Positions 1 through 64,000 of a stretch of 64,000 nucleotides of DNA are shown here, piece after piece; position 1 is the stretch's first letter; each line of letters opens with the position of its first letter. Below the pieces are notes generated by a model. The model was given only the letters and a program-made list of their open reading frames with translations. It did no database searches and was not told the DNA's origin. The position numbers were made by a program, and so were the translations under genes. The DNA comes from Dyella sp. 2HG41-7. GTDB taxonomy: Bacteria; Pseudomonadota; Gammaproteobacteria; Xanthomonadales; Rhodanobacteraceae. The stretch is from the NCBI RefSeq assembly GCF_021390675.1, contig NZ_JAJEJV010000004.1:1612001-1676000 (forward strand). The letters are read 5' to 3'.

Positions 1-255
1 ATCCATGAACACGTAGGTCTCGCCGTCCATGTACGAGAAATTCGCGGCGCGGCGAACCAGATCCATTTCTTTCAGATCGTCGTCGGCGCGCAGGCTCAGG
101 TCGAATTTGCGACCGCCCGGAATGGAATACAGCGTGAAACGGAACGTAACGTTGCCGCCACGTGCTGTCGGCGAGCTGCGTTCGATATCGCGCACCTGAT
201 ACACGGTGCCTTCGTGTTCGATTACGTTGCCTTTCTTGACGTCGGAAGCTTTCAT
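1..255 (-). CDS. yeiP: Elongation factor P-like protein EfpL/YeiP (3' end outside window)
   Basis: The minus-strand reading starts [16 protein letters not shown] and gives 85 residues before the window ends, so only the N-terminal domain and the start of the next are seen. The loop SPTARGG, with an arginine near residue 32, is where canonical EF-P carries its modified lysine; EfpL paralogs use an arginine there. The later stretch [14 protein letters not shown] is also typical of the family. EF-P family proteins bind between the ribosomal P and E sites and relieve stalling at proline-rich and related motifs. The ATG is the natural family start. No operon partner is visible. Confidence 0.9.
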
Positions 256-353
256 GGGAAGTGTGCGATCAAAGGGTTTGGAGAAAAGGGTGTAACGCTG
301 GCGCGAGCATGCGAAGGCGCGAATGGCCAACGTTGCTCGCGCTGCGTATTGGA

Positions 354-1121
354 TTACTTCGGCTGCAACCGCACCGCGCCATCGAGGCGAATGGTTTCGC
401 CGTTGATATAGCGATTGCCGAGAATAAACGCCACCGTCGACGCAAATTCGTCCGGCTTGCCCAGGCGCGAAGGGAAGGGGATGGAGGCGGACAGCGATTC
501 CTGCACCTGCGGCGGCATGCCATCCACCATTGGCGTCCAGAAGATGCCCGGCGCGATGGTCGCCACGCGGATACCGAAACGCGACAATTCGCGCGCCATC
601 GGCAAGGTCATGCCGACGACACCGCCTTTCGAGGCGGAATATGCGGCCTGGCCGATCTGGCCTTCATAGGCTGCAACGCTGGCAGTGTTGATGATCACGC
701 CGCGCTCGCCGTCTTCGCCGGCGTCGTTGCTTTGCATCAGCGCTGCGCCGGCCTTGGCCACGTTGAAGCTGCCCACCAGGTTCACCATGACCGTGGTGGC
801 AAAGGTGTTCAAGGGCATCGCGCCTTCTTTGCCAAGCACGCGGCCGGCGCCCAGGATGCCCGCGCAATTGATCACCACGTTCAACCCGCCCATCGCTTCG
901 CGCGCGGCGGCGACATTGGCGACCACGCCTTCTTCCGACGTCACGTCGGTGCGGAAAAAGCGCGCGTTGTCGCCCAGCGCCTTGGCCGCTTCCTGACCCT
1001 TTTCTTCATTGACATCGAACAGGGCGACACGGCCGCCGTTCGCCACCAGATGCTGGGCGACCGCGTGACCGAGACCGGAAGCGCCGCCCGTGATGACGGC
1101 TTTGACTTGATTGAGCTGCAT
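354..1121 (-). CDS. SDR-family 3-hydroxyacyl-CoA dehydrogenase (HSD10-like)
   Basis: A 255-residue short-chain dehydrogenase. The N-terminal NAD-binding motif TGGASGLG is near residue 11, NCAGI follows, and the catalytic YSASK lies within [20 protein letters not shown]. This last segment is characteristic of type II 3-hydroxyacyl-CoA dehydrogenases (HSD10), which oxidise 2-methyl-3-hydroxybutyryl-CoA and related acyl-CoAs in isoleucine and fatty-acid breakdown. The ATG at 1121 begins [13 protein letters not shown] and puts the nucleotide-binding strand at the expected place. Upstream in-frame codons only add about 65 non-homologous residues. It stands alone, divergent from the gene at 1375, and fits the acyl-CoA catabolism nearby. 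Exact substrate is inferred. Confidence 0.88.
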
Positions 1122-1374
1122 GGTGCGTCCCGTAAAACGAAAAGCGCAATGGTAGCGCACCGGCTCCCTGATCAGCCGGGCAGGCTGAACGGTGGCCGAG
1201 CCCCGAACGGAACATTCACGCAGCGTTCGTAAGGTTGACGCAATCTTTGTACATCGTATCGACAGCGCGGTTTCGTTCGATGCGATGTCAGTCAAATCAA
1301 TGGATTGCGACATCGCCACCGGAGCGCGAACCCGTGCGATTCCCGTGCAGCGCCACGTTTACAAGGAGTACGCC

Positions 1375-1710
1375 ATGAAGAAGCAGTTAGCAGCCATCGC
1401 CTTCTGCAGTGCGATGCTGATGTCGTCGCAATTTGCGATGGCGCAGGCTTATCGCCCCGGACCGCCGCCGCCGCAACAGCAACGCTATCGCGGCATGTAC
1501 GACCAGGGTCGACACGAAGGTTGGTACAAGCGGGGCGGACGCATTCCGCCGTCGTATCGCGGCAGCAGGTACGTGGTGACCGACTACCGTCGCTATCGCC
1601 TGCGTCCGCCGCCGCGCGGATACCAGTACATCCGCAGCGACAACGGTGACTTCCTGTTGGCGGCTGTCGCCACTGGGGCGATCCTCAGCATCATTGCGGC
1701 CAGTCACTGA
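1375..1710 (+). CDS. RcnB-family periplasmic protein
   Basis: A 111-residue exported protein. It has a signal peptide (MKKQLAAIAFCSAMLMSS, probable cleavage after AMA near residue 24), a proline/arginine-rich middle (RPGPPPPQQQRYRG), and the RcnB-type core RGGRIPPSYRGSRYVVTDY. A C-terminal hydrophobic stretch (LLAAVATGAILSIIAA) could anchor it. RcnB of E. coli is a periplasmic protein involved in nickel/cobalt homeostasis, but most family members are uncharacterised. The ATG at 1375 is chosen because AAGGAG lies nine bases upstream and the signal peptide starts there. It is monocistronic and ends at a strong hairpin. Confidence 0.8.
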   Translation: MKKQLAAIAFCSAMLMSSQFAMAQAYRPGPPPPQQQRYRGMYDQGRHEGWYKRGGRIPPSYRGSRYVVTDYRRYRLRPPPRGYQYIRSDNGDFLLAAVATGAILSIIAASH

Positions 1711-1724
1711 AAAGCCGGATCGAG

Positions 1725-1756
1725 AAAACCCCTCTCTCATGCGGAGAGGGGTTTTT
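1725..1756. terminator. Bidirectional rho-independent terminator
   Basis: A 12-bp stem (AAAACCCCTCTC with GAGAGGGGTTTT) closes a 7-base loop and runs into T residues on both strands. It lies between the convergent genes ending at 1710 and 1784 and can serve both. Confidence 0.85.
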
Positions 1757-1783
1757 CGTATTCGACATCGAGGGCGACGCGCC

Positions 1784-2806
1784 TTATGGCTTGGCCTGCA
1801 TGATGCGCAACTGCGGCTTTCCCGCCAGATTCTTCAGCGGGAAATAGGCGTAGTGCGAAGCGGAGTCGACAGCCACCACATGCGCATTGGGGCCCAGCAC
1901 GGCGGTGCCGAGCAAAGTTATGGCGTGGCCTTGCACTTTGAACATCGAAACCTGGTCGGATTCGCCCGCCACATAGAGCCAATCGAGCGCGGTGTCGAAG
2001 CCCAGAACATCCGGGTCTTTGGCGACATCGAAGGTCTGCACGACGCGTCGATTAACCAGGTCGAAGACGAGCAGTTTGTCGTTGTCTTCGCAGGCGATAA
2101 AAGCGAGATGCGTTTTCGGGTCGATATAGAGGCCGTGATTGCCTTTCGCACCCGGAAGATCCGTTCGGCTGATCACTTTGTCGGTGACCGGATCGATCTC
2201 CACCAGCTGCTTGCGCGTTTGCACGTTCGCAAAGATGTGTTTGGTGATCGGATCGTATTGCGTGTTGCCGACGTCGCCGCCTAACGGAATCGTGGCGATG
2301 CGCTTGTTGGTGCGCGTATCGATCACCGTATCGGTGCCGCCGTGTTCGTCGGAGACGTAGAGCTTGTGCACGTCCGGCGCATACGCCATGCCGTCGGGGT
2401 AATCGCCGGCCGGTACGCGCGCGGTGATCGTCAACGTCTTGGGATCGATGGCGACCACTTCGTCCGTACCCGTCGCGGATGCATAAACGCGATCGAGCTC
2501 TGGAACGAACAACACGCCATGCACGTGACTGACATTGTGGATATCTGTCACCACTTTTTGCGCTTGCGTATCGAACACTGTGACGATGCTATCGCCCAGA
2601 TGCGCGAGATAGAGGCGATGCGAGGCGGGATCGAGACTGGCGTAATCCCAGCGTGTGGTGCGGCCGGTGAGCGGTGCATCGGTCACGGAGGCGAGCGGTA
2701 AATGTCCGGTGACGCCGGTGCTGCACGCGGTTGACGACCCGACAAGAAGCCATGTCGCGATAGCATGAAGTGCGAAGGCGTGGCGCCGACTGGATCGAAT
2801 CGTCAT
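1784..2806 (-). CDS. YncE-like beta-propeller (YVTN-repeat) protein, exported
   Basis: A 340-residue protein. An N-terminal hydrophobic segment ends in SSTAC, a possible but non-ideal lipobox, so it may be a lipoprotein or a simply secreted protein. The rest repeats about every 40 residues with patterns such as VFDTQAQKVV, AIDPKTLTITARVPAG, VIDTRTNKRIATIPLG and EIDPVTDKVI, the signature of YncE/YVTN seven-bladed propellers. These proteins act in the periplasm as binding scaffolds, some near heme or quinoprotein systems; no partner is encoded here. The ATG at 2806 follows a good GGGAGACGGG ribosome site. It faces the RcnB-like gene across the terminator at 1725. Confidence 0.82.
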   Translation of the reverse strand: MTIRSSRRHAFALHAIATWLLVGSSTACSTGVTGHLPLASVTDAPLTGRTTRWDYASLDPASHRLYLAHLGDSIVTVFDTQAQKVVTDIHNVSHVHGVLFVPELDRVYASATGTDEVVAIDPKTLTITARVPAGDYPDGMAYAPDVHKLYVSDEHGGTDTVIDTRTNKRIATIPLGGDVGNTQYDPITKHIFANVQTRKQLVEIDPVTDKVISRTDLPGAKGNHGLYIDPKTHLAFIACEDNDKLLVFDLVNRRVVQTFDVAKDPDVLGFDTALDWLYVAGESDQVSMFKVQGHAITLLGTAVLGPNAHVVAVDSASHYAYFPLKNLAGKPQLRIMQAKP

Positions 2807-2867
2807 ACCCGTCTCCCGAGTGACTTGGTTCAATGCGCAACTATCGATCTTATGGCTGACGAATCGC

Positions 2868-3434
2868 TTAGCGATCGAGCAACGCCTGCAGTGCGTCGGA
2901 TATGGCGAGCGACGAAAATGCTTGCACAGGTTTTGGCGGATTGGTGGTGCGCTGCAATGTCTTTTGCCACACACCGACATCCCACCATTGCCCCAGCTTG
3001 TAACCGGCTTCGCGCCAAACGCCCGCGGGTTCGAATCCCATGGACTCGTGCAACGCGACGCTCACCTCACCGGGCATGGTGATCACGCCGACGGCCTGAT
3101 TGATACCTTGCAAGCGCATGACATCGAGCAGCACCGCGTAAAGCTTGCGCGCGATGCCGCGACGTCGCGCATCGGCGTGTACGTAGATCGATGTTTCCGC
3201 AATCCAATCGTAAGCGGCCCGCTCGCGAAAGCGCGTGGCATAGGCGTAAGCGAGCACGTTGCCGTTTTCTTCCCACACCAGCCACGGGTAGTGCTGCAGG
3301 CGAGTCAGAATGCGTTGGCGCATCGCGTCCGCGCCAGGGAGTTCCGTTTCGAACGTGATGGCGGTGTCGGTGATCGTGGGAGCGTAGATGGCGTGGGTGG
3401 CTTCGGCATCTTCGGCCCGGGCGATACGGATCAT
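2868..3434 (-). CDS. GNAT-family N-acetyltransferase (phosphinothricin acetyltransferase-like)
   Basis: A 188-residue GNAT enzyme. The N-terminus MIRIARAEDAEATHAIYAP matches the PAT/MnaT/YwnH group. The acetyl-CoA pyrophosphate loop is ARRRGIARKLY near residue 90, and the C-terminal HESMGFEPAGVWREAGYK is typical. Such enzymes acetylate small amines, including methionine sulfoximine and phosphinothricin. About 20 residues beyond the usual end look non-homologous. The ATG at 3434 overlaps the stop of the upstream gene as ATGA, so translation is probably coupled to the YdeI-like gene. Substrate unknown. Confidence 0.85.
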   Translation of the reverse strand: MIRIARAEDAEATHAIYAPTITDTAITFETELPGADAMRQRILTRLQHYPWLVWEENGNVLAYAYATRFRERAAYDWIAETSIYVHADARRRGIARKLYAVLLDVMRLQGINQAVGVITMPGEVSVALHESMGFEPAGVWREAGYKLGQWWDVGVWQKTLQRTTNPPKPVQAFSSLAISDALQALLDR

Positions 3435-4024
3435 TTTTGATATTTCCAATTGCGATGTTTGCCTTCGGCCAGCCATTCCAGTGCGGTGGCGATGCGTTTC
3501 TGGCGCGTGGCGTCGGTCTTGGCTTCGGTGATCCATTCGACGTATTCGCGTTGCGCGCTGGGACTAAAGGCTTCGTAATGTTTACGCGCCGCCGCGTGCT
3601 TTTTAAGCAGCGCTGCGAAATCGGCAGGACATTCGAGCGGCGGTTTCTTCGATGGCGCGGACCGCTGCCTCGTCACACCGGCGTCTCGCAACGCCATGGC
3701 TTTGCGAACATAGGCGACCAGTTCTTTCTTGCTCGGCAATTCTTTCACCGACGTGATCTTGCCGAACTGGCCCATACCTTCATGATGCGTTTCGCCCACC
3801 ACATCTTTGCCATGCCAGAAATGGAGGGCGCAATGTTGTTTGAACGCCGCCATGGAACACACCAGCTTGCCGTCGTACATAAAATGCGGGCAATTCCATT
3901 TGATGCCTTCCTCGATATCGGGATAGGCCGCATGCACCACGCCGCGCAAGTGTTCAAGAATGGGTTTGGCGAAGTCGGCCGACTTGGCGATGTAGGCGTC
4001 GATACGTGGATCGCGGTTGGCCAT
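3431..4024 (-). CDS. YdeI/OmpD-associated family protein with DUF1801 domain
   Basis: A 197-residue protein with two recognisable parts. The N-terminal DUF1801 segment runs from residue 1 to about 125 (ADFAKPILEHLRGVVHAAYP, then WNCPHFMYDGKLVCSMAAF). A C-terminal YdeI-type segment follows (PADFAALLKKHAAARKHYEAFSPSAQREYVEWI). The family is widespread in bacteria and is sometimes annotated as bacteriocin-protection protein, on thin evidence. No signal peptide is seen, so it is probably cytoplasmic. It is the middle gene of a compact three-gene minus-strand set with two acetyltransferases: the next start overlaps its stop by four bases, and the upstream gene ends 12 bp before its start. Confidence 0.83.
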   Translation of the reverse strand: MANRDPRIDAYIAKSADFAKPILEHLRGVVHAAYPDIEEGIKWNCPHFMYDGKLVCSMAAFKQHCALHFWHGKDVVGETHHEGMGQFGKITSVKELPSKKELVAYVRKAMALRDAGVTRQRSAPSKKPPLECPADFAALLKKHAAARKHYEAFSPSAQREYVEWITEAKTDATRQKRIATALEWLAEGKHRNWKYQK

Positions 4025-4036
4025 GGCGCCCCTCGT

Positions 4037-4522
4037 TTAGAGATCGCGAATGTAAAAACAATCGCAGCTGAAATGTCCGGTGCCGCCCAAGGGTTCGCGC
4101 AACGGCTCGAAGCCATGCTTGCGATACAGACTTTGCGCGGCGTCCATGCCAGTGAGCGTTTCGATATAACAGCGCTTGAAATCGAAACCGCGAGCGGCAT
4201 CCAGGCAGCGGTGCATCATGTTTGCGCCAGCGCCGATGCCGCGCGCTTCGGGTAGGAAATACATTTTGCGCAGTTCGCAAATATCCGCATGGCCGCCGTC
4301 CAGCGGCGCGATGCCGCCGCCGCCGATCACGACGCCATCGCGCTCCACGACAAAATACGCGCTGCGCGGGCGCGCGTATGATGCGTGCATATCGTCGACT
4401 TCGGCATCGTGGATGGCGAAGCCGGGACCGTCGGCGCCGAATTCGGGCATGACGGTGCGAATGATGGCGGCGACCGCGGCGTTGTCGCGCGGCTCGACGG
4501 GGCGGATGGTGAAGTCGGGCAT
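4037..4522 (-). CDS. GNAT-family N-acetyltransferase
   Basis: A 161-residue GNAT enzyme. Visible features are the N-terminal MPDFTIRPVEPRDNAAVAAI, the strand ICELRKMYFLPEARGIGAGA that carries the acetyl-CoA loop (RGIGAG near residue 97), and the C-terminal LYRKHGFEPLREPLGGTGH. The wording resembles the group annotated as putative acetyltransferases of amino acids or small amines; no substrate can be assigned. The ATG at 4522 is used because the 26 residues upstream in frame are threonine-rich and non-homologous. First gene of the GNAT-YdeI-GNAT set that runs to 2868. Confidence 0.83.
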   Translation of the reverse strand: MPDFTIRPVEPRDNAAVAAIIRTVMPEFGADGPGFAIHDAEVDDMHASYARPRSAYFVVERDGVVIGGGGIAPLDGGHADICELRKMYFLPEARGIGAGANMMHRCLDAARGFDFKRCYIETLTGMDAAQSLYRKHGFEPLREPLGGTGHFSCDCFYIRDL

Positions 4523-4639
4523 ACGGCTAAAAGTAGCAGTTTGCTCGACGTTGCGGGGAGTGACGTAGGTTGGGGTGTGGGTTTTCGTTGTCGACGTCAA
4601 AAGCGCTTTGCGAAGTAGAGCGCTTTATCGCGAGGTTTT

Positions 4640-4675
4640 CCCCTCACCCCAGCCCTCTCCCCGAAGGGGAGAGGG
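4640..4675. repeat. REP-like palindrome, family A (CCCTCTCCCC hairpin)
   Basis: A CCCTCACCCCAG tract is followed by a perfect 10-bp hairpin (CCCTCTCCCC / GGGGAGAGGG, 3-base loop). The same design recurs at 23123, 36587 and 36702, in both orientations, and in altered form at 42532. It lies between convergent-looking gene ends just past liuE. Confidence 0.85.
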
Positions 4676-4682
4676 AGCAAGG

Positions 4683-5585
4683 TCATGCGGCCGTTGTGCG
4701 TGCTTTGGTCACGCGGCTGGCAGTGGGTTTATTGAGTTGCGCGGAGAGCCACGCACCGGTCGCGACGAGCAGGTCCAGATCGATGCCGGTTTGCATGCCC
4801 ATGCCGTGCAGCATGTAGACCACGTCTTCACTGGCGACGTTGCCCGTGGCGCCTTTCGCATACGGGCAGCCGCCCGTGCCGGAGACGGCGGTGTCGACCA
4901 CGCGCACGCCTTCTTCCAGACACGCAAGGATGTTGGCCAGCGCCTGACCGTAGGTGTCGTGGAAATGCACCGCCAGCGCATGCATGGGAATTTCCTGCGA
5001 CACCGCATGCAGCATTTCTCTCGCCTTGGCGGGCGTGCCCACGCCGATGGTGTCGGCGACGGAAATTTCGTAGCAACCCATCTCGTACAGTCGCTTGGAA
5101 ACACGCACTACGTCGGCGATCGCCACTTCGCCCTGATACGGGCAACCCAGCGCGGTGGAAACATAGCCGCGCACTCGGACGCCTTCGGCTTTCGCTTCCT
5201 CCAATACCGGCTCGAAGCGTTCCAGCGATTCGGCGATGGTGGCGTTGATGTTGGCGCGATTGAACGCTTCGGACGCGGCAGTGAACACCGACACCTCGGT
5301 GGCGCCGACTTCGCGCGCGATCCGATAACCCTGCTCGTTGGGAACGAGCACGGGATAACACACGCCCGGCACCTTGCGGATATGCCGGAACACTTCCGTC
5401 GCATCGGCCAACTGCGGCACCCAGCGCGGGCTGACGAAGCTGGTGGTTTCGATGGTTTTCAAACCCGTCGACGACAAACGATCGATCAGCGCGATCTTGA
5501 TGTCGGGCGGAAGCAATGTTTTCTCGTTCTGCAAACCATCGCGAGGGCTGACCTCGACCAGGCGAACATAAGAGTCTGCGTTCAT
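4683..5585 (-). CDS. liuE: Hydroxymethylglutaryl-CoA lyase
   Basis: A 300-residue HMG-CoA lyase, which splits HMG-CoA into acetoacetate and acetyl-CoA in the last step of leucine breakdown. The N-terminal VEVSPRDGLQNEK carries the metal and substrate-binding arginine-aspartate of the DRE-TIM family. VHFHDTYGQALAN supplies the metal-binding histidines, and TGGCPYAKGATGN is the signature loop with the catalytic cysteine. Length matches the bacterial enzyme. The ATG at 5585 has CAGGAG nine bases upstream; extending it adds 29 unrelated residues. It is the last gene of the run liuC, cupin, liuD, liuE, 28 bp after liuD. Confidence 0.95.
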   Translation of the reverse strand: MNADSYVRLVEVSPRDGLQNEKTLLPPDIKIALIDRLSSTGLKTIETTSFVSPRWVPQLADATEVFRHIRKVPGVCYPVLVPNEQGYRIAREVGATEVSVFTAASEAFNRANINATIAESLERFEPVLEEAKAEGVRVRGYVSTALGCPYQGEVAIADVVRVSKRLYEMGCYEISVADTIGVGTPAKAREMLHAVSQEIPMHALAVHFHDTYGQALANILACLEEGVRVVDTAVSGTGGCPYAKGATGNVASEDVVYMLHGMGMQTGIDLDLLVATGAWLSAQLNKPTASRVTKARTTAA

Positions 5586-5613
5586 ATACGAAGCTCCTGC
5601 AACCGGGCGGTGG

Positions 5614-7614
5614 TTACGATGCGAAGCGAACAAGCACAGTATCGGCTTCCACAAACTCGCCTTGCGTTGCACTCACACTTTCAATGGTGCCTGCGCGCGG
5701 CGCCTTCAAGGCTAGTTCCATTTTCATCGCTTCCATCACCAGCAGCTCCTGACCTTCTTCGACGTTGTCGCCGGTTTTGGCTTTTACCAACACGATGCGT
5801 CCCGGCATGGGCGCGATAATCTGGTTGCCGCCGGTGCCCGCTTTGGATTCCCATGCAAACGCCGCGGCGCGGACAAACGCGTGTCGTCGCTGGCCGTTTG
5901 CATCGTGAAGCGACACGCGCTCTTTGTCGGCGTGCACGGCGAAGCGCATGCCTTGTCCGTCGAAGCGGGCGCTGAGTGCTTCACCATCGATGCGCGCGCC
6001 GCGCACGTCGCAGTGCGACGTTCCGTATTGCAATTGATAGTCGCCATCGTGACCATGCGCGTCGATTTCATAACGCTGATCGCGTAACGAAAGCGCGACG
6101 ATCCGTTTGCCCGCATGCCCGATGCGCCACGCATCGGCGCGCGACCAGGGCGAATACGGATCGCTGCCGTGCGCCGCGCCGGCAAGTACGGCGCGTTCGT
6201 CGTGAAGCAAAGCGGCAGTCGCGGCAGCGAAAAGGACATGATGCGAGGGTGCCGTATCGCCAGTTAGAAATTCATCAAGGTGGCGATCCAGGTAACCGGT
6301 ATCGATGCGGCCTTCGATCACCACCGGGTGACTGACCAGCCGTTCGAGAAACGCGATATTCGATTTCGGCCCGACGATGTCACATTCGGCTAACGCTTCG
6401 CGCAGTCGTTGCAGCGCTTGGGTGCGATCGGCGTCGTACACGATCAGTTTGGCGATCATGGGATCGTAAAAAATCGTTACGGTGTCGCCTTCGATGACGC
6501 CGCCGTCCAAACGCACGTGGCGCGACGGGGCAGGCAGGTGCAAGGTGCGCAACTTGCCCGAGCCGGGCAGGAAATTCTGATCCGGATCTTCCGCGTAGAG
6601 ACGCACTTCGATCGCGTGGCCGCGCGCATGAACTTGCTCTTGCTGCAGCGGCAGCGGTTCGCCCGCGGCAATGCGCAGTTGCCATTCGACTAAATCGAGC
6701 CCCAGCGTTTCTTCGGTAACCGGATGCTCCACTTGGAGACGGGTGTTCATTTCCATGAAATAGAACGTGCCGTCCTGAGCGACGATAAATTCCACCGTGC
6801 CGGCGCCGACATAGCTCACCGCTTTGGCCGCCGCAACGGCTGCTTCGCCCATGGCTTGGCGACGTTCGGCGTTCAAGAAAGGCGATGGTGTTTCCTCCAA
6901 CACTTTTTGATAGCGACGCTGCGCAGAACACTCGCGCTCGTTCAAATGGATAACGTTGCCCTGCGTGTCGCCGAACACCTGAAACTCGATGTGGCGCGGA
7001 TGATCCACATAGCGCTCCAGAATCACGCGCGTATCGCCGAAAGAACTGGCGGCTTCGCGCTGCGCAGAGGCGAGCGCATCCGCAAATTCTTTCTCTGAGC
7101 GCACGATGCGCATACCTTTGCCGCCACCGCCCGCGGCGGCCTTGATCATCAGCGGAAAGCCGGTCTTGCGCGCGTGGTCGGCAAGTACATCCGTTTCCTG
7201 ATTGTCGCCGTGATAGCCCGGCACCAGCGGCACGCGGTGTTGTTCCATCAACGCCTTGGCGGCCGCCTTGGAACCCATTGCGTCGATGCTTTCCGGGCGC
7301 GGGCCGATAAAGGCGATGCCGGCTTCCGTGCACGCGCGCGCAAAGGCGGTGTTCTCGGAAAGAAAACCGTAACCGGGATGAATCGCTTGCGCGCCGGATT
7401 TTTGGGCGACCTCCAGAATCGTGTCGCTGCGCAGATACGAATCGGCCGGTCGCGGACCGCCGATTGGCCACGCTTCATCGGCGAGGCGCACGTGTTGCGC
7501 GTCTTTGTCCGCGTCCGAATACACCGCAATGGTGTGAATACCCAGCCGCCGGCAGGTGCGGATGACGCGGCAGGCGATCTCGCCGCGGTTGGCAATCAAT
7601 ACGCGCTCGAACAT
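5614..7614 (-). CDS. liuD: Methylcrotonyl-CoA carboxylase biotin-containing (alpha) subunit
   Basis: A 666-residue biotin-dependent carboxylase subunit. In order: a biotin-carboxylase N-domain (MFERVLIANRGEIACRVIRT), the ATP-grasp with glycine-rich AAAGGGGKGMRIV, the catalytic EMNTRLQVEHPVTE, a variable middle, and a C-terminal biotinyl domain whose EAMKMEL places the biotin-accepting lysine at residue 631. With LiuB it carboxylates 3-methylcrotonyl-CoA. Propionyl- or geranyl-CoA carboxylase is an alternative on sequence alone, but neighbouring HMG-CoA lyase and methylglutaconyl-CoA hydratase decide for leucine breakdown. The beta subunit is unusually distant, at 16521. Confidence 0.93.
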   Translation of the reverse strand: MFERVLIANRGEIACRVIRTCRRLGIHTIAVYSDADKDAQHVRLADEAWPIGGPRPADSYLRSDTILEVAQKSGAQAIHPGYGFLSENTAFARACTEAGIAFIGPRPESIDAMGSKAAAKALMEQHRVPLVPGYHGDNQETDVLADHARKTGFPLMIKAAAGGGGKGMRIVRSEKEFADALASAQREAASSFGDTRVILERYVDHPRHIEFQVFGDTQGNVIHLNERECSAQRRYQKVLEETPSPFLNAERRQAMGEAAVAAAKAVSYVGAGTVEFIVAQDGTFYFMEMNTRLQVEHPVTEETLGLDLVEWQLRIAAGEPLPLQQEQVHARGHAIEVRLYAEDPDQNFLPGSGKLRTLHLPAPSRHVRLDGGVIEGDTVTIFYDPMIAKLIVYDADRTQALQRLREALAECDIVGPKSNIAFLERLVSHPVVIEGRIDTGYLDRHLDEFLTGDTAPSHHVLFAAATAALLHDERAVLAGAAHGSDPYSPWSRADAWRIGHAGKRIVALSLRDQRYEIDAHGHDGDYQLQYGTSHCDVRGARIDGEALSARFDGQGMRFAVHADKERVSLHDANGQRRHAFVRAAAFAWESKAGTGGNQIIAPMPGRIVLVKAKTGDNVEEGQELLVMEAMKMELALKAPRAGTIESVSATQGEFVEADTVLVRFAS

Positions 7615-7717
7615 GCGGGGGCCCTACCGGTTCGCAGAAGCTGCAAAGCTCATAAAACTAGCAGATTTGTCCGATTCAGCCGATGCGCAGCGCAGCACGA
7701 CGCCGGCGAGGGGAGCG

Positions 7718-8233
7718 CTATTCGCCTTCCCAATAGTCGACCGACTCGCCTTGGCGCGTGATCAGGCGCAGCACTTGCGGCTTGCCGTCTTGGTCCACGC
7801 CGAAGTCGCCCAGGATGCCGTACTTGTTGGAATCCGGGTATTCGCAAATTTCCGGTGTGAGCTTGCTGCTCACCGCCAAGTAGCGCAGTTCGGCGGCGCC
7901 GGTATTGATGATTTGATGCGCGCTGTCCGGGCCGCCCGGCGGGCAGGCGATGATGTCGCCTTGGCGAATCGGATGACGCTCCGCGCCGACGCGAATTTCT
8001 CCTTCGCCTTCCAGCACGAAAAACATCTCTTCGTTCACACGATGATTGTGCAGCGGAAAGGCGCGCTTGCCCGGCGGCACGGCGGTGATGTTGTAGCCGA
8101 GATGTTTCGCGCCCATTTGCATGGACACGCGCCCAATGCGTGCTTCGAAGCGTTGCGCGGCGTCGCCGGTCGGGGCGTAGCCGGGCGGGAAGGGTTGCAG
8201 TTCGATATCGGCGATATTGACGATGCGTTTCAT
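7718..8233 (-). CDS. Cupin-domain protein
   Basis: A 171-residue single-cupin protein. Motif 1 is HNHRVNEEMFFVLEGEGEI, near residues 62-80, with the two histidines and glutamate of the metal site; motif 2 is PPGGPDSAHQIINTG. No signal peptide is visible. The family includes dioxygenases, isomerases and sugar-binding proteins, and the substrate is unknown. It sits inside the liu run between liuC and liuD (gaps of 65 and 103 bp), so it is probably co-transcribed with leucine-degradation genes; a role there is only inferred from position. The ATG at 8233 gives the expected cupin N-terminus. Confidence 0.82.
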   Translation of the reverse strand: MKRIVNIADIELQPFPPGYAPTGDAAQRFEARIGRVSMQMGAKHLGYNITAVPPGKRAFPLHNHRVNEEMFFVLEGEGEIRVGAERHPIRQGDIIACPPGGPDSAHQIINTGAAELRYLAVSSKLTPEICEYPDSNKYGILGDFGVDQDGKPQVLRLITRQGESVDYWEGE

Positions 8234-8298
8234 GGCGCAAACCCCATAGATGGCGGCGAGCAGAGATAGCGTAGCGCGGCGCTGCTGTCAGCGTGGTG

Positions 8299-9093
8299 TC
8301 AGCTGCTATGCGTCCAGCTTGCCGCGCGTTTGTCGAGGAAAGCGGCCAACCCTTCCTGACCTTCTTGCGAGACGCGCAAACGGGCAATCAATGCGGCGTT
8401 GTCGCGGTCGATCCGTTCGGCGGCGGCTTCAGTCAGCCCATGCATATTGAAGGCGAGTTGCTTGGCCTCGTGCTGCGCGATGGGCCCGGCCTTAGCCAGT
8501 TGCTTGAGCACGGTATGCACGGTGTCGTCCAGATAATCGGCGGCAACCACCTCGTGCAACAAGCCGATTTGCGCGGCGGTTTCCGCATCGAAAATCTCGC
8601 CGGTAAGGAATAAGCGGCGCGCCTGGCGCAAACCGACGGCGGCGATCACGTACGGGGAGATCACTGCGGGAACCAGCCCGAGTTTCACTTCGGTAAGCCC
8701 GAACTTTGCCGTGTTCACGCCGATGGCGATATCGCAGCAAGCCACAAGCCCCACGCCGCCGCCATACGCCGCGCCGTTGACGCGGGCGATGGTGGGCTTG
8801 GGCAGAAACTGTAGCGTGCGCATCAGGGCGGCAAGGCGCAGGGAATCCTCCCGGTTTTCTGCTTCGCTGGCCTTGGCCATGCCGCGCATCCAGTTGAGAT
8901 CGGCGCCGGCGGAAAAGCTCGCGCCCACGCCCGTCAGCACCACCGCGCGCACGGCCGGATCGTTACCGGCATCGACCAGGGCCGCGGTGAGATCGGCGAT
9001 CAGCCGGTCGTCAAAGGCGTTGTGCACGTCCGGTCGGTTCAGGCGGAGCTCGCGGATGCCCGCGTGGTCGGCGATCTGTACGGAGGAGGTCAT
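8299..9093 (-). CDS. liuC: Enoyl-CoA hydratase/isomerase, probable methylglutaconyl-CoA hydratase
   Basis: A 264-residue crotonase-fold enzyme. The oxyanion-hole segments are GASFSAGADLNWM (about residues 56-68) and ARVNGAAYGGGVGLVACCD (about 104-122). SAGADLNWM is typical of LiuC-type methylglutaconyl-CoA hydratases. It hydrates 3-methylglutaconyl-CoA to HMG-CoA, the substrate of the HMG-CoA lyase encoded two genes downstream. The ATG at 9093 follows a strong GGAGGAGGT ribosome site. First gene of the liuC-cupin-liuD-liuE run; its promoter region abuts the inverted-repeat element starting at 9127. Confidence 0.92.
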   Translation of the reverse strand: MTSSVQIADHAGIRELRLNRPDVHNAFDDRLIADLTAALVDAGNDPAVRAVVLTGVGASFSAGADLNWMRGMAKASEAENREDSLRLAALMRTLQFLPKPTIARVNGAAYGGGVGLVACCDIAIGVNTAKFGLTEVKLGLVPAVISPYVIAAVGLRQARRLFLTGEIFDAETAAQIGLLHEVVAADYLDDTVHTVLKQLAKAGPIAQHEAKQLAFNMHGLTEAAAERIDRDNAALIARLRVSQEGQEGLAAFLDKRAASWTHSS

Positions 9094-9126
9094 GGGGATA
9101 TCCAGGCAATGGCTGCCGGCATCCTA

Positions 9127-9392
9127 GGGCCTGTTCGCACTATTTGCGTAGCCCGCGTTGTCGATGAGTGGCCGCTAGGTGGTAGTGCGTGGTGCCGGCT
9201 TGACTGGCTGTCAAGCCAAGCCGCGCGCTGCCGCATGGCGGCCACTCATCGACAACCCGAAGGGCCGGGTCTGTTTGCACGCCATCCGGCGTCATCGCTC
9301 AGTCGTGTACGGACGTACACTCCCTCGCTCTTCCTTGGCTGGCGCGTAAACAGCTCCCGGCGCGGGCCACGCAAATAGTGCGAACAGGCCCC
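9127..9392. mobile_element. MITE-like nested inverted-repeat element
   Basis: The outer arms are 31 bases each, 9127-9157 and 9361-9391, complementary except for one position, and begin GGGCCTGTTCGCACTATTTG. Inside is a perfect 19-bp inverted repeat (9157-9175 with 9238-9256), and inside that an 8-bp hairpin, GGCTTGAC with GTCAAGCC, at 9197-9217. No protein-coding signal is convincing within it. The size, terminal inverted repeats and lack of a gene resemble a miniature inverted-repeat transposable element. No target duplication is obvious at the edges. It lies between liuC and the feo promoter. Confidence 0.6.
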
Positions 9393-9476
9393 AATGATTT
9401 GGCCTGCGAACGGGCGGATTGGACGTTAGCCCCTTGCTTTGGGCACCCCGCTGCACCATATGCGAAAAGAGGTTAC

Positions 9477-9495
9477 AATGCGAACCATTCTTATT
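9477..9495 (+). promoter_or_regulatory. Predicted Fur box upstream of feoA
   Basis: AATGCGAACCATTCTTATT reads as a 9-1-9 imperfect palindrome of the Fur type, close to the AATGAGAATCATTATTATT pattern with three differences by eye. It ends 16 bases before the feoA start, where bound Fur would block transcription when iron is plentiful. Prediction by inspection only. Confidence 0.55.
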
Positions 9496-9511
9496 TAGAA
9501 GCGTAACAACT

Positions 9512-9751
9512 GTGCGCCTGTCCGATTTGCCGAAAGGTGCGTCCGCTGTGGTTGAACGAGTCGAAGATGCCCATGCCAACGATCTGATCGCGCAACGCCT
9601 GCGCGACCTGGGTTTTGTCGCGGGCGAACGCGTGAAGCTGGTGGCGAGTGGTCCGGTGGGTGCGGACCCGTTGCTGATCCAGATCGGCTCGACGCGCTTT
9701 GCGTTGCGCCGCGCCGAAGCCGCGCGCGTCGCGGTGCAGGAGGTCGCATGA
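9512..9751 (+). CDS. feoA: Ferrous iron transport protein A
   Basis: A 79-residue FeoA protein, an SH3-like cytoplasmic partner of FeoB. Motifs are RLSDLPKGASAVV at the start, RLRDLGFVAGERVKLV in the middle (the usual LxxLGF turn), and DPLLIQIGSTRFALRR near the end. The GTG at 9512 is chosen because family proteins begin with this MRLSDL-type segment; the further in-frame region upstream falls in the promoter and the Fur box. It overlaps feoB by four bases (ATGA), so the two are translationally coupled. Confidence 0.9.
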   Translation: MRLSDLPKGASAVVERVEDAHANDLIAQRLRDLGFVAGERVKLVASGPVGADPLLIQIGSTRFALRRAEAARVAVQEVA

Positions 9752-11589
9752 GCGCCGGTTCTTTGCGCATCGCCCTGGTCGGCAATCCCAATTGCGGCAA
9801 GACGGCGCTGTTCAATCAGCTGACGGGCGGCCGCCAGAAAGTGGCGAATTACGCCGGCGTGACCGTCGAACGCAAAGAAGGTCGATTCACCGCGCCGTCC
9901 GGCCGCGTGATGCAGATTTTGGATCTGCCCGGCACGTACAGTTTCGACGCCGCCAGCCCCGACGAGCAAATCACCCGCGACGTGCTGGAAGGCAACTATC
10001 CCGGCGAAGCGGCGCCCGATCTGATCATCTGCGTGGCCGATGCGACGAATTTGCGTTTGCATCTGCGCTTCGTACTGGAAGTGAAACGCCTCGGTCGTCC
10101 CGTGGTGCTTGCGTTGAACATGATGGACGCGGCGCGCCATCGCGGCATCGTTATCGATGTGCCGAAACTGCAGCGACGTCTCGGCATTCCGGTGGTGGAA
10201 ACCATCGCGGTGAAACGCGGCGGCACGCGCGCCTTGGTCGAACGTGTCGACGGCGATTTGCCAGATGCGCCGGTCGCCTTGCCCGACGATCCCGAAAGCC
10301 GCGCCAGCTTGCACGATGAAGTGCGTCAGCTGCTGGCGGAAACGGTCGCCATGCCGCGCGCTACCGCGCGCATCGACGACGCGCTCGACCGCTGGGCGTT
10401 GCATCCGGTATTCGGCTTGCTGACCTTGGCCTTGGTGATGTTTCTCGTGTTCCAGGCGGTGTACGCCTCGGGCAAGCCGATGAGCGATCTGATCGGTCAA
10501 GGGTTCGCGTGGCTCGGCGCGCACGTGGCGACCGTGTTGCCGGAAGGTCCGCTGCAAGGTCTGGTGGTCAACGGTTTGTTCGGCGGCATCGGCACGGTGC
10601 TCGGATTTTTGCCCGTGATCCTGGTGTTGTTCTTCTTCATTCTGATGCTGGAAGAATCGGGTTACCTACCGCGCGCCGCGTTCCTGCTCGACCGATTGAT
10701 GGTGTCGGTGGGATTGACCGGGCGTTCGTTTATTCCGTTGTTGTCGAGTTTCGCGTGCGCGATTCCCGGCATCATGGGTACGCGCAGCATCACCGATCCG
10801 CGCGATCGTCTCGCGACCATTCTCGTCGCGCCTTTGATGACGTGCTCGGCGCGCTTGCCGGTGTACGCATTGCTGATCGGCGCATTTATTCCGACGCGTC
10901 GCGTGTTGGGCATTTTCAATCTGCAAGGCGTGGTGTTGTTCGCCCTGTATGTGGCGGGCATCGCCGGCGCGATGGCGGTGGGCTGGGTCATCAAGCGCGT
11001 TCGCCGCGATAAGAGCGAACACGCGTTGCTAATGGAACTGCCTTCGTATCGCTTGCCCAGAGTGCGCGACGTCGCCATCGGTTTGTGGGAACGCGGCGCG
11101 ATCTTTCTCAAGCGCCTCACGGGTGTGATTCTGGCGTTGACGGTGTTGATGTGGTTTATCTCCACCTTCCCGGCGCCGCCCGCAGGTGCGATCGGTCCGG
11201 CCATCAATTACAGCTTTGCCGGTTATCTCGGCAGATTCCTGCAGCACATCTTTGCGCCGTTGGGTTTTAACTGGCAGATCAGTTTGTCGCTGATTCCCGC
11301 GTTCGCCGCGCGCGAAACGGCGGTGGCGACGCTGGCGACCGTCTACGCGGTCAGTGGCGACGCGGCGCAGGGCGGTCTCGCGCATGCGCTGACCGGAAAC
11401 TTCTCGCTGGCCACGGCGTTGTCGTTGCTGGTGTGGTTTGCGTTTGCGCCGCAATGCATGTCCACGCTGGCGGTGATTCGTCGCGAAACCAATTCGTGGC
11501 GCAATGTAGCGATCTCGTTCAGCTACATGTTTGTCGTGGCTTACGCGGCGTCGCTGATCACGTATCAAGTCGCGAGGTTGTTCGTGTGA
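9748..11589 (+). CDS. feoB: Ferrous iron transporter FeoB
   Basis: A 613-residue FeoB: an N-terminal G domain with G1 GNPNCGKT (12-19), G3 DLPG (59-62) and G4 NMMD (124-127), then a helical linker and a polytopic membrane part with Gate repeats such as FIPLLSSFACAIPGIMGTR and AFAARETAVATLATVYA. It imports Fe(II) across the inner membrane. It is shorter than the E. coli protein (about 770 residues), a compact form common in some lineages; the shortening is mainly in the C-terminal membrane segments. It starts with an ATGA overlap with feoA, and its stop overlaps the next start as GTGA. Confidence 0.95.
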   Translation: MSAGSLRIALVGNPNCGKTALFNQLTGGRQKVANYAGVTVERKEGRFTAPSGRVMQILDLPGTYSFDAASPDEQITRDVLEGNYPGEAAPDLIICVADATNLRLHLRFVLEVKRLGRPVVLALNMMDAARHRGIVIDVPKLQRRLGIPVVETIAVKRGGTRALVERVDGDLPDAPVALPDDPESRASLHDEVRQLLAETVAMPRATARIDDALDRWALHPVFGLLTLALVMFLVFQAVYASGKPMSDLIGQGFAWLGAHVATVLPEGPLQGLVVNGLFGGIGTVLGFLPVILVLFFFILMLEESGYLPRAAFLLDRLMVSVGLTGRSFIPLLSSFACAIPGIMGTRSITDPRDRLATILVAPLMTCSARLPVYALLIGAFIPTRRVLGIFNLQGVVLFALYVAGIAGAMAVGWVIKRVRRDKSEHALLMELPSYRLPRVRDVAIGLWERGAIFLKRLTGVILALTVLMWFISTFPAPPAGAIGPAINYSFAGYLGRFLQHIFAPLGFNWQISLSLIPAFAARETAVATLATVYAVSGDAAQGGLAHALTGNFSLATALSLLVWFAFAPQCMSTLAVIRRETNSWRNVAISFSYMFVVAYAASLITYQVARLFV

Positions 11590-11888
11590 GCACGAGTTTG
11601 CTGGTTCAATACGTGGTGATCGGGCTGGTCGTGTCGATCAGCGCGTTGGTCGCGTTTCGCAAGCTGGCGCCGCAACTCACCAATCGTTGGCTTGCCGCGG
11701 CGTCGATTCATTTCGCCCGACCTGGGCACGCGGCATGGGTTCGTTCGTTCGGTCGCCATTTGCAGCCGAAACAAGCCACCGGCAATTGCAGCGACGGTTG
11801 CAGCACCTGCGGTGCGTGCGGCCCGAAACCGCCGGCCAGCGCGCATCGCGACGCCGTGCCGTTGCATTTCCGTCCGCGACAACACTGA
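11586..11888 (+). CDS. Small FeoB-associated cysteine-cluster membrane protein (DUF6587-like)
   Basis: A 100-residue protein with one N-terminal transmembrane helix (LLVQYVVIGLVVSISALVAF), a basic middle, and a cysteine cluster CSDGCSTCGACG near the C-terminus. The GTG at 11586 overlaps the feoB stop as GTGA, so it is the third gene of the feo operon. The position matches FeoC or other small Feo accessory proteins, but the sequence is not the winged-helix FeoC. The four closely spaced cysteines suggest metal or Fe-S binding; this is inference. DUF6587 is my best family match from memory. Confidence 0.72.
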   Translation: MSTSLLVQYVVIGLVVSISALVAFRKLAPQLTNRWLAAASIHFARPGHAAWVRSFGRHLQPKQATGNCSDGCSTCGACGPKPPASAHRDAVPLHFRPRQH

Positions 11889-11967
11889 ACCTCTGCAGTG
11901 CGCGCGAACTGCTCCCCCTCGGCGTCCCGAGAGGGAACAGATCATTAGCGAATAACCGCCGCATCGA

Positions 11968-12984
11968 TTACCAGGGCGTACCGCCCGCGTAGTCGTTGCT
12001 GATGGTCGTTTCGAGCTGTTGCATGATGCTTGCGTTGGTTGTGGTCAAACCGAGTTCGCGATTCTCCGTCAATGATGCGCTGGAGAAATTTTCCGAACCT
12101 ACGAACGCCACGGCTGACGTCTGGCCATAGTCGGCCAAGATCGCCTTAGCGTGAATATAGAAACCCGTGCTGGTGTCGGGATACGTGCTCACGTTGCAGC
12201 CAGCGTTGGTCAGCGTGTCGAATTCGCTGGCGTAATCGTTGTTGTCGTTGACCATGGCGATCTGCACGCTCACGCCGTTTGTGCAGGCGTTCGCCAAGGC
12301 ATTGACGATGGCGCTGTCGCTCATCTCCTCGTTTTCCACCAACAGACTGTACTTAGCGTTGTTGATGATGTTGAGCAAGGACGTCTGCGCATTGGTAGGG
12401 CTCCACACCAGATCGTCACCGACCGGCGGAGTCACCGTGCTGTGTGCGTAATCCTTGGCGAACGTGCTTTCGATAGCGGTGATGTCGTTGGCATCGTTTT
12501 CGATCACCGCGTAGTCGCGGCTGGTGCTGTAGTAACGGCTCGTCAGGTTGAGGGTCATGATCGCGGTTTGCGCGTTCGACGTGCCCGCGTCGATGGTGAT
12601 CGTTTTCTGATGCGTGGCGTGATACTTCGTGTACGCCCACACCACGCTCGCGCCGCAGCTATGGAGCTGGTTGTAAGCGGCCGTGTTGTTGCTCTTCTCC
12701 AGGTTCACGTCCAGGATCACGCGCACCTTCACGCCGCGAGCGACGGCACTGCACAGGTCGTTCTGCGCGGTAGTGTCCTGCAGCTCGTACATCGTCATAT
12801 CGAGCGTCGACTTGGCGGCGTTGATCAGGCTGTAGATCGAGGTGAGTCCTTGATCGGGCTCGATCACCAGCGTCTGCGTGCCTTGCGCGCTTGCCGTCGA
12901 GGCGATACCGAACGCACAAGCGACTGCCAAGGCGGTAGACAGAGCGGTTTTCGCAACGTTAGAACGTTCACTATGGTTTTTCAT
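11968..12984 (-). CDS. Secreted phospholipase D-like protein
   Basis: A 338-residue exported protein. The signal peptide spans about residues 1-33 (cleavage after ASA). Two HKD motifs follow: HQKTITID (H125, K127, D132) and HAKAILAD (H278, K280, D285), each followed by the usual asparagine/serine-rich stretch (TLNLTSRYY; GSENFSSASL). This duplicated arrangement is the catalytic architecture of the PLD superfamily, whose members hydrolyse phosphodiesters in lipids or nucleic acids. The ATG at 12984 has AAGGAT upstream and starts the signal peptide. It converges on the feo operon. Substrate unknown; extracellular lipid or DNA are both possible. Confidence 0.87.
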   Translation of the reverse strand: MKNHSERSNVAKTALSTALAVACAFGIASTASAQGTQTLVIEPDQGLTSIYSLINAAKSTLDMTMYELQDTTAQNDLCSAVARGVKVRVILDVNLEKSNNTAAYNQLHSCGASVVWAYTKYHATHQKTITIDAGTSNAQTAIMTLNLTSRYYSTSRDYAVIENDANDITAIESTFAKDYAHSTVTPPVGDDLVWSPTNAQTSLLNIINNAKYSLLVENEEMSDSAIVNALANACTNGVSVQIAMVNDNNDYASEFDTLTNAGCNVSTYPDTSTGFYIHAKAILADYGQTSAVAFVGSENFSSASLTENRELGLTTTNASIMQQLETTISNDYAGGTPW

Positions 12985-13295
12985 GACTTGATCCTTGTGT
13001 CCAGTTGGATGGAGACGCATTCCCTGCGCTGATCCGCAGCCGCGCTCCCTACGCGGCTTCTTCGGCTGGCCGGCGATGCCGGTTTTCCCCTTTAAACGCG
13101 ATGCGTTTGCAACGCAGCCGAAGGCGCGCATCTCAACGGGTGCGCATGACAAGAATCTTGCTGTCGCATGGCAGGCGGTACGCGTATTTAAGCTGCGTGC
13201 GCCTTCGTCACGAATGAGTGAACGCTAAGAAAAATAAGATCGATCAAAACGTGATGGGTGACTTGCGCGCATCTGACGAACGCTATGCTGCACGA
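12985..13295. other. Intergenic region upstream of the PLD-like gene
   Basis: About 310 bp between the PLD-like gene and the end of the J-protein gene. It must hold the PLD promoter. The half near 13200 is AT-richer, and no convincing coding sequence, terminator or repeat is seen. Confidence 0.5.
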
Positions 13296-14771
13296 TCAAC
13301 GACCGGCGAGTTTGGGGTGCACATAAGCGCGGTGCTGCCAGAAATCGACAAGCAAAATCGCGAATGTGACGATCGCCATAAAGGGAACAAACAAATCGGA
13401 CATGCCTTGCATGCGCGACAAGGCGCTTGTAGTGGCGATGCCGATCCAGACGATGGCGCGCGTCGAAGCGGTTATGCGCATGAGAAAATGATCTTTGTCG
13501 TTCGTGCGGCGTCTGAATTTTCGTATGGCGAATAGAAAGCTCACCACAACGATGGCGCCAGATAAAATCGGTGCGCCCAATGCGGGCAAAATCAAACCAA
13601 ACACGCACAACGCCGGAATGGCGAGGCGTTTGAGCCACGGACGGCGAGTGGGTGCGTACTCCGGCATGCCTTGCCAGCGATCGAACCACACGCTTCCGAT
13701 GTAGAGCAGCCAAATGCCGAAGACGCAGGCCACTGTCGCCGCGAAAACTACCGTCACGCGCTCTGCCGAAACATCGATTTGGGATGTCGACTCGGGCGGA
13801 AACGCCTTCATCAGAAAATAAACGGTCGACACACCGGTAGCGATGAGCAACGCTTTGATGAGCATCCGAATCGAATCGACCGCAAATCGGGCCTGGGTCA
13901 TCGGGCCGTTTTTTTCCGTCGCCTGATACCAGAATTGCGCGTGATGCCGATCGATCGAAGGTGGCAGTTCCTGGAAGCCGCCAGGGCCCAGCAACGCGCG
14001 GACCAGCTTGCCGATTTCATGTCGGCGGCCCCAAAGCAACGACGCGATCAGTGCGCGGGGCCACGCGAACGGGCGCTGCAAAAACGCGATATCTTTCGCA
14101 AGGTAGGCGACGTCCGGCTTGCTGCCGGATTGCTTGCCGATCCGTTGTGCAAGCGCGGGATAATTGGCGGGGACCAACTCCCATTGGATCATCTGCTTGA
14201 TGCGCAGCTTTTGCAGCGCGATCGGGTCGATGCCCGAGAGCACGTGGTCCAGATCGAAAAAATCGAGCAACGTATCCAGGCGGTCGGGAGCCATCGCGCG
14301 CGGTTTCTGGAATAAACGCTGCAGCACCAGATGACCAACGTGTTGCTTAACCTGGATGGACCAGAACTCTTGGCGACTTTGCAACCACTGGCGCAAAGCG
14401 TCCGGGTTCTCCGCTTCCGCGGCGATTTGAATGACGTCGTTGGCCAGCGCGTTGAAGTCCACTCGGGGCGCCGTGACGGTCGCAGCAGGCGCCTGGGTGG
14501 ATGGTGCTGGCGCGTGCGTCGAAACGGGTGCTTCGGCGGGCGACTGCGTAGTTTCTTGATGCGCGCGCGTCACGGTCGCAGTTTGTTCCGGCGCCGGGGA
14601 GGGACGTGCGTTCGCGTGCGCGAGCGCCGTTTTGTATGCGGCGTGCAGTTGCTGAAAGGCTTGCGGATCGTCGTCCGGGCGCGTCGTTTTCAGCAAGCGC
14701 GCATAAGCGCGTTTCACGGATGCGGCATCCGCATCCGGCCGGAGTCCGAGCAACTCGAACGCGCCCTTCAA
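13296..14771 (-). CDS. Membrane-anchored J-domain-like protein, partner of HscC
   Basis: A 491-residue protein. Residues 1-50 form a J-like domain (FELLGLRPDADAASVKRAYARLL), but the invariant HPD is replaced by RPD at 31-33 in KTTRPDDDPQAF. An alanine/proline-rich linker follows, then a cytoplasmic middle and four or five C-terminal hydrophobic helices. This matches the DjlB/DjlC class of E. coli, which serve the Hsp70 HscC. The TTG at 14771 is preferred: it overlaps the hscC stop (TTGA) and has GGAG eight bases upstream. An ATG at 14876 would add 35 residues and overlap hscC by over 100 bp. Partner role is inferred from coupling and class. Confidence 0.78.
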   Translation of the reverse strand: MKGAFELLGLRPDADAASVKRAYARLLKTTRPDDDPQAFQQLHAAYKTALAHANARPSPAPEQTATVTRAHQETTQSPAEAPVSTHAPAPSTQAPAATVTAPRVDFNALANDVIQIAAEAENPDALRQWLQSRQEFWSIQVKQHVGHLVLQRLFQKPRAMAPDRLDTLLDFFDLDHVLSGIDPIALQKLRIKQMIQWELVPANYPALAQRIGKQSGSKPDVAYLAKDIAFLQRPFAWPRALIASLLWGRRHEIGKLVRALLGPGGFQELPPSIDRHHAQFWYQATEKNGPMTQARFAVDSIRMLIKALLIATGVSTVYFLMKAFPPESTSQIDVSAERVTVVFAATVACVFGIWLLYIGSVWFDRWQGMPEYAPTRRPWLKRLAIPALCVFGLILPALGAPILSGAIVVVSFLFAIRKFRRRTNDKDHFLMRITASTRAIVWIGIATTSALSRMQGMSDLFVPFMAIVTFAILLVDFWQHRAYVHPKLAGR

Positions 14772-16459
14772 AGCTGGGTCTCCAGCGAATCCAATGCGCC
14801 GCTGAAATTTTGGCGGTGCTCCTGGATCAGGCGATGGTCCTGCGTTTCCAGTATTTGCCGAAAATGCGTGATCCATTGCTGGAGCACATCCCGAGCCGAA
14901 AGATGCTCTTCGAACAAACGCTCGGCGCGGGCTAGCAGGGCGATGTTTTCCTGTTTCGAACGCGGATGGATTTTCAGTTCCGACAATGCAGCCAAGCGCG
15001 TGCGAATGTCATCGTCGCTAAGCATGCCGGGGTTCTGCTGCAATACGATCTCATGACGAAAGCCGCTGATCTTGGGTGTGGCCTCCACTTGCAGCACGCC
15101 ATTGATGTCGTACGTGAAGCGAACCATGACTTCGTTTTGCTGGATGGACAATGTTGGATTCAACGGAATATCCAGCTCGCCGAGCTTGATATTGTTTTCC
15201 ACCATCGGGTTTTCGCCCTGATAAATCTGCAACGTCAGTTTGGTTTGTCGTTCGCTTATCGGGTAATAGCTGCTTTCCCGACTGATCGGCACCACACTGT
15301 TGCGCTGAATGACCGGCGAAAAGATCCCGTGCTGTACATGCCCTTGCTCGCCGCGTTGGCTTACGTCGATGCCTAACGTGTAAGGGCAAACATCGGTAAG
15401 GATCACTTCGTCCAGCTTCGCATTGCGACTCTTCAAGCCGGCAGCAACGCAGGCGCCAAACGCGATGGCTTCGTCGGGATTGACATGGCGCAACGGCAAC
15501 TTGCCGAACATGCGTGCGATCAATCTGGAAATCAGCGGCATGCGGCTCGCGCCGCCGACCAGTACGATTTCGTCGAGCTGCTCGGGCCGCAAATGCGCAT
15601 CGCGAAGAGCCCGTTCCAGCGGCATGCGCATGCGTTGCAGCAGCGGATCGGCCAAGTGCGCAAAGCGTTCTTGATCGATGTGCCACGCAATATCGTGCTT
15701 GCCGATTAGACCTTCGATGCGGACTTCCAGCTGTTGGCTCAGCGTGCGCTTGGCAAGCTCCAGCTTGCGACGCAGCAAGCCTCGCTCGACGGGTGAAAAA
15801 TCGTCGCCGCGCAATTTCAGATCGCCGAGGCAGGCCGTTTGCAAGGCGTCGAGAAAATCTTCGCCGCCGAGATAATTGTCGCCGGCACTGGCGTGCACTT
15901 CGACCACACCCTCGAACATTTCAAGCACCGACACGTCGAACGTGCCGCCGCCGAGATCGAAGATAAGAAAACGGCTGCCTTCCTTGCGTTCCTGCAATCC
16001 GTACGCGAGTGCCGCTGCCGTGGGTTCGTTGATCAGGCGCTCGACCCGGATGCCGGCCAGTTCGCCTGCCGCGCGCGTGGCTTTGCGTTGCGCGTCGGAG
16101 AAATAGGCGGGCACGCTGATCACCGCTTCCCGGACTTTCTCCCCCAATGCGGCTTCGGCGTCGGCCAGCAACGAACGCAATACGAGCGCGGAAAGCTCCT
16201 CCGGACGGAATACGCGCGGACCCAACTGCGTTTCGCGCGCCGTGCCCATCCACCGCTTGAACGCGGCGACGCTGGCTTGGGGGTGGCTGATCAACCGATC
16301 TTGCGCGGCGGCGCCGACTAGCATATGGCCGTCGTCAGCGACGCTGACGACGGACGGAGTCAAAGTGTCGCCCAGCGCATTGCGGAAAAGTTTCGGACCT
16401 TCTTCGCTGTAATAGCCGATTAGCGAATGCGTGGTACCGAGATCGATGCCAACGATCAT
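14768..16459 (-). CDS. hscC: Hsp70-family chaperone HscC
   Basis: A 563-residue Hsp70. The ATPase domain carries MIVGIDLGTTHSLIGYY, VISVPAYFSDAQRKATR, FDLGGGTFDVSVLE and VLVGGASRMP; a shortened substrate-binding part follows (DICPYTLGIDV-like and VYQGEN-like segments). Length and wording follow E. coli HscC (about 556 residues) rather than DnaK (about 640), and the C-terminal lid is short. The ATG at 16459 gives the canonical N-terminus. The next gene is a J-like protein overlapping by four bases, as in hscC loci elsewhere. It sits between liuB and the PLD gene and has no known tie to leucine metabolism. Confidence 0.9.
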   Translation of the reverse strand: MIVGIDLGTTHSLIGYYSEEGPKLFRNALGDTLTPSVVSVADDGHMLVGAAAQDRLISHPQASVAAFKRWMGTARETQLGPRVFRPEELSALVLRSLLADAEAALGEKVREAVISVPAYFSDAQRKATRAAGELAGIRVERLINEPTAAALAYGLQERKEGSRFLIFDLGGGTFDVSVLEMFEGVVEVHASAGDNYLGGEDFLDALQTACLGDLKLRGDDFSPVERGLLRRKLELAKRTLSQQLEVRIEGLIGKHDIAWHIDQERFAHLADPLLQRMRMPLERALRDAHLRPEQLDEIVLVGGASRMPLISRLIARMFGKLPLRHVNPDEAIAFGACVAAGLKSRNAKLDEVILTDVCPYTLGIDVSQRGEQGHVQHGIFSPVIQRNSVVPISRESSYYPISERQTKLTLQIYQGENPMVENNIKLGELDIPLNPTLSIQQNEVMVRFTYDINGVLQVEATPKISGFRHEIVLQQNPGMLSDDDIRTRLAALSELKIHPRSKQENIALLARAERLFEEHLSARDVLQQWITHFRQILETQDHRLIQEHRQNFSGALDSLETQL

Positions 16460-16520
16460 GTGTTGCCCCCTGAAACGTCCTTGAGCCTCATGTCGCTCAT
16501 CGTTGAGCGACAGAGAAATA

Positions 16521-18128
16521 CTACATGCGGAATACGCCGTAACGCTGCGGTTCGATCGGCGCATTCAATGACGCGGAGATCGCGAGCCCCAACACGCGGC
16601 GCGTGTCGGCCGGATCGATAATGCCGTCGTCCCACAGGCGCGCGCTAGCGTAGTAGGGGTGGCCCTGGCGTTCGTATTGATCGCGAATCGGCGCCTTGAA
16701 CGCTTCTTCGCTTTCCGCGCTCCAGCTTTGACCGGCCGCTTCCATGCCGTCGCGTTTCACCGTCGCCAGCACGCTTGCAGCTTGTTCGCCGCCCATGACG
16801 CTGATGCGCGCGTTGGGCCACATCCACAAGAAACGTGCGCCGTAAGCGCGGCCGCACATTGCATAGTTGCCGGCGCCGAAGCTACCGCCGATCACGACGG
16901 TGAATTTCGGTACGTGCGAACACGCGACGGCGGTCACCATCTTCGCGCCGTCTTTCGCAATGCCGGCGTTCTCGTATTTCTTGCCGACCATGAAGCCGGT
17001 GATGTTCTGCAGAAATACCAGCGGCACGTTGCGCTGATTGCAAAGCTCGATAAAGTGCGCGCCCTTGAGCGCGGACTCGGAAAACAGAATGCCATTGTTG
17101 GCGACGATGCCGACGGGGTAGCCGTGGATGTGCGCGAACCCGCACACCAGCGTTTTGCCGTAGCGCGCTTTGAATTCGTGGAATTCGGAGCCGTCGACGA
17201 TACGCGCGATCACTTCGCGGATATCGAACGGACGGCGCGTGTCCTGCGGGATCACGCCATAGAGTTCTTCCGCCGCGTAACGCGGTTCCGCCGGCGGCTG
17301 CACGGCAAGCGGCATAGGTTTGGTGCGATTGAGGCTGGCAACGATATCGCGCGCGATCGACAGCGCATGGGTGTCGTTCTCGGCGAAATGATCGGCCACG
17401 CCCGAGGTGGAGGTGTGTACGTCCGCGCCGCCGAGCGCTTCGGCGTCTACCACTTCGCCGGTGGCCGCTTTCACCAGCGGCGGACCACCGAGGAAGATCG
17501 TGCCTTGTTCGCGCACGATGATGGTTTCGTCGCTCATTGCCGGCACATACGCGCCGCCGGCGGTGCACGAACCCATCACTACGGCGATCTGCGGAATGCC
17601 CAATCCCGACATGCGCGCCTGGTTGTAGAAGATGCGGCCGAAATGTTCCTTGTCCGGAAACACCTCGTCCTGCATGGGCAAGAAGGCGCCGCCGGAATCC
17701 ACCAGATAGATGCAGGGCAGGCGGTTTTCCAACGCCACTTCCTGGGCGCGCAAATGCTTCTTCACCGTCATCGGGAAATAGGTGCCGCCCTTGACGGTCG
17801 CGTCGTTGGCGACCACCACCACTTCCTTGCCATGCACGCGGCCGATACCGGTGATGATGCCGGCGGCGGGCGCCGCATCGTCATACATGCCGTGCGCCGC
17901 AAGCGGCGAAAGCTCCAGAAACGGCGAGCCGGGATCGAGCAGTGCGCGAATACGTTCGCGCGGCAGCAGCTTGCCGCGCGCGGTGTGCTTTTCGCGCGCC
18001 TTGGCGCCGCCACCTTCCGCGGTGCGCGACAGTTGCTGATGCAGGTCGTCGACCAGGGTGCGCAGTTGCGTGCTGCTTGCCTGAAACTCGGGCGAGCGGG
18101 GATCGATTTGCGAGAGGAGAGCGCTCAT
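16521..18128 (-). CDS. liuB: Methylcrotonyl-CoA carboxylase carboxyltransferase (beta) subunit
   Basis: A 535-residue carboxyltransferase. It opens [15 protein letters not shown], then [48 protein letters not shown] and [16 protein letters not shown], ending in [14 protein letters not shown]. The glycine-rich segments form the oxyanion and acyl-CoA sites. The start at 18128 aligns with the known N-terminus and length of LiuB (535 residues in Pseudomonas); an ATG six codons earlier has no better support. It transfers the carboxyl group from the biotin of LiuD (at 5614) to methylcrotonyl-CoA. The two subunit genes lie about 9 kb apart with unrelated genes between. Confidence 0.95.
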
Positions 18129-18212
18129 GGTGTCGGATGCAACCATCGGGGCAAACCGTGGATGATAGCCGGCCGGGTTGCCGATCTGTACCGAAGCTCT
18201 CGAGCTGTGCCC

Positions 18213-18246
18213 ATAAAAAAACCGGCCACCCGAAGGTGGCCGGTTT
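18213..18246 (-). terminator. Rho-independent terminator after the alanine-rich lipoprotein gene
   Basis: A 12-bp perfect stem (AAACCGGCCACC with GGTGGCCGGTTT) and a 4-base loop, followed on the minus strand by a run of T. It ends the transcript from 18654 and separates it from liuB. Confidence 0.88.
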
Positions 18247-18267
18247 CATGCAGCTTCGTACGAAGGA

Positions 18268-18654
18268 TTACTTGCCGCCCTTGGAGGCGTCCTTCGCAGC
18301 GGTCGCAGCGGACTTGGCTGCATCGGCAGCCTTGCCAGCAGCTTGCGACGCATCGGAAGCGGCAGCCTTCATCGCATCGCCAGCAGCCGGCGCGGCGGTG
18401 GAAGCCGGAGCAGCAGCAGCGGTCGAAGCCGGAGCCGCAGCCGGAGCAGCAGCGGTCGAAGCCGGTGCAGCAGCCGGGGTGGCAGCCGTGGAAGCAGCAG
18501 CGGCCTTCTGAGCCTGGTCAGCAGCCTGCGTAGCAGCTTGCTGGGCCTGATCAGCCGACTTCTGCGCGTCCTGTGCGCTGTCCTGCGCGCCGTTGCTGCA
18601 AGCCGCCAGCAGCGCGACGAGCGCAGAGGCGAGAAGGGTACGCGTTAACTTCAT
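18268..18654 (-). CDS. Small alanine-rich lipoprotein
   Basis: A 128-residue protein with a clear lipoprotein signal (MKLTRTLLASALVALLAAC, lipobox LAAC). After the cysteine comes a helical, alanine/glutamine-rich segment (AQDAQKSADQAQQAATQAAD), then a proline-alanine-threonine repeat region with imperfect AAPAS-type units, and a second alanine/lysine helix. It resembles low-complexity Lpp-like or LEA-like envelope proteins, but no function can be assigned. The repeat region is prone to copy-number change. Monocistronic, with its own terminator. Confidence 0.75.
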   Translation of the reverse strand: MKLTRTLLASALVALLAACSNGAQDSAQDAQKSADQAQQAATQAADQAQKAAAASTAATPAAAPASTAAAPAAAPASTAAAAPASTAAPAAGDAMKAAASDASQAAGKAADAAKSAATAAKDASKGGK

Positions 18655-18809
18655 GGTGGATCTCCTTAGCCGTGGAATGCCAATTGGCAGATTATTAATA
18701 GCGCTTTCACGTTTTCTGCGCTACCGGTTTCAACAAACAACTTTTAAGCCGCATTAAACCTAGCCGGGGTCGATACGCCCCCGACCGGTCGTTTGATGCA
18801 ATGCGAGAC

Positions 18810-19994
18810 TTAGTCCAAACGCTCCACGGCGATGGCGGTCGCTTCGCCGCCGCCGATGCAAAGCGAGGCAACTCCGCGACGCAAACCGCGCGTTTTCAAT
18901 GCGTTGAGCAAGGTCACCACCAAGCGTGCGCCGCTCGCGCCGATCGGATGGCCGAGTGCGCAGGCGCCGCCGTTGACGTTGAGCTTGTCGTGCGGAATGC
19001 CCAGTTCGCGCATCGGCGCCATGGCCACCACGGCGAAGGCTTCGTTGACTTCGAACAAGTCCACGTCGGCAACCTTCCAGCCGGCCTTGTCGAGCACCTT
19101 GCTGATCGCGCTAACCGGCGCGGTGGTGAACCATTCCGGTTCTTGCGAATGCGTGGCATGGGCCACGATGCGTGCGAGCGGTTTTACCCCACGCGCCTTG
19201 GCGTCGTCGGCCGACAGCAGGATGACTGCCGCCGCACCGTCGGAAATGCTCGACGAACTTGCCGCGGTGATGGTGCCGTTTTCCTTGCGGAAAGCCGGAC
19301 GCAACGAGGGGATTTTGCCGATGTCGGAACGGCCGGGCTGCTCGTCGGTATCGACCTGCACGTCGCCCTTTTTGCCGGCGACGGTGACCGGCGCGATTTC
19401 GTCGGCGAACGCGCCCGACTGCTGCGCAGCTTGGGAACGCTTTACCGATTCGATGGCGAAAGCATCTTGTTCCTCGCGGGTGAAGTGGTACTTGTCGGCG
19501 CACAGTTCGCCGAACACGCCCATCGCCTTGCCGTCATACGGATTGGTAAGACCGTCCCACGCCATGTGATCGACAAGCTTGGCGTCGCCATAGCGAAGGC
19601 CGCCGCGCGCGTTGACCATGTGCGGAGCGTTGGTCATCGACTCCATGCCGCCCGCCACCACCACGGCGGCCGAACCGGCTTTGATCAAGTCGTGCCCAAG
19701 CATGATGGCTTTCATGCCCGAACCGCAGACCTTGTTGATGGTGGTGCAACCGGTGCCAGCGGGAAGCCCGGCCTGCAGCGTCGCCTGACGCGCAGGCGCC
19801 TGGCCGAGGTTGGCCGGCAGCACGCAGCCCATGATCACTTCGCCGACATCCTTGGCATCGAGGCCCGATTGCTCCAGCGCCGCACGGATAGCGGTCGCGC
19901 CGAGTGTAGGGGTTGGTACGCCGGTGAACTGGCCGAGAAAGGAACCGATGGCGGTGCGCTTGGCACCTGCAATAACAACGCTGACGTCCGACAT
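18810..19994 (-). CDS. Acetyl-CoA C-acetyltransferase (thiolase)
   Basis: A 394-residue thiolase. The acylated cysteine is C90 in INKVCGSGMKA; the other catalytic residues are H349 in GGACALGHPIGASG and C379 in ASLCIGGGEATA. It condenses or cleaves acetoacetyl-CoA, the usual end of leucine breakdown after HMG-CoA lyase and CoA transfer to acetoacetate. The ATG at 19994 follows a GGAG site; the 50-residue upstream extension is unlike the family. It lies between liuB and liuA on the same strand. A short palindrome, TGCGA-N4-TCGCA, at 20044-20057 could be a regulator site, but this is weak. Confidence 0.92.
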   Translation of the reverse strand: MSDVSVVIAGAKRTAIGSFLGQFTGVPTPTLGATAIRAALEQSGLDAKDVGEVIMGCVLPANLGQAPARQATLQAGLPAGTGCTTINKVCGSGMKAIMLGHDLIKAGSAAVVVAGGMESMTNAPHMVNARGGLRYGDAKLVDHMAWDGLTNPYDGKAMGVFGELCADKYHFTREEQDAFAIESVKRSQAAQQSGAFADEIAPVTVAGKKGDVQVDTDEQPGRSDIGKIPSLRPAFRKENGTITAASSSSISDGAAAVILLSADDAKARGVKPLARIVAHATHSQEPEWFTTAPVSAISKVLDKAGWKVADVDLFEVNEAFAVVAMAPMRELGIPHDKLNVNGGACALGHPIGASGARLVVTLLNALKTRGLRRGVASLCIGGGEATAIAVERLD

Positions 19995-20233
19995 GGGGGA
20001 TCTCCGGGGGAGCTTTGAGGCGGTTGGCGCCGAGGAAATAACTTGCGAATTATCGCAGCCTACGATGCAAAGCAGCAAATCGGATTTTTCGTGAGAAATC
20101 ACGCATTTGGCGGAACGAATTTTTCTCGCAATCCTACAAACCATCCGAATAAGCTATGAGCGAACGCCGTTATGGGAGTAATGGCGTTCCTACAAGGGTG
20201 AAGACATTACGCACGGCTCACTGGGTGAGGGAT

Positions 20234-23110
20234 ATGACAATAGGGACGCAGGCATGGCGCCGCCGAGACATGGCGCTTTTGATCAGTCTTGCTCTGGGAT
20301 TGAGCGCATGCGGAGGAGGGGGCGGCAGCAGCAATGTCAGGTCGTCGTCGGCGACGCCTACGCCAACGCCGTCGCCGAGTTCGAATGTTCCCCAGCCGCC
20401 CATCAATGCACAGCTTGCGCTGACAAACACCTACGCCGCGCACAACCAGGGATACACCGGCGCCGGCGTCACTATCGGTGTGGTCGACAGCGGCATCATG
20501 CCAAACAATCCCGCGGTGGCGGGTCGAGTTCAACAAGAAATCATCGACGTCGACCCGTCGACCAACAACGTCAACATTCCCGATGTGGTCGGCCATGGCA
20601 CCTGGGTGTCGCAGATTGCGGCCGGTCAGTCGTTCGGCAGTTTCGCTGGCGGTATTGCGCCTGGCGCAACGCTTGTTTCGGCACGCATCATCGACGACAA
20701 CGCGCCCGACGATAACGGCTCTTCGCCGCCTGTGCAGGTCACCACGTCCGATGCGCAGTTTTTTCAGAGCGTCACCGGCCAGATGATCAATTCCGGCGTA
20801 AAGGTCATGAACAATTCCTGGGGCGGCATTACCTGGGACACGACCAACGCGCAGTTGAATCAAGCGTTCGATCAGGCGTATTCGTCCTTCGTCGAACAAC
20901 ACAACGGACTGGTTGTGTTTGCCGCGGGCAACGATTCGCAAAGCAATCCAAGCACGATCGCCATGTTGCCGACGGTGGTTCAAGGGTCCGACGCGAATCT
21001 GCAAAAGGGCTGGCTAGTGGCCGTGGCGCTCAATAGCAACAGTCCAACGCAATTGGACAGCTATTCGAACAAGTGCGGCAGCGCGATGAATTATTGTCTT
21101 GCGGCGCCGGGCGATGTGATCGTGCTCGACAAGGACACATTGGCGTCCACCACCAACCCCTCGTATTACATCGTCGAAGGAACATCGTTCGCCGCGCCTG
21201 AAGTGTCGGGTGCGGCGGCGCTGGTATGGCAGGCGTATCCGTATTTCAGCAACGGCCTTGTGCGGCAGACATTGCTGGGCACCGCGACGCCGCTCGGCGG
21301 TTCGCAGCCTAATCCCACATTCGGCTACGGCGTGTTGAATGTCGGCGCAGCGGTAAACGGTCCCCAGCAATTCAACTGGGGCAATGTCGAAGTCGGTTTC
21401 AACGGCACGTCGAGTTGGAACAATCCCATTTCGGGCGCGGGCGGTTTGATCTTGGATGGGCCGGGCACGCTGACTCTTAGTCAGCCTTCCACTTATACGG
21501 GCGGTACCACCGTTACCGGGGGCACCTTGAATGCCGTGTCGCTCAATTCGAGCGTCAACATCGGATCGGCCGGCACGCTGGCCATCACGGGAAATTCTGC
21601 GGGGGTCACGACGCCGTTGATATCCGGCAACGTGGTAAGCAACGGCACGTTGGTCGTCGGCAGTTCCAACCTGACCATGACGGGCAACTACACGCAAACG
21701 GGCGGACGACTGGCGGTACCGCTGGGATCGGCGTTGCAGGTGACCGGCAGCGCGACACTTGCAAGCGGTCCGCAGTTGTACGTTTACGGTGCCGATTCGG
21801 GATACATCATCAATTCGAGGACCATGGTTCTTACAGCCTCGCAGGGACTCACCGGTCGATTCTCGAACACGAGCCCATTGGCTGCGCCATCGGTCGTCTT
21901 GAACGCGACGCTCGTTTATGACCCGAATGATGCGTACCTCAACGTCACCAACGCGAACCTGACGACCATTACCGGCATTCAATATTCGATGGCGACACTC
22001 GCCGGCGCGGCGCGCACGCAAAGCGCGTTCAACACGATCAGCAGCGCTATCCAGAGCGGCTCGGCGGCGCAGGCATTGCCGAGCAGTTTCGTAAGCGGTG
22101 CGGCAAGCATTCAGCAGACGCAAACCACAGCAGCTTTGAAGCAATCGCTCGACAGCCTGTCCGGCCAAATGTATGCCGCCAGCGCCGCGATGACGTTCGA
22201 AGCCATCGACGCTGATACGCGTGCGCTGTCCGATCGCTTCGACAGTCTGCTCGACAATCCGCAAGCCTTCAGCCGCGCCAGCAAATTCCAAAGCTGGTCG
22301 CAGAATCTGGGTTATCAGGGCAGCTATTCGCGCAGCGGTTACGACAACCTGGGATTCCAGCTCAACGGGCAGATGGTAGGCGGCGACCAGATGTTCGGTA
22401 ACGGCGGCATCGTCGGTTACGCGATCAGTCACAGCCAGGGTTTGGGCAACTTGCAGCAGACCGCCGACCAAGGTTTCAGCCGTGCGCTGGAAGGCATGAT
22501 CTACGGCGGTTTCGTGCACGGTGATTGGTACACGATGGGTCGCTTCGGCGTTGGTAACGATTGGCAGAATACGCGTCGTGAACTGCTGCTCGGCGGCCAG
22601 ACCGCCGGTGTCTCCAGTTTCAGTAACGGCCGTTACCAAGTCGCGTACAGCGAAAGCGGTTATCGCTTCAATGTCGGCAAATGGAAATTCACGCCGTACG
22701 CGAATCTGCAATACGCCAATGTCGAGCGCGACGGATTCAACGAACTCGGTGGCGACGGCTTTGGTTTGATGTCCGGCTCGCAATCGATTCAACGGTGGCA
22801 GGCGGGGCTTGGCTTCCGCGGTACGCGTCAATGGTTGATGGCCAACGGCACCAGTCTGAGCTTGCAAGCACGATTGCTATGGCAGGATGCATTCGCCATG
22901 CGCGGCGTATTGCCGAATGCCAGCTTCACTGCTTTGCAGCAGTTCTCGCCGATCGAAGGTATCGGCTTGTCGCGTTACGGCGGTGTCGCCGGCCTTGCGT
23001 TGAATTGGACGTTCTCGCCGCGCTCGAATCTATCGATGGGCGTGGACGAATACGATGCGCAACATGCGCGCGCCACGATGGGAACGGTTAACTACAGCTT
23101 GCGGTTCTGA
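20234..23110 (+). CDS. Subtilisin-like (S8) autotransporter protease
   Basis: A 958-residue protein. An export signal ends LALGLSAC followed by poly-glycine, so it looks lipobox-like. The S8 protease domain has D85 (GVVDSGI), H121 (GHGTWVSQI) and S318 (GTSFAAPEVSG). An autotransporter-associated repeat follows (GPGTLTLSQPSTYTGGTTVT), then a beta-helical stalk and a C-terminal beta-barrel ending NYSLRF with the terminal phenylalanine typical of outer-membrane proteins. It would display or release a serine protease at the surface. ATGs at 20156 and 20270 are alternatives; 20234 is chosen as it keeps a basic n-region before the hydrophobic core. Divergent from the thiolase gene. Confidence 0.88.
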   Translation: MTIGTQAWRRRDMALLISLALGLSACGGGGGSSNVRSSSATPTPTPSPSSNVPQPPINAQLALTNTYAAHNQGYTGAGVTIGVVDSGIMPNNPAVAGRVQQEIIDVDPSTNNVNIPDVVGHGTWVSQIAAGQSFGSFAGGIAPGATLVSARIIDDNAPDDNGSSPPVQVTTSDAQFFQSVTGQMINSGVKVMNNSWGGITWDTTNAQLNQAFDQAYSSFVEQHNGLVVFAAGNDSQSNPSTIAMLPTVVQGSDANLQKGWLVAVALNSNSPTQLDSYSNKCGSAMNYCLAAPGDVIVLDKDTLASTTNPSYYIVEGTSFAAPEVSGAAALVWQAYPYFSNGLVRQTLLGTATPLGGSQPNPTFGYGVLNVGAAVNGPQQFNWGNVEVGFNGTSSWNNPISGAGGLILDGPGTLTLSQPSTYTGGTTVTGGTLNAVSLNSSVNIGSAGTLAITGNSAGVTTPLISGNVVSNGTLVVGSSNLTMTGNYTQTGGRLAVPLGSALQVTGSATLASGPQLYVYGADSGYIINSRTMVLTASQGLTGRFSNTSPLAAPSVVLNATLVYDPNDAYLNVTNANLTTITGIQYSMATLAGAARTQSAFNTISSAIQSGSAAQALPSSFVSGAASIQQTQTTAALKQSLDSLSGQMYAASAAMTFEAIDADTRALSDRFDSLLDNPQAFSRASKFQSWSQNLGYQGSYSRSGYDNLGFQLNGQMVGGDQMFGNGGIVGYAISHSQGLGNLQQTADQGFSRALEGMIYGGFVHGDWYTMGRFGVGNDWQNTRRELLLGGQTAGVSSFSNGRYQVAYSESGYRFNVGKWKFTPYANLQYANVERDGFNELGGDGFGLMSGSQSIQRWQAGLGFRGTRQWLMANGTSLSLQARLLWQDAFAMRGVLPNASFTALQQFSPIEGIGLSRYGGVAGLALNWTFSPRSNLSMGVDEYDAQHARATMGTVNYSLRF

Positions 23111-23122
23111 TTGCCTTTTACG

Positions 23123-23158
23123 CCCTCTCCCCTTTGGGGAGAGGGCCGGGGTGAGGGG
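23123..23158. repeat. REP-like palindrome, family A
   Basis: A 10-bp hairpin, CCCTCTCCCC / GGGGAGAGGG, then CCGGGGTGAGGGG. It is the reverse-oriented counterpart of the copy at 4640 and lies between the convergent autotransporter and liuA genes. Confidence 0.85.
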
Positions 23159-23217
23159 CCAACCTTGCAGGAAAGTTGAAGTCTTAAAGCACCCTTCAAG
23201 CTCATTCAAAGCAGGCC

Positions 23218-24375
23218 TTACTGCCTGCCATGAAACAACTCCCGCCCAATCAACATCCGCCGAATTTCATTCGTTCCCGCGCCGATTTCATAAAGCTTCG
23301 CATCGCGCAGCAATCGCCCGGTGGGATATTCGTTGATATAACCGTTGCCGCCCAGCGTCTGAATCGCTTCCAGCGCCACCTGCACCGCATTCTCCGATGC
23401 ATTGAGCAAGCACGCCGCCGGATCGATACGCGATTTGACGCCCGCATCGAATTCCTTGGCCACCATATACGCAAACCCGCGCGAACTCTGCAGCTTGGTA
23501 TACATATCGGCAATCTTCGCCTGCATGATGCCAAACGTGCCGATGGGAGCATTGAACTGCTTGCGATCGCGCACATACGGCAACGCGATATCCATCGCCG
23601 CTTGCATCAAACCGATCGGGCCACCGGATAGAACAAGGCGTTCCGTATCCAGGCCGCTCATCAGTACGCGCACGCCTTCGTTCACTTCGCCCACGATGTT
23701 TTCGGACGGAATCTCGCAATTCTCGAACACCAGCTCGCAGGTGTTGGAGCCGCGCATGCCGAGCTTGTCCAGCTTCTGCGCCGTGCTGAAACCCTTCATG
23801 CCTTTTTCAACGATAAACGCCGTCATGCAGCGGCTACCGACATTGCGTGGCGCGGTGCGCATATACACCAGCAATACATCCGCATCGGGACCGTTGGTGA
23901 TCCACATCTTCGAACCGTTGGCGATCCATACGTCGCCTTGCTGTTCGGCATGGCACGTCATCGAGCCGACGACATCCGATCCCGCGCCCGGCTCGCTCAT
24001 CGCGAGCGCGCCGACGTATTCGCCGGAGCAAAGCTTGGGAATGTATTTGCGGCGCTGCGCTTCGTTGCCGTTATGGAAAATGTTCTGCACGCACAAGTTG
24101 GAATGCGCGCCATACGAAAGTCCGACCGAACCGGAAGCGCGCGAGATCTCCTCCATCGCCACCATATGCGCGAGGAAACCCATGCCGCTGCCGCCGTATT
24201 CCTCCGGCACGGTAATGCCGAGCAGTCCCATATTGCCCATCTTGCGCCACAAATCGTTCGGGAACAGGTTGTCGCGATCGATATGGTCGGCGCGCGGCGA
24301 AATCTCCTTTTCCGCGAAGGCGGAAACGCTTTCGCGTAGCAGATCGATCTCTTCACCGAGCGGAAACGGACGCAT
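23218..24375 (-). CDS. liuA: Isovaleryl-CoA dehydrogenase
   Basis: A 385-residue acyl-CoA dehydrogenase. Features are [15 protein letters not shown] (FAD/substrate loop), [14 protein letters not shown], and [15 protein letters not shown], in which E245 is the catalytic glutamate at the position specific to isovaleryl-CoA dehydrogenases. The C-terminus is [19 protein letters not shown]. It oxidises isovaleryl-CoA to 3-methylcrotonyl-CoA, the substrate of LiuBD. The ATG at 24375 begins [17 protein letters not shown], as in homologs. It is the most upstream liu gene of the window. Confidence 0.95.
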
Positions 24376-24495
24376 AAGAAACTCCGGGGAAAGGGGCTTT
24401 AGCCCGTCAATTGTAGCCCAGGCGGCTGTTAACACCCTGACGCGGCGCAGCGTAGGTCAGGGTATGCGTCCGCTCGCCCCGGTTTAAGGAAACAA

Positions 24496-24936
24496 TTACG
24501 GCTGCACTTTCGCCAAATTGCCTTTCATGATGACCCCGGACATGAGAAAGCCGATATGACATTCGTATTTCTCGCCGTCGCGATATTCCTGATCGTAATC
24601 GCTGACGATGCCCACCACCGCGTTGGCGCCAGCTTCCTTTGCTTCTGCCTGCAGGCTGATCAACGCCGACTGCAGCGCCCAATCGCACGTCGGCTGATCT
24701 TTCTTGCCGAACGCGTTGGTCTTGCGGTTAACGCTCACATTCTCTTTGACGACGGTGACCTGTCCATTGGGCTGATTGCCAGCCAGATAAAATTTCACCG
24801 TGCCATCCAGCTTGCCCGACTGCGTGGCTTCGGCCACCGCGTTTGCAAACGGATAGTGTTCGATTTTGTCTTTGGCCGATGCCAGGCATGGAATCGCGAG
24901 CATCAACGCAATAAGAATCTGAGCCTTTGCTTTCAT
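24496..24936 (-). CDS. Exported YbjQ-like protein of unknown function
   Basis: A 146-residue protein with a signal peptide (MKAKAQILIALMLAIPCLASA, cleavage near residue 21). Its core (ALISLQAEAKEAGANAVVGIVSDY) resembles YbjQ/DUF74 proteins. Close relatives are often misnamed excinuclease ATPase subunit in databases; no ATPase motif is present here. One cysteine in the mature part (QPTCDWALQ) and another (YECHIGF) could form a disulfide. The ATG at 24936 follows an excellent GGGAGAGAAGGT site. It lies between liuA and the pigment cluster on the same strand and may be separate from both. Confidence 0.72.
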   Translation of the reverse strand: MKAKAQILIALMLAIPCLASAKDKIEHYPFANAVAEATQSGKLDGTVKFYLAGNQPNGQVTVVKENVSVNRKTNAFGKKDQPTCDWALQSALISLQAEAKEAGANAVVGIVSDYDQEYRDGEKYECHIGFLMSGVIMKGNLAKVQP

Positions 24937-25007
24937 ACCTTCTCTCCCTTTAATGGTTTCAGCAAAGAACGGCTTGCATTCCTTGCGGCGCATCTTTCAT
25001 TCGATGT

Positions 25008-25736
25008 TCAACACAAACCGCCATTGACAGCGAGCACTTGGCGAGTGATGTAACTGGCTTCAGGGCTCATCAGAAATTGCACCGCCGCAGCGACTTCGTC
25101 CGCGTTGCCGGCACGCTGCATCGGAATCATTTTCAAGATTTCCTCCAGCGGCACGTCGTCGCTGGTCATGTCGGTATCGATCAGGCCGGGCGCGACGCAG
25201 TTCACCGTGATCTTGCGTTTGGCTAGTTCCACCGCCAGCGCTTTGGCTGCGCCGATAACGCCCGCTTTGGAGGCGCTGTAATTCACTTGACCGCGATTGC
25301 CGATCAAACCCGATACCGAGGTGATGCAAACGATACGCCCCGCCTGACGGCGACGAATCATGGGCATGATGATCGGATGCAGCACGTTGTAGAAACCGTC
25401 GAGGTTGGTGCGCAATACCAGATCCCAATCCTCGTCGCTAAGCGCGGGGAATGCGCCGTCGCGCGTCAGTCCCGCGTTGCATACCACGCCGTAATAAGCA
25501 CCGTGCTTTTCGACATCCGCTTCGAGCGCGGCAACGCATGCGGCGCGTTCGGCGACATCGAATTGAAGAATGCGCGCCGATCTGCCGAGCGCTTGAATGT
25601 CTGCGCGAACCTGTTCGGCTTCGTCGCGGCGGCTGCGGCAATGAACAACGATGTCGTAGCCCGCTTGCGCCAGTCGCAGCGCAATGGCGCGGCCGATGCC
25701 GCGGCTGGAGCCGGTGACGAGAACGGTGTCAGTCAT
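25008..25736 (-). CDS. FabG-like 3-oxoacyl-ACP reductase of the aryl-polyene cluster
   Basis: A 242-residue SDR ketoreductase. It has VTGSSRGIGRAIAL at the NADPH site, VCNAGLTRDGAF, and the catalytic serine-tyrosine-lysine (SVSGLIGNRGQVNYSASK). The C-terminus PEASYITRQVLAVNGGLC is FabG-like. In aryl-polyene synthesis it reduces the beta-keto group after each condensation (ApeQ role). The ATG at 25736 overlaps the upstream dehydratase stop by eight bases. It is the last gene of the 16-gene run starting at 37812. Confidence 0.9.
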   Translation of the reverse strand: MTDTVLVTGSSRGIGRAIALRLAQAGYDIVVHCRSRRDEAEQVRADIQALGRSARILQFDVAERAACVAALEADVEKHGAYYGVVCNAGLTRDGAFPALSDEDWDLVLRTNLDGFYNVLHPIIMPMIRRRQAGRIVCITSVSGLIGNRGQVNYSASKAGVIGAAKALAVELAKRKITVNCVAPGLIDTDMTSDDVPLEEILKMIPMQRAGNADEVAAAVQFLMSPEASYITRQVLAVNGGLC

Positions 25737-26196
25737 GCGATGTCTCCCCGGCAATCTGATTGAAATACGTATCGATATCGGCAGGGCTATAAACGTTCAG
25801 CCGAGCTTCGGCGTAACCATCGGGCGCTTCGATGCGGCAGTTGAAAACGGCCATGCCCTGTTCGTCGTGAAACGAGCGCTCCGCCTCGACGCGCAAGTGC
25901 GCTCCTTCCGCAAACGCATCGACGTTGCAAACATAGTGGCGTGTTCCCAGCAGAAAGCCCATTTGCACGGGTCGTTGCTCAGCGCGCGCCCGACAGCCGG
26001 CCCAAGCCGCGATAGCCTGCGCCATCAATTCCACACCCGCCCACGAGGGCAGGCAACCGTCGGCATCCACAAACATGTCGCCGGCGCGCACCATGCGCGT
26101 GCAGACGATACGTTCGTCTTTCACGTCTTCAATGCCGTCGAGCAAAATCATGTCGCCCGCGTGCGGCACGACGTCGGCAATCGGCCAAGACTTCAT
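25729..26196 (-). CDS. 3-hydroxyacyl-ACP dehydratase (ApeP-like hotdog protein)
   Basis: A 155-residue hotdog-fold protein. It starts MKSWPIADVVPHAGDMILLD, the HAGDM segment aligning with the FabZ/FabA active-site histidine region, and includes PSWAGVELMAQAIAAWAG with the helix-borne acidic residue. This wording is typical of the ApeP dehydratases of aryl-polyene and xanthomonadin clusters. It would remove water from 3-hydroxyacyl-ACP to build the conjugated chain. ATGA overlap with the upstream ketosynthase, and an 8-bp overlap with the downstream ketoreductase. Confidence 0.86.
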   Translation of the reverse strand: MKSWPIADVVPHAGDMILLDGIEDVKDERIVCTRMVRAGDMFVDADGCLPSWAGVELMAQAIAAWAGCRARAEQRPVQMGFLLGTRHYVCNVDAFAEGAHLRVEAERSFHDEQGMAVFNCRIEAPDGYAEARLNVYSPADIDTYFNQIAGETSHD

Positions 26197-27383
26197 GCCG
26201 CATCCCCGAGCACGAGCGCCGCATTGTTGCCGCCGAAGGCGAAGGAATTGCTCATCAAATAACGCCGGCCATCTGCGGGAAGGTGGCTGCCCACATGCGT
26301 GAAGTTCAATGCGGGGAGCGACGGATCGGCCACGCCATCCCACCGATGCGGCGGCAAGCGACGTTCCGCGCGTTTGTCGGAAAGGCTCAACCAACAGAAT
26401 GCCGCTTCCAACGCACCCGCCGCGGCCAGCGTGTGGCCGGTGAGCGATTTCGTAGAAGAGCAGGGCACGTCGTTGCTGAACATGCTCGCCACAGCGAGGC
26501 TTTCCATACTGTCGTTGTGCTCGGTGGCCGTGCCGTGAAGATTGATGTAGTCGATACGCGATGCATCCAAGCCTGCGTGATCAAGCGCATCGCGCATGGC
26601 CTTCAACGCGCCGGTACCTTGCGGGTCTGGCGAAGACATATGGTATGCATCGGAACTTGCGCCGCCGCCAAACAACTGCACATCCGCCGACTCGCGCGTC
26701 ATCAGGAACAGCGCGGCGGCTTCACCGATATTGATGCCGCGACGATGTTTGGAGAACGGATCGCAACGCTGCATATCCACCGCTTCCAGCGCATGAAAAC
26801 CATTGATCGCCAAGCGGCACAGCGTGTCGACGCCACCGCACAGCACGGCATCGCACAAGCCAAGGCGCAGCAAGCGTTGCGCGCTCAACAACGCACGAGC
26901 GCCCGACGTACATGCCGTGGAAATGCTGTAGCACGGACCTGCGAGCGACAACCACTCGGCGAGAAACTCCGCCGGCGCCGCAAGCTCTTGGTGTGCATAG
27001 CGATAATCGGCCGGCCACGTACCGTTGCGGCGAAACGCGTCGATGCCTTGCGTAGCTTCTTCGATGCCGGTCGTGCTGGTGCCCAGCACCACGCCGATGC
27101 GAGCGGAACCGTAACGCGCTATGGCTGCACGAATATCGGCTTCGATTTCCAGCGCCGCCATGAGTAGCAAACGATTATTACGATTGTCGCGTCGATCGAT
27201 CAGCGGCTCGGGAATCGCGGGCAGCGCGACATCCACCGCGCCCAGCGGCGGAACATGTCCGGGAATCCATCCTTGCGCTGGGCGGATACAACGGTCGTCG
27301 CCTGCAAACAACGCCTCGGCGACAGCGGCTTTGCCGACGCCGAGATTGCAAGCGATGCCCAGAGAAGGAAGATACGTGTTCAT
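26193..27383 (-). CDS. Beta-ketoacyl-ACP synthase (FabF-like) of the aryl-polyene cluster
   Basis: A 396-residue ketosynthase with an intact catalytic triad: C158 in STACTSGARAL, H283 in NLHGTATEHND and H317 in KSLTGHTLAAAG. The C-terminal SNSFAFGGNNAALVLG is standard. The N-terminus MNTYLPSLGIACNLGVG is shorter than in FabF and typical of aryl-polyene ketosynthases. It condenses malonyl-ACP with the growing chain. The ATG at 27383 overlaps the methyltransferase stop (ATGA). A second complete ketosynthase (32362) and a chain-length-factor-like protein (31437) are in the same run. Confidence 0.9.
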   Translation of the reverse strand: MNTYLPSLGIACNLGVGKAAVAEALFAGDDRCIRPAQGWIPGHVPPLGAVDVALPAIPEPLIDRRDNRNNRLLLMAALEIEADIRAAIARYGSARIGVVLGTSTTGIEEATQGIDAFRRNGTWPADYRYAHQELAAPAEFLAEWLSLAGPCYSISTACTSGARALLSAQRLLRLGLCDAVLCGGVDTLCRLAINGFHALEAVDMQRCDPFSKHRRGINIGEAAALFLMTRESADVQLFGGGASSDAYHMSSPDPQGTGALKAMRDALDHAGLDASRIDYINLHGTATEHNDSMESLAVASMFSNDVPCSSTKSLTGHTLAAAGALEAAFCWLSLSDKRAERRLPPHRWDGVADPSLPALNFTHVGSHLPADGRRYLMSNSFAFGGNNAALVLGDAA

Positions 27384-28093
27384 GCCGGCTTGCATACCGC
27401 GGCGTTGACCAGCGTTTCCTCGCGTTGCCCGGGCGGCGGCGGCGCGCGCAAGCCCCAGCGCTCCATCAGGCCGAAATCCTTGGATCGACTCCACCAAAGA
27501 TAAGGGAAGGAAACCTGTTTGGCGTCAAACGCAAAACCCTGTTGACGCAGCATCCCCAGATATTCGTCCGCGCTTTTCTGCACTTCCATGGGATGGCGAA
27601 AAAACCAGCGAATCACCCAGGTGTCGATATAAGCCTTGGTGGATTCGGCAAACAACAACCAGCCGCCGGGCTTCAATACGCGCCAGAACTCGGCGAGCGC
27701 GCGTTCCTGTTCCACCAAATGATGAAACGTCTGATGGCAGAACACGATATCGACGCTGGCATCCGACAGCGGAATCTTCGCGCAATCGGCGGTATGCAAT
27801 TCGACTGGAATGCCTTCGAGATCGGCTTCGGCCTGCGCAAGCGACACGCTATGCGGATCGGCGTCCAAGCCAAGCAGATGCGTCGGCGCAAATGCATCGC
27901 GCAGCAGGCGAAACGATTTGCCTTGTCCGCATCCGACGTCGAGCAGAGCCCCGCCTTGCGGCAACGGCTCGCCGATCAGGCGCTTCAAATCGTTGATCGC
28001 CACGCGCAACACATGATGCTGCCACGTGTAGGTGCGCAAGAAATGGAAGCCGATACGGGTTTCTTCGACGTAAGTAGGGCTTGCGTAATTCAT
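27380..28093 (-). CDS. Class I SAM-dependent methyltransferase (ApeB-like)
   Basis: A 237-residue Rossmann methyltransferase: motif I LLDVGCGQGKSFRLL (near residue 50), acidic loop LGLDADPHSV, and post-motif DIVFCHQTFHHLVE. The N-terminus MNYASPTYVEETRIGFHFLRTY is recognisable among the methyltransferases of aryl-polyene clusters. In those pathways methylation decorates the aryl head group; the target here is inferred. Both ends overlap neighbours by ATGA. Confidence 0.84.
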   Translation of the reverse strand: MNYASPTYVEETRIGFHFLRTYTWQHHVLRVAINDLKRLIGEPLPQGGALLDVGCGQGKSFRLLRDAFAPTHLLGLDADPHSVSLAQAEADLEGIPVELHTADCAKIPLSDASVDIVFCHQTFHHLVEQERALAEFWRVLKPGGWLLFAESTKAYIDTWVIRWFFRHPMEVQKSADEYLGMLRQQGFAFDAKQVSFPYLWWSRSKDFGLMERWGLRAPPPPGQREETLVNAAVCKPA

Positions 28094-28551
28094 GGCGCGA
28101 CGGATGGCGTGGAAGGTTGAGAGGCGCGGTGCAATCGCTGCTCGACCGCATCGATAAACACTTGTGGCGATAGCAGTTGCATATCGCCGCTGGCGAGGTG
28201 AACAGCCACCTGCACGGTGCTGGCGCGCGTGATGCGTTGGCCGGTCTCGGCGTCGCGCACCAGGTAGTGAATCAACAATCGATTCTGCCATTCGATCAAA
28301 TCGGCGCGTACGCGCAGCCGTTGACCGAAACGCGCGGCCTGCACGTAGCGCAGTTGCATGTCGATCACCGGCCACGCGTAACCGGATTCTTTCATCTGCA
28401 CATAGTTGTGGCCGACATCGTCGAGCAGGGCGCAGCGCGCGATTTCCAAGTACTTGACGTAATGGCCATGCCATACGACGTTGATCGAGTCGACGTCGAA
28501 GAACGGTACAAGCACGTCGACTTCCGTTTGCAGAACGCCGCTAGTGCGCAT
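28090..28551 (-). CDS. 4HBT-type acyl-CoA/ACP thioesterase (ApeK-like)
   Basis: A 153-residue hotdog thioesterase. VPFFDVDSINVVWHGHYVKYLEIAR contains the catalytic aspartate and the HGHY motif of the 4-hydroxybenzoyl-CoA thioesterase family; the later segment PVIDMQLRYVQAARFGQ is typical of this branch. It would release or proofread intermediates on ACP or CoA. Its 3' end overlaps the methyltransferase by four bases and its start overlaps the acyltransferase gene by 11. Confidence 0.86.
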   Translation of the reverse strand: MRTSGVLQTEVDVLVPFFDVDSINVVWHGHYVKYLEIARCALLDDVGHNYVQMKESGYAWPVIDMQLRYVQAARFGQRLRVRADLIEWQNRLLIHYLVRDAETGQRITRASTVQVAVHLASGDMQLLSPQVFIDAVEQRLHRASQPSTPSVAP

Positions 28552-29521
28552 CGGCGGTCTCCTTGTTCGAGGCTGGCGAGGCCGGTTGCCAATAAGCGTA
28601 GAAGTTGAACCACTGCTGGGGCGCGATCAAGCACTGCGTCGCCAGATGATCCGCGTAGCGTTGCACCCAGTTCTGAATGGTCGCATCGCGCTGGCCGCGC
28701 GACCACTGCGCCTGATCGAGAAACGGGTCGAGATAGATGCGATAGCGGCCTTGCACCTTCAAGCAACACAGCAGATTGACAGGACAGCGCAGCAAGCCTG
28801 CCATCAGCCACGGCCCTTGCGGAAAGGCTGCGGCGTGGCCCAGAAAATCCACGCTGAGGCGTCGCCCGTCATGCAGCGGCACGCGGTCGCCGGCAATCGC
28901 CAGCCATTCGCCGCGGTCCAGACGCTGCGACAAATCCATCATCATCGCCGTGTCCAGTTCGGTGACTTGAATCAGCCGCATGCTGCGGTCGCCGGCTTCG
29001 CCCAACAGTCGATTGAACTGCGCGACGTGACGGTTATGCACCAGCACATTCAGCGGCACTTGCTCGCTCAATTCGGCCATCGCGCGGCACACATCCGGGT
29101 TGCCCAGATGGGTGACCACCAGCATTTCACCACGACCACCATGATGGCTACGCAGCAATCGTGCGCGTACGCCCGAAGGATCGACCAGTTGCACCTGCTC
29201 GAAACGCAATCGACCGCGCCACACATCGAGCCGGTCTAACAGATTGTCGGCAAACGCCATGAACTGACCGAACACGCGGCCCAAGGTCGGGCGCAACGAT
29301 GCGTCGCCGCTCCATGCGGCCAGATATGTTTGGTATTGCCGAATATTGCGTCGCGCGCTGCGAGCAGATGCGAAAAAGTACAGCACGATCAAATAAAGCA
29401 CGGGCGCGAGCAGGCGACGCCCGAACACACGCACGCTAAGTGCGGTCAGTCGCATCAAAAAAAGGCTACCGCGTTCCTTGTGCGCGGACCAGTGACGTTC
29501 CTGCACCACGTGTTCGTTCAT
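28541..29521 (-). CDS. LpxL/HtrB-family lipid acyltransferase
   Basis: A 326-residue acyltransferase of the lysophospholipid/lipid A type. An N-terminal membrane helix (LLAPVLYLIVLYFFA) is followed by VVTHLGNPDVCRAM, corresponding to the HxxxxD/E active-site region with H-L-G-N, and IAGDRVPLHDGRRLSVDFLG. It would link the polyene to a lipid or sugar carrier. In E. coli ApeJ the equivalent acyltransferase is fused to a glycosyltransferase; here the two are separate (the latter at 36748). The ATG at 29521 overlaps the upstream stop (ATGA), preferred over an ATG five codons earlier. Confidence 0.82.
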   Translation of the reverse strand: MNEHVVQERHWSAHKERGSLFLMRLTALSVRVFGRRLLAPVLYLIVLYFFASARSARRNIRQYQTYLAAWSGDASLRPTLGRVFGQFMAFADNLLDRLDVWRGRLRFEQVQLVDPSGVRARLLRSHHGGRGEMLVVTHLGNPDVCRAMAELSEQVPLNVLVHNRHVAQFNRLLGEAGDRSMRLIQVTELDTAMMMDLSQRLDRGEWLAIAGDRVPLHDGRRLSVDFLGHAAAFPQGPWLMAGLLRCPVNLLCCLKVQGRYRIYLDPFLDQAQWSRGQRDATIQNWVQRYADHLATQCLIAPQQWFNFYAYWQPASPASNKETADAH

Positions 29522-29874
29522 GCTTTGGCGCTCCATGCCAACCGGCCCGACGAATAGGCGATATCGCCGTAGCGGTACGCGAAATGTACTTTGTGACGAT
29601 CGACGTCATGACGAAGCGTCAGATCCACACGATCGTCCGGGCGCAGCAATCGTTGAAATTTCAGCGCTTCCATCGATGTGCAGCGCAGAGGCGTGCCGAA
29701 GCGCTGGGATGCGAAAGCGAGCGCCCAGGCAATCTGGACGACACCCGGCAGCACCGGCGCCTTCGGAAAATGTCCGCCGAAATAGACCAGATCCTTAGGC
29801 ACGCGCAATCCCAACGTCCAGACGCCGTCGTGTTGACGTTCGCTCAGAAGAACGGGATCGCGAGCCGTACTCAT
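29518..29874 (-). CDS. ApeI-like thioester dehydratase
   Basis: A 118-residue single-hotdog protein. FGGHFPKAPVLPGVVQIAWAL contains the GHFPxxPVLPG motif with the active histidine of FabZ/FabA-like dehydratases. Length and wording fit ApeI, the partner of the larger dehydratase in aryl-polyene synthesis; in E. coli ApeI and ApeP act together. Here the second hotdog protein is at 25729. The gene overlaps both neighbours by four bases. The ATG at 29874 is the only start that keeps the overlap. Confidence 0.86.
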   Translation of the reverse strand: MSTARDPVLLSERQHDGVWTLGLRVPKDLVYFGGHFPKAPVLPGVVQIAWALAFASQRFGTPLRCTSMEALKFQRLLRPDDRVDLTLRHDVDRHKVHFAYRYGDIAYSSGRLAWSAKA

Positions 29875-30416
29875 GTCGCACCCCGAAGTCGCTTGCGCAG
29901 CAGCCACTCGCCGACAAACAGCACGCCCATGATGAAATACACCAGCAAGCCGTTGTAGAGCGTCCACCATTTCAGCGGCGCCCACACTGTCAGTGCGGCG
30001 GACATCAGGCCGTTGAACACAAAGAATCCCACCCACACCCAGGTGACTTTGCGCGTATACGGGATCGCCGCATCGGGCAGATCCGGTTCGCGCACGCGCG
30101 CAATGCGCTCCACCAGCGGTGGCCCAAACTTCAGGCTCAAGCCAAATGCGCACAAAAGCAGCGCGCTGATCAATGTCGGATACCAGCGCAGCAATGCAGC
30201 CTCGCCGCTCAGCGCAAGCAACGCGCAGTACACCAGCGCGGCCGTCAGCATCCAGCGTCCGCCCGGTTCTTTCAGCAAACTCGGGGCGCGGATCAGCCAG
30301 ATCGCGCCCAACACCAGTGCGAACATCGGCGGCGGCACGCGGTCCATGCCGAAATACACCACGAAGGGGTAGAGCACCCCCACGACCGGCAATAGGATGG
30401 AGGTTAGTTTGCGCAT
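29871..30416 (-). CDS. COG4648-type membrane protein (ApeG-like)
   Basis: A 181-residue polytopic membrane protein with about five hydrophobic helices (SILLPVVGVLYPFVVYFG, LTAALVYCALLALSG, YPTLISALLLCAFGLSL, VTWVWVGFFVFNGLMSAAL, LLVYFIMGVLFVGEWLL). The charged loop LLRKRLRG ends it. COG4648 proteins recur in aryl-polyene clusters (ApeG) and are of unknown function, though annotated as predicted membrane protein or, misleadingly, ketosynthase. It overlaps the ACP gene by 13 bases and the dehydratase gene by four. Confidence 0.82.
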   Translation of the reverse strand: MRKLTSILLPVVGVLYPFVVYFGMDRVPPPMFALVLGAIWLIRAPSLLKEPGGRWMLTAALVYCALLALSGEAALLRWYPTLISALLLCAFGLSLKFGPPLVERIARVREPDLPDAAIPYTRKVTWVWVGFFVFNGLMSAALTVWAPLKWWTLYNGLLVYFIMGVLFVGEWLLRKRLRGAT

Positions 30417-30673
30417 GCGTCCCGCTGTGCCTGCACAAAGGCAGCAAGGCTGGCGACGGTGGTGAAATGCTGTCGCGCATCCTTCGAATCGGAAGCGATG
30501 CGGATGTCGTAGCGTTTCTGCAACGCCAGCGCCAATTCCAGCGCATCCACCGAATCGAGGCCGAGTCCTTCGCCGAACAAGGGCAGATCGGGCGGAATAT
30601 CCTCTACCGTCACATCCTCCAGATTGAGCGTGTCGATGATCAATTGCGCGATGTCCTGCTGCAGGGCATTCAT
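30404..30673 (-). CDS. Acyl carrier protein 1
   Basis: An 89-residue ACP with the phosphopantetheine site GLDSVDALEL (S41). The upstream acidic helix and LPLFGEGLG loop are typical. It carries the growing polyene as a thioester. Its stop overlaps the COG4648 gene, and its start overlaps the acyltransferase stop (ATGA). A second ACP lies at 37543. The pair matches the two ACPs (ApeE, ApeF) of the E. coli pathway. Confidence 0.9.
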   Translation of the reverse strand: MNALQQDIAQLIIDTLNLEDVTVEDIPPDLPLFGEGLGLDSVDALELALALQKRYDIRIASDSKDARQHFTTVASLAAFVQAQRDACAN

Positions 30674-31461
30674 AGCGAAAGCTCCTTAAGAAAGAGGTTG
30701 TGCAGATGTTCGTTGAGCCGACGCGAAGCAATCGGCAGCGGCGCGGAAGCATTGAATGTGTCGGGCGCGATATCCGCCCCCACGCGCAGCGTCACGCGCA
30801 CGCGCCGTTCCGGTATGCGATACCAGGGTTCGGCTTTCGTCAGCGTGGTGGGTTTTACCGAGATAAAAACCGGCGTGATCACCTGCGCACCGCGCAGCGC
30901 GATAGCCGCCGCACCGCGGTGAAAAACCGGAGGCTGATTCGGCCCGGTGCGTGTGCCTTCTGGAAACACAATCAAGGTTTGCCCTTCGCGCAGCGCATCG
31001 GCGGCCTGTTCGAGCATTTCCGGGCTGCCGTTGTTGCTGATGTATTGCGCGCGGCGCACGGGGCCGCGCGTAAACGGATTGCGCCACATGCTTTCTTTGA
31101 CGATGCAATTGGCGTCGCGAATATGCGCGATCAGAAACACCACGTCGATCAACGACGGATGGTTGGCGATCACGATCTGTCCTGGGCGACCCAGGCGTTC
31201 AGCACCTTGAAAGTCGTACTCCAGCACGGCGCTGCGATACATAAATTGCACATGCAGATAAAACGCTTTGCTGATCGCCATGCGAACGCGGCGCCGGCGC
31301 GTCAATGCATCGCCAGGCAACAACCCGAGCAACGGAAGAATGATCATGCGCAGTACCAAGCCGCCCAGACCGAACCATACGAAGCTCGCTCCGGTGGCCA
31401 TCAGCCGCCAGAGATAGTTGCTCCCGCTAGAGCGACTTACGGAATTCGCTGCCACATCCAT
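30670..31461 (-). CDS. 1-acylglycerol-3-phosphate acyltransferase-like protein (ApeD-like)
   Basis: A 263-residue PlsC-family protein. One N-terminal membrane segment (GLGGLVLRMIILPLLGLLPG) precedes IVIANHPSLIDVVFL (the NHxxxxD catalytic motif) and FPEGTRTGPNQP (substrate-binding EGTR). It is likely to acylate a glycerolipid with the polyene. The ATG at 31461 (MDVAANS) is used; an ATG at 31476 adds five residues. Either overlaps the upstream gene by 25-40 bases, a rare long overlap in this otherwise four-base-overlap run. Confidence 0.83.
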   Translation of the reverse strand: MDVAANSVSRSSGSNYLWRLMATGASFVWFGLGGLVLRMIILPLLGLLPGDALTRRRRVRMAISKAFYLHVQFMYRSAVLEYDFQGAERLGRPGQIVIANHPSLIDVVFLIAHIRDANCIVKESMWRNPFTRGPVRRAQYISNNGSPEMLEQAADALREGQTLIVFPEGTRTGPNQPPVFHRGAAAIALRGAQVITPVFISVKPTTLTKAEPWYRIPERRVRVTLRVGADIAPDTFNASAPLPIASRRLNEHLHNLFLKELSL

Positions 31462-32180
31462 TGACGCAATTTCCATGCATGGTCGAGTTTGCTTTCCCCG
31501 TTGCATAAGGCGCGCACGAAATCCAACGCGTGCGGCCACGTGCTAACGGTGGATTGCCCCTGATGCGATTCGAGATGCAGCTGCCAACGTTCGCCGTCGC
31601 GCGTGCCCGATGTCGAATCGATTCCCCCCAATCGCAGCGCCACAGCATACGAAAACGGCACGTCGTCGATCCACTCGTCGTACGCCGCGGGCGGCCGTTC
31701 TTCGGCGATCACCACCAACACCGAACGTGCGCCATCGCTCAGCAGCGTCGCGGCTTCCACCATCGCGTGTTCGAACGTATCGGCTTCGCCAGCAACCGCC
31801 ACGGATTCGCCGTGTTGCCCGCGCAGAATCGACCATTGGCCGGCGATGGCGTTATGCACTGACAACCCGAATTGCGTGGGCGAGAGTGGTTGTTCCTGCG
31901 CCACGTCGCTCAACAACGCGTACGTGCGCGGTGTTTCGCCATGACGCGACGCGAATACAAACGGCAGTTGTTCGCCTTCCGCGCACAGCGGCCAAGCAAC
32001 GTGCATGGTCATGCGCGCCAATCGGCTAAGCCTGCGCCGCTGCATGGCGGGCAGAAAATCGCACGACGGCTGCGCGTTGTCGTCATCGATTCGAACGGGT
32101 TGATGCGCCCACGCACGCCAGGCCTCGACGGTGTCGAGACCGGGTGCCCAGGCTTGCCATTGTTCGATGCGAAACTGCAT
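31437..32180 (-). CDS. Ketosynthase chain-length-factor-like protein (ApeC-like)
   Basis: A 247-residue protein resembling the N-terminal half of a ketosynthase: RRRLSRLARMTMHVAWPL, FASRHGETPRTYALLSDVA, PTQFGLSVHNAIAGQWSI and VLVVIAEERPP. The usual cysteine-containing nucleophile segment and both histidine motifs are absent, so it is not catalytic alone. It matches the beta-ketoacyl synthase N-terminal family found in aryl-polyene clusters (ApeC). By analogy with chain length factors it may pair with a complete ketosynthase. The ATG at 32180 is preferred over a TTG one codon upstream. The gene upstream is separated by a 180-bp region with a nested palindrome. Confidence 0.78.
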   Translation of the reverse strand: MQFRIEQWQAWAPGLDTVEAWRAWAHQPVRIDDDNAQPSCDFLPAMQRRRLSRLARMTMHVAWPLCAEGEQLPFVFASRHGETPRTYALLSDVAQEQPLSPTQFGLSVHNAIAGQWSILRGQHGESVAVAGEADTFEHAMVEAATLLSDGARSVLVVIAEERPPAAYDEWIDDVPFSYAVALRLGGIDSTSGTRDGERWQLHLESHQGQSTVSTWPHALDFVRALCNGESKLDHAWKLRQWMWQRIP

Positions 32181-32212
32181 CAAATCACCTTTAGCCTCAA
32201 CAACGCCTGAGT

Positions 32213-32331
32213 GTCATTCCGGCGAAGGCCGGAATCCAGTTTCAATAGGTTGTGCGAAGCACACAAAATCTTTTTATGTCGTGTGCTTCGCACGTCAATC
32301 TTTACTGGATTCCGGCCTTCGCCGGAATGAC
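32213..32331. repeat. Nested palindromic repeat (family B, CATTCCGGCGAAGGCCGG type)
   Basis: The outer arms are a perfect 28-bp inverted repeat (32213-32240 with 32304-32331), which itself contains the CCGGCGAAGGCCGG hairpin. Inside is a perfect 13-bp inverted repeat (32252-32264 with 32281-32293). Family B elements also occur at 44413 and, in changed form, at 59276. It lies in the only sizeable gap of the pigment gene run. Confidence 0.87.
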
Positions 32332-32361
32332 GACTGGAAGGGATTGGCACATTCATGCGAA

Positions 32362-33585
32362 TCAACCCAGCGCCTTAAAAATCAGCGACGTATTTATGCC
32401 GCCAAACGCGAAGTTGTTATTCATTACAAACTCCGTGCCCATCACGCGCCCCGAACCCACGATGTAATCCAGTTCCGCGCACGCGGCGTCAGGCTCGTGC
32501 AAATTGATGGTGGGCGCAAACCAGCCATCGCGCATCATCTGCACTGCCCACCACGATTCCAGCGCGCCACACGCGCCGAGCGTATGGCCCACGTAACTCT
32601 TCATCGAACTCACCGGCACGCGCTTGCCTAGCACCAGCGCAGTGGCGTGGCTTTCCGCCACATCGCCGCGATCGGTCGCCGTGCCGTGCGCGCTGACATA
32701 ACCGATGGCTCCGGAAGAGAGCTGCGCATCCTTCAGCGCCAACTGCATCGCGGTCGACATGGTTTCGCTGGTCGGCTGCGTAATATGGTTGCCGTCGGAA
32801 TTGCAGCCGAAGCCGACAATCTCCGCGTAGATACGCGCGCCGCGCGCACGAGCGTGTTCGTATTCTTCCAACACCAACGTCGCGGCGCCTTCACCCACCA
32901 CCAAACCATCGCGCGCACGATCGAACGGGCGGGGCGTCAGATTCGCTTCATCGTTGCGCGTACTGGTGGCGAATAGCGTATCGAATACGGCGACGCCAGG
33001 GCCGGACAATTCCTCTGCGCCGCCGCATAACATCAAGGTCTGCTTACCCTGCTGGATCGTTTCGTAACCGAAACCGATCGCCTGACTGCCGGATGTGCAA
33101 GCGCTGGAAGTCGGCAGAATGCGACCTTTCAAACCGAAGAACACGCCGACATTGACCGCTGTCGTATGCGCCATCATCTGCACATAACTGGTCGCCGTCA
33201 CACCCTGCATGGAACCGGTTTCCAGCATGCGACCCATCACGCGCACCGGGTCCACGCTACCGCCGGACGAACCATAGGCCACGCCCATACGACCGTCGGC
33301 AATGCTGGCATCGCCGTGCAAACCCGCGTCGCGCAGCGCGCGTTCGCTCGCGGCAACCGCCAATTGCGCCACGCGACCCATCGAGCGCAGATGTTTGCGC
33401 GGCCAATCGGGAATCTGAAAATCGTCGACGGGGCAACCAAGACGGCTGTTCAACGATTCAAAGAAATCCCACTCCGGCATGCGGCGCACCGCATTACCGC
33501 CTTGACGCAAGCGCGGTTCGATCTCGGACCAGTCGTGTCCAAGCGGCGTAATGCCGCCCATGCCGGTGATGACAACGCGTTTCAT
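32362..33585 (-). CDS. Beta-ketoacyl-ACP synthase II-like protein
   Basis: A 407-residue ketosynthase: N-terminus MKRVVITGMGGITPLG, C163 in PTSSACTSGSQAIG, H299 in VSAHGTATDRGD, H333 in KSYVGHTLGACG, and the C-terminal NNNFAFGGINTSLIF. All catalytic residues are present. It is the second complete ketosynthase of the cluster. The paired arrangement of two ketosynthases plus a truncated one is a signature of aryl-polyene systems. ATGA overlap with the exporter gene. Confidence 0.92.
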   Translation of the reverse strand: MKRVVITGMGGITPLGHDWSEIEPRLRQGGNAVRRMPEWDFFESLNSRLGCPVDDFQIPDWPRKHLRSMGRVAQLAVAASERALRDAGLHGDASIADGRMGVAYGSSGGSVDPVRVMGRMLETGSMQGVTATSYVQMMAHTTAVNVGVFFGLKGRILPTSSACTSGSQAIGFGYETIQQGKQTLMLCGGAEELSGPGVAVFDTLFATSTRNDEANLTPRPFDRARDGLVVGEGAATLVLEEYEHARARGARIYAEIVGFGCNSDGNHITQPTSETMSTAMQLALKDAQLSSGAIGYVSAHGTATDRGDVAESHATALVLGKRVPVSSMKSYVGHTLGACGALESWWAVQMMRDGWFAPTINLHEPDAACAELDYIVGSGRVMGTEFVMNNNFAFGGINTSLIFKALG

Positions 33586-35972
33586 CGGCGGGTGCTCCGT
33601 GCAGAAGTAAGTCGCATAGACGTTTGTGATGCCACGCTGGCGGGAACCAGCAAAACGGTGAAGCCGATACCCAGCAGCAGGGTAAGTCCAAATTCGCGCA
33701 GCGCCGGCATCGAACTCCACGCCAGCAGTCCAAACGACAGCAATGCGGTAATCGCCGATAGCAGAACGCTGGCGTACATTGCGCCAGGACGATGCGTCAC
33801 ATGCGGCTCGCCCTCGCGCAGAAAAACGGCGTAATTGGCGCCCACGCCCAGCACCAGCATCAACGCCATCCAATGAAACAGCGTCAACGGATGATGCAGA
33901 TAGCCGAGCACGGCGAGCGTAAACAACATGCCCAATACCGGCGGCGCCATGACGCGCGGCACGCTGCGCAAGCCATAACGCCAAGCGAATACCGGCGCGA
34001 TCAGCATGATCGCCGCGAGCAGCCAAAGGCTGGCGTAGCGACGATAGCGACCAAAGAGATCCGAAACGCTAGACGCTTTATCCACCAACGTTACGCCGGG
34101 CAGATGGTCGGCAGCTTGCTTGAGCAACGCACTCGATACGTCGCCCTGCGGTAGAACTAGCGAAGCGGCGCCATGTTGCGCGCTGTCGCCCATCCACAAA
34201 TAACCAAAAGGCGCGGCGAGTGGCGTTTTCAACCACACCTGCAACGTCAGCGGCGTCCCCGGCCACGCTTGCATAAAGCGTTCGATATCGGTGTCGCGAA
34301 AACCCGTAGCGTTCAACCATTGGCGCATGCGATCCGGTTGCGAAAACCAGGGCGCAAGCGATGCTTGATTGACGTGTTGACGTTGCAGCGATGGCACCAT
34401 GCCGGCCAGACCAAGCCAGCCTTGCAGCTTTCCAGCGTCAACCAACCCTTGCAGTCGTTGCTCCAGCGCTTCTTCGCGTTGCAAGACTTGCTCGTCGTCC
34501 GCGCCTTGCATGAGATAAAACTGCGTCGCGTTGCCCAAGCCGGTGATATCGCGAATCTGCTTTTCTTGCGCCATCAACGTCGCGGGCGGGGAGATCAGCA
34601 AATGCACATCGTCGTCATGACCCAATTGCAGCCAGCCGGGTATCGACGCCACAAGCAGCAGCGCCGCGATGGCCACGCCGCGCCAACCCGATGCCAGCCG
34701 CGACGCGACGCCTTGCAACGCCAGCGCAATGCGGACCGAGGGCTCGGACAAGGGCTTGGCGAAACGTTGCAACAACGCAGGCAATAAAAAGAACACGCTA
34801 AGGCACGCGGCCGTCATGCCCGTCATCGCGAAACAGGCCATTTGCCGCAACGCCGAAAAAGGCACCAGTCCCAACAGCGCGTAGCCAAGCAACGACGTGC
34901 CCAGCGCCAACAGCAGGGCCATGCGCACCTGATGCAAGCCTTTTATCGGTTGCCATGCATCGCCAGCGTTCGCGCGCGCCGTCAGGTATTGAATGGAGTA
35001 ATCCACCGCTTCGCCCAGCAAGGCGGCGCCAAACACCAGCGTCAGCAAATAGATATGGCCGAACATCAGCACGCTAACCGTTGTGGCGGCGACGATGCCG
35101 ATAGCGGTGGAGAGAAACGCATACAGCAACGGCCCGGGCGAACGAAAAACCATTAGCAACAGAAGCGCAATGCCGACGGTGGAAATCAAACCCACCCGAT
35201 GCACATCGCGTTCCGCATCCGCACGTGCCGATGCGGCGTAGAACAATGCACCCGTGCGCAGCACGCGCGTATCGGGTTGATCGTGTTCGATCGTGCGTTC
35301 GGCTTGATCCAACGCACTCAGTGCGCGTTGTTGAACGACATCGTCGTAGGAAGAGCCGCGCAACGTCGCCGTGATCAGCACATACGTGCCATCGTCGCGA
35401 TGCGCCGTCAGTAAGTTATCTTCCGGCAGCAGCGGCGAACGACTCCACGGCTGCTGATCCAGCCAATGCTGCAACCAACCGAACGGATCGTCTTGAAGCC
35501 GCGTTCCAACGCCGGTGTCAAACGGCGCGTTGATGCGTTGCGCCAGCGCACGTGCAGGATCGTAACCGGGTTGAGAAAGCGCTTGGCGATCTGTGTCGGT
35601 CAGCAACGTAAAGCGGTGCGCCAAATATGGCGTAACCAGTTGCTGCAGATCGAACGGCGGCAATTCCGCCGTGACCGAGGCGAAAACATCGTCCTTGGCG
35701 AGCAGTTGCCCCAATTCCCGCGCCGCAGCTTTGGCGCGATCGTCGTCGGCGTTCGCGATCACCACAATCACGCGATCGCCATTGGCATGCGCCAATCGTT
35801 GCGCCGCTACTTCCGCTAGCGGATTGCGTTCGGTGGCCGGCAGCATCGCCAGCAAATCGGTTTCAATCGCGGAACCGCTACGCCCGAACAGCAGCCACGC
35901 GCCAAGCAATGCGACCAGCAACGTCGCCGCCACGAAACATCCAGCGCGCAGCCACAGGTTGCGCGACGTCAT
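33582..35972 (-). CDS. MMPL/RND-type lipid exporter (ApeM-like)
   Basis: A 796-residue RND-type transporter: N-terminal membrane helix (LWLRAGCFVAATLLVALLGAW), a large periplasmic domain, then a six-helix bundle with GLISTVGIALLLLMVF; the arrangement repeats in the second half. LLTLVFGAALLGEAVDYSIQYL corresponds to the transmembrane-4 proton-relay area, with E and D. Aryl-polyene clusters use such proteins to extract the finished lipid from the inner membrane (ApeM). Overlaps on both sides are ATGA. It probably works with the LolA-like protein next to it. Confidence 0.88.
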   Translation of the reverse strand: MTSRNLWLRAGCFVAATLLVALLGAWLLFGRSGSAIETDLLAMLPATERNPLAEVAAQRLAHANGDRVIVVIANADDDRAKAAARELGQLLAKDDVFASVTAELPPFDLQQLVTPYLAHRFTLLTDTDRQALSQPGYDPARALAQRINAPFDTGVGTRLQDDPFGWLQHWLDQQPWSRSPLLPEDNLLTAHRDDGTYVLITATLRGSSYDDVVQQRALSALDQAERTIEHDQPDTRVLRTGALFYAASARADAERDVHRVGLISTVGIALLLLMVFRSPGPLLYAFLSTAIGIVAATTVSVLMFGHIYLLTLVFGAALLGEAVDYSIQYLTARANAGDAWQPIKGLHQVRMALLLALGTSLLGYALLGLVPFSALRQMACFAMTGMTAACLSVFFLLPALLQRFAKPLSEPSVRIALALQGVASRLASGWRGVAIAALLLVASIPGWLQLGHDDDVHLLISPPATLMAQEKQIRDITGLGNATQFYLMQGADDEQVLQREEALEQRLQGLVDAGKLQGWLGLAGMVPSLQRQHVNQASLAPWFSQPDRMRQWLNATGFRDTDIERFMQAWPGTPLTLQVWLKTPLAAPFGYLWMGDSAQHGAASLVLPQGDVSSALLKQAADHLPGVTLVDKASSVSDLFGRYRRYASLWLLAAIMLIAPVFAWRYGLRSVPRVMAPPVLGMLFTLAVLGYLHHPLTLFHWMALMLVLGVGANYAVFLREGEPHVTHRPGAMYASVLLSAITALLSFGLLAWSSMPALREFGLTLLLGIGFTVLLVPASVASQTSMRLTSARSTRR

Positions 35973-36760
35973 GGGGAACCGAGCGCGTGTTTTTCAAGCT
36001 CGCTGAGCGGGCCGGCGTCGCGGGTGTCGGTCATGTGAATAATCGTTTGACCGCCGTCCTGCATATCGACGCGGATGTCTTGCAGAAATGCTCCGCCATC
36101 GAGCTGGATGCTGCGAAGTACCTGCGCCACGCGCGCTTGTTTCGGTGTGAAGCTCAACGTCCAATTGCCCGTCGTACCGCTGGCGTTGACGTTGAATTGG
36201 CGCGTCACCGCTTCGATCTGCCCGGCAAGCATCGATTGCAACATCTGCGAGATCTGACTGACGCCGCGTTCGTTGCGCACTGTTTGCATGCGCCCATCCG
36301 CATCGATGCTGACCGTCTTGGCGCCGGTCAACGCCAGCGTTTGCTGATAGGGTTTCTGCGTTTGCCACAGCATGCCGTGGCCGGTGACGAACAGCAGTTG
36401 GCCGCTGCTGTTTTGTGGTTCGATCAACGCAGGATTCTTGCGCTGCTGCTCGAATGCCGCGCGCACGGCGCTGTGCTTGCTCAATTGGCCGAGCACGTCT
36501 TTCAGGACATCCGACGACGTTGTGTTTTGCGCCTGCGACGTAAAGCTGAAGCAACACAACACTATCAACAGCACCGCTAACCAACTCCCTCTCCCCTTTG
36601 GGGAGGGGGCTGAGGTGAGGGGGCGCCCTCGCGACAAACGCATATCAGGCAAAGCACCGAACGGATCGCAGCGCAACGATGAAGACGTGTCGCAAGATTC
36701 GCCCCTCACCCCAACCCTCTCCCCGGAGGGGAGAGGGAGCTGTTGCGTTAGGTCGCCCAT
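35969..36760 (-). CDS. LolA-like outer-membrane lipid carrier (ApeL-like) with REP-derived N-terminus
   Basis: A 263-residue protein. Residues about 1-50 read MGDLTQQLPLPSGERVGVRG and a second such segment, which are translations of the two REP palindromes at 36702 and 36587. After them comes a signal-like helix (GSWLAVLLIVLCCFSFTSQA) and the LolA-like part (VLGQLSKHSAVRAAFEQQRK ... SFTPKQARVAQVLRSIQLDG). It would shuttle the lipid through the periplasm. The ATG at 36760 has a textbook AAGGAG site and overlaps the glycosyltransferase gene by 13 bp. An internal ATG at 36643 has no ribosome site. Whether the signal peptide works behind the extra residues is open. Confidence 0.78.
   Translation of the reverse strand: MGDLTQQLPLPSGERVGVRGESCDTSSSLRCDPFGALPDMRLSRGRPLTSAPSPKGRGSWLAVLLIVLCCFSFTSQAQNTTSSDVLKDVLGQLSKHSAVRAAFEQQRKNPALIEPQNSSGQLLFVTGHGMLWQTQKPYQQTLALTGAKTVSIDADGRMQTVRNERGVSQISQMLQSMLAGQIEAVTRQFNVNASGTTGNWTLSFTPKQARVAQVLRSIQLDGGAFLQDIRVDMQDGGQTIIHMTDTRDAGPLSELEKHALGSP
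36587..36623. repeat. REP-like palindrome, family A, inside coding sequence
   Basis: CCCTCTCCCC / GGGGAGGGGG hairpin with a GAGGTGAGGGGG tail. It lies within the lolA-like reading frame, directly before the sequence for the hydrophobic signal helix. Confidence 0.85.
36702..36737. repeat. REP-like palindrome, family A, inside coding sequence
   Basis: CCCCTCACCCCAA followed by a CCCTCTCCCC / GGGGAGAGGG hairpin. It is opposite in orientation to the copy at 36587, so the two form a head-to-head pair about 80 bp apart within the lolA-like gene. Confidence 0.85.
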
Positions 36761-37524
36761 GCCGCACTCCTTCGCCGCTTGCGCCACAACAACATCGGCA
36801 CGCGAAGCACCATGCCAAAAAGCAAGCGCGTATGCATCGCCGAAATGCGCAGGTTGTCGTGCAGCATATGAAAGTGAGAGAGCCCGTTTTCCGGATAGAT
36901 CACCCGGGTCGGCACGTTGCGCACCGGCACGCCGCACCACATCAGGCGTACCGCCACCTCGGTGTCGAAATCCATGCGCGCGGGCAGGGGCGCGCGATCG
37001 ATTTCGGCACACGTTGCATCCAGCGGGTACAGACGGTAACCGCACATCGAATCACGCAGCGTGAACGATAAGGTTTCCATCCACACGCATACGTGTGTGA
37101 CATAGCGTCCATACAGCCTGGCGCGCGGCACGCTTTCGTCGTAAATCGGCTGGCCGCAGATCAGCGCCTTGGGATGCGCGCAACCTTCGGCAAGAAAACG
37201 CGGCACATCACCGACATCGTGCTGGCCGTCCGCATCGATTTGCAGCGCATGCGAAAAACCCGCATCGCGCGCCGCAATCATGCCGCAAGAAAGCGCGCGA
37301 CCCTTGCCGCCATTGCGCGGCAGGTGAATCACTTGAACTTCGGGCGAATCCAGCGCGTCGAGCACATCGCGCGTGGCGTCATCGCTGCCATCGTTCACGA
37401 TCACCACAGGCAGCCCATGCGCGCGCAGTGCCTGCACCGTTGCCGCAATGGTGTCCTTGTGGTTGTAGATGGGAATCAGCGCGCAGGGATGAAAATCTCC
37501 CGCGGCGACTGGTGCATGCGGCAT
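36748..37524 (-). CDS. Family 2 glycosyltransferase (GT2)
   Basis: A 258-residue GT2 enzyme. CALIPIYNHKDTIAATVQAL starts the nucleotide-binding half, VVIVNDGSDDATRDVL and HALQIDADGQHDV (DxD motif) bind the sugar nucleotide and metal, and DSMCGYRLYPLDA is the acceptor-side region. It resembles the N-terminal half of ApeJ and dolichol-phosphate-type transferases. It is likely to glycosylate the carrier or head group of the polyene. The ATG at 37524 is preferred over a TTG at 37542 that directly abuts the upstream stop. Confidence 0.84.
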   Translation of the reverse strand: MPHAPVAAGDFHPCALIPIYNHKDTIAATVQALRAHGLPVVIVNDGSDDATRDVLDALDSPEVQVIHLPRNGGKGRALSCGMIAARDAGFSHALQIDADGQHDVGDVPRFLAEGCAHPKALICGQPIYDESVPRARLYGRYVTHVCVWMETLSFTLRDSMCGYRLYPLDATCAEIDRAPLPARMDFDTEVAVRLMWCGVPVRNVPTRVIYPENGLSHFHMLHDNLRISAMHTRLLFGMVLRVPMLLWRKRRRSAAWAT

Positions 37525-37542
37525 AAGGCACTCTGCCTGCAA

Positions 37543-37812
37543 TCAACGAGTCAGCAGCATCCGCACGGTGGCGACGACATCGCCCACGGTGCGAACGTTT
37601 TTGAAATCCTCAGGCTTGATGCGCATGCCAGTCATGTCTTGAACCTGGATCGCCAGGTCCACGGCATCGATGCTGTCCAGCTCCAGGTCGGTGAACAGGT
37701 GCGCGTCAGGCGTTACTCGAACGGGATCGATCTCGAACGTTTCGTGCAGCACATCCTTGAGCCTGAGCAGGATGTCCTCGTCGCTGATCCCGGTTTTCAT
37801 CATTGCGTTCAT
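37543..37812 (-). CDS. Acyl carrier protein 2
   Basis: An 89-residue ACP: DLELDSIDAVDLAIQ holds the phosphopantetheine serine S47, preceded by VTPDAHLFTDL. First gene of the 16-gene aryl-polyene run, so the operon promoter should lie upstream in 37813-38229. The start at 37812 (MNAMMKTGIS) has only a weak GGCTGG-type site; the ATG codons at 37803 and 37800 are alternatives. Confidence 0.88.
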   Translation of the reverse strand: MNAMMKTGISDEDILLRLKDVLHETFEIDPVRVTPDAHLFTDLELDSIDAVDLAIQVQDMTGMRIKPEDFKNVRTVGDVVATVRMLLTR

Positions 37813-38229
37813 ACACACCAGCCTGCGCTGCAGCCCTGCATAGCTTCCCCGTGCCTGTTTATCGGCTGCGCTTGTAACAGATAAAGCGCTGCAGCCGGAT
37901 GACGCCAGGCCGTGAAAGCATCCCATTTTCCTAACCCGCGGAGCGGGCCCCCCTAAATCCGGCTTTGCCAATGCAAGCAATGCCTTACCGCGTATTTTCT
38001 TGCTGGAAAAGTCTAGCAGAAGTGCTGCGGATTGGTGTTTGGTGTTGGCGGGCAAAGCGAAAGAAATCGCAGACCGAAAGGCCGATATTTTTCAGTACTC
38101 AAAAGTACAGTTTTGATCCAGAACCACGCCGCGCTATCGCTTTCAGGGACTCTGGGCGGGCGCTGATCGATGGCTTGCCCTTTACCGTTAGCTATGTAAG
38201 TTTTCCCGTATCGACAGGGAATCCACGAT
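37813..38229. other. Divergent promoter region of the pigment cluster and DUF4034 gene
   Basis: 417 bp between divergent genes. No coding sequence is convincing. It must contain promoters for the 16-gene minus-strand run and for the plus-strand gene at 38230. An AT-rich stretch with a small hairpin, GTACTCAAAAGTAC, lies at about 38096. No operator could be assigned. Confidence 0.55.
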
Positions 38230-39834
38230 ATGACTACGCGTGTGCGCTGGCTTTTGCTGGTGGGAGTCGCTTTGGTCGGCATCGCCGGCCTATTTGCTTT
38301 ATTACTGCCTCGAATCCTGCAGCCGCCGATGGCGGTGTTGCCTCATCCACTGCCGATCCACGCGATTACCCACTTTGAACCGCAGAAACCTCCCTTCACT
38401 GATGCGCAGTTTCAGCAGTTCATGGTGGACGCCAGAAAGGCGGAAACGATTGAGGATCCGTTGCAGCGGTGTTTGGCCTATCCCGATCCGCCGGGGCTGA
38501 ACTGGTCCAAGGCTGCAACGGTCGCCTATTGCCACTATGTGCTCGATCCTCTGGTCAGCCGGGAAGAGGCGCGTGATTTCATACAATCCGGACGCACCGC
38601 GGAGCTTGATCGCCGCTACGCGAATATCTTGCACGCACAGCTCACCCAACCGAATTCGCAAGCCGTATTGGACCGGACCTTCAACGCCGATTTTTCCGGC
38701 AGTTCGGAAGCCAATCGCGCATTGATGGACGCATGGAAGCGTCAAGATCCAAAGAGTCCGTTTGCACTTGCTGCCAGCGGTATCTCGTATGTATCCATGG
38801 CTTGGGATGCGAGAGGCGGCGAGTACGCAGACAAAACTCCGCAATCCGCATTCGATGACATGAACCGTTTACTCCAGCAAGCGCGTACGGATCTAGATGC
38901 AGCAGTACAAATAGAGCCGAAACTGACTTCGGCGTATGCGACCATGATTTGGGCCGCTGGCCTTAGCGGCGATGTCGCTTATGGAGTGGAAGCTGCGAAG
39001 CATGGTCTCGCGGCCGATCCCGCCAATTTCTCGATCTATGGACGATTGGTTTGGATGGCGCAGCCCAAATGGGAAGGAGCGGCCTCTGAAACGGCACGTA
39101 TCGTTGCGGGCGCCCAGCGACACGCGAAAGAGAACCCGCTATTGCTCTTGCTTTTATCGGAACGTACCGGCGGCGAATCCTATGTCGAGAATTGTCAATG
39201 CAATCCTCTTGAAGAGGAGAGGATGTACCAACAACTCTTTGCCGAGCCCGCACCAGAGCGGATGCTTGCGAGAGCGGGTTGGGCAGCAGAGAGTCGAGGC
39301 GCATCCAATTTTGGGGCGATTTATCGCTCGGAGGCGCTTCGCTTCGTATCCGATGACATTCAAGTTCGTCAAAGCCGTGCATTCGAATTGCCCGGCTTAG
39401 ATCAGATGGATTGGGCGATATCGGAAGGAAATGCGCTGGTAGCGCTTACTCCGCAGGACGAGAATAGTTACGAAGCGCGCGGCCGCGCCTACGAAGTGTC
39501 CGGTCAAACCGATAGGGCCATACAAGACTACCAACAGGCGTTGCAATTGAATCCGGATGATGCCTGGGCCTTGGTGGCGCTGGCCGATATCTACGTGCAC
39601 ACAACCCACGATTGGGACAAGGGTTGGACGGTCACCAATCGCGTGCTCCAGCTTCACCCCGAAGATCAGCGCGCTTGGCTGCTTCGCGCAGACATTCAAA
39701 AAGGACAGCCGCGCGATGGACTGGATCAAACGATCGCCGATTTCAAAGCAAGATTTGGCGACGGTCCCGATCAGCAAGTGTGGATCGCGCAGATGAAATC
39801 GAAGCTACCGTCTGCCGTTCCCTCAACACAATGA
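38230..39834 (+). CDS. DUF4034 and TPR-containing membrane-anchored protein
   Basis: A 534-residue protein. An N-terminal helix (WLLLVGVALVGIAGLFALLL) probably anchors it to the inner membrane with the rest in the periplasm. The DUF4034 region covers about residues 75-300 (CLAYPDPPGLNWSKAATVAY, SREEARDFIQSGRTAELDRR). TPR-like helices follow near the C-terminus (ARGRAYEVSGQTDRAIQDY, QQALQLNPDDAWALVALADI). DUF4034 proteins are frequent in Xanthomonadales and uncharacterised. It is divergent from the pigment cluster and ends at a bidirectional terminator. Confidence 0.8.
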   Translation: MTTRVRWLLLVGVALVGIAGLFALLLPRILQPPMAVLPHPLPIHAITHFEPQKPPFTDAQFQQFMVDARKAETIEDPLQRCLAYPDPPGLNWSKAATVAYCHYVLDPLVSREEARDFIQSGRTAELDRRYANILHAQLTQPNSQAVLDRTFNADFSGSSEANRALMDAWKRQDPKSPFALAASGISYVSMAWDARGGEYADKTPQSAFDDMNRLLQQARTDLDAAVQIEPKLTSAYATMIWAAGLSGDVAYGVEAAKHGLAADPANFSIYGRLVWMAQPKWEGAASETARIVAGAQRHAKENPLLLLLLSERTGGESYVENCQCNPLEEERMYQQLFAEPAPERMLARAGWAAESRGASNFGAIYRSEALRFVSDDIQVRQSRAFELPGLDQMDWAISEGNALVALTPQDENSYEARGRAYEVSGQTDRAIQDYQQALQLNPDDAWALVALADIYVHTTHDWDKGWTVTNRVLQLHPEDQRAWLLRADIQKGQPRDGLDQTIADFKARFGDGPDQQVWIAQMKSKLPSAVPSTQ

Positions 39835-39849
39835 CCATCCCGCAACCAT

Positions 39850-39881
39850 AAAAAAACCGCCGGCATCCCGGCGGTTTTTTT
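39850..39881. terminator. Bidirectional rho-independent terminator
   Basis: AAAAAACCGCCGG and CCGGCGGTTTTTT form a 13-bp stem with a 4-base loop between convergent genes. A-runs on one side and T-runs on the other make it active in both directions. Confidence 0.9.
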
Positions 39882-39901
39882 CATTCCAAGCAACGCAGCG
39901 A

Positions 39902-41005
39902 TTACTGCCCGCGCATACGACCCGCAAAGCGCGGCGCACCGTTGCCCATATGCGGCAGCTTGATCTTGCCGATGGCTTCGATGCGCTCTTCGGCCAGACG
40001 GTCGGCGGCCTTGTAGGTCGGCACGCCCTGCGTCTTGCTGATTTCGAAGATGCGACCCAGGTTGTAGTAGATCGTGCGCATCATGCGCATGGCGCGTTCG
40101 CGGTTGTAGCCGTCGATTTCCAGCGACACGTTCATCACGCCGCCGGCGTTCACGGCGTAGTCCGGCGCGTAGAGCACGCCGCGACGCTGCAGTTCTTCGC
40201 CGATCGCGTCGTTGGCGAGCTGGTTGTTCGCCGCGCCGCAGATGATCTTCGCCTTGATGCGGTCGATGGTCTGCTCGTTCACCGTGCCGCCGAGTGCGCA
40301 CGGCGAGTACACGTCCGCGTTCACGTCGTAGATTTCGTCCAGGCCCACGGCTTCGCAACCCAGTTCATCCACGCAGCGCTGCACGGCGTCTTTGTTGATG
40401 TCGGTCACGAACACTTTCGCGCCTTGCTCGCGCAGCAGCTTGATGAATTCGCTGCCCACGTGGCCCGCGCCCTGCACGGCGTAGCTGTACTTGCCCACGT
40501 CTTCGTTGCCGTACTTGAAGCTCAGCGCAGCCATCAGGCCTTGCAGCGTGCCGTACGCGGTAAACGGCGACGGATCGCCCGAACCGCCGTGCACTTGATG
40601 CACGCCCGTCACGTATTCCGTTTCGCGGAACACGTATTCCATATCGTTGACGTCGATGCCCACGTCTTCGGCCGTGATGTAACGACCGTTGAGCGAGTTG
40701 ACGAAACGGCCGAACGCGCGGAACAGCGCTTCGGATTTGTCTTTCGACGGATCGCCGATGATCACGGCCTTGCCGCCGCCCAAGTTAAGGCCGGCTACGG
40801 CGTTCTTGTACGTCATGCCGCGCGACAGACGCAGCACGTCGTTCACGGCATCCTGCTCGGTCTTGTACGGCCACATGCGCAGGCCGCCCAGTGCCGGGCC
40901 CAGCACCGTGTTATGGATCGCAATGATGGCTTTCAGGCCAGCGTCTTTGTTATGGCAGAAGACGACTTCTTCATGGCCTGTTTTCGCAAGGGTTTCAAAA
41001 ATCAT
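39902..41005 (-). CDS. Leucine (branched-chain amino acid) dehydrogenase
   Basis: A 367-residue Glu/Leu/Phe/Val dehydrogenase. GPALGGLRMWPYKTEQDAV holds the substrate-binding lysine, VAGLNLGGGKAVIIGDP the catalytic lysine, and YSYAVQGAGHVGSEFIKLL the NAD-binding Rossmann turn. The wording is typical of leucine dehydrogenases (about 360 residues) rather than glutamate dehydrogenases. It deaminates leucine, valine and isoleucine to 2-oxo acids. These feed the liu pathway in this window and, through branched acyl-CoA, iso-fatty-acid synthesis. Monocistronic, convergent with the DUF4034 gene. Confidence 0.92.
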   Translation of the reverse strand: MIFETLAKTGHEEVVFCHNKDAGLKAIIAIHNTVLGPALGGLRMWPYKTEQDAVNDVLRLSRGMTYKNAVAGLNLGGGKAVIIGDPSKDKSEALFRAFGRFVNSLNGRYITAEDVGIDVNDMEYVFRETEYVTGVHQVHGGSGDPSPFTAYGTLQGLMAALSFKYGNEDVGKYSYAVQGAGHVGSEFIKLLREQGAKVFVTDINKDAVQRCVDELGCEAVGLDEIYDVNADVYSPCALGGTVNEQTIDRIKAKIICGAANNQLANDAIGEELQRRGVLYAPDYAVNAGGVMNVSLEIDGYNRERAMRMMRTIYYNLGRIFEISKTQGVPTYKAADRLAEERIEAIGKIKLPHMGNGAPRFAGRMRGQ

Positions 41006-41507
41006 TGGAACGTTGACTCCACGTATGACGGTGCCGGGGTTGGCAGCCTGGTATGGAAGCGTTTGGGCCCCGCCAAGGACCTGACGCCCGAAAACTCAAA
41101 ACCCCAGCAAGAGGGCTGGGGTGATGAGTTAGCCCCATAAGTTTAGTACGACTCCCAAAACCGATGCTGACGCGCCGCAGCAAAGCCGCGAAAACACAGG
41201 CGTTTTTGCGTAATCCGGCCGGCCCAATCGCAAAAAACCTTTGCCGTTGACGTGTGCAGGACAAGTGATGACAACGTGCGGCCCGACCGTTATTCGCTTC
41301 GCCCTACAACGTCGGTTTGCAGCGTGCTCAGATAACCATTCAGTGCACGCAATGCGTACATCGGCAACGGCGCAAACGTTTGGTGATGTTGCGCAAACGC
41401 ATGCGTGGATATGTCGATCCAAATCGTCATTTCGGTAACGGCCATGACGAATCCACGGCGCGTTAAACGAAACTTGCAATGCAAATTTCTTGCAAATTTT
41501 CGCCCAC
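41006..41507. other. Long leader/intergenic region upstream of leucine dehydrogenase
   Basis: About 500 bp without a convincing gene. On the minus strand a hairpin at 41101-41122 (ACCCCAGC / GCTGGGGT, 6-base loop) is followed by TTTTGAGTTTTC, some 95 bases before the leucine dehydrogenase start. It could be a leader attenuator or a stray terminator. A possible 51-codon reading frame at 41290-41445 (minus) has no clear ribosome site and is not called. Confidence 0.5.
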
Positions 41508-41538
41508 AAAAAAAGCCCCGCCGAAGCGGGGCGCTTTT
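41508..41538 (-). terminator. Rho-independent terminator of the YXWGXW gene
   Basis: GCCCCGC / GCGGGGC stem with a CGAA loop and a run of T on the minus strand, 20 bp after the stop of the gene ending at 41561. Confidence 0.9.
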
Positions 41539-41560
41539 CGATGCGAATGCGAGCGAACGC

Positions 41561-41929
41561 TTAGCCCTGCACCCACACACCTACATGGAAGTGCCAACCA
41601 TCCTGGTGACGTTCCCAGTGCGGATGCTCGTAGTGATAACCCGGGCGCACCGGTTCCCAGTGACCGCGCATCGCTACATAGCGACCGCCATCCCAATGCC
41701 AGTAACCACGTGCCCACACATAACCCGGACGCGGCGGCGGCACTTCTTCCACCACTTCCACCGGCGGCGGCTGCGGCGCGATCACTTCCACCACCTGCGG
41801 CGGAGGCGGAGCAGGTTGCTCGACATACACCACGCGACGCGGACGCGGTGCGGGTTGTTCTTCCACGCAACCGGCGGTAATCGCCGTGATACCGACAAGC
41901 GCGAGCACAGCTGCAATACGCAATGACAT
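41561..41929 (-). CDS. YXWGXW-repeat lipoprotein
   Basis: A 122-residue protein. The lipoprotein signal is MSLRIAAVLALVGITAITAGC (lipobox TAGC). A proline/valine-rich stretch follows (VVYVEQPAPPPPQVVEVIAP), then tryptophan-tyrosine repeats (GYVWARGYWHWDGGRYVAMR, GHWEPVRPGYHYEHPHWE) typical of YXWGXW/BcpO-type envelope proteins. Function unknown; such proteins are found in the envelope of many proteobacteria. It lies about 135 bp downstream of a second protein of the same type, on the same strand, and probably arose by duplication. Confidence 0.8.
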   Translation of the reverse strand: MSLRIAAVLALVGITAITAGCVEEQPAPRPRRVVYVEQPAPPPPQVVEVIAPQPPPVEVVEEVPPPRPGYVWARGYWHWDGGRYVAMRGHWEPVRPGYHYEHPHWERHQDGWHFHVGVWVQG

Positions 41930-42065
41930 AGGTACTTCCCCAGTAGATATGTGGTTCGAAAACCTGACGAGTTAAGCCAGATCGGTGGGTGAGTCTACAC
42001 AGCAAGGGTTACGCGAACCTGCACTTAATCGCACGATAAAGCGCAGGTTTTTGCGTCATGCGTAA

Positions 42066-42395
42066 TCAGCGACCCCAGTACCCGTCGCGCCAGTACCAAC
42101 CCGGACCGCGTTGCGTCCAAGCGCCCGGATACCAGCGATAACCCGGTCGCGCATGCACCCACATGCCCGGCACCCAAACGTGACGATGGAAACGCGGTTG
42201 CCAACGCCAATAACCCGGCTCCCAAATCATGCCGCGACGCGGAGGCGGAACACGTTCGAAACGCGGAGGCGGCGGCGCAACGTTGATGCCGACGCCAACG
42301 CTTACCTGCGCAGAAGCCGGCGGCGTGTAGCTCACGCTGGCCAATGCAAGGGCAGCGCCTGCAACCAAAGCCAGTTTGCGAGTCATGCTGATCAT
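42066..42395 (-). CDS. YXWGXW-repeat exported protein
   Basis: A 109-residue protein with a cleavable signal (MISMTRKLALVAGAALALAS, cleavage after ASA near residue 28). The mature part is rich in tryptophan, proline and arginine (RVPPPRRGMIWEPGYWRW, HRHVWVPGMWVHARPGYRW). It lacks a lipobox, unlike its neighbour at 41561, so the two may sit in different envelope sites. The ATG at 42395 has GAGAGGGA upstream; an ATG three codons later is less well placed. Confidence 0.8.
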   Translation of the reverse strand: MISMTRKLALVAGAALALASVSYTPPASAQVSVGVGINVAPPPPRFERVPPPRRGMIWEPGYWRWQPRFHRHVWVPGMWVHARPGYRWYPGAWTQRGPGWYWRDGYWGR

Positions 42396-42531
42396 GGTGT
42401 CCCTCTCTTGTTGAAAAGCAGCCACAGTCGTGGTGGCTGACAGTTGGAAAAACGCAGCCATGTTTCGATGTGTTGACGTGATTGCTTTCGCTTGTTCAGG
42501 AAACAGCAGAAATATTTGCGACGGCGTTGCT

Positions 42532-42734
42532 CCCACCCCTACGTCAGTAGGGGTGGGAGCAGATCTCCGTCTCCCTCCCCTACGAAAGTAGGGGAGGGCT
42601 GGGGTGGGGTCGCTTCGCACTCGCGAGAAACCTAAAAGAGCACGGCCAGCCCCACCAACCCCACCCCAACCCTCCCCTGCAAGCAGGGGAGGGAGCAGAT
42701 CTTCAACTCCCTCCCCTACGAAAGCAGGGGAGGG
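42532..42734. repeat. Cluster of four palindromic hairpins (family A relatives)
   Basis: Hairpins at 42532-42557, 42573-42598, 42670-42693 and 42709-42734. All have CCCTCCCCT or CCCACCCCT stems of 9-11 bp, and two are joined by GGGCTGGGGTGGGG-type tails like those beside other family A repeats. GGGAGCAGATCT occurs after two of them, suggesting a duplicated unit. It lies upstream of both the YXWGXW gene (minus) and the TetR gene (plus). Confidence 0.85.
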
Positions 42735-42788
42735 AGGGTGCATCGGCCGGGTTAACACCCTCTACACGCCTTTCCCTCTAGAAATAAA

Positions 42789-42800
42789 ACGAACGGTCGT
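42789..42800. promoter_or_regulatory. Candidate TetR operator
   Basis: ACGAACGGTCGT is an imperfect palindrome (ACGA-N4-TCGT) 15 bases before the TetR start. TetR proteins commonly bind such sites over their own promoter. Weak evidence. Confidence 0.3.
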
Positions 42801-42815
42801 GCTATTTTGCCTGCC

Positions 42816-43421
42816 ATGAACGCAGCAACCACCCCCAGCAAAGGCGCCACCACCCGCGAGCTCATCCTGGACCACGCCTACGAATTGGCGCGCCAGGACG
42901 GCCTCGAAGGCCTCTCCATCGGCGCGCTGGCGCTCGGCGTGGGCATGTCCAAAAGCGGCGTATTCGCGCATTTCGGTTCGCGCGAAGAACTGCAACTCGC
43001 GCTGCTCGACGCCACCACCAAACGCTTTATCGATTTCGTCTTGCTCCCCGCCATCACCCAGCCACGTGGCCTCAAGCGATTGCGCGCGATTCTGGAGCGC
43101 TGGTGCGAATGGGGCCGCATCCATCAAAGCGGCTGCGTGTTGATCAGCGCGGTGATGGAATACGACGGCCGCGAAAACAGCGCGTTGCGCGCGCGCGTCA
43201 AGCAACAGCAATCCGGCTGGCGCGATGAGCTCATCAAATCCGTGCGCCAATCCATCGACGTCGGCGATCTGCGCACCGACACCCAAGCCGAACAGCTCGC
43301 ATTCGAAATCTACGCGCTGCTGCTCGCCCTGCATCACGACGCCAGCCTGTTCGGTTTCGACGACGCGTACCGCCACACGTGGGCGGCGCTCGATCGTCTC
43401 TTCGCAAGTTATCAGCCCTGA
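42816..43421 (+). CDS. TetR/AcrR-family transcriptional regulator
   Basis: A 201-residue repressor. The N-terminal helix-turn-helix is at about residues 10-55 (TRELILDHAYELARQDGLEG, then LALGVGMSKSGVFAHFGSRE), and a helical ligand-binding C-terminal part follows (LERWCEWGRIHQSGCVLISA). Ligand unknown. The ATG at 42816 is used; a TTG nine bases earlier is possible. The alpha/beta hydrolase gene follows after 17 bp in the same direction, so the two likely form an operon and the regulator probably controls it. Confidence 0.88.
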   Translation: MNAATTPSKGATTRELILDHAYELARQDGLEGLSIGALALGVGMSKSGVFAHFGSREELQLALLDATTKRFIDFVLLPAITQPRGLKRLRAILERWCEWGRIHQSGCVLISAVMEYDGRENSALRARVKQQQSGWRDELIKSVRQSIDVGDLRTDTQAEQLAFEIYALLLALHHDASLFGFDDAYRHTWAALDRLFASYQP

Positions 43422-43438
43422 ACCCCCAGGAGCTCGCC

Positions 43439-44371
43439 ATGACACGTCAAACCGTCTCCACGCATCGCCGTTCGTCGAACCACGCCTTCAAACTCGGCGC
43501 CGTACGCCTGGGTTTCGCCGTCGGCGGTCGCATCGCGCCCACGCGCACCGTCGATCGCGCCGCGCGTTTATTCGCCACGCCCTTCGCCAGCAGTCGCATT
43601 CGCGCAAACGCCGCCAAGCCCGATAGCGACATGCAACGCGGCGAACTGCGCATTCGCGGCGAAACCATCACCACGTACGTGTGGGGCGATCCAAAAACGC
43701 AACCTTATGTGTTGCTCGTACACGGCTGGTCCAGCTTCGGTCTTCGCTATTTGCCGTGGATCGAAAAACTCCGCGCGCTCGGTTTCGCCGTCGTCACGTT
43801 CGATCAACCCGGCCACGGCGCAAGCACTGGCAAGCTCTGCACGCTGCCCGATTTCATCGCCACCATCCGCGCCATCGGTAAGCATTTTGGCCACGCCGCG
43901 CTGGCCATCGGCCACTCCATGGGCGGTGCTGCCGTTGCCTTGGCGCAAGACGAAAACTGGAGCGCCGATCGCCTGGTGTTGATTGCCCCCGCCGCCGATA
44001 TTGAAGCCGCCGCGAATCGCTTTATGCGCTTCGTACATCTCGGCCAGCATTTGAAAGAACCGTTCCTCACCTGGTACCACCAACGCACCGGCATCCATGC
44101 GCGCGAGCTGCAAGTGCATCACCATGTGCCGTCGCTTGGTCAACCCGGTTTGGTGGTGCACGATCTGGACGATCACGAAGTGCCGTGGGAAGAGGGCGAA
44201 CGCTATGCGCGTTATTGGCCCGGCTCGCGTCTGCTGACCACGCAAGGCTTAGGTCATCACCGCATTTTGGATGCAGCGGAAGTTATCGACGCAACGCTTG
44301 CTTTTGTGCGCGGCGAAAACGTCGGCGATCGCATCGTCGCATCGCCCAACTTGCCGTTCGGGCTCGCCTAG
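43439..44371 (+). CDS. Alpha/beta hydrolase
   Basis: A 310-residue hydrolase with nucleophile elbow AIGHSMGGAAVAL, oxyanion segment LLVHGWSSFGLRY, acid region HDLDDHEVPWEEGERYA and catalytic histidine in TQGLGHHRILD. The N-terminal 60 residues are basic and not signal-like. The family covers esterases, lipases and related enzymes; the substrate is unknown. The ATG at 43439 has CAGGAG upstream. It follows the TetR gene in an operon-like arrangement. Confidence 0.86.
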   Translation: MTRQTVSTHRRSSNHAFKLGAVRLGFAVGGRIAPTRTVDRAARLFATPFASSRIRANAAKPDSDMQRGELRIRGETITTYVWGDPKTQPYVLLVHGWSSFGLRYLPWIEKLRALGFAVVTFDQPGHGASTGKLCTLPDFIATIRAIGKHFGHAALAIGHSMGGAAVALAQDENWSADRLVLIAPAADIEAAANRFMRFVHLGQHLKEPFLTWYHQRTGIHARELQVHHHVPSLGQPGLVVHDLDDHEVPWEEGERYARYWPGSRLLTTQGLGHHRILDAAEVIDATLAFVRGENVGDRIVASPNLPFGLA

Positions 44372-44412
44372 AAATCTCCAACCACACATCGCAGCCCCAA
44401 AAAAACCTCACA

Positions 44413-44436
44413 TCACCCCGGCCTTCGCCGGGGTGA
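44413..44436. repeat. Palindromic repeat, family B
   Basis: TCACCCCGGC / GCCGGGGTGA, a perfect 10-bp stem with CTTC loop, related to the arms of the element at 32213. It lies in the 276-bp gap before icmF. Confidence 0.8.
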
Positions 44437-44647
44437 CGCGAGGTAAGAGGGTGCGCAGGAGAGGGAGGCAGCCACTTCAAGGCATCCACTACGCCCCGCT
44501 ATACGTCTCCGAATCCCACACCTATTACAACGTCGTCACCATCCCGCCGCGCCGCCACGCCCACGCCGCAATCCCGCCACCACCCGCGCGCTTAACAGGC
44601 AACCCCACTAGAATGGTCGGCTCAGAACACCTGTTCTCGGAGTCCCC

Positions 44648-47600
44648 ATGAGTTCCCCCGCCAAGCACGTCCCTGCCACCGCTGCGCAGGCCGAAACCAC
44701 TCCGCTGCGTTTCGTCACCGCCGCCAGCCTGTTCGACGGCCACGATGCAGCCATCAACATCATGCGTCGCATCATTCAGTCGCAGGGTGCGGAAGTCATT
44801 CACCTGGGCCACAACCGCTCGGTGGAAGACGTGGTTCGTGCTGCACTGCAAGAAGACGCCGACGCCATCGCGCTGTCCTCCTACCAGGGCGGCCACGTCG
44901 AGTACTTCAAGTACATGGTGGACATGCTGAAAGAGAAGGGCGCCGCGCACGTTCGCGTGTTCGGCGGCGGCGGCGGCACCATCACGCCGGAAGAAATCCG
45001 CGAGCTGCAAGCCTACGGCGTGGAGCGCATCTACCACCCCAACGACGGCATGAAGCTCGGCCTCGCCGAGATGATCGAAGACGTCATGCACCGCGCCGGC
45101 AACGCCGCCGCCAAGCGTGAGCAGAACGACGACGTCGTCCCCGGCATCATCAGCATCGATGACGAAATCAGCATCGGCCACATGCTGTCCGCCATCGAAG
45201 AAGGCAAAGTCAGCGACACCGAACTCGCGCGCCTGCGCAAAGAGTGGTCGCTCGCCGGCAAACATACCCCCGTGCTCGGCATGACCGGCACCGGCGGCGC
45301 CGGCAAATCCTCCGTGGTGGATGAATTGCTGCTGCGCTTCCTGCACGCCTTCCCGCAGATGCGCATCGCCGTGCTCGCCGTCGATCCCACGCGTCGCCGC
45401 AGCGGCGGCGCCTTGCTCGGCGACCGCATTCGTATGAACGCGCTGCGCAGCCATCGCGTCTACATGCGCTCCATGGCCACGCGTCGTCAAAACGCCGCCA
45501 CCAACGAAGTGCTGCACGACTGCATCAACTTCCTCAAAGCGCAGCCGTATGACTTGGTGATCGTAGAAACCGCCGGCATCGGCCAAAGCGATTCGGAAAT
45601 CGTCGACCTCGTCGACTTCCCCGTCTACGTAATGACCAGCGACTACGGCGCCGCCAGCCAGCTCGAAAAAATCGACATGATCGATTTCGCCGAACTCGTG
45701 GTGCTCAACAAATTCGACAAACGTGGCGCAGAAGACGCGCTGCGCGACGTGCGCAAACAATGGAAGCGCAACCGCACCGCCTTCACCCTCAAAGACGAAG
45801 ACGTGCCGGTGTATCCCACCATCGCCAGCCAGTTCAACGATCCAGGCGTCACTTGGATGTTCACCAACCTGTGCCGCCTGCTGCAAAACAAGCTGGCCGC
45901 CAAAGGCAGCGATCACACCGCCGAGTCGCCCAACTGCGATTTCAAGCCGAGCCTCGACACCTCCCTCAAAGAACCCCGCGCCACCGTGCTCATCCCCGGC
46001 GCGCGCGTGCGCTACCTCGCCGAAATCGCCGAACAAGGCCGCGGCATCAACAGCGAAATCGAACGCGAAGCCGAATTCGCCAGCAAAGCGCAGCACTACT
46101 ACGAATCGCTGAAAGAACTCGGCGACGACAAACTCCCGCAAACGCTGGAGCGCTACGACCACGAAGCCACGCACGACGCCAACGCCGATCGCACGCTGCT
46201 CGTACTGCGCCAACGCTACAACGCAGCATTGCGCGAACTCAGCCACGAAGCCCTGCACCTGCTGCGCGACTGGCCCAAGCTGTACAAATCCGTCACCGAA
46301 GACGTCAACGAATACAAAGTGCGCGACAAAGTGATCCGCGTCGAGAACTACCGCGAATCGCTCAGCCACCAAAAAATTCCGAAAGTCGCGCCGCCCAAAA
46401 CCAAAGACTGGGGCGACCAGCTGCGCTTCCTCATGCGCGAAAACCTACCAGGCCATTACCCGTACACCGGCGGCGTGTATCCCTATCGCCGCACCGGGGA
46501 AGATCCCACCCGCATGTTCGCGGGCGAGGGCACGCCCGAGCGCACCAACCGCCGCTTCCATTATCTAAGCCAGGGCGGCGCCGCCACGCGCCTCTCCACC
46601 GCGTTCGACTCCGTCACCCTGTACGGTGAAGACCCCGCGCCGCGCCCGGATATCTACGGCAAAATCGGCAACTCCGGCGTCAACGTCGCCACGCTCGACG
46701 ATATGAAGAAGCTGTACTCCGGCTTCGATCTCAGCGCGCCCACCAGTTCCGTCTCCATGACCATCAACGGCCCCGCGCCGATCATCCTCGCGATGTTTAT
46801 GAACACCGCGATCGATCAGAACGTGGAGAAATACCTCAAGGCCGACGACGCCCGCTGGGCCGCCGCGCAAAAGCGTATCGACGAACTCTTCGCCGGCAAA
46901 AAGCGCCCCACGTACTCCGGCGATCTGCCCAAAGGCAACGAAGGTCTTGGCCTAAGTTTGCTCGGCGTTTCCGGCGATCAACTCGTCGACGCGCAAACCT
47001 ACGCACGCATTAAAGAAGAAACCCTGCAAACCGTGCGCGGCACCGTGCAGGCCGACATCCTGAAAGAAGACCAGGCGCAAAACACCTGCATCTTCAGCAC
47101 CGAATTCGCGCTGCGCATGATGGGCGACATCCAGCAATACTTTGTCGACCACAAAGTGCGCAACTTCTATTCGGTATCCATTTCCGGTTATCACATCGCC
47201 GAAGCCGGCGCCAACCCGATCAGCCAGCTCGCCTTTACCCTCAGCAACGGTTTCACCATCGTTGAGTACTACCTCGCGCGCGGCATGAACATCGACGACT
47301 TCGCGCCGAATCTAAGCTTCTTCTTCTCCAACGGCATGGACCCGGAGTACACCGTTATCGGTCGCGTCGCCCGCCGCATCTGGGCGCGCGCCATGCGTGA
47401 GCGTTACGGCGCCAGCGCACGCAGTCAGATGATGAAGTACCACATCCAAACCTCAGGCCGTTCCCTGCACGCGCAAGAAATCCAGTTCAACGACATCCGC
47501 ACCACGCTGCAAGCGTTGTATGCGCTGTTCGACAACTGCAACAGCCTGCACACCAACGCCTACGACGAAGCCATCACCACGCCCACCGAAGAAAGCGTGC

Positions 47601-48139
47601 GCCGCGCCGTAGCCATCCAGATGATCATCAACAAAGAACTCGGCCTCAACTTCAACGAAAACCCCTGGCAAGGCAGCCACATCGTCGATGCGCTAACGGA
47701 TATCGTGGAAGAGGCCGTCTATAAAGAATTCGAGGCCATCAGCGAACGCGGCGGCGTGCTCGGCGCCATGGACACCATGTACCAGCGCGGCAAGATTCAA
47801 GAAGAATCCATGTACTACGAGCAAAAGAAACACGACGGCAGTTTGCCACTCATCGGCGTCAACACCTTCCTCCCCAAAGACCACGGCGGCGAAATCGCCA
47901 CCGAAATCGAACTCATTCGTTCGACGGAAGAAGAGAAAGGTCAGCAGATCGACAACGTGCAGGCGTATGGTAAAGCACGTAACTCGCTGGCGCCGGAAAG
48001 CCTCAAAACGCTACAGAACACAGCGCGCGAGCGGAAGAACGTGTTTGAGCAGTTGATGGAGGCGGTGAAGTACAACTCGTTGGGGCAGATTTCCCATGCG
48101 CTTTATGATGTAGGTGGGGAATATCGTCGAAATATGTAA
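44648..48139 (+). CDS. icmF: Fused acyl-CoA mutase IcmF (cobalamin-dependent isobutyryl/isovaleryl-CoA mutase)
   Basis: A 1163-residue fusion. An N-terminal B12-binding domain has [15 protein letters not shown] near residue 30. A MeaI/ArgK-like GTPase chaperone carries the P-loop GTGGAGKSS near residue 215 and [16 protein letters not shown]-terminal catalytic mutase barrel follows ([53 protein letters not shown]). It interconverts isobutyryl-CoA and n-butyryl-CoA, and in some bacteria isovaleryl-CoA and pivalyl-CoA, with adenosylcobalamin. The gene fits the branched-chain acyl-CoA theme of the window. CGGAG lies just before the ATG. A terminator follows. Confidence 0.94.
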
Positions 48140-48170
48140 CTGAGCGACAATTGATTATATTGTTGACAAC

Positions 48171-48200
48171 AAAAAGCCCGCAGATCCGCGGGCTTTTTTT
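48171..48200 (+). terminator. Rho-independent terminator of icmF
   Basis: AAAAAGCCCGC / GCGGGCTTTTT, an 11-bp stem with a 6-base loop and T-run, about 30 bp after the icmF stop. It marks the edge between core sequence and the AT-richer accessory region. Confidence 0.9.
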
Positions 48201-48330
48201 GCAGGTATTCAATCTCTTTTCGGATGCCGTTACTTTTGTGCATCTCTTTTTTGCATTTACACAATTAGATGCGATTTAGCAGCGCGAAAGCTCAAGCGAT
48301 ATTGTTAATTGTTGGTCTGCGGCATTTAAA

Positions 48331-48807
48331 TTAAGGTGACCGCCGAGCTTCAAATGTTCGAAGTAGAACAGATGCAAATGAAAGATAATCCAGGCACAGA
48401 TCAATAGAGTCCGTTCTTATGTCATGGCCCCGCGGGTTGCGTATTGCCGACATCGATCCAGCAAAGACGTACCTGAATCCCATTTGTTCGTCTTTGTCAC
48501 TTGTTGTCAAAAGGTCATTCAATTTGATTTTCGGGTTGGCTTCATTGAATGCAGCCATCATGAGCTTATAGCCGCTGTCCTGTATGCCGGATACGTCTTT
48601 GACCTTGTTGTCCAAAAGCTTGAATGCTTCGAAAGTCGCCTGCGAATAATGGCCATCGTCAAATAGCTTGAGTGACACCGTCGCGATATCTGGATGGACA
48701 TTGCGTTCATCGAATGGATGGGCATCGCGAGATGATTGCGGCGTGCGAAAGCCTATATGCCTTGCACTCCGCGCGATGCGTTCAAATGATGAGAATGGAT
48801 TAGTCAT
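48331..48807 (-). CDS. TIGR02391-family protein (Ymh-like)
   Basis: A 158-residue protein. The C-terminal two thirds (HPDIATVSLKLFDDGHYSQA, AFKLLDNKVKDVSGIQDSGY, FAGSMSAIRNPRGHD, YLSFASVLLRTFE) match the TIGR02391 pattern. These proteins are small, helical and often found in mobile or defence-type loci, with distant similarity to abortive-infection-like nucleotide-binding folds. The N-terminal 30 residues are basic and less conserved. The start overlaps the DUF5343 gene by eight bases, so the two are coupled. Base composition is visibly more AT-rich than the flanking core. Function unknown. Confidence 0.76.
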   Translation of the reverse strand: MTNPFSSFERIARSARHIGFRTPQSSRDAHPFDERNVHPDIATVSLKLFDDGHYSQATFEAFKLLDNKVKDVSGIQDSGYKLMMAAFNEANPKIKLNDLLTTSDKDEQMGFRYVFAGSMSAIRNPRGHDIRTDSIDLCLDYLSFASVLLRTFEARRSP

Positions 48808-49465
48808 TTAGTAAATTGGCTTTCATGCTTTTGAAGATGTTGTCGTATGTCTCTGCGCTGGCTTCCGCCGGTAGATTGATTTCAATACGTACCGTAAGCG
48901 CCATGTCTTTTTTGTTAGTATTTTCCTGCGTCGTGGTATTCACTACGGTAGGTTTGCTGGCCGATTTGGTTGTTTTTGCGTTTGACGATTTGGTAGGCGT
49001 CTTTGAAGTCTTGTTGTTTTTAGTACCTGGCGCATTGGCTTGTTCATAACCCGCAAGTCCGCGAAATGCTTGAAACACGCCTGCTTGACGAGTGCCGATC
49101 ACGTCGCTGGTTTTATCCGTGCTTCGGAAATATCCGATGAGTTCATCCTTGGATATGGTCCATGCGTCGTTGCCACGTAAATCGAACAGATCTTTATATG
49201 CTTCTCGAACCAGGCCTTGAAACGCGCTTTTGAATGCTTCTTCATCATGTGTAGTCAATACACTATGACCCCGATCAGTCCTCTTGCTCTCTTCATCTAT
49301 AATTCCAATGAATTGAAGAGCATTGATTACGTAGCTTTCATTTTGGGGTGCAATGCCTAGCTTTTTCACTGTGTCTGAGTTTACGACCGCAGGGAAATTT
49401 TTTCTGAGAAAGCCAATCATTTGTGTAATGTTGCCGGCGCCAGAGATATACGGATGCGTTGCCAT
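48800..49465 (-). CDS. DUF5343-domain protein
   Basis: A 221-residue protein. Residues 1-140 form a DUF5343-type helical/winged-helix region (MATHPYISGAGNITQMIGFL, FKSAFQGLVREAYKDLFDLR, VIGTRQAGVFQAFRGLAGY). A lysine/serine/threonine-rich linker of about 50 residues follows, then a compact C-terminal module (ALTVRIEINLPAEASAETYD). That module resembles the C-terminus of the next gene upstream at 49525. GAGGAA lies seven bases before the ATG. Middle gene of the accessory three-gene set. Function unknown; DNA binding is plausible from the fold type but not shown. Confidence 0.76.
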   Translation of the reverse strand: MATHPYISGAGNITQMIGFLRKNFPAVVNSDTVKKLGIAPQNESYVINALQFIGIIDEESKRTDRGHSVLTTHDEEAFKSAFQGLVREAYKDLFDLRGNDAWTISKDELIGYFRSTDKTSDVIGTRQAGVFQAFRGLAGYEQANAPGTKNNKTSKTPTKSSNAKTTKSASKPTVVNTTTQENTNKKDMALTVRIEINLPAEASAETYDNIFKSMKANLLND

Positions 49466-49524
49466 AAATTCCTCGAAAATTATGAGCCTGAGATGATCTG
49501 TGCGATGCCGGCTATGGCTAATTT

Positions 49525-50094
49525 TTAAGTGACCGAAGGGTTAGCCATTGCCTGAACTACGCTTGCTATTTTCTTCGCTTCTGAGGCAGTCAGGTCGAAT
49601 GGCAAGCCTTGGATGTAGATCGTAAGGTCCGCTCTTATCGGAATTGGCAGGATGCTACTAGCCATCGGGCCCGCAACTGCCGAAATCGACTGGCGAGGTG
49701 TGTCGGGGGTGAGGTCTTCTGAAATATTTTTCGGAGAGTTCGCAGTCGTTTTTGGAGATGCTGATGATTTCCGCTCACGTGACTGCACGTTTGGTTTGAA
49801 CGCCAGTGGATTTTTTACGTAGCTCGCAAAGTCATCCAATGCGGATCTAACCCTACTTTTGTAGGTAACTAAGCTATCCGGCGTGTATCCCTTGCCTTGC
49901 AAATGTCCAAATCGTTGCATTACCGCGTCGAGGTCAATTGACGTTACGTCGCGAGATTCTCGCTCATCCAAAATTCCAAGGACTTTACCCACCGCTGCCT
50001 TGCGGGCGCGAGCAGTTGCTGGCGCCATAAGGCCTTTTTGCGCCACATATTGCAGAAAATCGAGCAGCGCCTCACGAGACTTTTGTCCGTCCAT
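49525..50094 (-). CDS. Recombinase core-binding (SAM-like) domain protein without catalytic domain
   Basis: A 189-residue protein. The N-terminal 95 residues look like the helical core-binding domain of tyrosine recombinases (SREALLDFLQYVAQKGLMAP, TSIDLDAVMQRFGHLQGKGY, YKSRVRSALDDFASYV). No catalytic domain with R-H-R-Y residues follows. Instead a serine/proline-rich linker leads to a C-terminal module (RADLTIYIQGLPFDLTASEA). It is probably a DNA-binding or adaptor protein rather than an integrase, or a shortened relic. First gene of the minus-strand set, 59 bp before the DUF5343 gene. Confidence 0.72.
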   Translation of the reverse strand: MDGQKSREALLDFLQYVAQKGLMAPATARARKAAVGKVLGILDERESRDVTSIDLDAVMQRFGHLQGKGYTPDSLVTYKSRVRSALDDFASYVKNPLAFKPNVQSRERKSSASPKTTANSPKNISEDLTPDTPRQSISAVAGPMASSILPIPIRADLTIYIQGLPFDLTASEAKKIASVVQAMANPSVT

Positions 50095-50445
50095 ATGTAT
50101 CTCAATATGTTAAGATGGACAAAAATATACGTGTCCAGTGTCTATCCTGCAAGTGACGACAGATTGAGCTGAAGGTTAGGTTGGGTGGAGGCGCGAAAAA
50201 AAGGGTGCAAAAAAAGGGCAAAAAAGCGGTGGGGGGAAAAAGACAGTACTCTTTCTCGCGCTTTTTTCGCGTCAAACGGCGATCTGGGGGAGGCGGGCGG
50301 AGGTAGTTGCAAAAAAAGGCGGGCGAAAAAAGGGGCAAGAGTGTTTTTAGAGTAGAGAAAGTGCTCTGAATTCCTATCGATTTAGTCGCCCCGGTCCGTG
50401 CAGACTTTGAGCGCGTCTATTACCAGTCAGAGAGAGCTGCCCGCA
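50095..50445. other. AT/GC-skewed repeat-bearing intergenic region
   Basis: 350 bp with alternating poly-A and G-rich tracts and no coding sequence. It contains copy A (50268-50309) of a degenerate 44-bp repeat found again at 52039 and 52166. It should hold the promoter of the three-gene set (minus). A plus-strand promoter for 50446 may also be here. Confidence 0.6.
50268..50309 (+). repeat. 44-bp degenerate repeat, copy A
   Basis: Begins CGCGTCAAACGGCGATCTGG and ends GGCGGAGGTAGTTG. Compare copies at 52039-52080 and 52166-52210, in the same orientation. A core of about CAAGCGGCGATCTG, then a G-rich tract and GGAGRTAGTTG, is shared. Confidence 0.75.
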
Positions 50446-50799
50446 ATGCGTAAGTGGAAAGCAATAGGGATCATTCTGACGATAAGCTTCGTGCACCTTT
50501 GTTGCGTGATTGCGGTGTTTGTCGATCGCGCTGGTCGGTACGAGTGCAACATGGATCTGCCGACCTGTATTACTCCTACTGGTCGTGTGATCGATGCAAT
50601 CTTGGGTGTTCCGTTAAATCAAATTAGCTTCTTGCTTGGCTTGAATCGTGTGTTGCCCTATTTTTCCTTCGGGCTAGTTCTGCTTAATTCTCTTTCGGCG
50701 GGGGCATTCTTCTATTTTGTCGCTTGGCTATTCGTGCGAATCGCAAAAAGGGGGATGCAGTTGATTTTTGGAAAAGAGAAGCGCGGCAAAAATGTGTAA
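50446..50799 (+). CDS. Small membrane protein of unknown function
   Basis: A 117-residue protein with three probable transmembrane helices: AIGIILTISFVHLCCVIAVF near the start, SFLLGLNRVLPYFSFGLVLL in the middle and LSAGAFFYFVAWLFVRIA near the end. A short loop holds two cysteines (ECNMDLPTC) and the C-terminus is lysine-rich (GKEKRGKNV). I do not recognise a family. The ATG at 50446 follows an AGAGAG stretch about 12 bases away; a GTG at 50398 is possible. The gene is alone, AT-rich and within the accessory region. Confidence 0.55.
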   Translation: MRKWKAIGIILTISFVHLCCVIAVFVDRAGRYECNMDLPTCITPTGRVIDAILGVPLNQISFLLGLNRVLPYFSFGLVLLNSLSAGAFFYFVAWLFVRIAKRGMQLIFGKEKRGKNV

Positions 50800-50841
50800 G
50801 AGAGGAGAGCGCTACGGTCCTCTTTGTTCTTTCTAGTTCAC

Positions 50842-50950
50842 CTAATTCGCCCGAACCAAGCCCGAGATTTGCGTAACATGCGCAATGCTCTCCAACACAT
50901 CATTAAGTTGGAAGCTCAAATCAGCAAACAGTTGCCCCACCAGTGATCGG
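50842..50950 (-). pseudogene. Truncated duplicate of the small gene at 52233
   Basis: Reads HRSLVGQLFADLSFQLNDVL and onward to ISGLVRAN, then a stop. This is the last 36 or so codons of the 92-codon gene at 52233-52511, with several substitutions and without the N-terminal half. No start codon or ribosome site precedes it, and the sequence upstream is a GGGGTCAGA-type palindrome. It is a 3' fragment left by duplication or recombination. Confidence 0.85.
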
Positions 50951-50964
50951 TGAAGAGTAAAAAA

Positions 50965-51007
50965 GGGGTCAGAACACTTTTTCATCGACGAAAAATGCTC
51001 TGATCCT
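50965..51007. repeat. Palindromic repeat, family C (GGGGTCAGA type), degenerate
   Basis: GGGGTCAGAACACTTTTTC faces GAAAAATGCTCTGATCC, an imperfect inverted repeat. It belongs to the family with the copies at 52104 and 62974. It lies directly beside the truncated gene copy at 50842. Confidence 0.75.
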
Positions 51008-51049
51008 CTCTTTTCTGTCGCTCATCTATAGAGATAAGGATTTCTGTTC

Positions 51050-51859
51050 GTGACATCACTTCTGGCTTGGCTCTCGGTTGATAGCTCTGGTCCATCCGCT
51101 TTGTATTTCGCGAGCGATAGCCGTATTACCTGGGCTAACTCCGAGGTTTGGAACTCATGTAAAAAGGTGTTTGCTTCTCAGAAAGAACCTGAGATATTCG
51201 CATTCTATGGAGACGTTTTATTTCCATGCCTTGCCCTATCTCAAGTGGTTTCGCTAATTGATGCAGGCGTTTTGTATGCTGGTCATGAGCAGCCAGATGA
51301 AAGGTTCGCAAAAGTCGCTGACTTAGTCGAGCGTCTTTATGATGATTTTCCTGTGGCTCAGAAGTCTGCGTTTTCAATTGTTCATGGCATTAGATCTGGC
51401 TTGCGAAAAGCAAGCCATTTCCATGTCAGCCAGCTTGAGTGCTCTGATGGAGGTAAATTCGATCGGAAATCACTCGCGCTTCCAACGTCCTCTAGCGCAA
51501 TAGCGGCGTTTGGTTCGGGAGCTGTCTACGTCCGGAAGGTCGCAGATCGTTGGAAGAAGTCGGACGTTGGCGGTACGAGTAGATCTATATTTTCCGGCTT
51601 CGTTGAAGCCGTTGTAGAAAGCGAGGACCCGTTTACTGGGGGTATGCCTCAATTTGCGGTCGTTGAACGAAGTTCATGCGGCCAATACATTGGATTTGTC
51701 TCTGGTGGGCATAGGTTTGTTTCTGGAGTTAAAACTCAGACAGAACTAAACCTTATGCAGATCAAGTGGCGCAACGAAGCTTTCGAAATGTGCGACCCAC
51801 TTACAGGGAACTTATTACATGGCGCGCAACGGCAGCCGAGGCCAAAAAATGTTGGTTGA
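51050..51859 (+). CDS. Predicted proteasome-like Ntn hydrolase
   Basis: A 269-residue protein. The N-terminus MTSLLAWLSVDSSGPSALYF is followed by ASDSRITW and KKVFASQ, then FYGDVLFP. If the initiator methionine is removed, Thr-1 leads; the ASDSR aspartate and the lysine before VFAS then fall where proteasome beta subunits and HslV keep D17 and K33, and GDV where the oxyanion glycine lies. This is the order of an Ntn-hydrolase active site. The C-terminal half (GGMPQFAVVERSSCGQYIGF) is unlike proteasome subunits. The GTG start follows AAGGA. It is alone, AT-rich, with no obvious partner. Confidence 0.68.
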   Translation: MTSLLAWLSVDSSGPSALYFASDSRITWANSEVWNSCKKVFASQKEPEIFAFYGDVLFPCLALSQVVSLIDAGVLYAGHEQPDERFAKVADLVERLYDDFPVAQKSAFSIVHGIRSGLRKASHFHVSQLECSDGGKFDRKSLALPTSSSAIAAFGSGAVYVRKVADRWKKSDVGGTSRSIFSGFVEAVVESEDPFTGGMPQFAVVERSSCGQYIGFVSGGHRFVSGVKTQTELNLMQIKWRNEAFEMCDPLTGNLLHGAQRQPRPKNVG

Positions 51860-51884
51860 TAGCTCACTAACTTGAACGGAATCG

Positions 51885-51923
51885 ACTCGGTAAAGAACTC
51901 TGGAAAAAAGCTCTTTACCGAGT
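51885..51923. repeat. 12-bp perfect inverted repeat overlapping the tRNA-like 3' end
   Basis: ACTCGGTAAAGA (51885-51896) and TCTTTACCGAGT (51912-51923) pair perfectly around a 15-base loop containing AAAAAA. On the minus strand it follows the tRNA-like sequence and would compete with its acceptor stem. Confidence 0.8.
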
Positions 51924-51986
51924 GGGTTTCGCTCCCACGCCTCCCGCTGATCTGGCGGGCGCTCTGCCTATCTGAGCTACCGGTCT
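51915..51986 (-). tRNA. Degenerate tRNA-like sequence (anticodon GAT), probably a relic
   Basis: On the minus strand a cloverleaf folds: D arm GCTC-AGATAGGCA-GAGC, anticodon arm CCCGC-CAGATCA-GCGGG with GAT at the anticodon position, and T arm GTGGG-AGCGAAA-CCCAC. Defects are a 7-bp acceptor with two mismatches, A instead of U at position 33, a T-loop lacking the TTC start, and no encoded CCA. It looks like a decayed or phage-type tRNA, possibly an old attachment site. The 3' acceptor strand is also part of a 12-bp hairpin (51885-51923). Confidence 0.4.
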
Positions 51987-52038
51987 AAAACGACTTATAG
52001 AAAAAAAAGGCAAGAAAAAAAAGGGGTCAGAACCCTTT

Positions 52039-52080
52039 CTCGCTTCAAGCGGCGGTCTGAGGAAGGGGCGGAGATAGTTG
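52039..52080 (+). repeat. 44-bp degenerate repeat, copy B
   Basis: CTCGCTTCAAGCGGCGGTCTG followed by a G-rich tract and GGAGATAGTTG. Same orientation as copies A (50268) and C (52166). It is preceded by GGGGTCAGAACCC, a half-palindrome of family C. Confidence 0.75.
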
Positions 52081-52103
52081 AGCGCAGCGGCAAAACAGGA
52101 GCA

Positions 52104-52156
52104 AAACAGGGGTCAGAGTGCACTTTCAAGAGTTAAGTGCACTCTGACCCCTGTTT
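52104..52156. repeat. Palindromic repeat, family C, perfect 22-bp stem
   Basis: The arms 52104-52125 and 52135-52156 are exactly complementary over 22 bases (AAACAGGGGTCAGAGTGCAC start). It is the best-preserved member of the GGGGTCAGAGTGC family in the window, wedged between copies B and C of the 44-bp repeat. Confidence 0.9.
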
Positions 52157-52165
52157 AGTTCTTTT

Positions 52166-52210
52166 CGCGCGTCAAGCGGCGATCTGGGGGGAAGGGAGCG
52201 GAGGTGATTG
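52166..52210 (+). repeat. 44-bp degenerate repeat, copy C
   Basis: CGCGCGTCAAGCGGCGATCTG, G-rich tract, GGAGGTGATTG. It ends 23 bp before the stop of the small gene at 52233, so it lies in the 3' flank of that gene. Confidence 0.75.
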
Positions 52211-52232
52211 AGCCTAGCTACGCAATAGACGT

Positions 52233-52511
52233 TTAGTTCACCGAATTGGCCTGCACCAAACCCGAAATTTGCGTGACATGCGCAATGCTCTCCAACACAT
52301 CGTTAAGCTGAAAACCCAAATCAGCAAACATCTGTCCCACCAGTGATCGGCGAATATGCAATATGGCGGTGTCATCGCGAAGCGACGATGCGGTGCCTGC
52401 CAATTGCGCCATCAACATCACTTTGTCGCGCACTTCGCACAACTGATCGTAATAGTCCGCGGGCACCACATAGGACCCTGCGTAGGGGCCGTCTTCGAGC
52501 ACATTTTTCAT
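52233..52511 (-). CDS. Small cytoplasmic protein, XAC0095-like
   Basis: A 92-residue protein: MKNVLEDGPYAGSYVVPADY, then an amphipathic helical body (LCEVRDKVMLMAQLAGTASS, DDTAILHIRRSLVGQMFADL) and DVLESIAHVTQIS near the end. The SYVVPADYYDQL stretch recalls small XAC0095-like proteins of Xanthomonadaceae; that match is from memory and moderate. There is no signal peptide or membrane helix. Its 5' leader is strongly structured (52535-52631), and a truncated duplicate of its 3' half lies at 50842. Confidence 0.68.
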   Translation of the reverse strand: MKNVLEDGPYAGSYVVPADYYDQLCEVRDKVMLMAQLAGTASSLRDDTAILHIRRSLVGQMFADLGFQLNDVLESIAHVTQISGLVQANSVN

Positions 52512-52534
52512 GGGCGTTTATCCATAACGTTAGG

Positions 52535-52631
52535 TCTCGCCATGCATTGCGCATGGCGAGAAGGGCTGCAGGAAAAATCCTGCCTAGGTAGAGGACTAAT
52601 CCGACTACTTTCTCTACTAGTTCCCAGTCGG
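52535..52631 (-). promoter_or_regulatory. Structured 5' leader of the small gene (three hairpins)
   Basis: Three inverted repeats lie within 120 bases of the start codon at 52511: a perfect 11-bp stem at 52535-52561 (TCTCGCCATGC / GCATGGCGAGA), a 6-bp stem at 52568-52583 (GCAGGA / TCCTGC), and a 6-bp pairing of 52601-52606 with 52626-52631. The first ends 23 bases before the ATG. The arrangement suggests an RNA leader that could control translation, or a small RNA. No known riboswitch class is recognised. Confidence 0.5.
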
Positions 52632-53007
52632 TCCCGACGCCGTCCAGTATGAGCGGCGGTGGAGTAGGGGTAAACGCGGCGTGGCGGGGGCGCGTAGGGA
52701 CGCGCGTGCCGTATGATCGGGGATAACCATGATCAACTTCCTATCAGTTGGTTGTGGCCAGCGGATCGTTTGGGTTCCAGCCCAGGCGATCCGCGCTACT
52801 CCACCCATGTCGGGTGTGCCGGGGTCTTTAGCACAGAGGCACACCCGACTTACAAACCTTCGCACAAAGCGAATCGGTTATCTGTCAGCGGACGCGAACT
52901 TGCGTCGGCGAATTAGCTGACAGAGAGTGAAAGGGGATCAACATAGGTAGACTGGGATGGCAATCCCAGCATTCTGCATGGAACGTTGATGGGAAAAGGG
53001 GGGAGTT
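52632..53007. other. Intergenic region with a 12-bp hairpin
   Basis: About 375 bp between divergent genes. A perfect 12-bp inverted repeat, GTCGGGTGTGCC / GGCACACCCGAC, lies at 52809-52849. Short reading frames here (52617-52865 minus, 52713-52916 plus) lack ribosome sites and are not called. The plus-strand gene at 53008 must have its promoter here. Confidence 0.5.
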
Positions 53008-53739
53008 ATGGCAGGGGAATCGCGTGACGTAACGGATGTTGCATCAGTCGCGGAAGCGGTAGGGGCTTCACCCGTGTCTGAGGCGTTTAGCTTTGCTTGG
53101 TTGGAGTCGCGTCTAGCACCGTATGTACAGGTCGATGATGACCCCGTAATCAACAAGCTAGTTCGATTTGCGCTCGCAGGAATGGTTCTATTCGGCGGTC
53201 TTGGCGTGATTGCCGGGTTGACGCTACGCAATCAGCTTGGACTGCACCTGCTATATGTTGGTCTTGCGCTGGAATTGCTGTGCGGAATGACAGCTTTACT
53301 CAACGCACTTCGACAAGCCTGGCGGGACTATCAGCAGCAACACACGGATTTTGCGCGCGGACTGGACGAGAAACTGGTGCCGTACAACGACGTCGTGGAT
53401 GCCATACGCCATTACCCACTTTCCGTCATTGACACCCATCTACGCTATGTGCGCGACCGAAAAAGCAGATTGACCTTTCGTGCCGGCGTGCTTAGTGGTG
53501 GCTTGGAGAAATTTGGCGTCCTTCCGTTGTTGCTTGCTTTGTACTTGCAATTCAAAGATTGGTCATTCGGTGATTGGAAGGGAATTACCGATCATGTTCA
53601 CTGGGTAGGTTATTGCCTTCTGTGTCTGCTTATACCTACTTACATCGTTTCATGGTGGGCGGTTCGAACCAAAAGTCGCCTCGAATTGTATGAGGTCGTG
53701 TTGACGGAGGCATCGGTCCGCGAAAGTGACGAGAAGTAA
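53008..53739 (+). CDS. Membrane protein of unknown function
   Basis: A 243-residue protein. After about 50 polar residues (AFSFAWLESRLAPYVQVDDD) come a hydrophobic pair (FALAGMVLFGGLGVIAGLTL and LHLLYVGLALELLCGMTALL), a helical cytoplasmic stretch with LVPYNDVVDAIRHYPLSVID, and two more membrane helices (VLPLLLALYLQF, WVGYCLLCLLIPTYIVSWWA). I do not recognise a family. The ATG at 53008 follows GGGGGGAG. It is the last gene of the accessory region and is monocistronic. Confidence 0.65.
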   Translation: MAGESRDVTDVASVAEAVGASPVSEAFSFAWLESRLAPYVQVDDDPVINKLVRFALAGMVLFGGLGVIAGLTLRNQLGLHLLYVGLALELLCGMTALLNALRQAWRDYQQQHTDFARGLDEKLVPYNDVVDAIRHYPLSVIDTHLRYVRDRKSRLTFRAGVLSGGLEKFGVLPLLLALYLQFKDWSFGDWKGITDHVHWVGYCLLCLLIPTYIVSWWAVRTKSRLELYEVVLTEASVRESDEK

Positions 53740-53740
53740 C

Positions 53741-53776
53741 GCGTAGGTTGGGGTGAGCGAAAGCGAACCCCAACAT
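53741..53776. repeat. Palindromic repeat, family D (GTAGGTTGGGGTGAGC type)
   Basis: GTTGGGGT and ACCCCAAC pair around GAGCGAAAGCGA. A diverged copy in the same orientation is at 55923-55956. Confidence 0.8.
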
Positions 53777-54041
53777 TGACGTGTTATGACACAACCTGTT
53801 TCCTACGCAACCACTTTCGGTTTCATCAAAAAAAATCCATTCAATGGCAGGTATTTTTATTGTCGGATCGCTACGTATGCCATTAGTCATGATGCTTTGT
53901 ATGTCGTTAGTCACGACGCCAATCGCATCGAGAAAATCGATACCAAAACTCCATTTTTTTTAATGAACTCTGTTCGTTTTATTTCTTCTTGCGAGCAGAG
54001 AATGACCTTGCGGTCACCTGCGTCCGCAAGGAGTCCCCCCA
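53777..54041. other. AT-rich intergenic region
   Basis: Low-GC stretch upstream of the exported protein gene at 54042, with poly-A and poly-T tracts around 53827 and 53951 that could serve as promoter elements. No coding sequence or RNA is recognised. Confidence 0.45.
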
Positions 54042-54593
54042 ATGAAGCTCCTGCTTATCCCCACCACCATCGCAGTCTGTTTGGCGTGCGCTACAAGTAT
54101 CAGCGCTCAAGACCAAAGCCACGCCACTAACCTTCAAACCTACACCGTTACGGCATCACCCGGCCAATACGAGACGTATTCCATCGACCTTTCCACGGGA
54201 TACGGATTAAAGGCCTTAGTCGGCAACACGCACAGACAGTTCATGCAAGCGCAGCGTGCGGCCGAAAGTTCGGAAGCCTTGCGCAAGCAGGGTATGGCGC
54301 CACAACCGTTCGTCGCCATTGCCATCGATAACTCGATCGGCCCTGGCGTCGCGACACGAGTCCTGCTGATGGACCACGCCCAAAACACGGTTGCCTATGT
54401 AGACGTGTATTGCAAACGCGCCGCCATGGCCGACGGCAAACACTGCCAGTTGGTCCCCGGCGGAATCCGGTCAACGATTAGCCAGGGCCTGGCATCGACA
54501 CATAATGTAAAGAAGGCTCACTCGTCGGCGTCGAGAACCTTGGCCATGCGACAAACGCCGAAGCATCACGCACGGAAACACTTAGTCGCGTAA
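54042..54593 (+). CDS. Exported protein of unknown function
   Basis: A 183-residue protein with a signal peptide (MKLLLIPTTIAVCLACATSI, cleavage after SA near residue 22). The mature part (LQTYTVTASPGQYETYSIDL, LKALVGNTHRQFMQAQRAAE) is unfamiliar. Two cysteines (VYCKRAAMADGKHCQL) could pair. The C-terminal 30 residues are basic and histidine-rich (SRTLAMRQTPKHHARKH). The ATG has AAGGAG upstream. It ends at a strong bidirectional terminator shared with the convergent gene at 54676. Confidence 0.68.
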   Translation: MKLLLIPTTIAVCLACATSISAQDQSHATNLQTYTVTASPGQYETYSIDLSTGYGLKALVGNTHRQFMQAQRAAESSEALRKQGMAPQPFVAIAIDNSIGPGVATRVLLMDHAQNTVAYVDVYCKRAAMADGKHCQLVPGGIRSTISQGLASTHNVKKAHSSASRTLAMRQTPKHHARKHLVA

Positions 54594-54604
54594 TCCGTGT
54601 CGTG

Positions 54605-54655
54605 AAAAAGGGGCCGGAAGCAGTTATTCCATACACTGCCTCCGGCCCCTTTTCT
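54605..54655. terminator. Bidirectional rho-independent terminator
   Basis: AAAAGGGGCCGGA and TCCGGCCCCTTTT form a long stem, continued by GCAGT / ACTGC, between convergent genes. A- and T-runs flank both sides. Confidence 0.9.
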
Positions 54656-54675
54656 TTGTGCCGTTATCTGCGCGA

Positions 54676-55071
54676 TCAACGAGCCATCGATGCCGTGCAC
54701 TCGTCGCCGTTGCAAGCAAAGTCCACTTCGGATGCAACACCTACGTAAAGCGGTACACCGGATACGCTGGCAAGCGTTTTGCCGTTCCTTTCCAGAGACA
54801 CCACGTAGGTTCCCGGTCGCAACCTGGCAAGGGTGTAGCGGCCTTTGCTGTTAGCGACGCTGTGATTGGTCATGCCGATATCGCTGTGCGCAACGATAGT
54901 GGCATCGGCGGGCGCTTTGCCGCCGATTCTGGAATCGGTGTCCTGTGCATGCGCAGCAGTAAATGTCATGACACCCATGGCAACCATGGCGATGGTCGAC
55001 GTGAGTTTGGTCGCGAAGCTAAAGCCACGCTTCTGCGGGTGATTGATGTCGATGATTTGATTGATTTTCAT
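54676..55071 (-). CDS. Secreted protein with carboxypeptidase-regulatory-like domain
   Basis: A 131-residue protein. After a 43-residue leader with a hydrophobic core (LTSTIAMVAMGVMTFTAAHA) comes SVANSKGRYTLARLRPGTYV, the usual sandwich motif (GxYxLxxLxPGxY) of carboxypeptidase-regulatory-like and TonB-receptor N-terminal extensions. No barrel or plug follows, so it stands alone. Two cysteines near the C-terminus (ACNGDEC) may bridge. The ATG at 55071 is chosen because the signal core follows; 42 further upstream codons exist but look non-coding. Function unknown. Confidence 0.7.
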   Translation of the reverse strand: MKINQIIDINHPQKRGFSFATKLTSTIAMVAMGVMTFTAAHAQDTDSRIGGKAPADATIVAHSDIGMTNHSVANSKGRYTLARLRPGTYVVSLERNGKTLASVSGVPLYVGVASEVDFACNGDECTASMAR

Positions 55072-55407
55072 ACGGGGGGCTCTCACGTTTTCTCGGGGAA
55101 ATTTCAGGCGCATAAACCCGCTCGTCCGCTTGCGCGGCGATGGTCTGCTTATCGATGTCAGGGCAGTGGGGACGCTGCCGATGTACTTGCCTTCCATGTA
55201 AACCGCGGCGCCTTTCCGGTAGCGCCTGGCTTCGTCGCTTGCACTCCAAATCGGGGCTACGTGCTTTGGATGGTCGAAGTCGACGATAGGTTTAAATTAG
55301 CATCGAGGCGTTATGCGACTCATGTGAAGGTAGTAAGGGGCGGACGGAAAAACGAAGCCAGGCTGGTAGGCTTCACCGAATTTCCTTATCACGCGCAGGT
55401 TGGACAC
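55072..55407. other. Intergenic region between divergent genes
   Basis: 336 bp between the secreted-protein gene (minus) and the glyoxalase-fold gene (plus). It has an AT-rich stretch near 55290 that could be a promoter. No repeat, RNA or credible coding sequence is seen. Confidence 0.5.
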
Positions 55408-55845
55408 GTGACACTTAAAAGAATGGACAACGTAGGCATCGTCGTCGACGACCTCGATACGACGATCGCATTCTTCCGCGAGCTCGGCCTGGACCTCGAA
55501 GGGCGTGCCACCATCGAAGGCGAATGGGCCGGACGCATTACGGGGCTAGGCAATCAGAGCGTCGAGATAGCCATGATGCGCACGCCGGACGGCCACAGCC
55601 GGCTAGAGCTCTCCCGGTTTCTCACGCCGCCCACCGTGGCCGATCACCGGAACGCACCCGTGAACGCGCTGGGCTACCTGCGCGTCATGTTCACCGTGGA
55701 CGATATCGACGAGACGCTGCTGCGGCTTTTCAAACACGGCGCGCAGCTCGTGGGCGAGGTTGTTCAATACAAAGACGTGTATCGGCTCTGCTACATCCGC
55801 GGGCCGGAAGAGCTGCTTATCGGACTTGCTCAAGAACTTGGATAA
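55408..55845 (+). CDS. Glyoxalase/bleomycin-resistance-fold (VOC) protein
   Basis: A 145-residue VOC-superfamily protein with two betaalphabetabetabeta halves. The first begins MDNVGIVVDDLDTTIAFFRE and the second GYLRVMFTVDDIDETLLRLF, closing with LCYIRGPEELLIGLAQELG, a metal-site-like end. The family includes glyoxalase I, dioxygenases and resistance proteins; no substrate is evident. The GTG at 55408 (VTLKRMDN) matches the family start; an ATG at 55423 is a shorter alternative. Confidence 0.8.
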   Translation: MTLKRMDNVGIVVDDLDTTIAFFRELGLDLEGRATIEGEWAGRITGLGNQSVEIAMMRTPDGHSRLELSRFLTPPTVADHRNAPVNALGYLRVMFTVDDIDETLLRLFKHGAQLVGEVVQYKDVYRLCYIRGPEELLIGLAQELG

Positions 55846-55922
55846 CAGCTAGCTGTGGCGGGACAGATTTCGTTATGGATGCATTCTGAATGCGCCGACA
55901 TGACGAGCAAGAAATCGATAGC

Positions 55923-55956
55923 GCGTAGGTTGAGGTGAGCGCATGCGAATCCCAAC
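55923..55956. repeat. Palindromic repeat, family D, diverged copy
   Basis: GCGTAGGTTGAGGTGAGCGC then GAATCCCAAC. Same orientation as 53741. Together they bracket about 2.1 kb carrying three genes. Confidence 0.7.
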
Positions 55957-55991
55957 ACCGCCACGTACCAAGCGCCGTAACGGTCGATGAG

Positions 55992-57068
55992 TCAAACCAA
56001 TCGCACGCCATGCGCCGGCAAAACCGTTTGCGTCACCATAAAAAGATGTTCCTTCACCGCATCGTGAAACTTGCGATAGTCCGAGCTTTCGAATTTCTCG
56101 GACCACGCCGGCTTAGTGGGGCCATCGTCTTTATCGCTGGTAATACCTGTTGCTTGATATTTCCACGAACCTACGCCCTTGGCGATGTATTCGGGAACGG
56201 GTTCGCGAAGCATCGGAATGGCGCCGCTCGCCACGGCGCTCATCACCGAATGAAGTCGATTGTTCGCGTTTTCATCCCGATTGCTTCCAAGAAGTTCTTC
56301 CAACGCATGCTTGATAGATTCAGGCAGACCTTCTTCCTCCATAAAGTTGGCGTTTCCGCGCAGAAAACCCCGCACGACACGGTGCGCCATATCGGCCGCT
56401 TCTATAAACTGGGGAAGATTATCCCGCTCGATCTTAAGGCCGTGACCATTGGTGTATTGCCAGTTGGCCCACGGCAGATCGGGGAGATGAAGCGCCGCGC
56501 CATGTCCGAGCCGCTCCAGATGGTCGATGGTCTCCGACTTGATTCGATTGGACACGTCTTCGGTAAACGATTCGAGTTGTGTTAGCCACGAATTCGTATC
56601 GATGTGATGGCTGGAAAGATTGTGCACTTGATTGTGCTTGCTGATCGTTCCGGAAAAACCCTGATGCGCCCACGTATCGATATAAACATGCAGGGTAACG
56701 CCTAAGCGATGGAGCGCGTTTTCGGCATGCGGATCGCGAATGCCTTCGCGCACCATGGCCTGAGCAATAAGGCTGTTAGGCCTGCAAACGGATTTGTCTT
56801 CGAGCGTCTCGCCTTCGCCGCCGGGAAGAAAATGAAACGGTACCCACACTAATTTGTCGCGCGCGGCGAAAACATTTTGGTAATCGAAAAGCGAGTGCGC
56901 GCTTGCAACGCGCGAATAGGATTCGCCGCCGGAAAAGTAAAGAACGCCGTCTACCGTGGAGTCGTCGATATATTGGCAGGCATGGGCTACGGTGGTCGCA
57001 GCGGGGACATCCAAGCCCGCGATGCGCGCAACGATGTAGATCACGCCGTAGTGAAAATCGATATTCAT
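55992..57068 (-). CDS. DUF6765-family protein
   Basis: A 358-residue protein. It begins MNIDFHYGVIYIVARIAGLD and contains HRLGVTLHVYIDTWAHQGFS and HNLSSHHIDTN, with several histidines and aspartates in a pattern recalling HD-like or phospholipase C/zinc-dependent folds. Family DUF6765 is uncharacterised. No signal peptide is seen, so it is probably cytoplasmic. The ATG at 57068 gives the family N-terminus. It is divergent from the S9 peptidase gene. Confidence 0.75.
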   Translation of the reverse strand: MNIDFHYGVIYIVARIAGLDVPAATTVAHACQYIDDSTVDGVLYFSGGESYSRVASAHSLFDYQNVFAARDKLVWVPFHFLPGGEGETLEDKSVCRPNSLIAQAMVREGIRDPHAENALHRLGVTLHVYIDTWAHQGFSGTISKHNQVHNLSSHHIDTNSWLTQLESFTEDVSNRIKSETIDHLERLGHGAALHLPDLPWANWQYTNGHGLKIERDNLPQFIEAADMAHRVVRGFLRGNANFMEEEGLPESIKHALEELLGSNRDENANNRLHSVMSAVASGAIPMLREPVPEYIAKGVGSWKYQATGITSDKDDGPTKPAWSEKFESSDYRKFHDAVKEHLFMVTQTVLPAHGVRLV

Positions 57069-57262
57069 GGCAATCCGTGTCGGAGATTATTGGGGGGATT
57101 TCCTTCAGTCCGTATCGCGATTATCCGATATGACCAAGCCGGAATAACCGTATTGGTTACCGTTATCAAGACCCATTCGCCAGGGCGGGCGGGTCCCCCA
57201 ACATCGACGCCCGATTTTTAGGTATTGTGTGTCTGGGGACTCACCGCATCGGGGGATGCACG

Positions 57263-59215
57263 ATGAAACGTTTTTGGCTGGCGTGTTGGCTGGTTTCGGT
57301 GGCGTGCGCCTGTATGGCGGACGGGGCGCAGAAGCCCATTGAGTTGTTGCAAAGCGCGGAATACGAAAAGGTAGCGATTTCGCCGGATGGAACGATGTTG
57401 GCGATATCGCATCGGGAAGACGAAGGCACCACGGTCACGGTTTTGAAACGCTCGGATATGAGCGTGGTGGCGCAGATCGGTTCGAAAACGCGAGGGGAAA
57501 TTGAAGCGTTGAGGTGGCTGGGGTCCGACCATTTGGTGATCGCGGCCAATCGCGACTCGGGGACCTATCACCAGCCGGTTTTTAACCCCTTTATTTATCT
57601 GGTAGATATTCATCAAAAACACCCGCAGACGTTAGGGTCGGATTTTGCCGGTTCGTTGCGTGGTGACGAACATCATATTCTGGTCGAGGAATGCAAAGAC
57701 TTTTCCGACGACCACGAATGCCGCTATGCCATTCGGCGCCTGGACATCGACCATTTGGTGGATAAAGGCGAATTGATGGGCGAATCCCCGCTGGGTGATG
57801 CCCAGTTAATGGTCGATCACAGCGGCAAAGTGCGGTTCGCCTGGTCGTGGAGCAAAACCTCGCGGAGCCGGACCTCCGTACTAGGCGACGACGGGCAATG
57901 GAGTTCGCTCAACGATAGCGACACGACGCATATCGAAGAGATTCCGCTCGGTATTTCCGAAGACAACAAAACCGCTTTCCTGGATCGCGAGCGCACCGAC
58001 GGCCCGGATGTCATCGAAAGCTACGATTTCGCCACCGGCAAGCGCACCGAGCTGCTGAGCGACAAAGTGTCGAACCCGCTCGTCACCATTCGTTCCATGG
58101 ATGGCATGGAGCCCATTGGCGCCTGGTTTGGCCCTGGCATCCCGCAAGCGCGTTATTGGGCGCCCGATAGCGTGGACGCGAAGTGGCACCGCGCGCTGGT
58201 CAAGGCGTTTCCCGGCACCGTGGTCAGCGTGATGAGTAGCACCGCCGACGGTTCCACGATTATCGTGTTTACCTACAGCGATAAAGACGATGGCTCGTGG
58301 TATCTGATCGACCGCACGACGAGTAAAGCCACGCTGTTGTTCCATGCACGGCCTTGGTTGGACGCCGACCATATGGCCGCGATGGAACCGTTCGAGTTCA
58401 AAGCCCGCGACGGGCTGAGCTTGCATGGCTTCGTCACGCGCGCCCAAGGCGTCAACGGTCCGGCGCCTACGGTCGTGGTCGTGCATGGCGGCCCGTTCTT
58501 CGTCGCGGACGATTGGACATTCGACGAGGAAACCCAACTGCTGGCGTCGCACGGTTACAGCGTGGTGCACGTCAACTTTCGCGGCTCGTCGAATTTCGGT
58601 CGGCACTTTATGGAGCTTGGCTATCGCCAATGGGGGCTGGCCATGCAGGACGACGTCACCGACGCCACCAAATGGGCCATTGCACAAGGCATCGCGGATC
58701 CGAAACGCATCTGCATCTACGGCGCAAGCTACGGCGGCTATGCCGCGCTGATGGGCGCGGCACGGGAACCGGGACTCTATCGCTGCGCCATCGGCGTGTC
58801 CGGCCCCTACGACCTGTCCAAACTCTATCGCTGGGGCGACATCCATCGCAGCGATTACGGCACGTATTACTTGAACGTCGTGCTCGGCACAGACAAAGCC
58901 GCCTTGACCGCCAACTCACCGATCTCGCGCGCGTCCGACATCACCATTCCCGTATTCCTCGCGCACGGCGAATTGGACGGCCGTGTGCCGATCCAATACG
59001 CCACCGCCATGCGATCCGCGCTGAAAAAAGTCGGCCGCCCTCCCGAATTCGTGACGTACGAATGGGAAGGCCACGGCCTTGCCGACCCTGCGAACAAGCA
59101 GGATTTCTATACACACATGCTGACGTTCCTCGCCAACAACCTTGGCCCTGCGCCGGAGAGCGTGGCGGATGGGAAAGCGGGGAGTGGGGAGGGGAAGGGG
59201 ATGAGTGGGAATTGA
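57263..59215 (+). CDS. S9-family (prolyl oligopeptidase-type) exported peptidase
   Basis: A 650-residue peptidase. A signal peptide (MKRFWLACWLVSVACACMAD) is followed by a beta-propeller-like half (EYEKVAISPDGTMLAISHRE) and a C-terminal alpha/beta hydrolase domain. The nucleophile is about S489 (YGASYGGYAALMGA), with HGELDGRVP and EGHGL supplying the acid and histidine. It resembles dipeptidyl/acylaminoacyl peptidases and would cleave peptides in the periplasm or outside. The ATG at 57263 follows GGGGGA and starts the signal peptide. Confidence 0.88.
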   Translation: MKRFWLACWLVSVACACMADGAQKPIELLQSAEYEKVAISPDGTMLAISHREDEGTTVTVLKRSDMSVVAQIGSKTRGEIEALRWLGSDHLVIAANRDSGTYHQPVFNPFIYLVDIHQKHPQTLGSDFAGSLRGDEHHILVEECKDFSDDHECRYAIRRLDIDHLVDKGELMGESPLGDAQLMVDHSGKVRFAWSWSKTSRSRTSVLGDDGQWSSLNDSDTTHIEEIPLGISEDNKTAFLDRERTDGPDVIESYDFATGKRTELLSDKVSNPLVTIRSMDGMEPIGAWFGPGIPQARYWAPDSVDAKWHRALVKAFPGTVVSVMSSTADGSTIIVFTYSDKDDGSWYLIDRTTSKATLLFHARPWLDADHMAAMEPFEFKARDGLSLHGFVTRAQGVNGPAPTVVVVHGGPFFVADDWTFDEETQLLASHGYSVVHVNFRGSSNFGRHFMELGYRQWGLAMQDDVTDATKWAIAQGIADPKRICIYGASYGGYAALMGAAREPGLYRCAIGVSGPYDLSKLYRWGDIHRSDYGTYYLNVVLGTDKAALTANSPISRASDITIPVFLAHGELDGRVPIQYATAMRSALKKVGRPPEFVTYEWEGHGLADPANKQDFYTHMLTFLANNLGPAPESVADGKAGSGEGKGMSGN

Positions 59216-59275
59216 TGGGGCGCACTTACCGCAAAGGATGTGGTGTCTCAGTTTTTTCTGCACCTTCTTTTTGAT

Positions 59276-59352
59276 CGTCATTCCAGTGAAAGCTGGGATC
59301 CAGCGTCTTTCCGCGCTTGAGTCACTGGATCCCAGCTTTCGCTGGGATGACG
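59276..59352. repeat. Palindromic repeat, family B variant
   Basis: The 28-base arms 59276-59303 and 59325-59352 (CGTCATTCCAGTGAAAGC start) are complementary but for two positions. Related in layout to the element at 32213. Confidence 0.85.
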
Positions 59353-59474
59353 GTGAGGCGGCGTGGAAGGTCGAGGTTGGAACGATGAGCTATACGGACT
59401 GACTCCGAGCATTTTGTCGAACGACGATTTGCTCTGTCATCAAGGCTCATAAAAAGGAAAGTGGAAGCGCGGCT

Positions 59475-59909
59475 ATGAAGCGACCCATTGAATTAAAGAT
59501 TTCCCTCGTCGTACTCACGTGCGAATGCATCGTTCTGATTGCCGATTATGTGCTTGGATTCAGATTGGAGCTCTCGTCTGGTCAGCCCCTTACGCTGCTG
59601 AGAATATGGCATTACGCGGCAATCATTGTTGTCAGGCCGCTGATTATTTATGGATTGTGGCGGGGAATTAGTTGGGTGCGGACGATTTTCCTTTGGTGGA
59701 TGTCGTTGGCAATGGTTCTCCAGCTCATTGTGCACACAACCCGGCCAGAAGCACTTTCCGATGTGCATGCAATGAATCCGCTCGTGCTTGTTGCAATGCT
59801 GGCAGGGTTGCTCGCGATGTTGCTCTTATTCTCACCGCGAGTAGCCGCCTGGTTTCGTTCGGTTTCAGACGAGCGTCGCGCGTCGAAAATATCCATACAA
59901 GCCGATTAA
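59475..59909 (+). CDS. Small membrane protein of unknown function
   Basis: A 144-residue protein with four hydrophobic helices: ISLVVLTCECIVLIADYVLG, IWHYAAIIVVRPLIIYGLWR, TIFLWWMSLAMVLQLIVHTT and PLVLVAMLAGLLAMLLLFSP. The C-terminus is charged (VSDERRASKISIQAD). No family is recognised. The ATG at 59475 has only a distant AAGGAAAG. It lies between the S9 peptidase and another membrane protein; all three run plus, but gaps of about 160-260 bp make an operon unlikely. Confidence 0.62.
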   Translation: MKRPIELKISLVVLTCECIVLIADYVLGFRLELSSGQPLTLLRIWHYAAIIVVRPLIIYGLWRGISWVRTIFLWWMSLAMVLQLIVHTTRPEALSDVHAMNPLVLVAMLAGLLAMLLLFSPRVAAWFRSVSDERRASKISIQAD

Positions 59910-60072
59910 CGCGTTGCTCTAAAAAAGGTCGGAGCGAATTTTTATTGGGAATACTAGGGTGGCGCGCTTTTTTTCAATCGAGAAAGGCCGCCAGCCCCCT
60001 TTTATTCCAACTGCCATCGGAGTATTTCTCCGCCATCGCAGGGGATCAAGCAGTCGTTCGGAGTACGCGCCT

Positions 60073-61005
60073 ATGAAGCTGCGGAAATGGGATTTCTTGG
60101 GCATCGCGAGCCTCGCCGTCGGAATCTTGGGTGTGATAGGTCCCGTTGTATGGGACCACATCAAGGCCAAAGACGAACTACGCGTTTCGCTGATCGATGC
60201 GTCGCAGGTGATCGGGCCAAGCCAAAAATTCGATGGCCTGCAAGTCAATTATCGCGGCAACGAAATAAGCGAGTTATCCAAGGGAACGCTCCTGATCGAG
60301 AACTCAGGCAGAACGCCGCTGTTGGAGCGCGAGGTCGTAGCCCCTTTGTTTATTCAGTTCGGAAAGGATTCGCCGCTTATCGACTTGAAAGTGAGTCGCG
60401 TGGAACCCTCGGACGTGACCGTGCAGCTGGATTATCAGAAATCGCTCAACGGTGCGTATGTCAAATTTCCGCTGTTGAATCCGGGCGACAGAGTTTGGCT
60501 GAGCGCGCTTTATCAGGCGGGCAAATTGAATTTCAGCGCGAGCGGAAGGATCGCCGGTTTGTCGAAGATCACGGTCGATACAAATCCACAATCGCTGAAA
60601 GACAAGGACAACTCTCAAACCAAGACGGCCATTGTCGTGGGATTTTTCGCGCTTTTGATGCTTATTCTGGGTTCCTTGGGCGCAAAGATGACGTTCGACG
60701 AATACCGCTTTAAGTCGAAAGTTAAAGCGGGCAAGTTCGTACTGCCAGCACTGAACTCGCGCATCGATGTCGTCAACTACGTCACGTCGAAGTTCGATTT
60801 CACAACGACCAGGGAGATGGTGCCCCTTATCGACAAGATCTACTCGTTCCCCGACGTGTCTAACTTTGGCGCAACGCACGAAAAAGACGTGAAAGACGGG
60901 ATTGCCGATTTGCTTAAAAAAGCATCGACCAATGTGTACTACACCGTTGCGATTTTGATCATCGGTTTTTTTGGCGTTTGGTATGTCTTCCAATATCTAA
61001 GATAG
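60073..61005 (+). CDS. Membrane protein of unknown function with extracytoplasmic domain
   Basis: A 310-residue protein. An N-terminal helix (WDFLGIASLAVGILGVIGPV) precedes a beta-rich region (LRVSLIDASQVIGPSQKFDG, GTLLIENSGRTPLLEREVVA). A second helix is at TAIVVGFFALLMLILGSLGA, and a third at the end (VYYTVAILIIGFFGVWYVFQ). I do not recognise a family. The ATG at 60073 starts directly before the first helix; the 38 codons upstream overlap a poly-T tract and look non-coding. Confidence 0.65.
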   Translation: MKLRKWDFLGIASLAVGILGVIGPVVWDHIKAKDELRVSLIDASQVIGPSQKFDGLQVNYRGNEISELSKGTLLIENSGRTPLLEREVVAPLFIQFGKDSPLIDLKVSRVEPSDVTVQLDYQKSLNGAYVKFPLLNPGDRVWLSALYQAGKLNFSASGRIAGLSKITVDTNPQSLKDKDNSQTKTAIVVGFFALLMLILGSLGAKMTFDEYRFKSKVKAGKFVLPALNSRIDVVNYVTSKFDFTTTREMVPLIDKIYSFPDVSNFGATHEKDVKDGIADLLKKASTNVYYTVAILIIGFFGVWYVFQYLR

Positions 61006-61016
61006 CCGGCAGCAGG

Positions 61017-61055
61017 GTCGGAGTGCGCTATCTCGTTTGAGAAATGCACTCCGAC
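61017..61055. repeat. Palindromic repeat, family C relative
   Basis: GTCGGAGTGC and GCACTCCGAC pair, with TCTC and GAGA inside. Same layout as 52104 with GGTCGGAG in place of GGTCAGAG. Confidence 0.75.
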
Positions 61056-61073
61056 GATGCTTTCGCGACGGCG

Positions 61074-62576
61074 TTAAATCTGGATATCGCTTACGCCATT
61101 TCCCCCAATCGTCACCGTCTGCTTATGTTTCCCTACAGTAAGTGTTCCTGTCGGGTGACCTTTGAGCGGTGTCGTCTTCAGGCGCGTGATCACAAACTTG
61201 CCGCGCGCAGACGTATACGTGTGAAACGTGTGACCGGCGAATTGCAGCGTCACGGCTTGACCGGCGACCGGCTTCTTGTTGTGCGTGACCATTCCTTGAT
61301 GAATCAATTCCATGGTGGTGGGGTCGAAGGGCACAAACGCGAAGGTGCCATACAGCTGGTCGATATAGACCGTGAAATCCAGTGGTCCGTTGTAGTTGGC
61401 GGACGGGCACGCTGCTGTATATGACAACGATTGGGTGGTGTCCTTGGTGGTGCTGTCCGAGGTGCTGGTTGTCCACGTCATTGTGTTTTGTACCTTCAAA
61501 GAACTAAATACGGGTATGCCTCCTTGTAATGACCCAGAGACGGTGTAGTCCTCTTCATCCGTCTGCGTACCTTCGGTTTGGTAGTCGTTTTTTATCGTAT
61601 AGATTTCATTCGGACACCCGGCATTCTGTGGCGGCGGGTCGTACGGAATGATCTCGGTGGTGGCGCGGTAGCGTCTTGTGTTGACGCCGACAGCGGTGGA
61701 GTTGTTTGAGTTCACCAACTCTTGGCAAGGATCCGGCACGGCGCCGCCAGGGCCGTTTCTGACCCCGGGACCGGCGAAGGGGTCCATGCATCGAATCGTT
61801 TTAAAGTCCTCGGCCGTAAAGCCGAGATCTTTCAAAAGTTTCGCCTTGTCGGGGTTCATCGTGGCAGGGTTGCGTAACTCGCTTACCCATATGTTCTGCG
61901 GCGCGGCGCCTTGCCCGGAGAATCCAGGCGACCAATTGATGCCGCCGCTGCTTTCCTGCTTCAGCGTTACCGTCGGGTTGATCAGGATAATAAACATGTC
62001 CTGGTCGTGATCGACGCCGTCTTCGTTGGGGCCGGGATCTTTCACCTCGTAGGTGGCCGATTTTGTAAGTGTGGTGGTTTGTGTTTCGTTCTCGGAGAAC
62101 GTAAATCCAAAACTCAGCGATGCACCCTCAGCTTGCGTTCCGGCGTCGACAGTGACTTGTGTGCCGACCTTCATCGAGTTGGTTACGCCGAGCTTCGTCC
62201 CCATGGAGCTGCCTGAGGAATAGTCGACCAATCCGGTTTGGCCGCATTTCGCGCCAGGCGTCGCGCCCGCGCATCCCGGCGGCGCGTAGACCAGCGAAGC
62301 GATAATGTATTTAGGGTGCAATACGACCGGCGGCAAATTCCCCGCAAATTTGCAGGTGCATTCCCTCTCGCCTTTCGGAAGGTTGGCGGACGACGTGCAA
62401 ATGCCATGTTGAACGCCGTTCGCGTTACACGTGGCGCCCGGAGAAAGGCATCCAACATCCAGGTTGCCTTTGCACTCTTGGGCCGAGACCGTGAACGTAA
62501 ACAGAGACACTGCACTGAGAATCAAAAAGCACAAGCGAGCCGTGAAGTAGGAGTTTTGGTAAGTAGTCGTCGCCAT
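61074..62576 (-). CDS. Secreted cysteine-bearing protein with serine/threonine-rich beta segments
   Basis: A 500-residue exported protein (signal MATTTYQNSYFTARLCFLIL, cleavage after SA near residue 32). The N-terminal 90 residues are cysteine-rich (CKGNLDVGCLSPGATC). Two long alternating polar/hydrophobic stretches follow: TQVTVDAGTQAEGASLSFGF then TFSENETQTTTLTKSATYEV, and near residue 355 TDEEDYTVSGSLQGGIPVFS then TMTWTTSTSDSTTKDTTQSL. Such patterns are typical of aerolysin-type pore-forming modules. The C-terminus (AGHTFHTYTSARGKFVITRL) looks like a small beta-sandwich. Family not recognised; pore-forming role is inference. Confidence 0.6.
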   Translation of the reverse strand: MATTTYQNSYFTARLCFLILSAVSLFTFTVSAQECKGNLDVGCLSPGATCNANGVQHGICTSSANLPKGERECTCKFAGNLPPVVLHPKYIIASLVYAPPGCAGATPGAKCGQTGLVDYSSGSSMGTKLGVTNSMKVGTQVTVDAGTQAEGASLSFGFTFSENETQTTTLTKSATYEVKDPGPNEDGVDHDQDMFIILINPTVTLKQESSGGINWSPGFSGQGAAPQNIWVSELRNPATMNPDKAKLLKDLGFTAEDFKTIRCMDPFAGPGVRNGPGGAVPDPCQELVNSNNSTAVGVNTRRYRATTEIIPYDPPPQNAGCPNEIYTIKNDYQTEGTQTDEEDYTVSGSLQGGIPVFSSLKVQNTMTWTTSTSDSTTKDTTQSLSYTAACPSANYNGPLDFTVYIDQLYGTFAFVPFDPTTMELIHQGMVTHNKKPVAGQAVTLQFAGHTFHTYTSARGKFVITRLKTTPLKGHPTGTLTVGKHKQTVTIGGNGVSDIQI

Positions 62577-63052
62577 ACATCCTCCCAAGGTTATGTTGGC
62601 ACTACGAGCTTTCCTCTCCATCGTTGGTGATGACCGCGTAGCCCGCGAATCTGCACGCAGGCCGCTCGCAACGATGGGCTACGCCACCGAAGCCTTTTCT
62701 TCAGCCGCCGACATCCTTGCACTACATGCTTAGATCATGCCGTCATGCGTGATGACGGACGTCTATATGACTTCCATGACAGCTAACAAGCGTTGTAGGC
62801 GGTTGGCCGACATGGGAAATCCCATTCCGATTTTCCCCATTGCTGCTTACTCAGCCACGCAGGACGCATTCAAGGCCTTCGCTGTAGGCAGCTGCACGAC
62901 TATACGCCGCCAACGGCGGCATGAAATGTCGCCGGCACGGCAAAGTAGAAAAAAGGAAGGGGAAAATGAAGCGGGGTCAGAGCGTCATTTCAAAAACGAA
63001 AACGCGCTCTGACCCTGCATGTTCTACGCGACAACGGAGTCTGTCGCGCTAT
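62577..63052. other. Intergenic region with two palindromes
   Basis: About 475 bp without a convincing gene. CGTAGCCC / GGGCTACG pair at about 62636-62685 and a family C repeat lies at 62974. It should hold the promoter of the secreted-protein gene at 61074 (minus). Confidence 0.5.
62974..63015. repeat. Palindromic repeat, family C
   Basis: GGGTCAGAGCG (62974-62984) and CGCTCTGACCC (63005-63015) pair perfectly. Its minus-strand side could terminate the transcript of the gene ending at 63053. Confidence 0.85.
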
Positions 63053-63955
63053 TTAAGCGGCTACCTGTTGGCTAGGTCCCCGTGTAGTGTCTTCGCAGCA
63101 CACGTCACACCATATGTGATACATCACTCCATACATCGACGTGAATAAAATAATCAAGAACGCGATGTAAATCGGAACAATCAGCAACGCGATGAGCCAC
63201 GCGCCAATGAGTTTGGCAAATACGGCGAATAGAAAGACAACGATGCCGACGCAGAAAATCGTGATGACCCAGCCAATTGCAAGCGCTAGCATAAACATGA
63301 ACAGTGGCAGCAAGTTCTTGAGGGCGCCGATTGCGCCGTCGCCGATCGCACCAAACACGCTGCGTTTGCTTAGCGCCAACTGCCCGAGGCTGATCGCAAA
63401 GAACCCGAGCATAAAGAGGCCGAACACCATAAAGATCGGCATCATGATCAAGAAGCCGCTGGGCAGCATCATCGGGGGCGGTTGATGACCAAGTTGCGCC
63501 ATCATCACTTGCGAACGCCAGGCTGTGAGGCTGCCGCCCATCGCCACGCCAACCAGTGCGAACAGCGCGAAATACAACGCCATGATTACCAGCCCATAGC
63601 CCATAAAGCGTAGCGCTTCGCCTTTTAGATAGGGCTTGAAGATGTCCAGGGCCCGCGCCGGCAAGTTGCATTCGGCGGCGTCGACCAAGCGCAAGTATCC
63701 CGCCTGCAGCGGCACCAGAAGCAGATTGATAAGCATGGGGAATATCGATACCCAAATCATCGTGCTCAAGGATGGTTGCGTACCGGGCACAACGAAATGT
63801 AATTGCAGAATGAGTGAGATGAGCAATGGAATTGCCGTTACCACCACCATCAGCGCGGCGCCACCGAACAGTGGACCAGGATGGCGAAAGCCCACGCTAA
63901 ACCCGTCGCTGAGCCACTCAAAGCCAGTCGACGGACTCTTGGATTGCGTCGTCAT
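63053..63955 (-). CDS. Polytopic membrane protein (BPSS1780-like)
   Basis: A 300-residue inner-membrane protein with about six helices (FGGAALMVVVTAIPLLISLI, MIWVSIFPMLINLLLVPLQA, FMGYGLVIMALYFALFALVG, FLIMMPIFMVFGLFMLGFFA, LFMFMLALAIGWVITIFCVG, LIALLIVPIYIAFLIILFTS). WLSDGFSVGFRHPGPLFGGA near the N-terminus and MYGVMYHIWCDV near the C-terminus fit the BPSS1780 membrane protein group, of unknown function. The ATG at 63955 has AAGGGG upstream. It is the last gene before the window end. Confidence 0.75.
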   Translation of the reverse strand: MTTQSKSPSTGFEWLSDGFSVGFRHPGPLFGGAALMVVVTAIPLLISLILQLHFVVPGTQPSLSTMIWVSIFPMLINLLLVPLQAGYLRLVDAAECNLPARALDIFKPYLKGEALRFMGYGLVIMALYFALFALVGVAMGGSLTAWRSQVMMAQLGHQPPPMMLPSGFLIMMPIFMVFGLFMLGFFAISLGQLALSKRSVFGAIGDGAIGALKNLLPLFMFMLALAIGWVITIFCVGIVVFLFAVFAKLIGAWLIALLIVPIYIAFLIILFTSMYGVMYHIWCDVCCEDTTRGPSQQVAA

Positions 63956-64000
63956 GCCGTTTTTCCCCTTATGCGGCGCCCCCGCGCCGTGCACCGAGCA

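Follow-up and report, generated by a model that had tools for sequence, protein, structure and literature searches.

A conserved DUF5343-HEPN gene pair at a Dyella locus behind icmF, a predicted Ymh-effector variant of the candidate defence system PDC-M34

The conserved unit at an AT-rich locus of Dyella sp. 2HG41-7 is a pair of overlapping genes, B and C, which encode a DUF5343 protein and a probable HEPN ribonuclease of the Hypoth_Ymh/TIGR02391 family; the gene in front of them, A, is accessory. Our favoured reading, held with some reserve, is that the two genes suffice for a HEPN-ribonuclease system of toxin-antitoxin or abortive-infection type, in which the tail of B would restrain C until infection, whereupon RNA would be cleaved and growth arrested. 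Below, the window denotes the whole stretch of DNA that was analyzed (64,000 nucleotides).

Layout and composition of the locus

The genes considered here are located in the window as follows (genes A to C by ORF coordinates).

Gene A: 50094..49525, minus strand, accessory protein of 189 aa
Gene B: 49465..48800, minus strand, DUF5343 protein of 221 aa
Gene C: 48807..48331, minus strand, Hypoth_Ymh/TIGR02391 protein of 158 aa
Overlap of the B stop and the C start: 48800..48807, minus strand, 8 bp, reading ATGACTAA
icmF-type mutase gene: 44648..48139, plus strand, named by inspection, the protein itself being unscanned

These coordinates bear out the arrangement given in a preliminary description, namely three minus-strand genes with a 59-bp gap between A and B and an 8-bp overlap between B and C. 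The overlap suggests coupled translation of B and C. As had also been described, positions 48331-50094 are poorer in GC than their flanks (0.473 vs 0.584 in the window and 0.603 in icmF), and only 4 of 312 stretches of equal length have a GC content as low. The three genes are set between the icmF-type gene and an AT-rich, repeat-bearing stretch. C is convergent with icmF and ends 191 bp beyond the icmF stop codon (48139). Between the two ends, the sequence shows a GC hairpin followed by a run of T, which agrees with the reported location past an icmF terminator; our pattern scan did not list it.

Repeats are indeed present in this region, which had been called repeat-laden, but the longer ones lie upstream of A (50.2-52.4 kb) and none of these falls inside the A-B-C module. 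A 121-bp direct repeat (87%) is found at 50834-50954 and 52234-52354; it duplicates the 3' end of a small gene (52233-52511) and flanks on both sides a gene starting at 51050. The latter (51050-51859, plus strand) is AT-rich, encodes 269 aa, is possibly more cargo of the same icmF site and had no Pfam, PADLOC or NCBIfam match at E<=1. Repeated stretches of the AAAAAAGGGGTCAGA type and a 27-nt palindrome, REP-like in look, occupy 50195-50350, 50957-50983 and 52017-52163.

Genes B and C form the conserved unit

Patterns taken from three B proteins of the Ymh type were used to scan genome contigs, and the 41 loci obtained are a sample of B-C loci rather than a census of DUF5343. According to the record titles, they come from Alpha-, Beta-, Gamma- and Deltaproteobacteria, Nitrospina/Nitrospira, Bacteroidetes, Acidobacteria, Planctomycetota and Chloroflexi, with many MAGs among them. 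C is found directly downstream of B in 40/41 loci; at the single exception (L050) an orphan B reads through and is followed by no HEPN gene. B is split in three loci (L033, L051 and L052) and carries a stop in L048. The two genes overlap in 40 of the 41 counted pairs (window included), most commonly by 8 bp (22 pairs), 11 bp (9) or 17 bp (6), as read from mechanical ORF start codons, with a start later than that of the ORF list in L017.

A was beside B in none of the 41 loci (the sequence upstream of B extends for 1.5 kb or more in 37 of them), and no upstream ORF recurring among B-C loci was seen by eye. Another gene, X, comes first upstream of B-C in one genome only (Dyella lipolytica, L031, also seen as L011). 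The proposal that A, B and C act as one unit is thus not upheld: adjacency of the homologs, suggested as a check on it, holds for B and C and fails for A, and B-C occurs alone in integron-cassette-like form. As to a second suggested check, whether such homologs sit in defence islands, most neighbors of B-C at the 41 loci look like housekeeping genes by eye, R-M, TIR or recombinase genes occur near some pairs (10 proteins picked by eye, which gives no rate), and no enrichment in defence islands can be claimed. TIR-domain genes adjoin DUF5343-HEPN pairs at L028:4981-5907 (by Pfam) and L127:1-839 (by inspection).

The pair also occurs in mobile settings. In L027, the neighbor of B-C is a divergent integrase in which Phage_integrase and Phage_int_SAM_4 domains are present. 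One border of the pair, GTTATACCTAC, precedes B; the other, GTAGGTATAAC, spans the C stop and is followed by GTTAGGC, and the fold is strong (z -3.4). This pair of borders was read by eye, is repeated in L028 and has its first half alone in L021. L042 presents a perfect GTTAGGTAGCA / TGCTACCTAAC pair, then GTTAGGT, with a weak fold (z -1.6), and its integrase, of the same domain make-up, lies ~4 kb upstream and points towards B, an unusual layout for an integron. L023 is a further cassette candidate (z -3.6). The search for attC-type sites covered B-C homologs other than the window copy. A strict attC consensus behind C matched 2 of 20 loci (L023 and L042) vs ~0.5 expected (2.3% of shuffles of the L027 stretch), and a reverse-complement test across 35 loci returned L023, L027, L042 (perfect) and L045 vs ~1.3 expected (3.7% of shuffles). 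The L027 and L045 matches of the latter test look like chance, and L027 was kept for the borders read by eye. We read these B-C copies as integron cassettes, the integron type of the integrases being assigned by inspection, and two copies with this appearance argue for the self-sufficiency of B-C. Integrons carry defence genes. Two papers deal with integrons and defence (PMC12444791, PMC12409362). Finally, a gene resembling a tyrosine recombinase precedes B-C on a viral contig (L054; gene names by inspection).

C is a probable HEPN ribonuclease

In agreement with its earlier family assignment, C matches Pfam PF09509 (Hypoth_Ymh; E 4.6e-29, 101.1 bits vs a cut-off of 25) and TIGR02391 (E 9e-20, 71 bits vs 39.45). 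It contains the motif R123-N-P-R-G-H128 (RX4H), and RNPR[GA]H is present in 39/39 aligned C rows, equal to 38/38 distinct sequences with L012 and L036 identical, in an alignment that leaves out L026, L028, L031, L050 and L052. Passages of a 2013 survey place the Ymh family in the HEPN superfamily with the motif marked as conserved, and describe Ymh domains in R-M neighborhoods and fused to abortive-infection domains (PMC3710099). The statement that both families are uncharacterised therefore stands for DUF5343, on which we found no literature, and not for TIGR02391/Ymh. Given the membership in the HEPN superfamily and the RX4H motif in all 38 distinct sequences, C is probably a ribonuclease effector.

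Among PADLOC profiles, C is matched by PD-Lambda-3_B (E 5.9e-15) and Aga_HEPN (1.9e-13), in both cases through the C-terminal part of the profile, and not by PDC-M34B at E<=1. By tblastn, C has distant relatives in plasmids (32 records) and phages (2 records), each below 60% identity. Profile searches of PDB with A, B and C gave no credible homolog by sequence.

B combines an N-domain, a linker and a conserved tail

The sole Pfam match of B at E<=1 is DUF5343 (PF17278, E 7.9e-12), the family already named for it, and PADLOC PDC-M34A matches residues 3-218 (E 5.7e-24). Three parts can be distinguished.

B residues ~5-143: N-domain
B residues ~144-188: linker
B residues ~189-221: conserved C-terminal tail

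Mean pairwise identity among 32 sequences is 0.53 in the N-domain, 0.16 in the linker and 0.76 in the last 33 residues, so that the tail is the best-conserved part. This alignment leaves out L026 (B identical to L025), L011 and L012, as well as L033, L034 and L047-L053, in which B is split, truncated, partial or unchecked. The linker of the window protein contains 7% hydrophobic residues. As read from the sequence, the N-domain looks like a winged helix (wHTH), and the tail is apparently a beta strand plus a helix. No match to the window B was found by tblastn in plasmids and phages. A pattern scan of viral contigs with B likewise returned none, yet L054, found through C, holds B, which means that such a scan can miss.

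The HEPN partner changes behind DUF5343

We searched 249 genomes of the phylum with PF17278 (7 with a match) and 321 genomes of the class with a B-tail profile (12 with a match, 7 of them at E<=1.6e-9). Window aside, the strong matches of both searches amount to 11 genomes, and in 10 of these a HEPN-fold gene of another family is located next to the DUF5343 or tail gene. The next gene is HEPN_Swt1 in 7/11 (L111, L112, L113, L124, L126, L127 and L128; E 1.2e-11 to 1.6e-17), with nearly identical pairs in L127 and L128 (184/187), and DUF4145-like in 3/11 (L114, L115 and L125; E 3e-4 to 3e-3, below the Pfam cut-off). The remaining genome (L116) has a DUF5343 remnant and no HEPN gene. All seven tail matches at E<=1.6e-9 among the 321 class genomes are DUF5343 genes with a HEPN-fold gene behind them. 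Of the five weaker ones (E 1e-4 to 9e-3), two were inspected (L129 and L130), and both look false. DUF5343 was recognized by Pfam in L111, L113, L114, L115, L124 and L127, by family search in L112 and by an N-domain profile in L125 and L126; the same profile found L128, itself one of its rows. B is in two frames in L114, and the L126 ORF stops before the tail.

A tail HMM from Ymh-type pairs recovers Swt1-type tails (E 1.6e-7 to 1.9e-5) and ranks DUF4145-type tails (0.024 and 0.053) above all 308 decoys. The RX4-6H motif is present in 7/7 Swt1 partners and 0/3 DUF4145-like partners, so that an RNase of this kind cannot be the partner in every case. No Swt1-type DUF5343 was found in plasmids and phages and no DUF4145-type DUF5343 in plasmids. 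The L111 and L113 pairs match both PDC-M34A and PDC-M34B, and the second gene of L112 matches PDC-M34B (3e-36 to 3e-41 for the three Swt1 partners). PDC-M34 thus corresponds to DUF5343 plus Swt1-HEPN and, on the strength of these profile matches, the window pair is a Ymh-effector variant of this candidate.

Gene A is an accessory protein of phage type

A is an accessory protein, small, phage-type and DNA-binding-like, and it matches phrog_2602 (E 3.8e-22). It had been described as having a recombinase-type core-binding domain but no catalytic domain. The second part holds, with no Phage_integrase match at E<=1 in its 189 aa, but the core-binding domain is sub-threshold (N-domain vs Phage_int_SAM_1, E 0.042, 14.5 bits vs a cut-off of 22.3; 2/9 A-family members at E<=1). 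Homologs of A in Salmonella phage Oslo, E. coli phage phi-8 and a 5.5-kb Salmonella plasmid are located shortly downstream of a cI-type repressor gene on the same strand, and in Yersinia phage YP3 the two genes are ~2.5 kb apart. In viral contigs, a cI-like gene is 0.2-0.6 kb upstream in 18/24 A loci (just 4 distinct A proteins there). A-family genes shortly downstream of cI-like genes were seen in lambdoid phages or prophages at L055-L062, L064-L073, L002, L005 and L006, a spot that is typical of lysogenic-conversion genes. A viral scan with an alignment of window-type A found none.

The tail of A is shared by further small proteins whose N-domains differ (L137, L138, L142, L145 and L149), and the one in L138 overlaps a helicase-like gene. 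By inspection, A tails end small proteins with HTH-looking N-domains at L146:3841-4326 and L149:5851-6300; of these, one adjoins an integron-like integrase (L146) and one is near a protein with an RNNAAH motif.

An obligate three-gene system with A as a DNA-binding sensor strikes us as improbable. It would fit the shared strand and 59-bp gap, the position of gene X in the place of A in one genome (L011/L031) and a weak resemblance of the A and B tails: tail-only hhalign gave P 0.0017 but a probability of 15%, DUF5343 tails took the top 17 ranks of an A-tail profile search (best E 0.045), and the B-tail profile placed the A homolog L008 above all 308 decoys (E 0.21). Whole-length hhalign of A and B nevertheless gave a probability of 0.3%, and the shared C-terminal module was kept as suggestive only; at E<=0.01, a search of the window genome with the B-tail profile missed A. 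Moreover, the absence of A from the 41 B-C loci is mirrored around the A homologs, with B or C near none of the 24 viral loci by search and none of the further loci viewed by eye.

Proposed mechanism

We infer the RNase activity of C, its inhibition by B, a phage trigger and a role of A. C would be a latent RNase with RX4H as its active site. The N-domain of B, presumed winged-helix-like, probably binds operator DNA or a phage-derived ligand, and a flexible linker would join it to the tail, which would dock on the HEPN protein and keep C inactive. Upon infection, B would be displaced, degraded or re-shaped, and C, now active, would cut RNA and stop growth before phage release. A may have a tuning role in expression or sensing. 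That the tail serves for docking is argued mainly from the change of HEPN family behind a tail that stays constant.

Sequence cannot tell an inhibitor from an activator, and B could conversely be a sensor, with C inert alone, the N-domain recognizing phage DNA or protein and the tail assembling an active C complex. The conserved N-domain (0.53) is in keeping with this alternative, as is a tail that recurs while effector families change, as for an adaptor. We nonetheless rate it as rather unlikely. Type II antitoxins are small, are encoded first, overlap the effector gene that follows and have a linker-plus-tail layout, and B resembles them in gene order, size, overlap and architecture; the partner gene comes first and overlaps the effector gene in 40/41 pairs. 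A precedent for a sensor is Tha, a prophage HEPN system reported to be triggered by phage tail proteins (PMC11087260).

A broader and decidedly tentative reading would make DUF5343 with its tail a general controller of HEPN-fold effectors. One tail would dock three HEPN families (Ymh, Swt1 and DUF4145-like), cells and integrons would swap the effector and keep the controller, and small, DNA-binding-like proteins of the A or X kind with a related tail may plug in, resulting in a modular, cassette-borne RNA-targeting defence.

Relation to known systems

The window pair and PDC-M34 share the family of the first gene (PDC-M34A at 5.7e-24 for the window B), a related tail, and a closely spaced HEPN-fold gene in second place. 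They differ in the second gene, which is a Ymh-type HEPN gene with no PDC-M34B match at E<=1 in the window, and in the extra gene A. PD-Lambda-3_B and Aga_HEPN resemble C in their C-terminal parts, but the profiles are longer (270 and 382 positions) and have another N-terminal part. A further parallel is offered by hyperpromiscuous antitoxins of the Panacea-domain family. In these networks, one antitoxin-like family is combined with several effector families (PMC10440598), whereas the partners seen here are all HEPN-fold and the partner family is DUF5343. Within the Ymh family, C keeps the PF09509 match and the RX4H motif, but passages of PMC3710099 list Ymh domains standing alone or fused with pMORC, AbiJ-NTD and AbiTii domains, and no DUF5343 partner. 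HEPN-MNT (type VII) toxin-antitoxin systems (PMC7641770, PMC11586414) are two-gene units with a HEPN RNase effector, but their antitoxin is a nucleotidyltransferase and the window B has no such Pfam match.

We found no literature on DUF5343, PDC-M34, HEPN_Swt1 or 'Swt1-like HEPN' in a search that covered neither bioRxiv preprints nor most subscription papers. Systems of this kind are known, and the Ymh variant and the tail common to three HEPN families appear undescribed within the literature searched. The label 'undescribed' is accordingly apt for the absence of any paper on DUF5343 and too broad for the pairing, DUF5343 plus Swt1-HEPN already being a PADLOC candidate. The proposed reading brings two families whose function was unknown under a single mechanism that can be tested, and explains why these TIGR02391 and DUF5343 genes travel together. 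With no match of C to the second component, PADLOC PDC-M34, whose system rules we have not seen, would probably miss the window variant.

A variable site behind icmF

The C-terminal part of the icmF-type gene was matched in 16/16 genomes of the genus (the window's own included; G657 in part). Similarity ends approximately at the icmF stop codon in the 12 relatives compared, which makes the icmF 3' end the left border of a variable site. None of the 12 relatives harbors A, B or C within 13-14 kb downstream of icmF. The Pfam and PADLOC assignments of the cargo at this site are as follows.

L099: NACHT-NCH1 protein
L100: FRG/PDC-S15
L101: protein without an assigned family
L102: AAA protein with a weak HSDR_N match
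L106: DRT8 and its PDDEXK partner
L108: HamB-like DEAD helicase
L109: AbiLi/AbiLii
L110: HerA-type ATPase

Strong PADLOC matches (E<1e-10) were found in 5/8 loci scanned, each to a different system, although some are to broad families (helicase, HerA). The scan comprised 10 proteins from 8/12 relatives, chosen by size and low GC and leaving out L103, L104, L105 and L107, and offers support but no rate. As a control, the largest ORF 8-14.5 kb from icmF gave a PADLOC match in 2/10 cases (10 of the 12 relatives), and this control is not clean. Judging from these matches, the site behind icmF is likely a defence-cargo hotspot in the genus. Of the full-length pairs among the 41, those from Bradyrhizobium are nearest to the window pair (65-68% identity for B and 73-74% for C), closer than the pair of a genus-mate (~50% and ~46%). 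This order of relatedness points to horizontal acquisition, and the window copy was probably acquired in this way into the defence-cargo site.

The defence role proposed in the preliminary description thus keeps its variable locus, the recognized defence genes that several relatives in the genus carry there and a HEPN-type effector, and loses the unity of three genes. A simple toxin-antitoxin or addiction module, devoid of any specific anti-phage role, is an alternative that shares with our model the restraint of C by B, and the two are not exclusive. We consider it possible but doubtful. The type II-like layout, the integron-cassette-like settings, the recombinase-like gene adjacent on a viral contig and the housekeeping-looking neighbors are all compatible with such a module, but the window copy occupies a site with recognized defence genes in several relatives, and the Swt1-type sister pair is a PADLOC defence candidate. 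The site behind icmF in this genus is a place to look for more defence systems. A gene family of ~107 aa, MKEKAPGAWLTLNTSYYPAP-like, recurs near variable sites in L099, L102, L109, L110 and L120.
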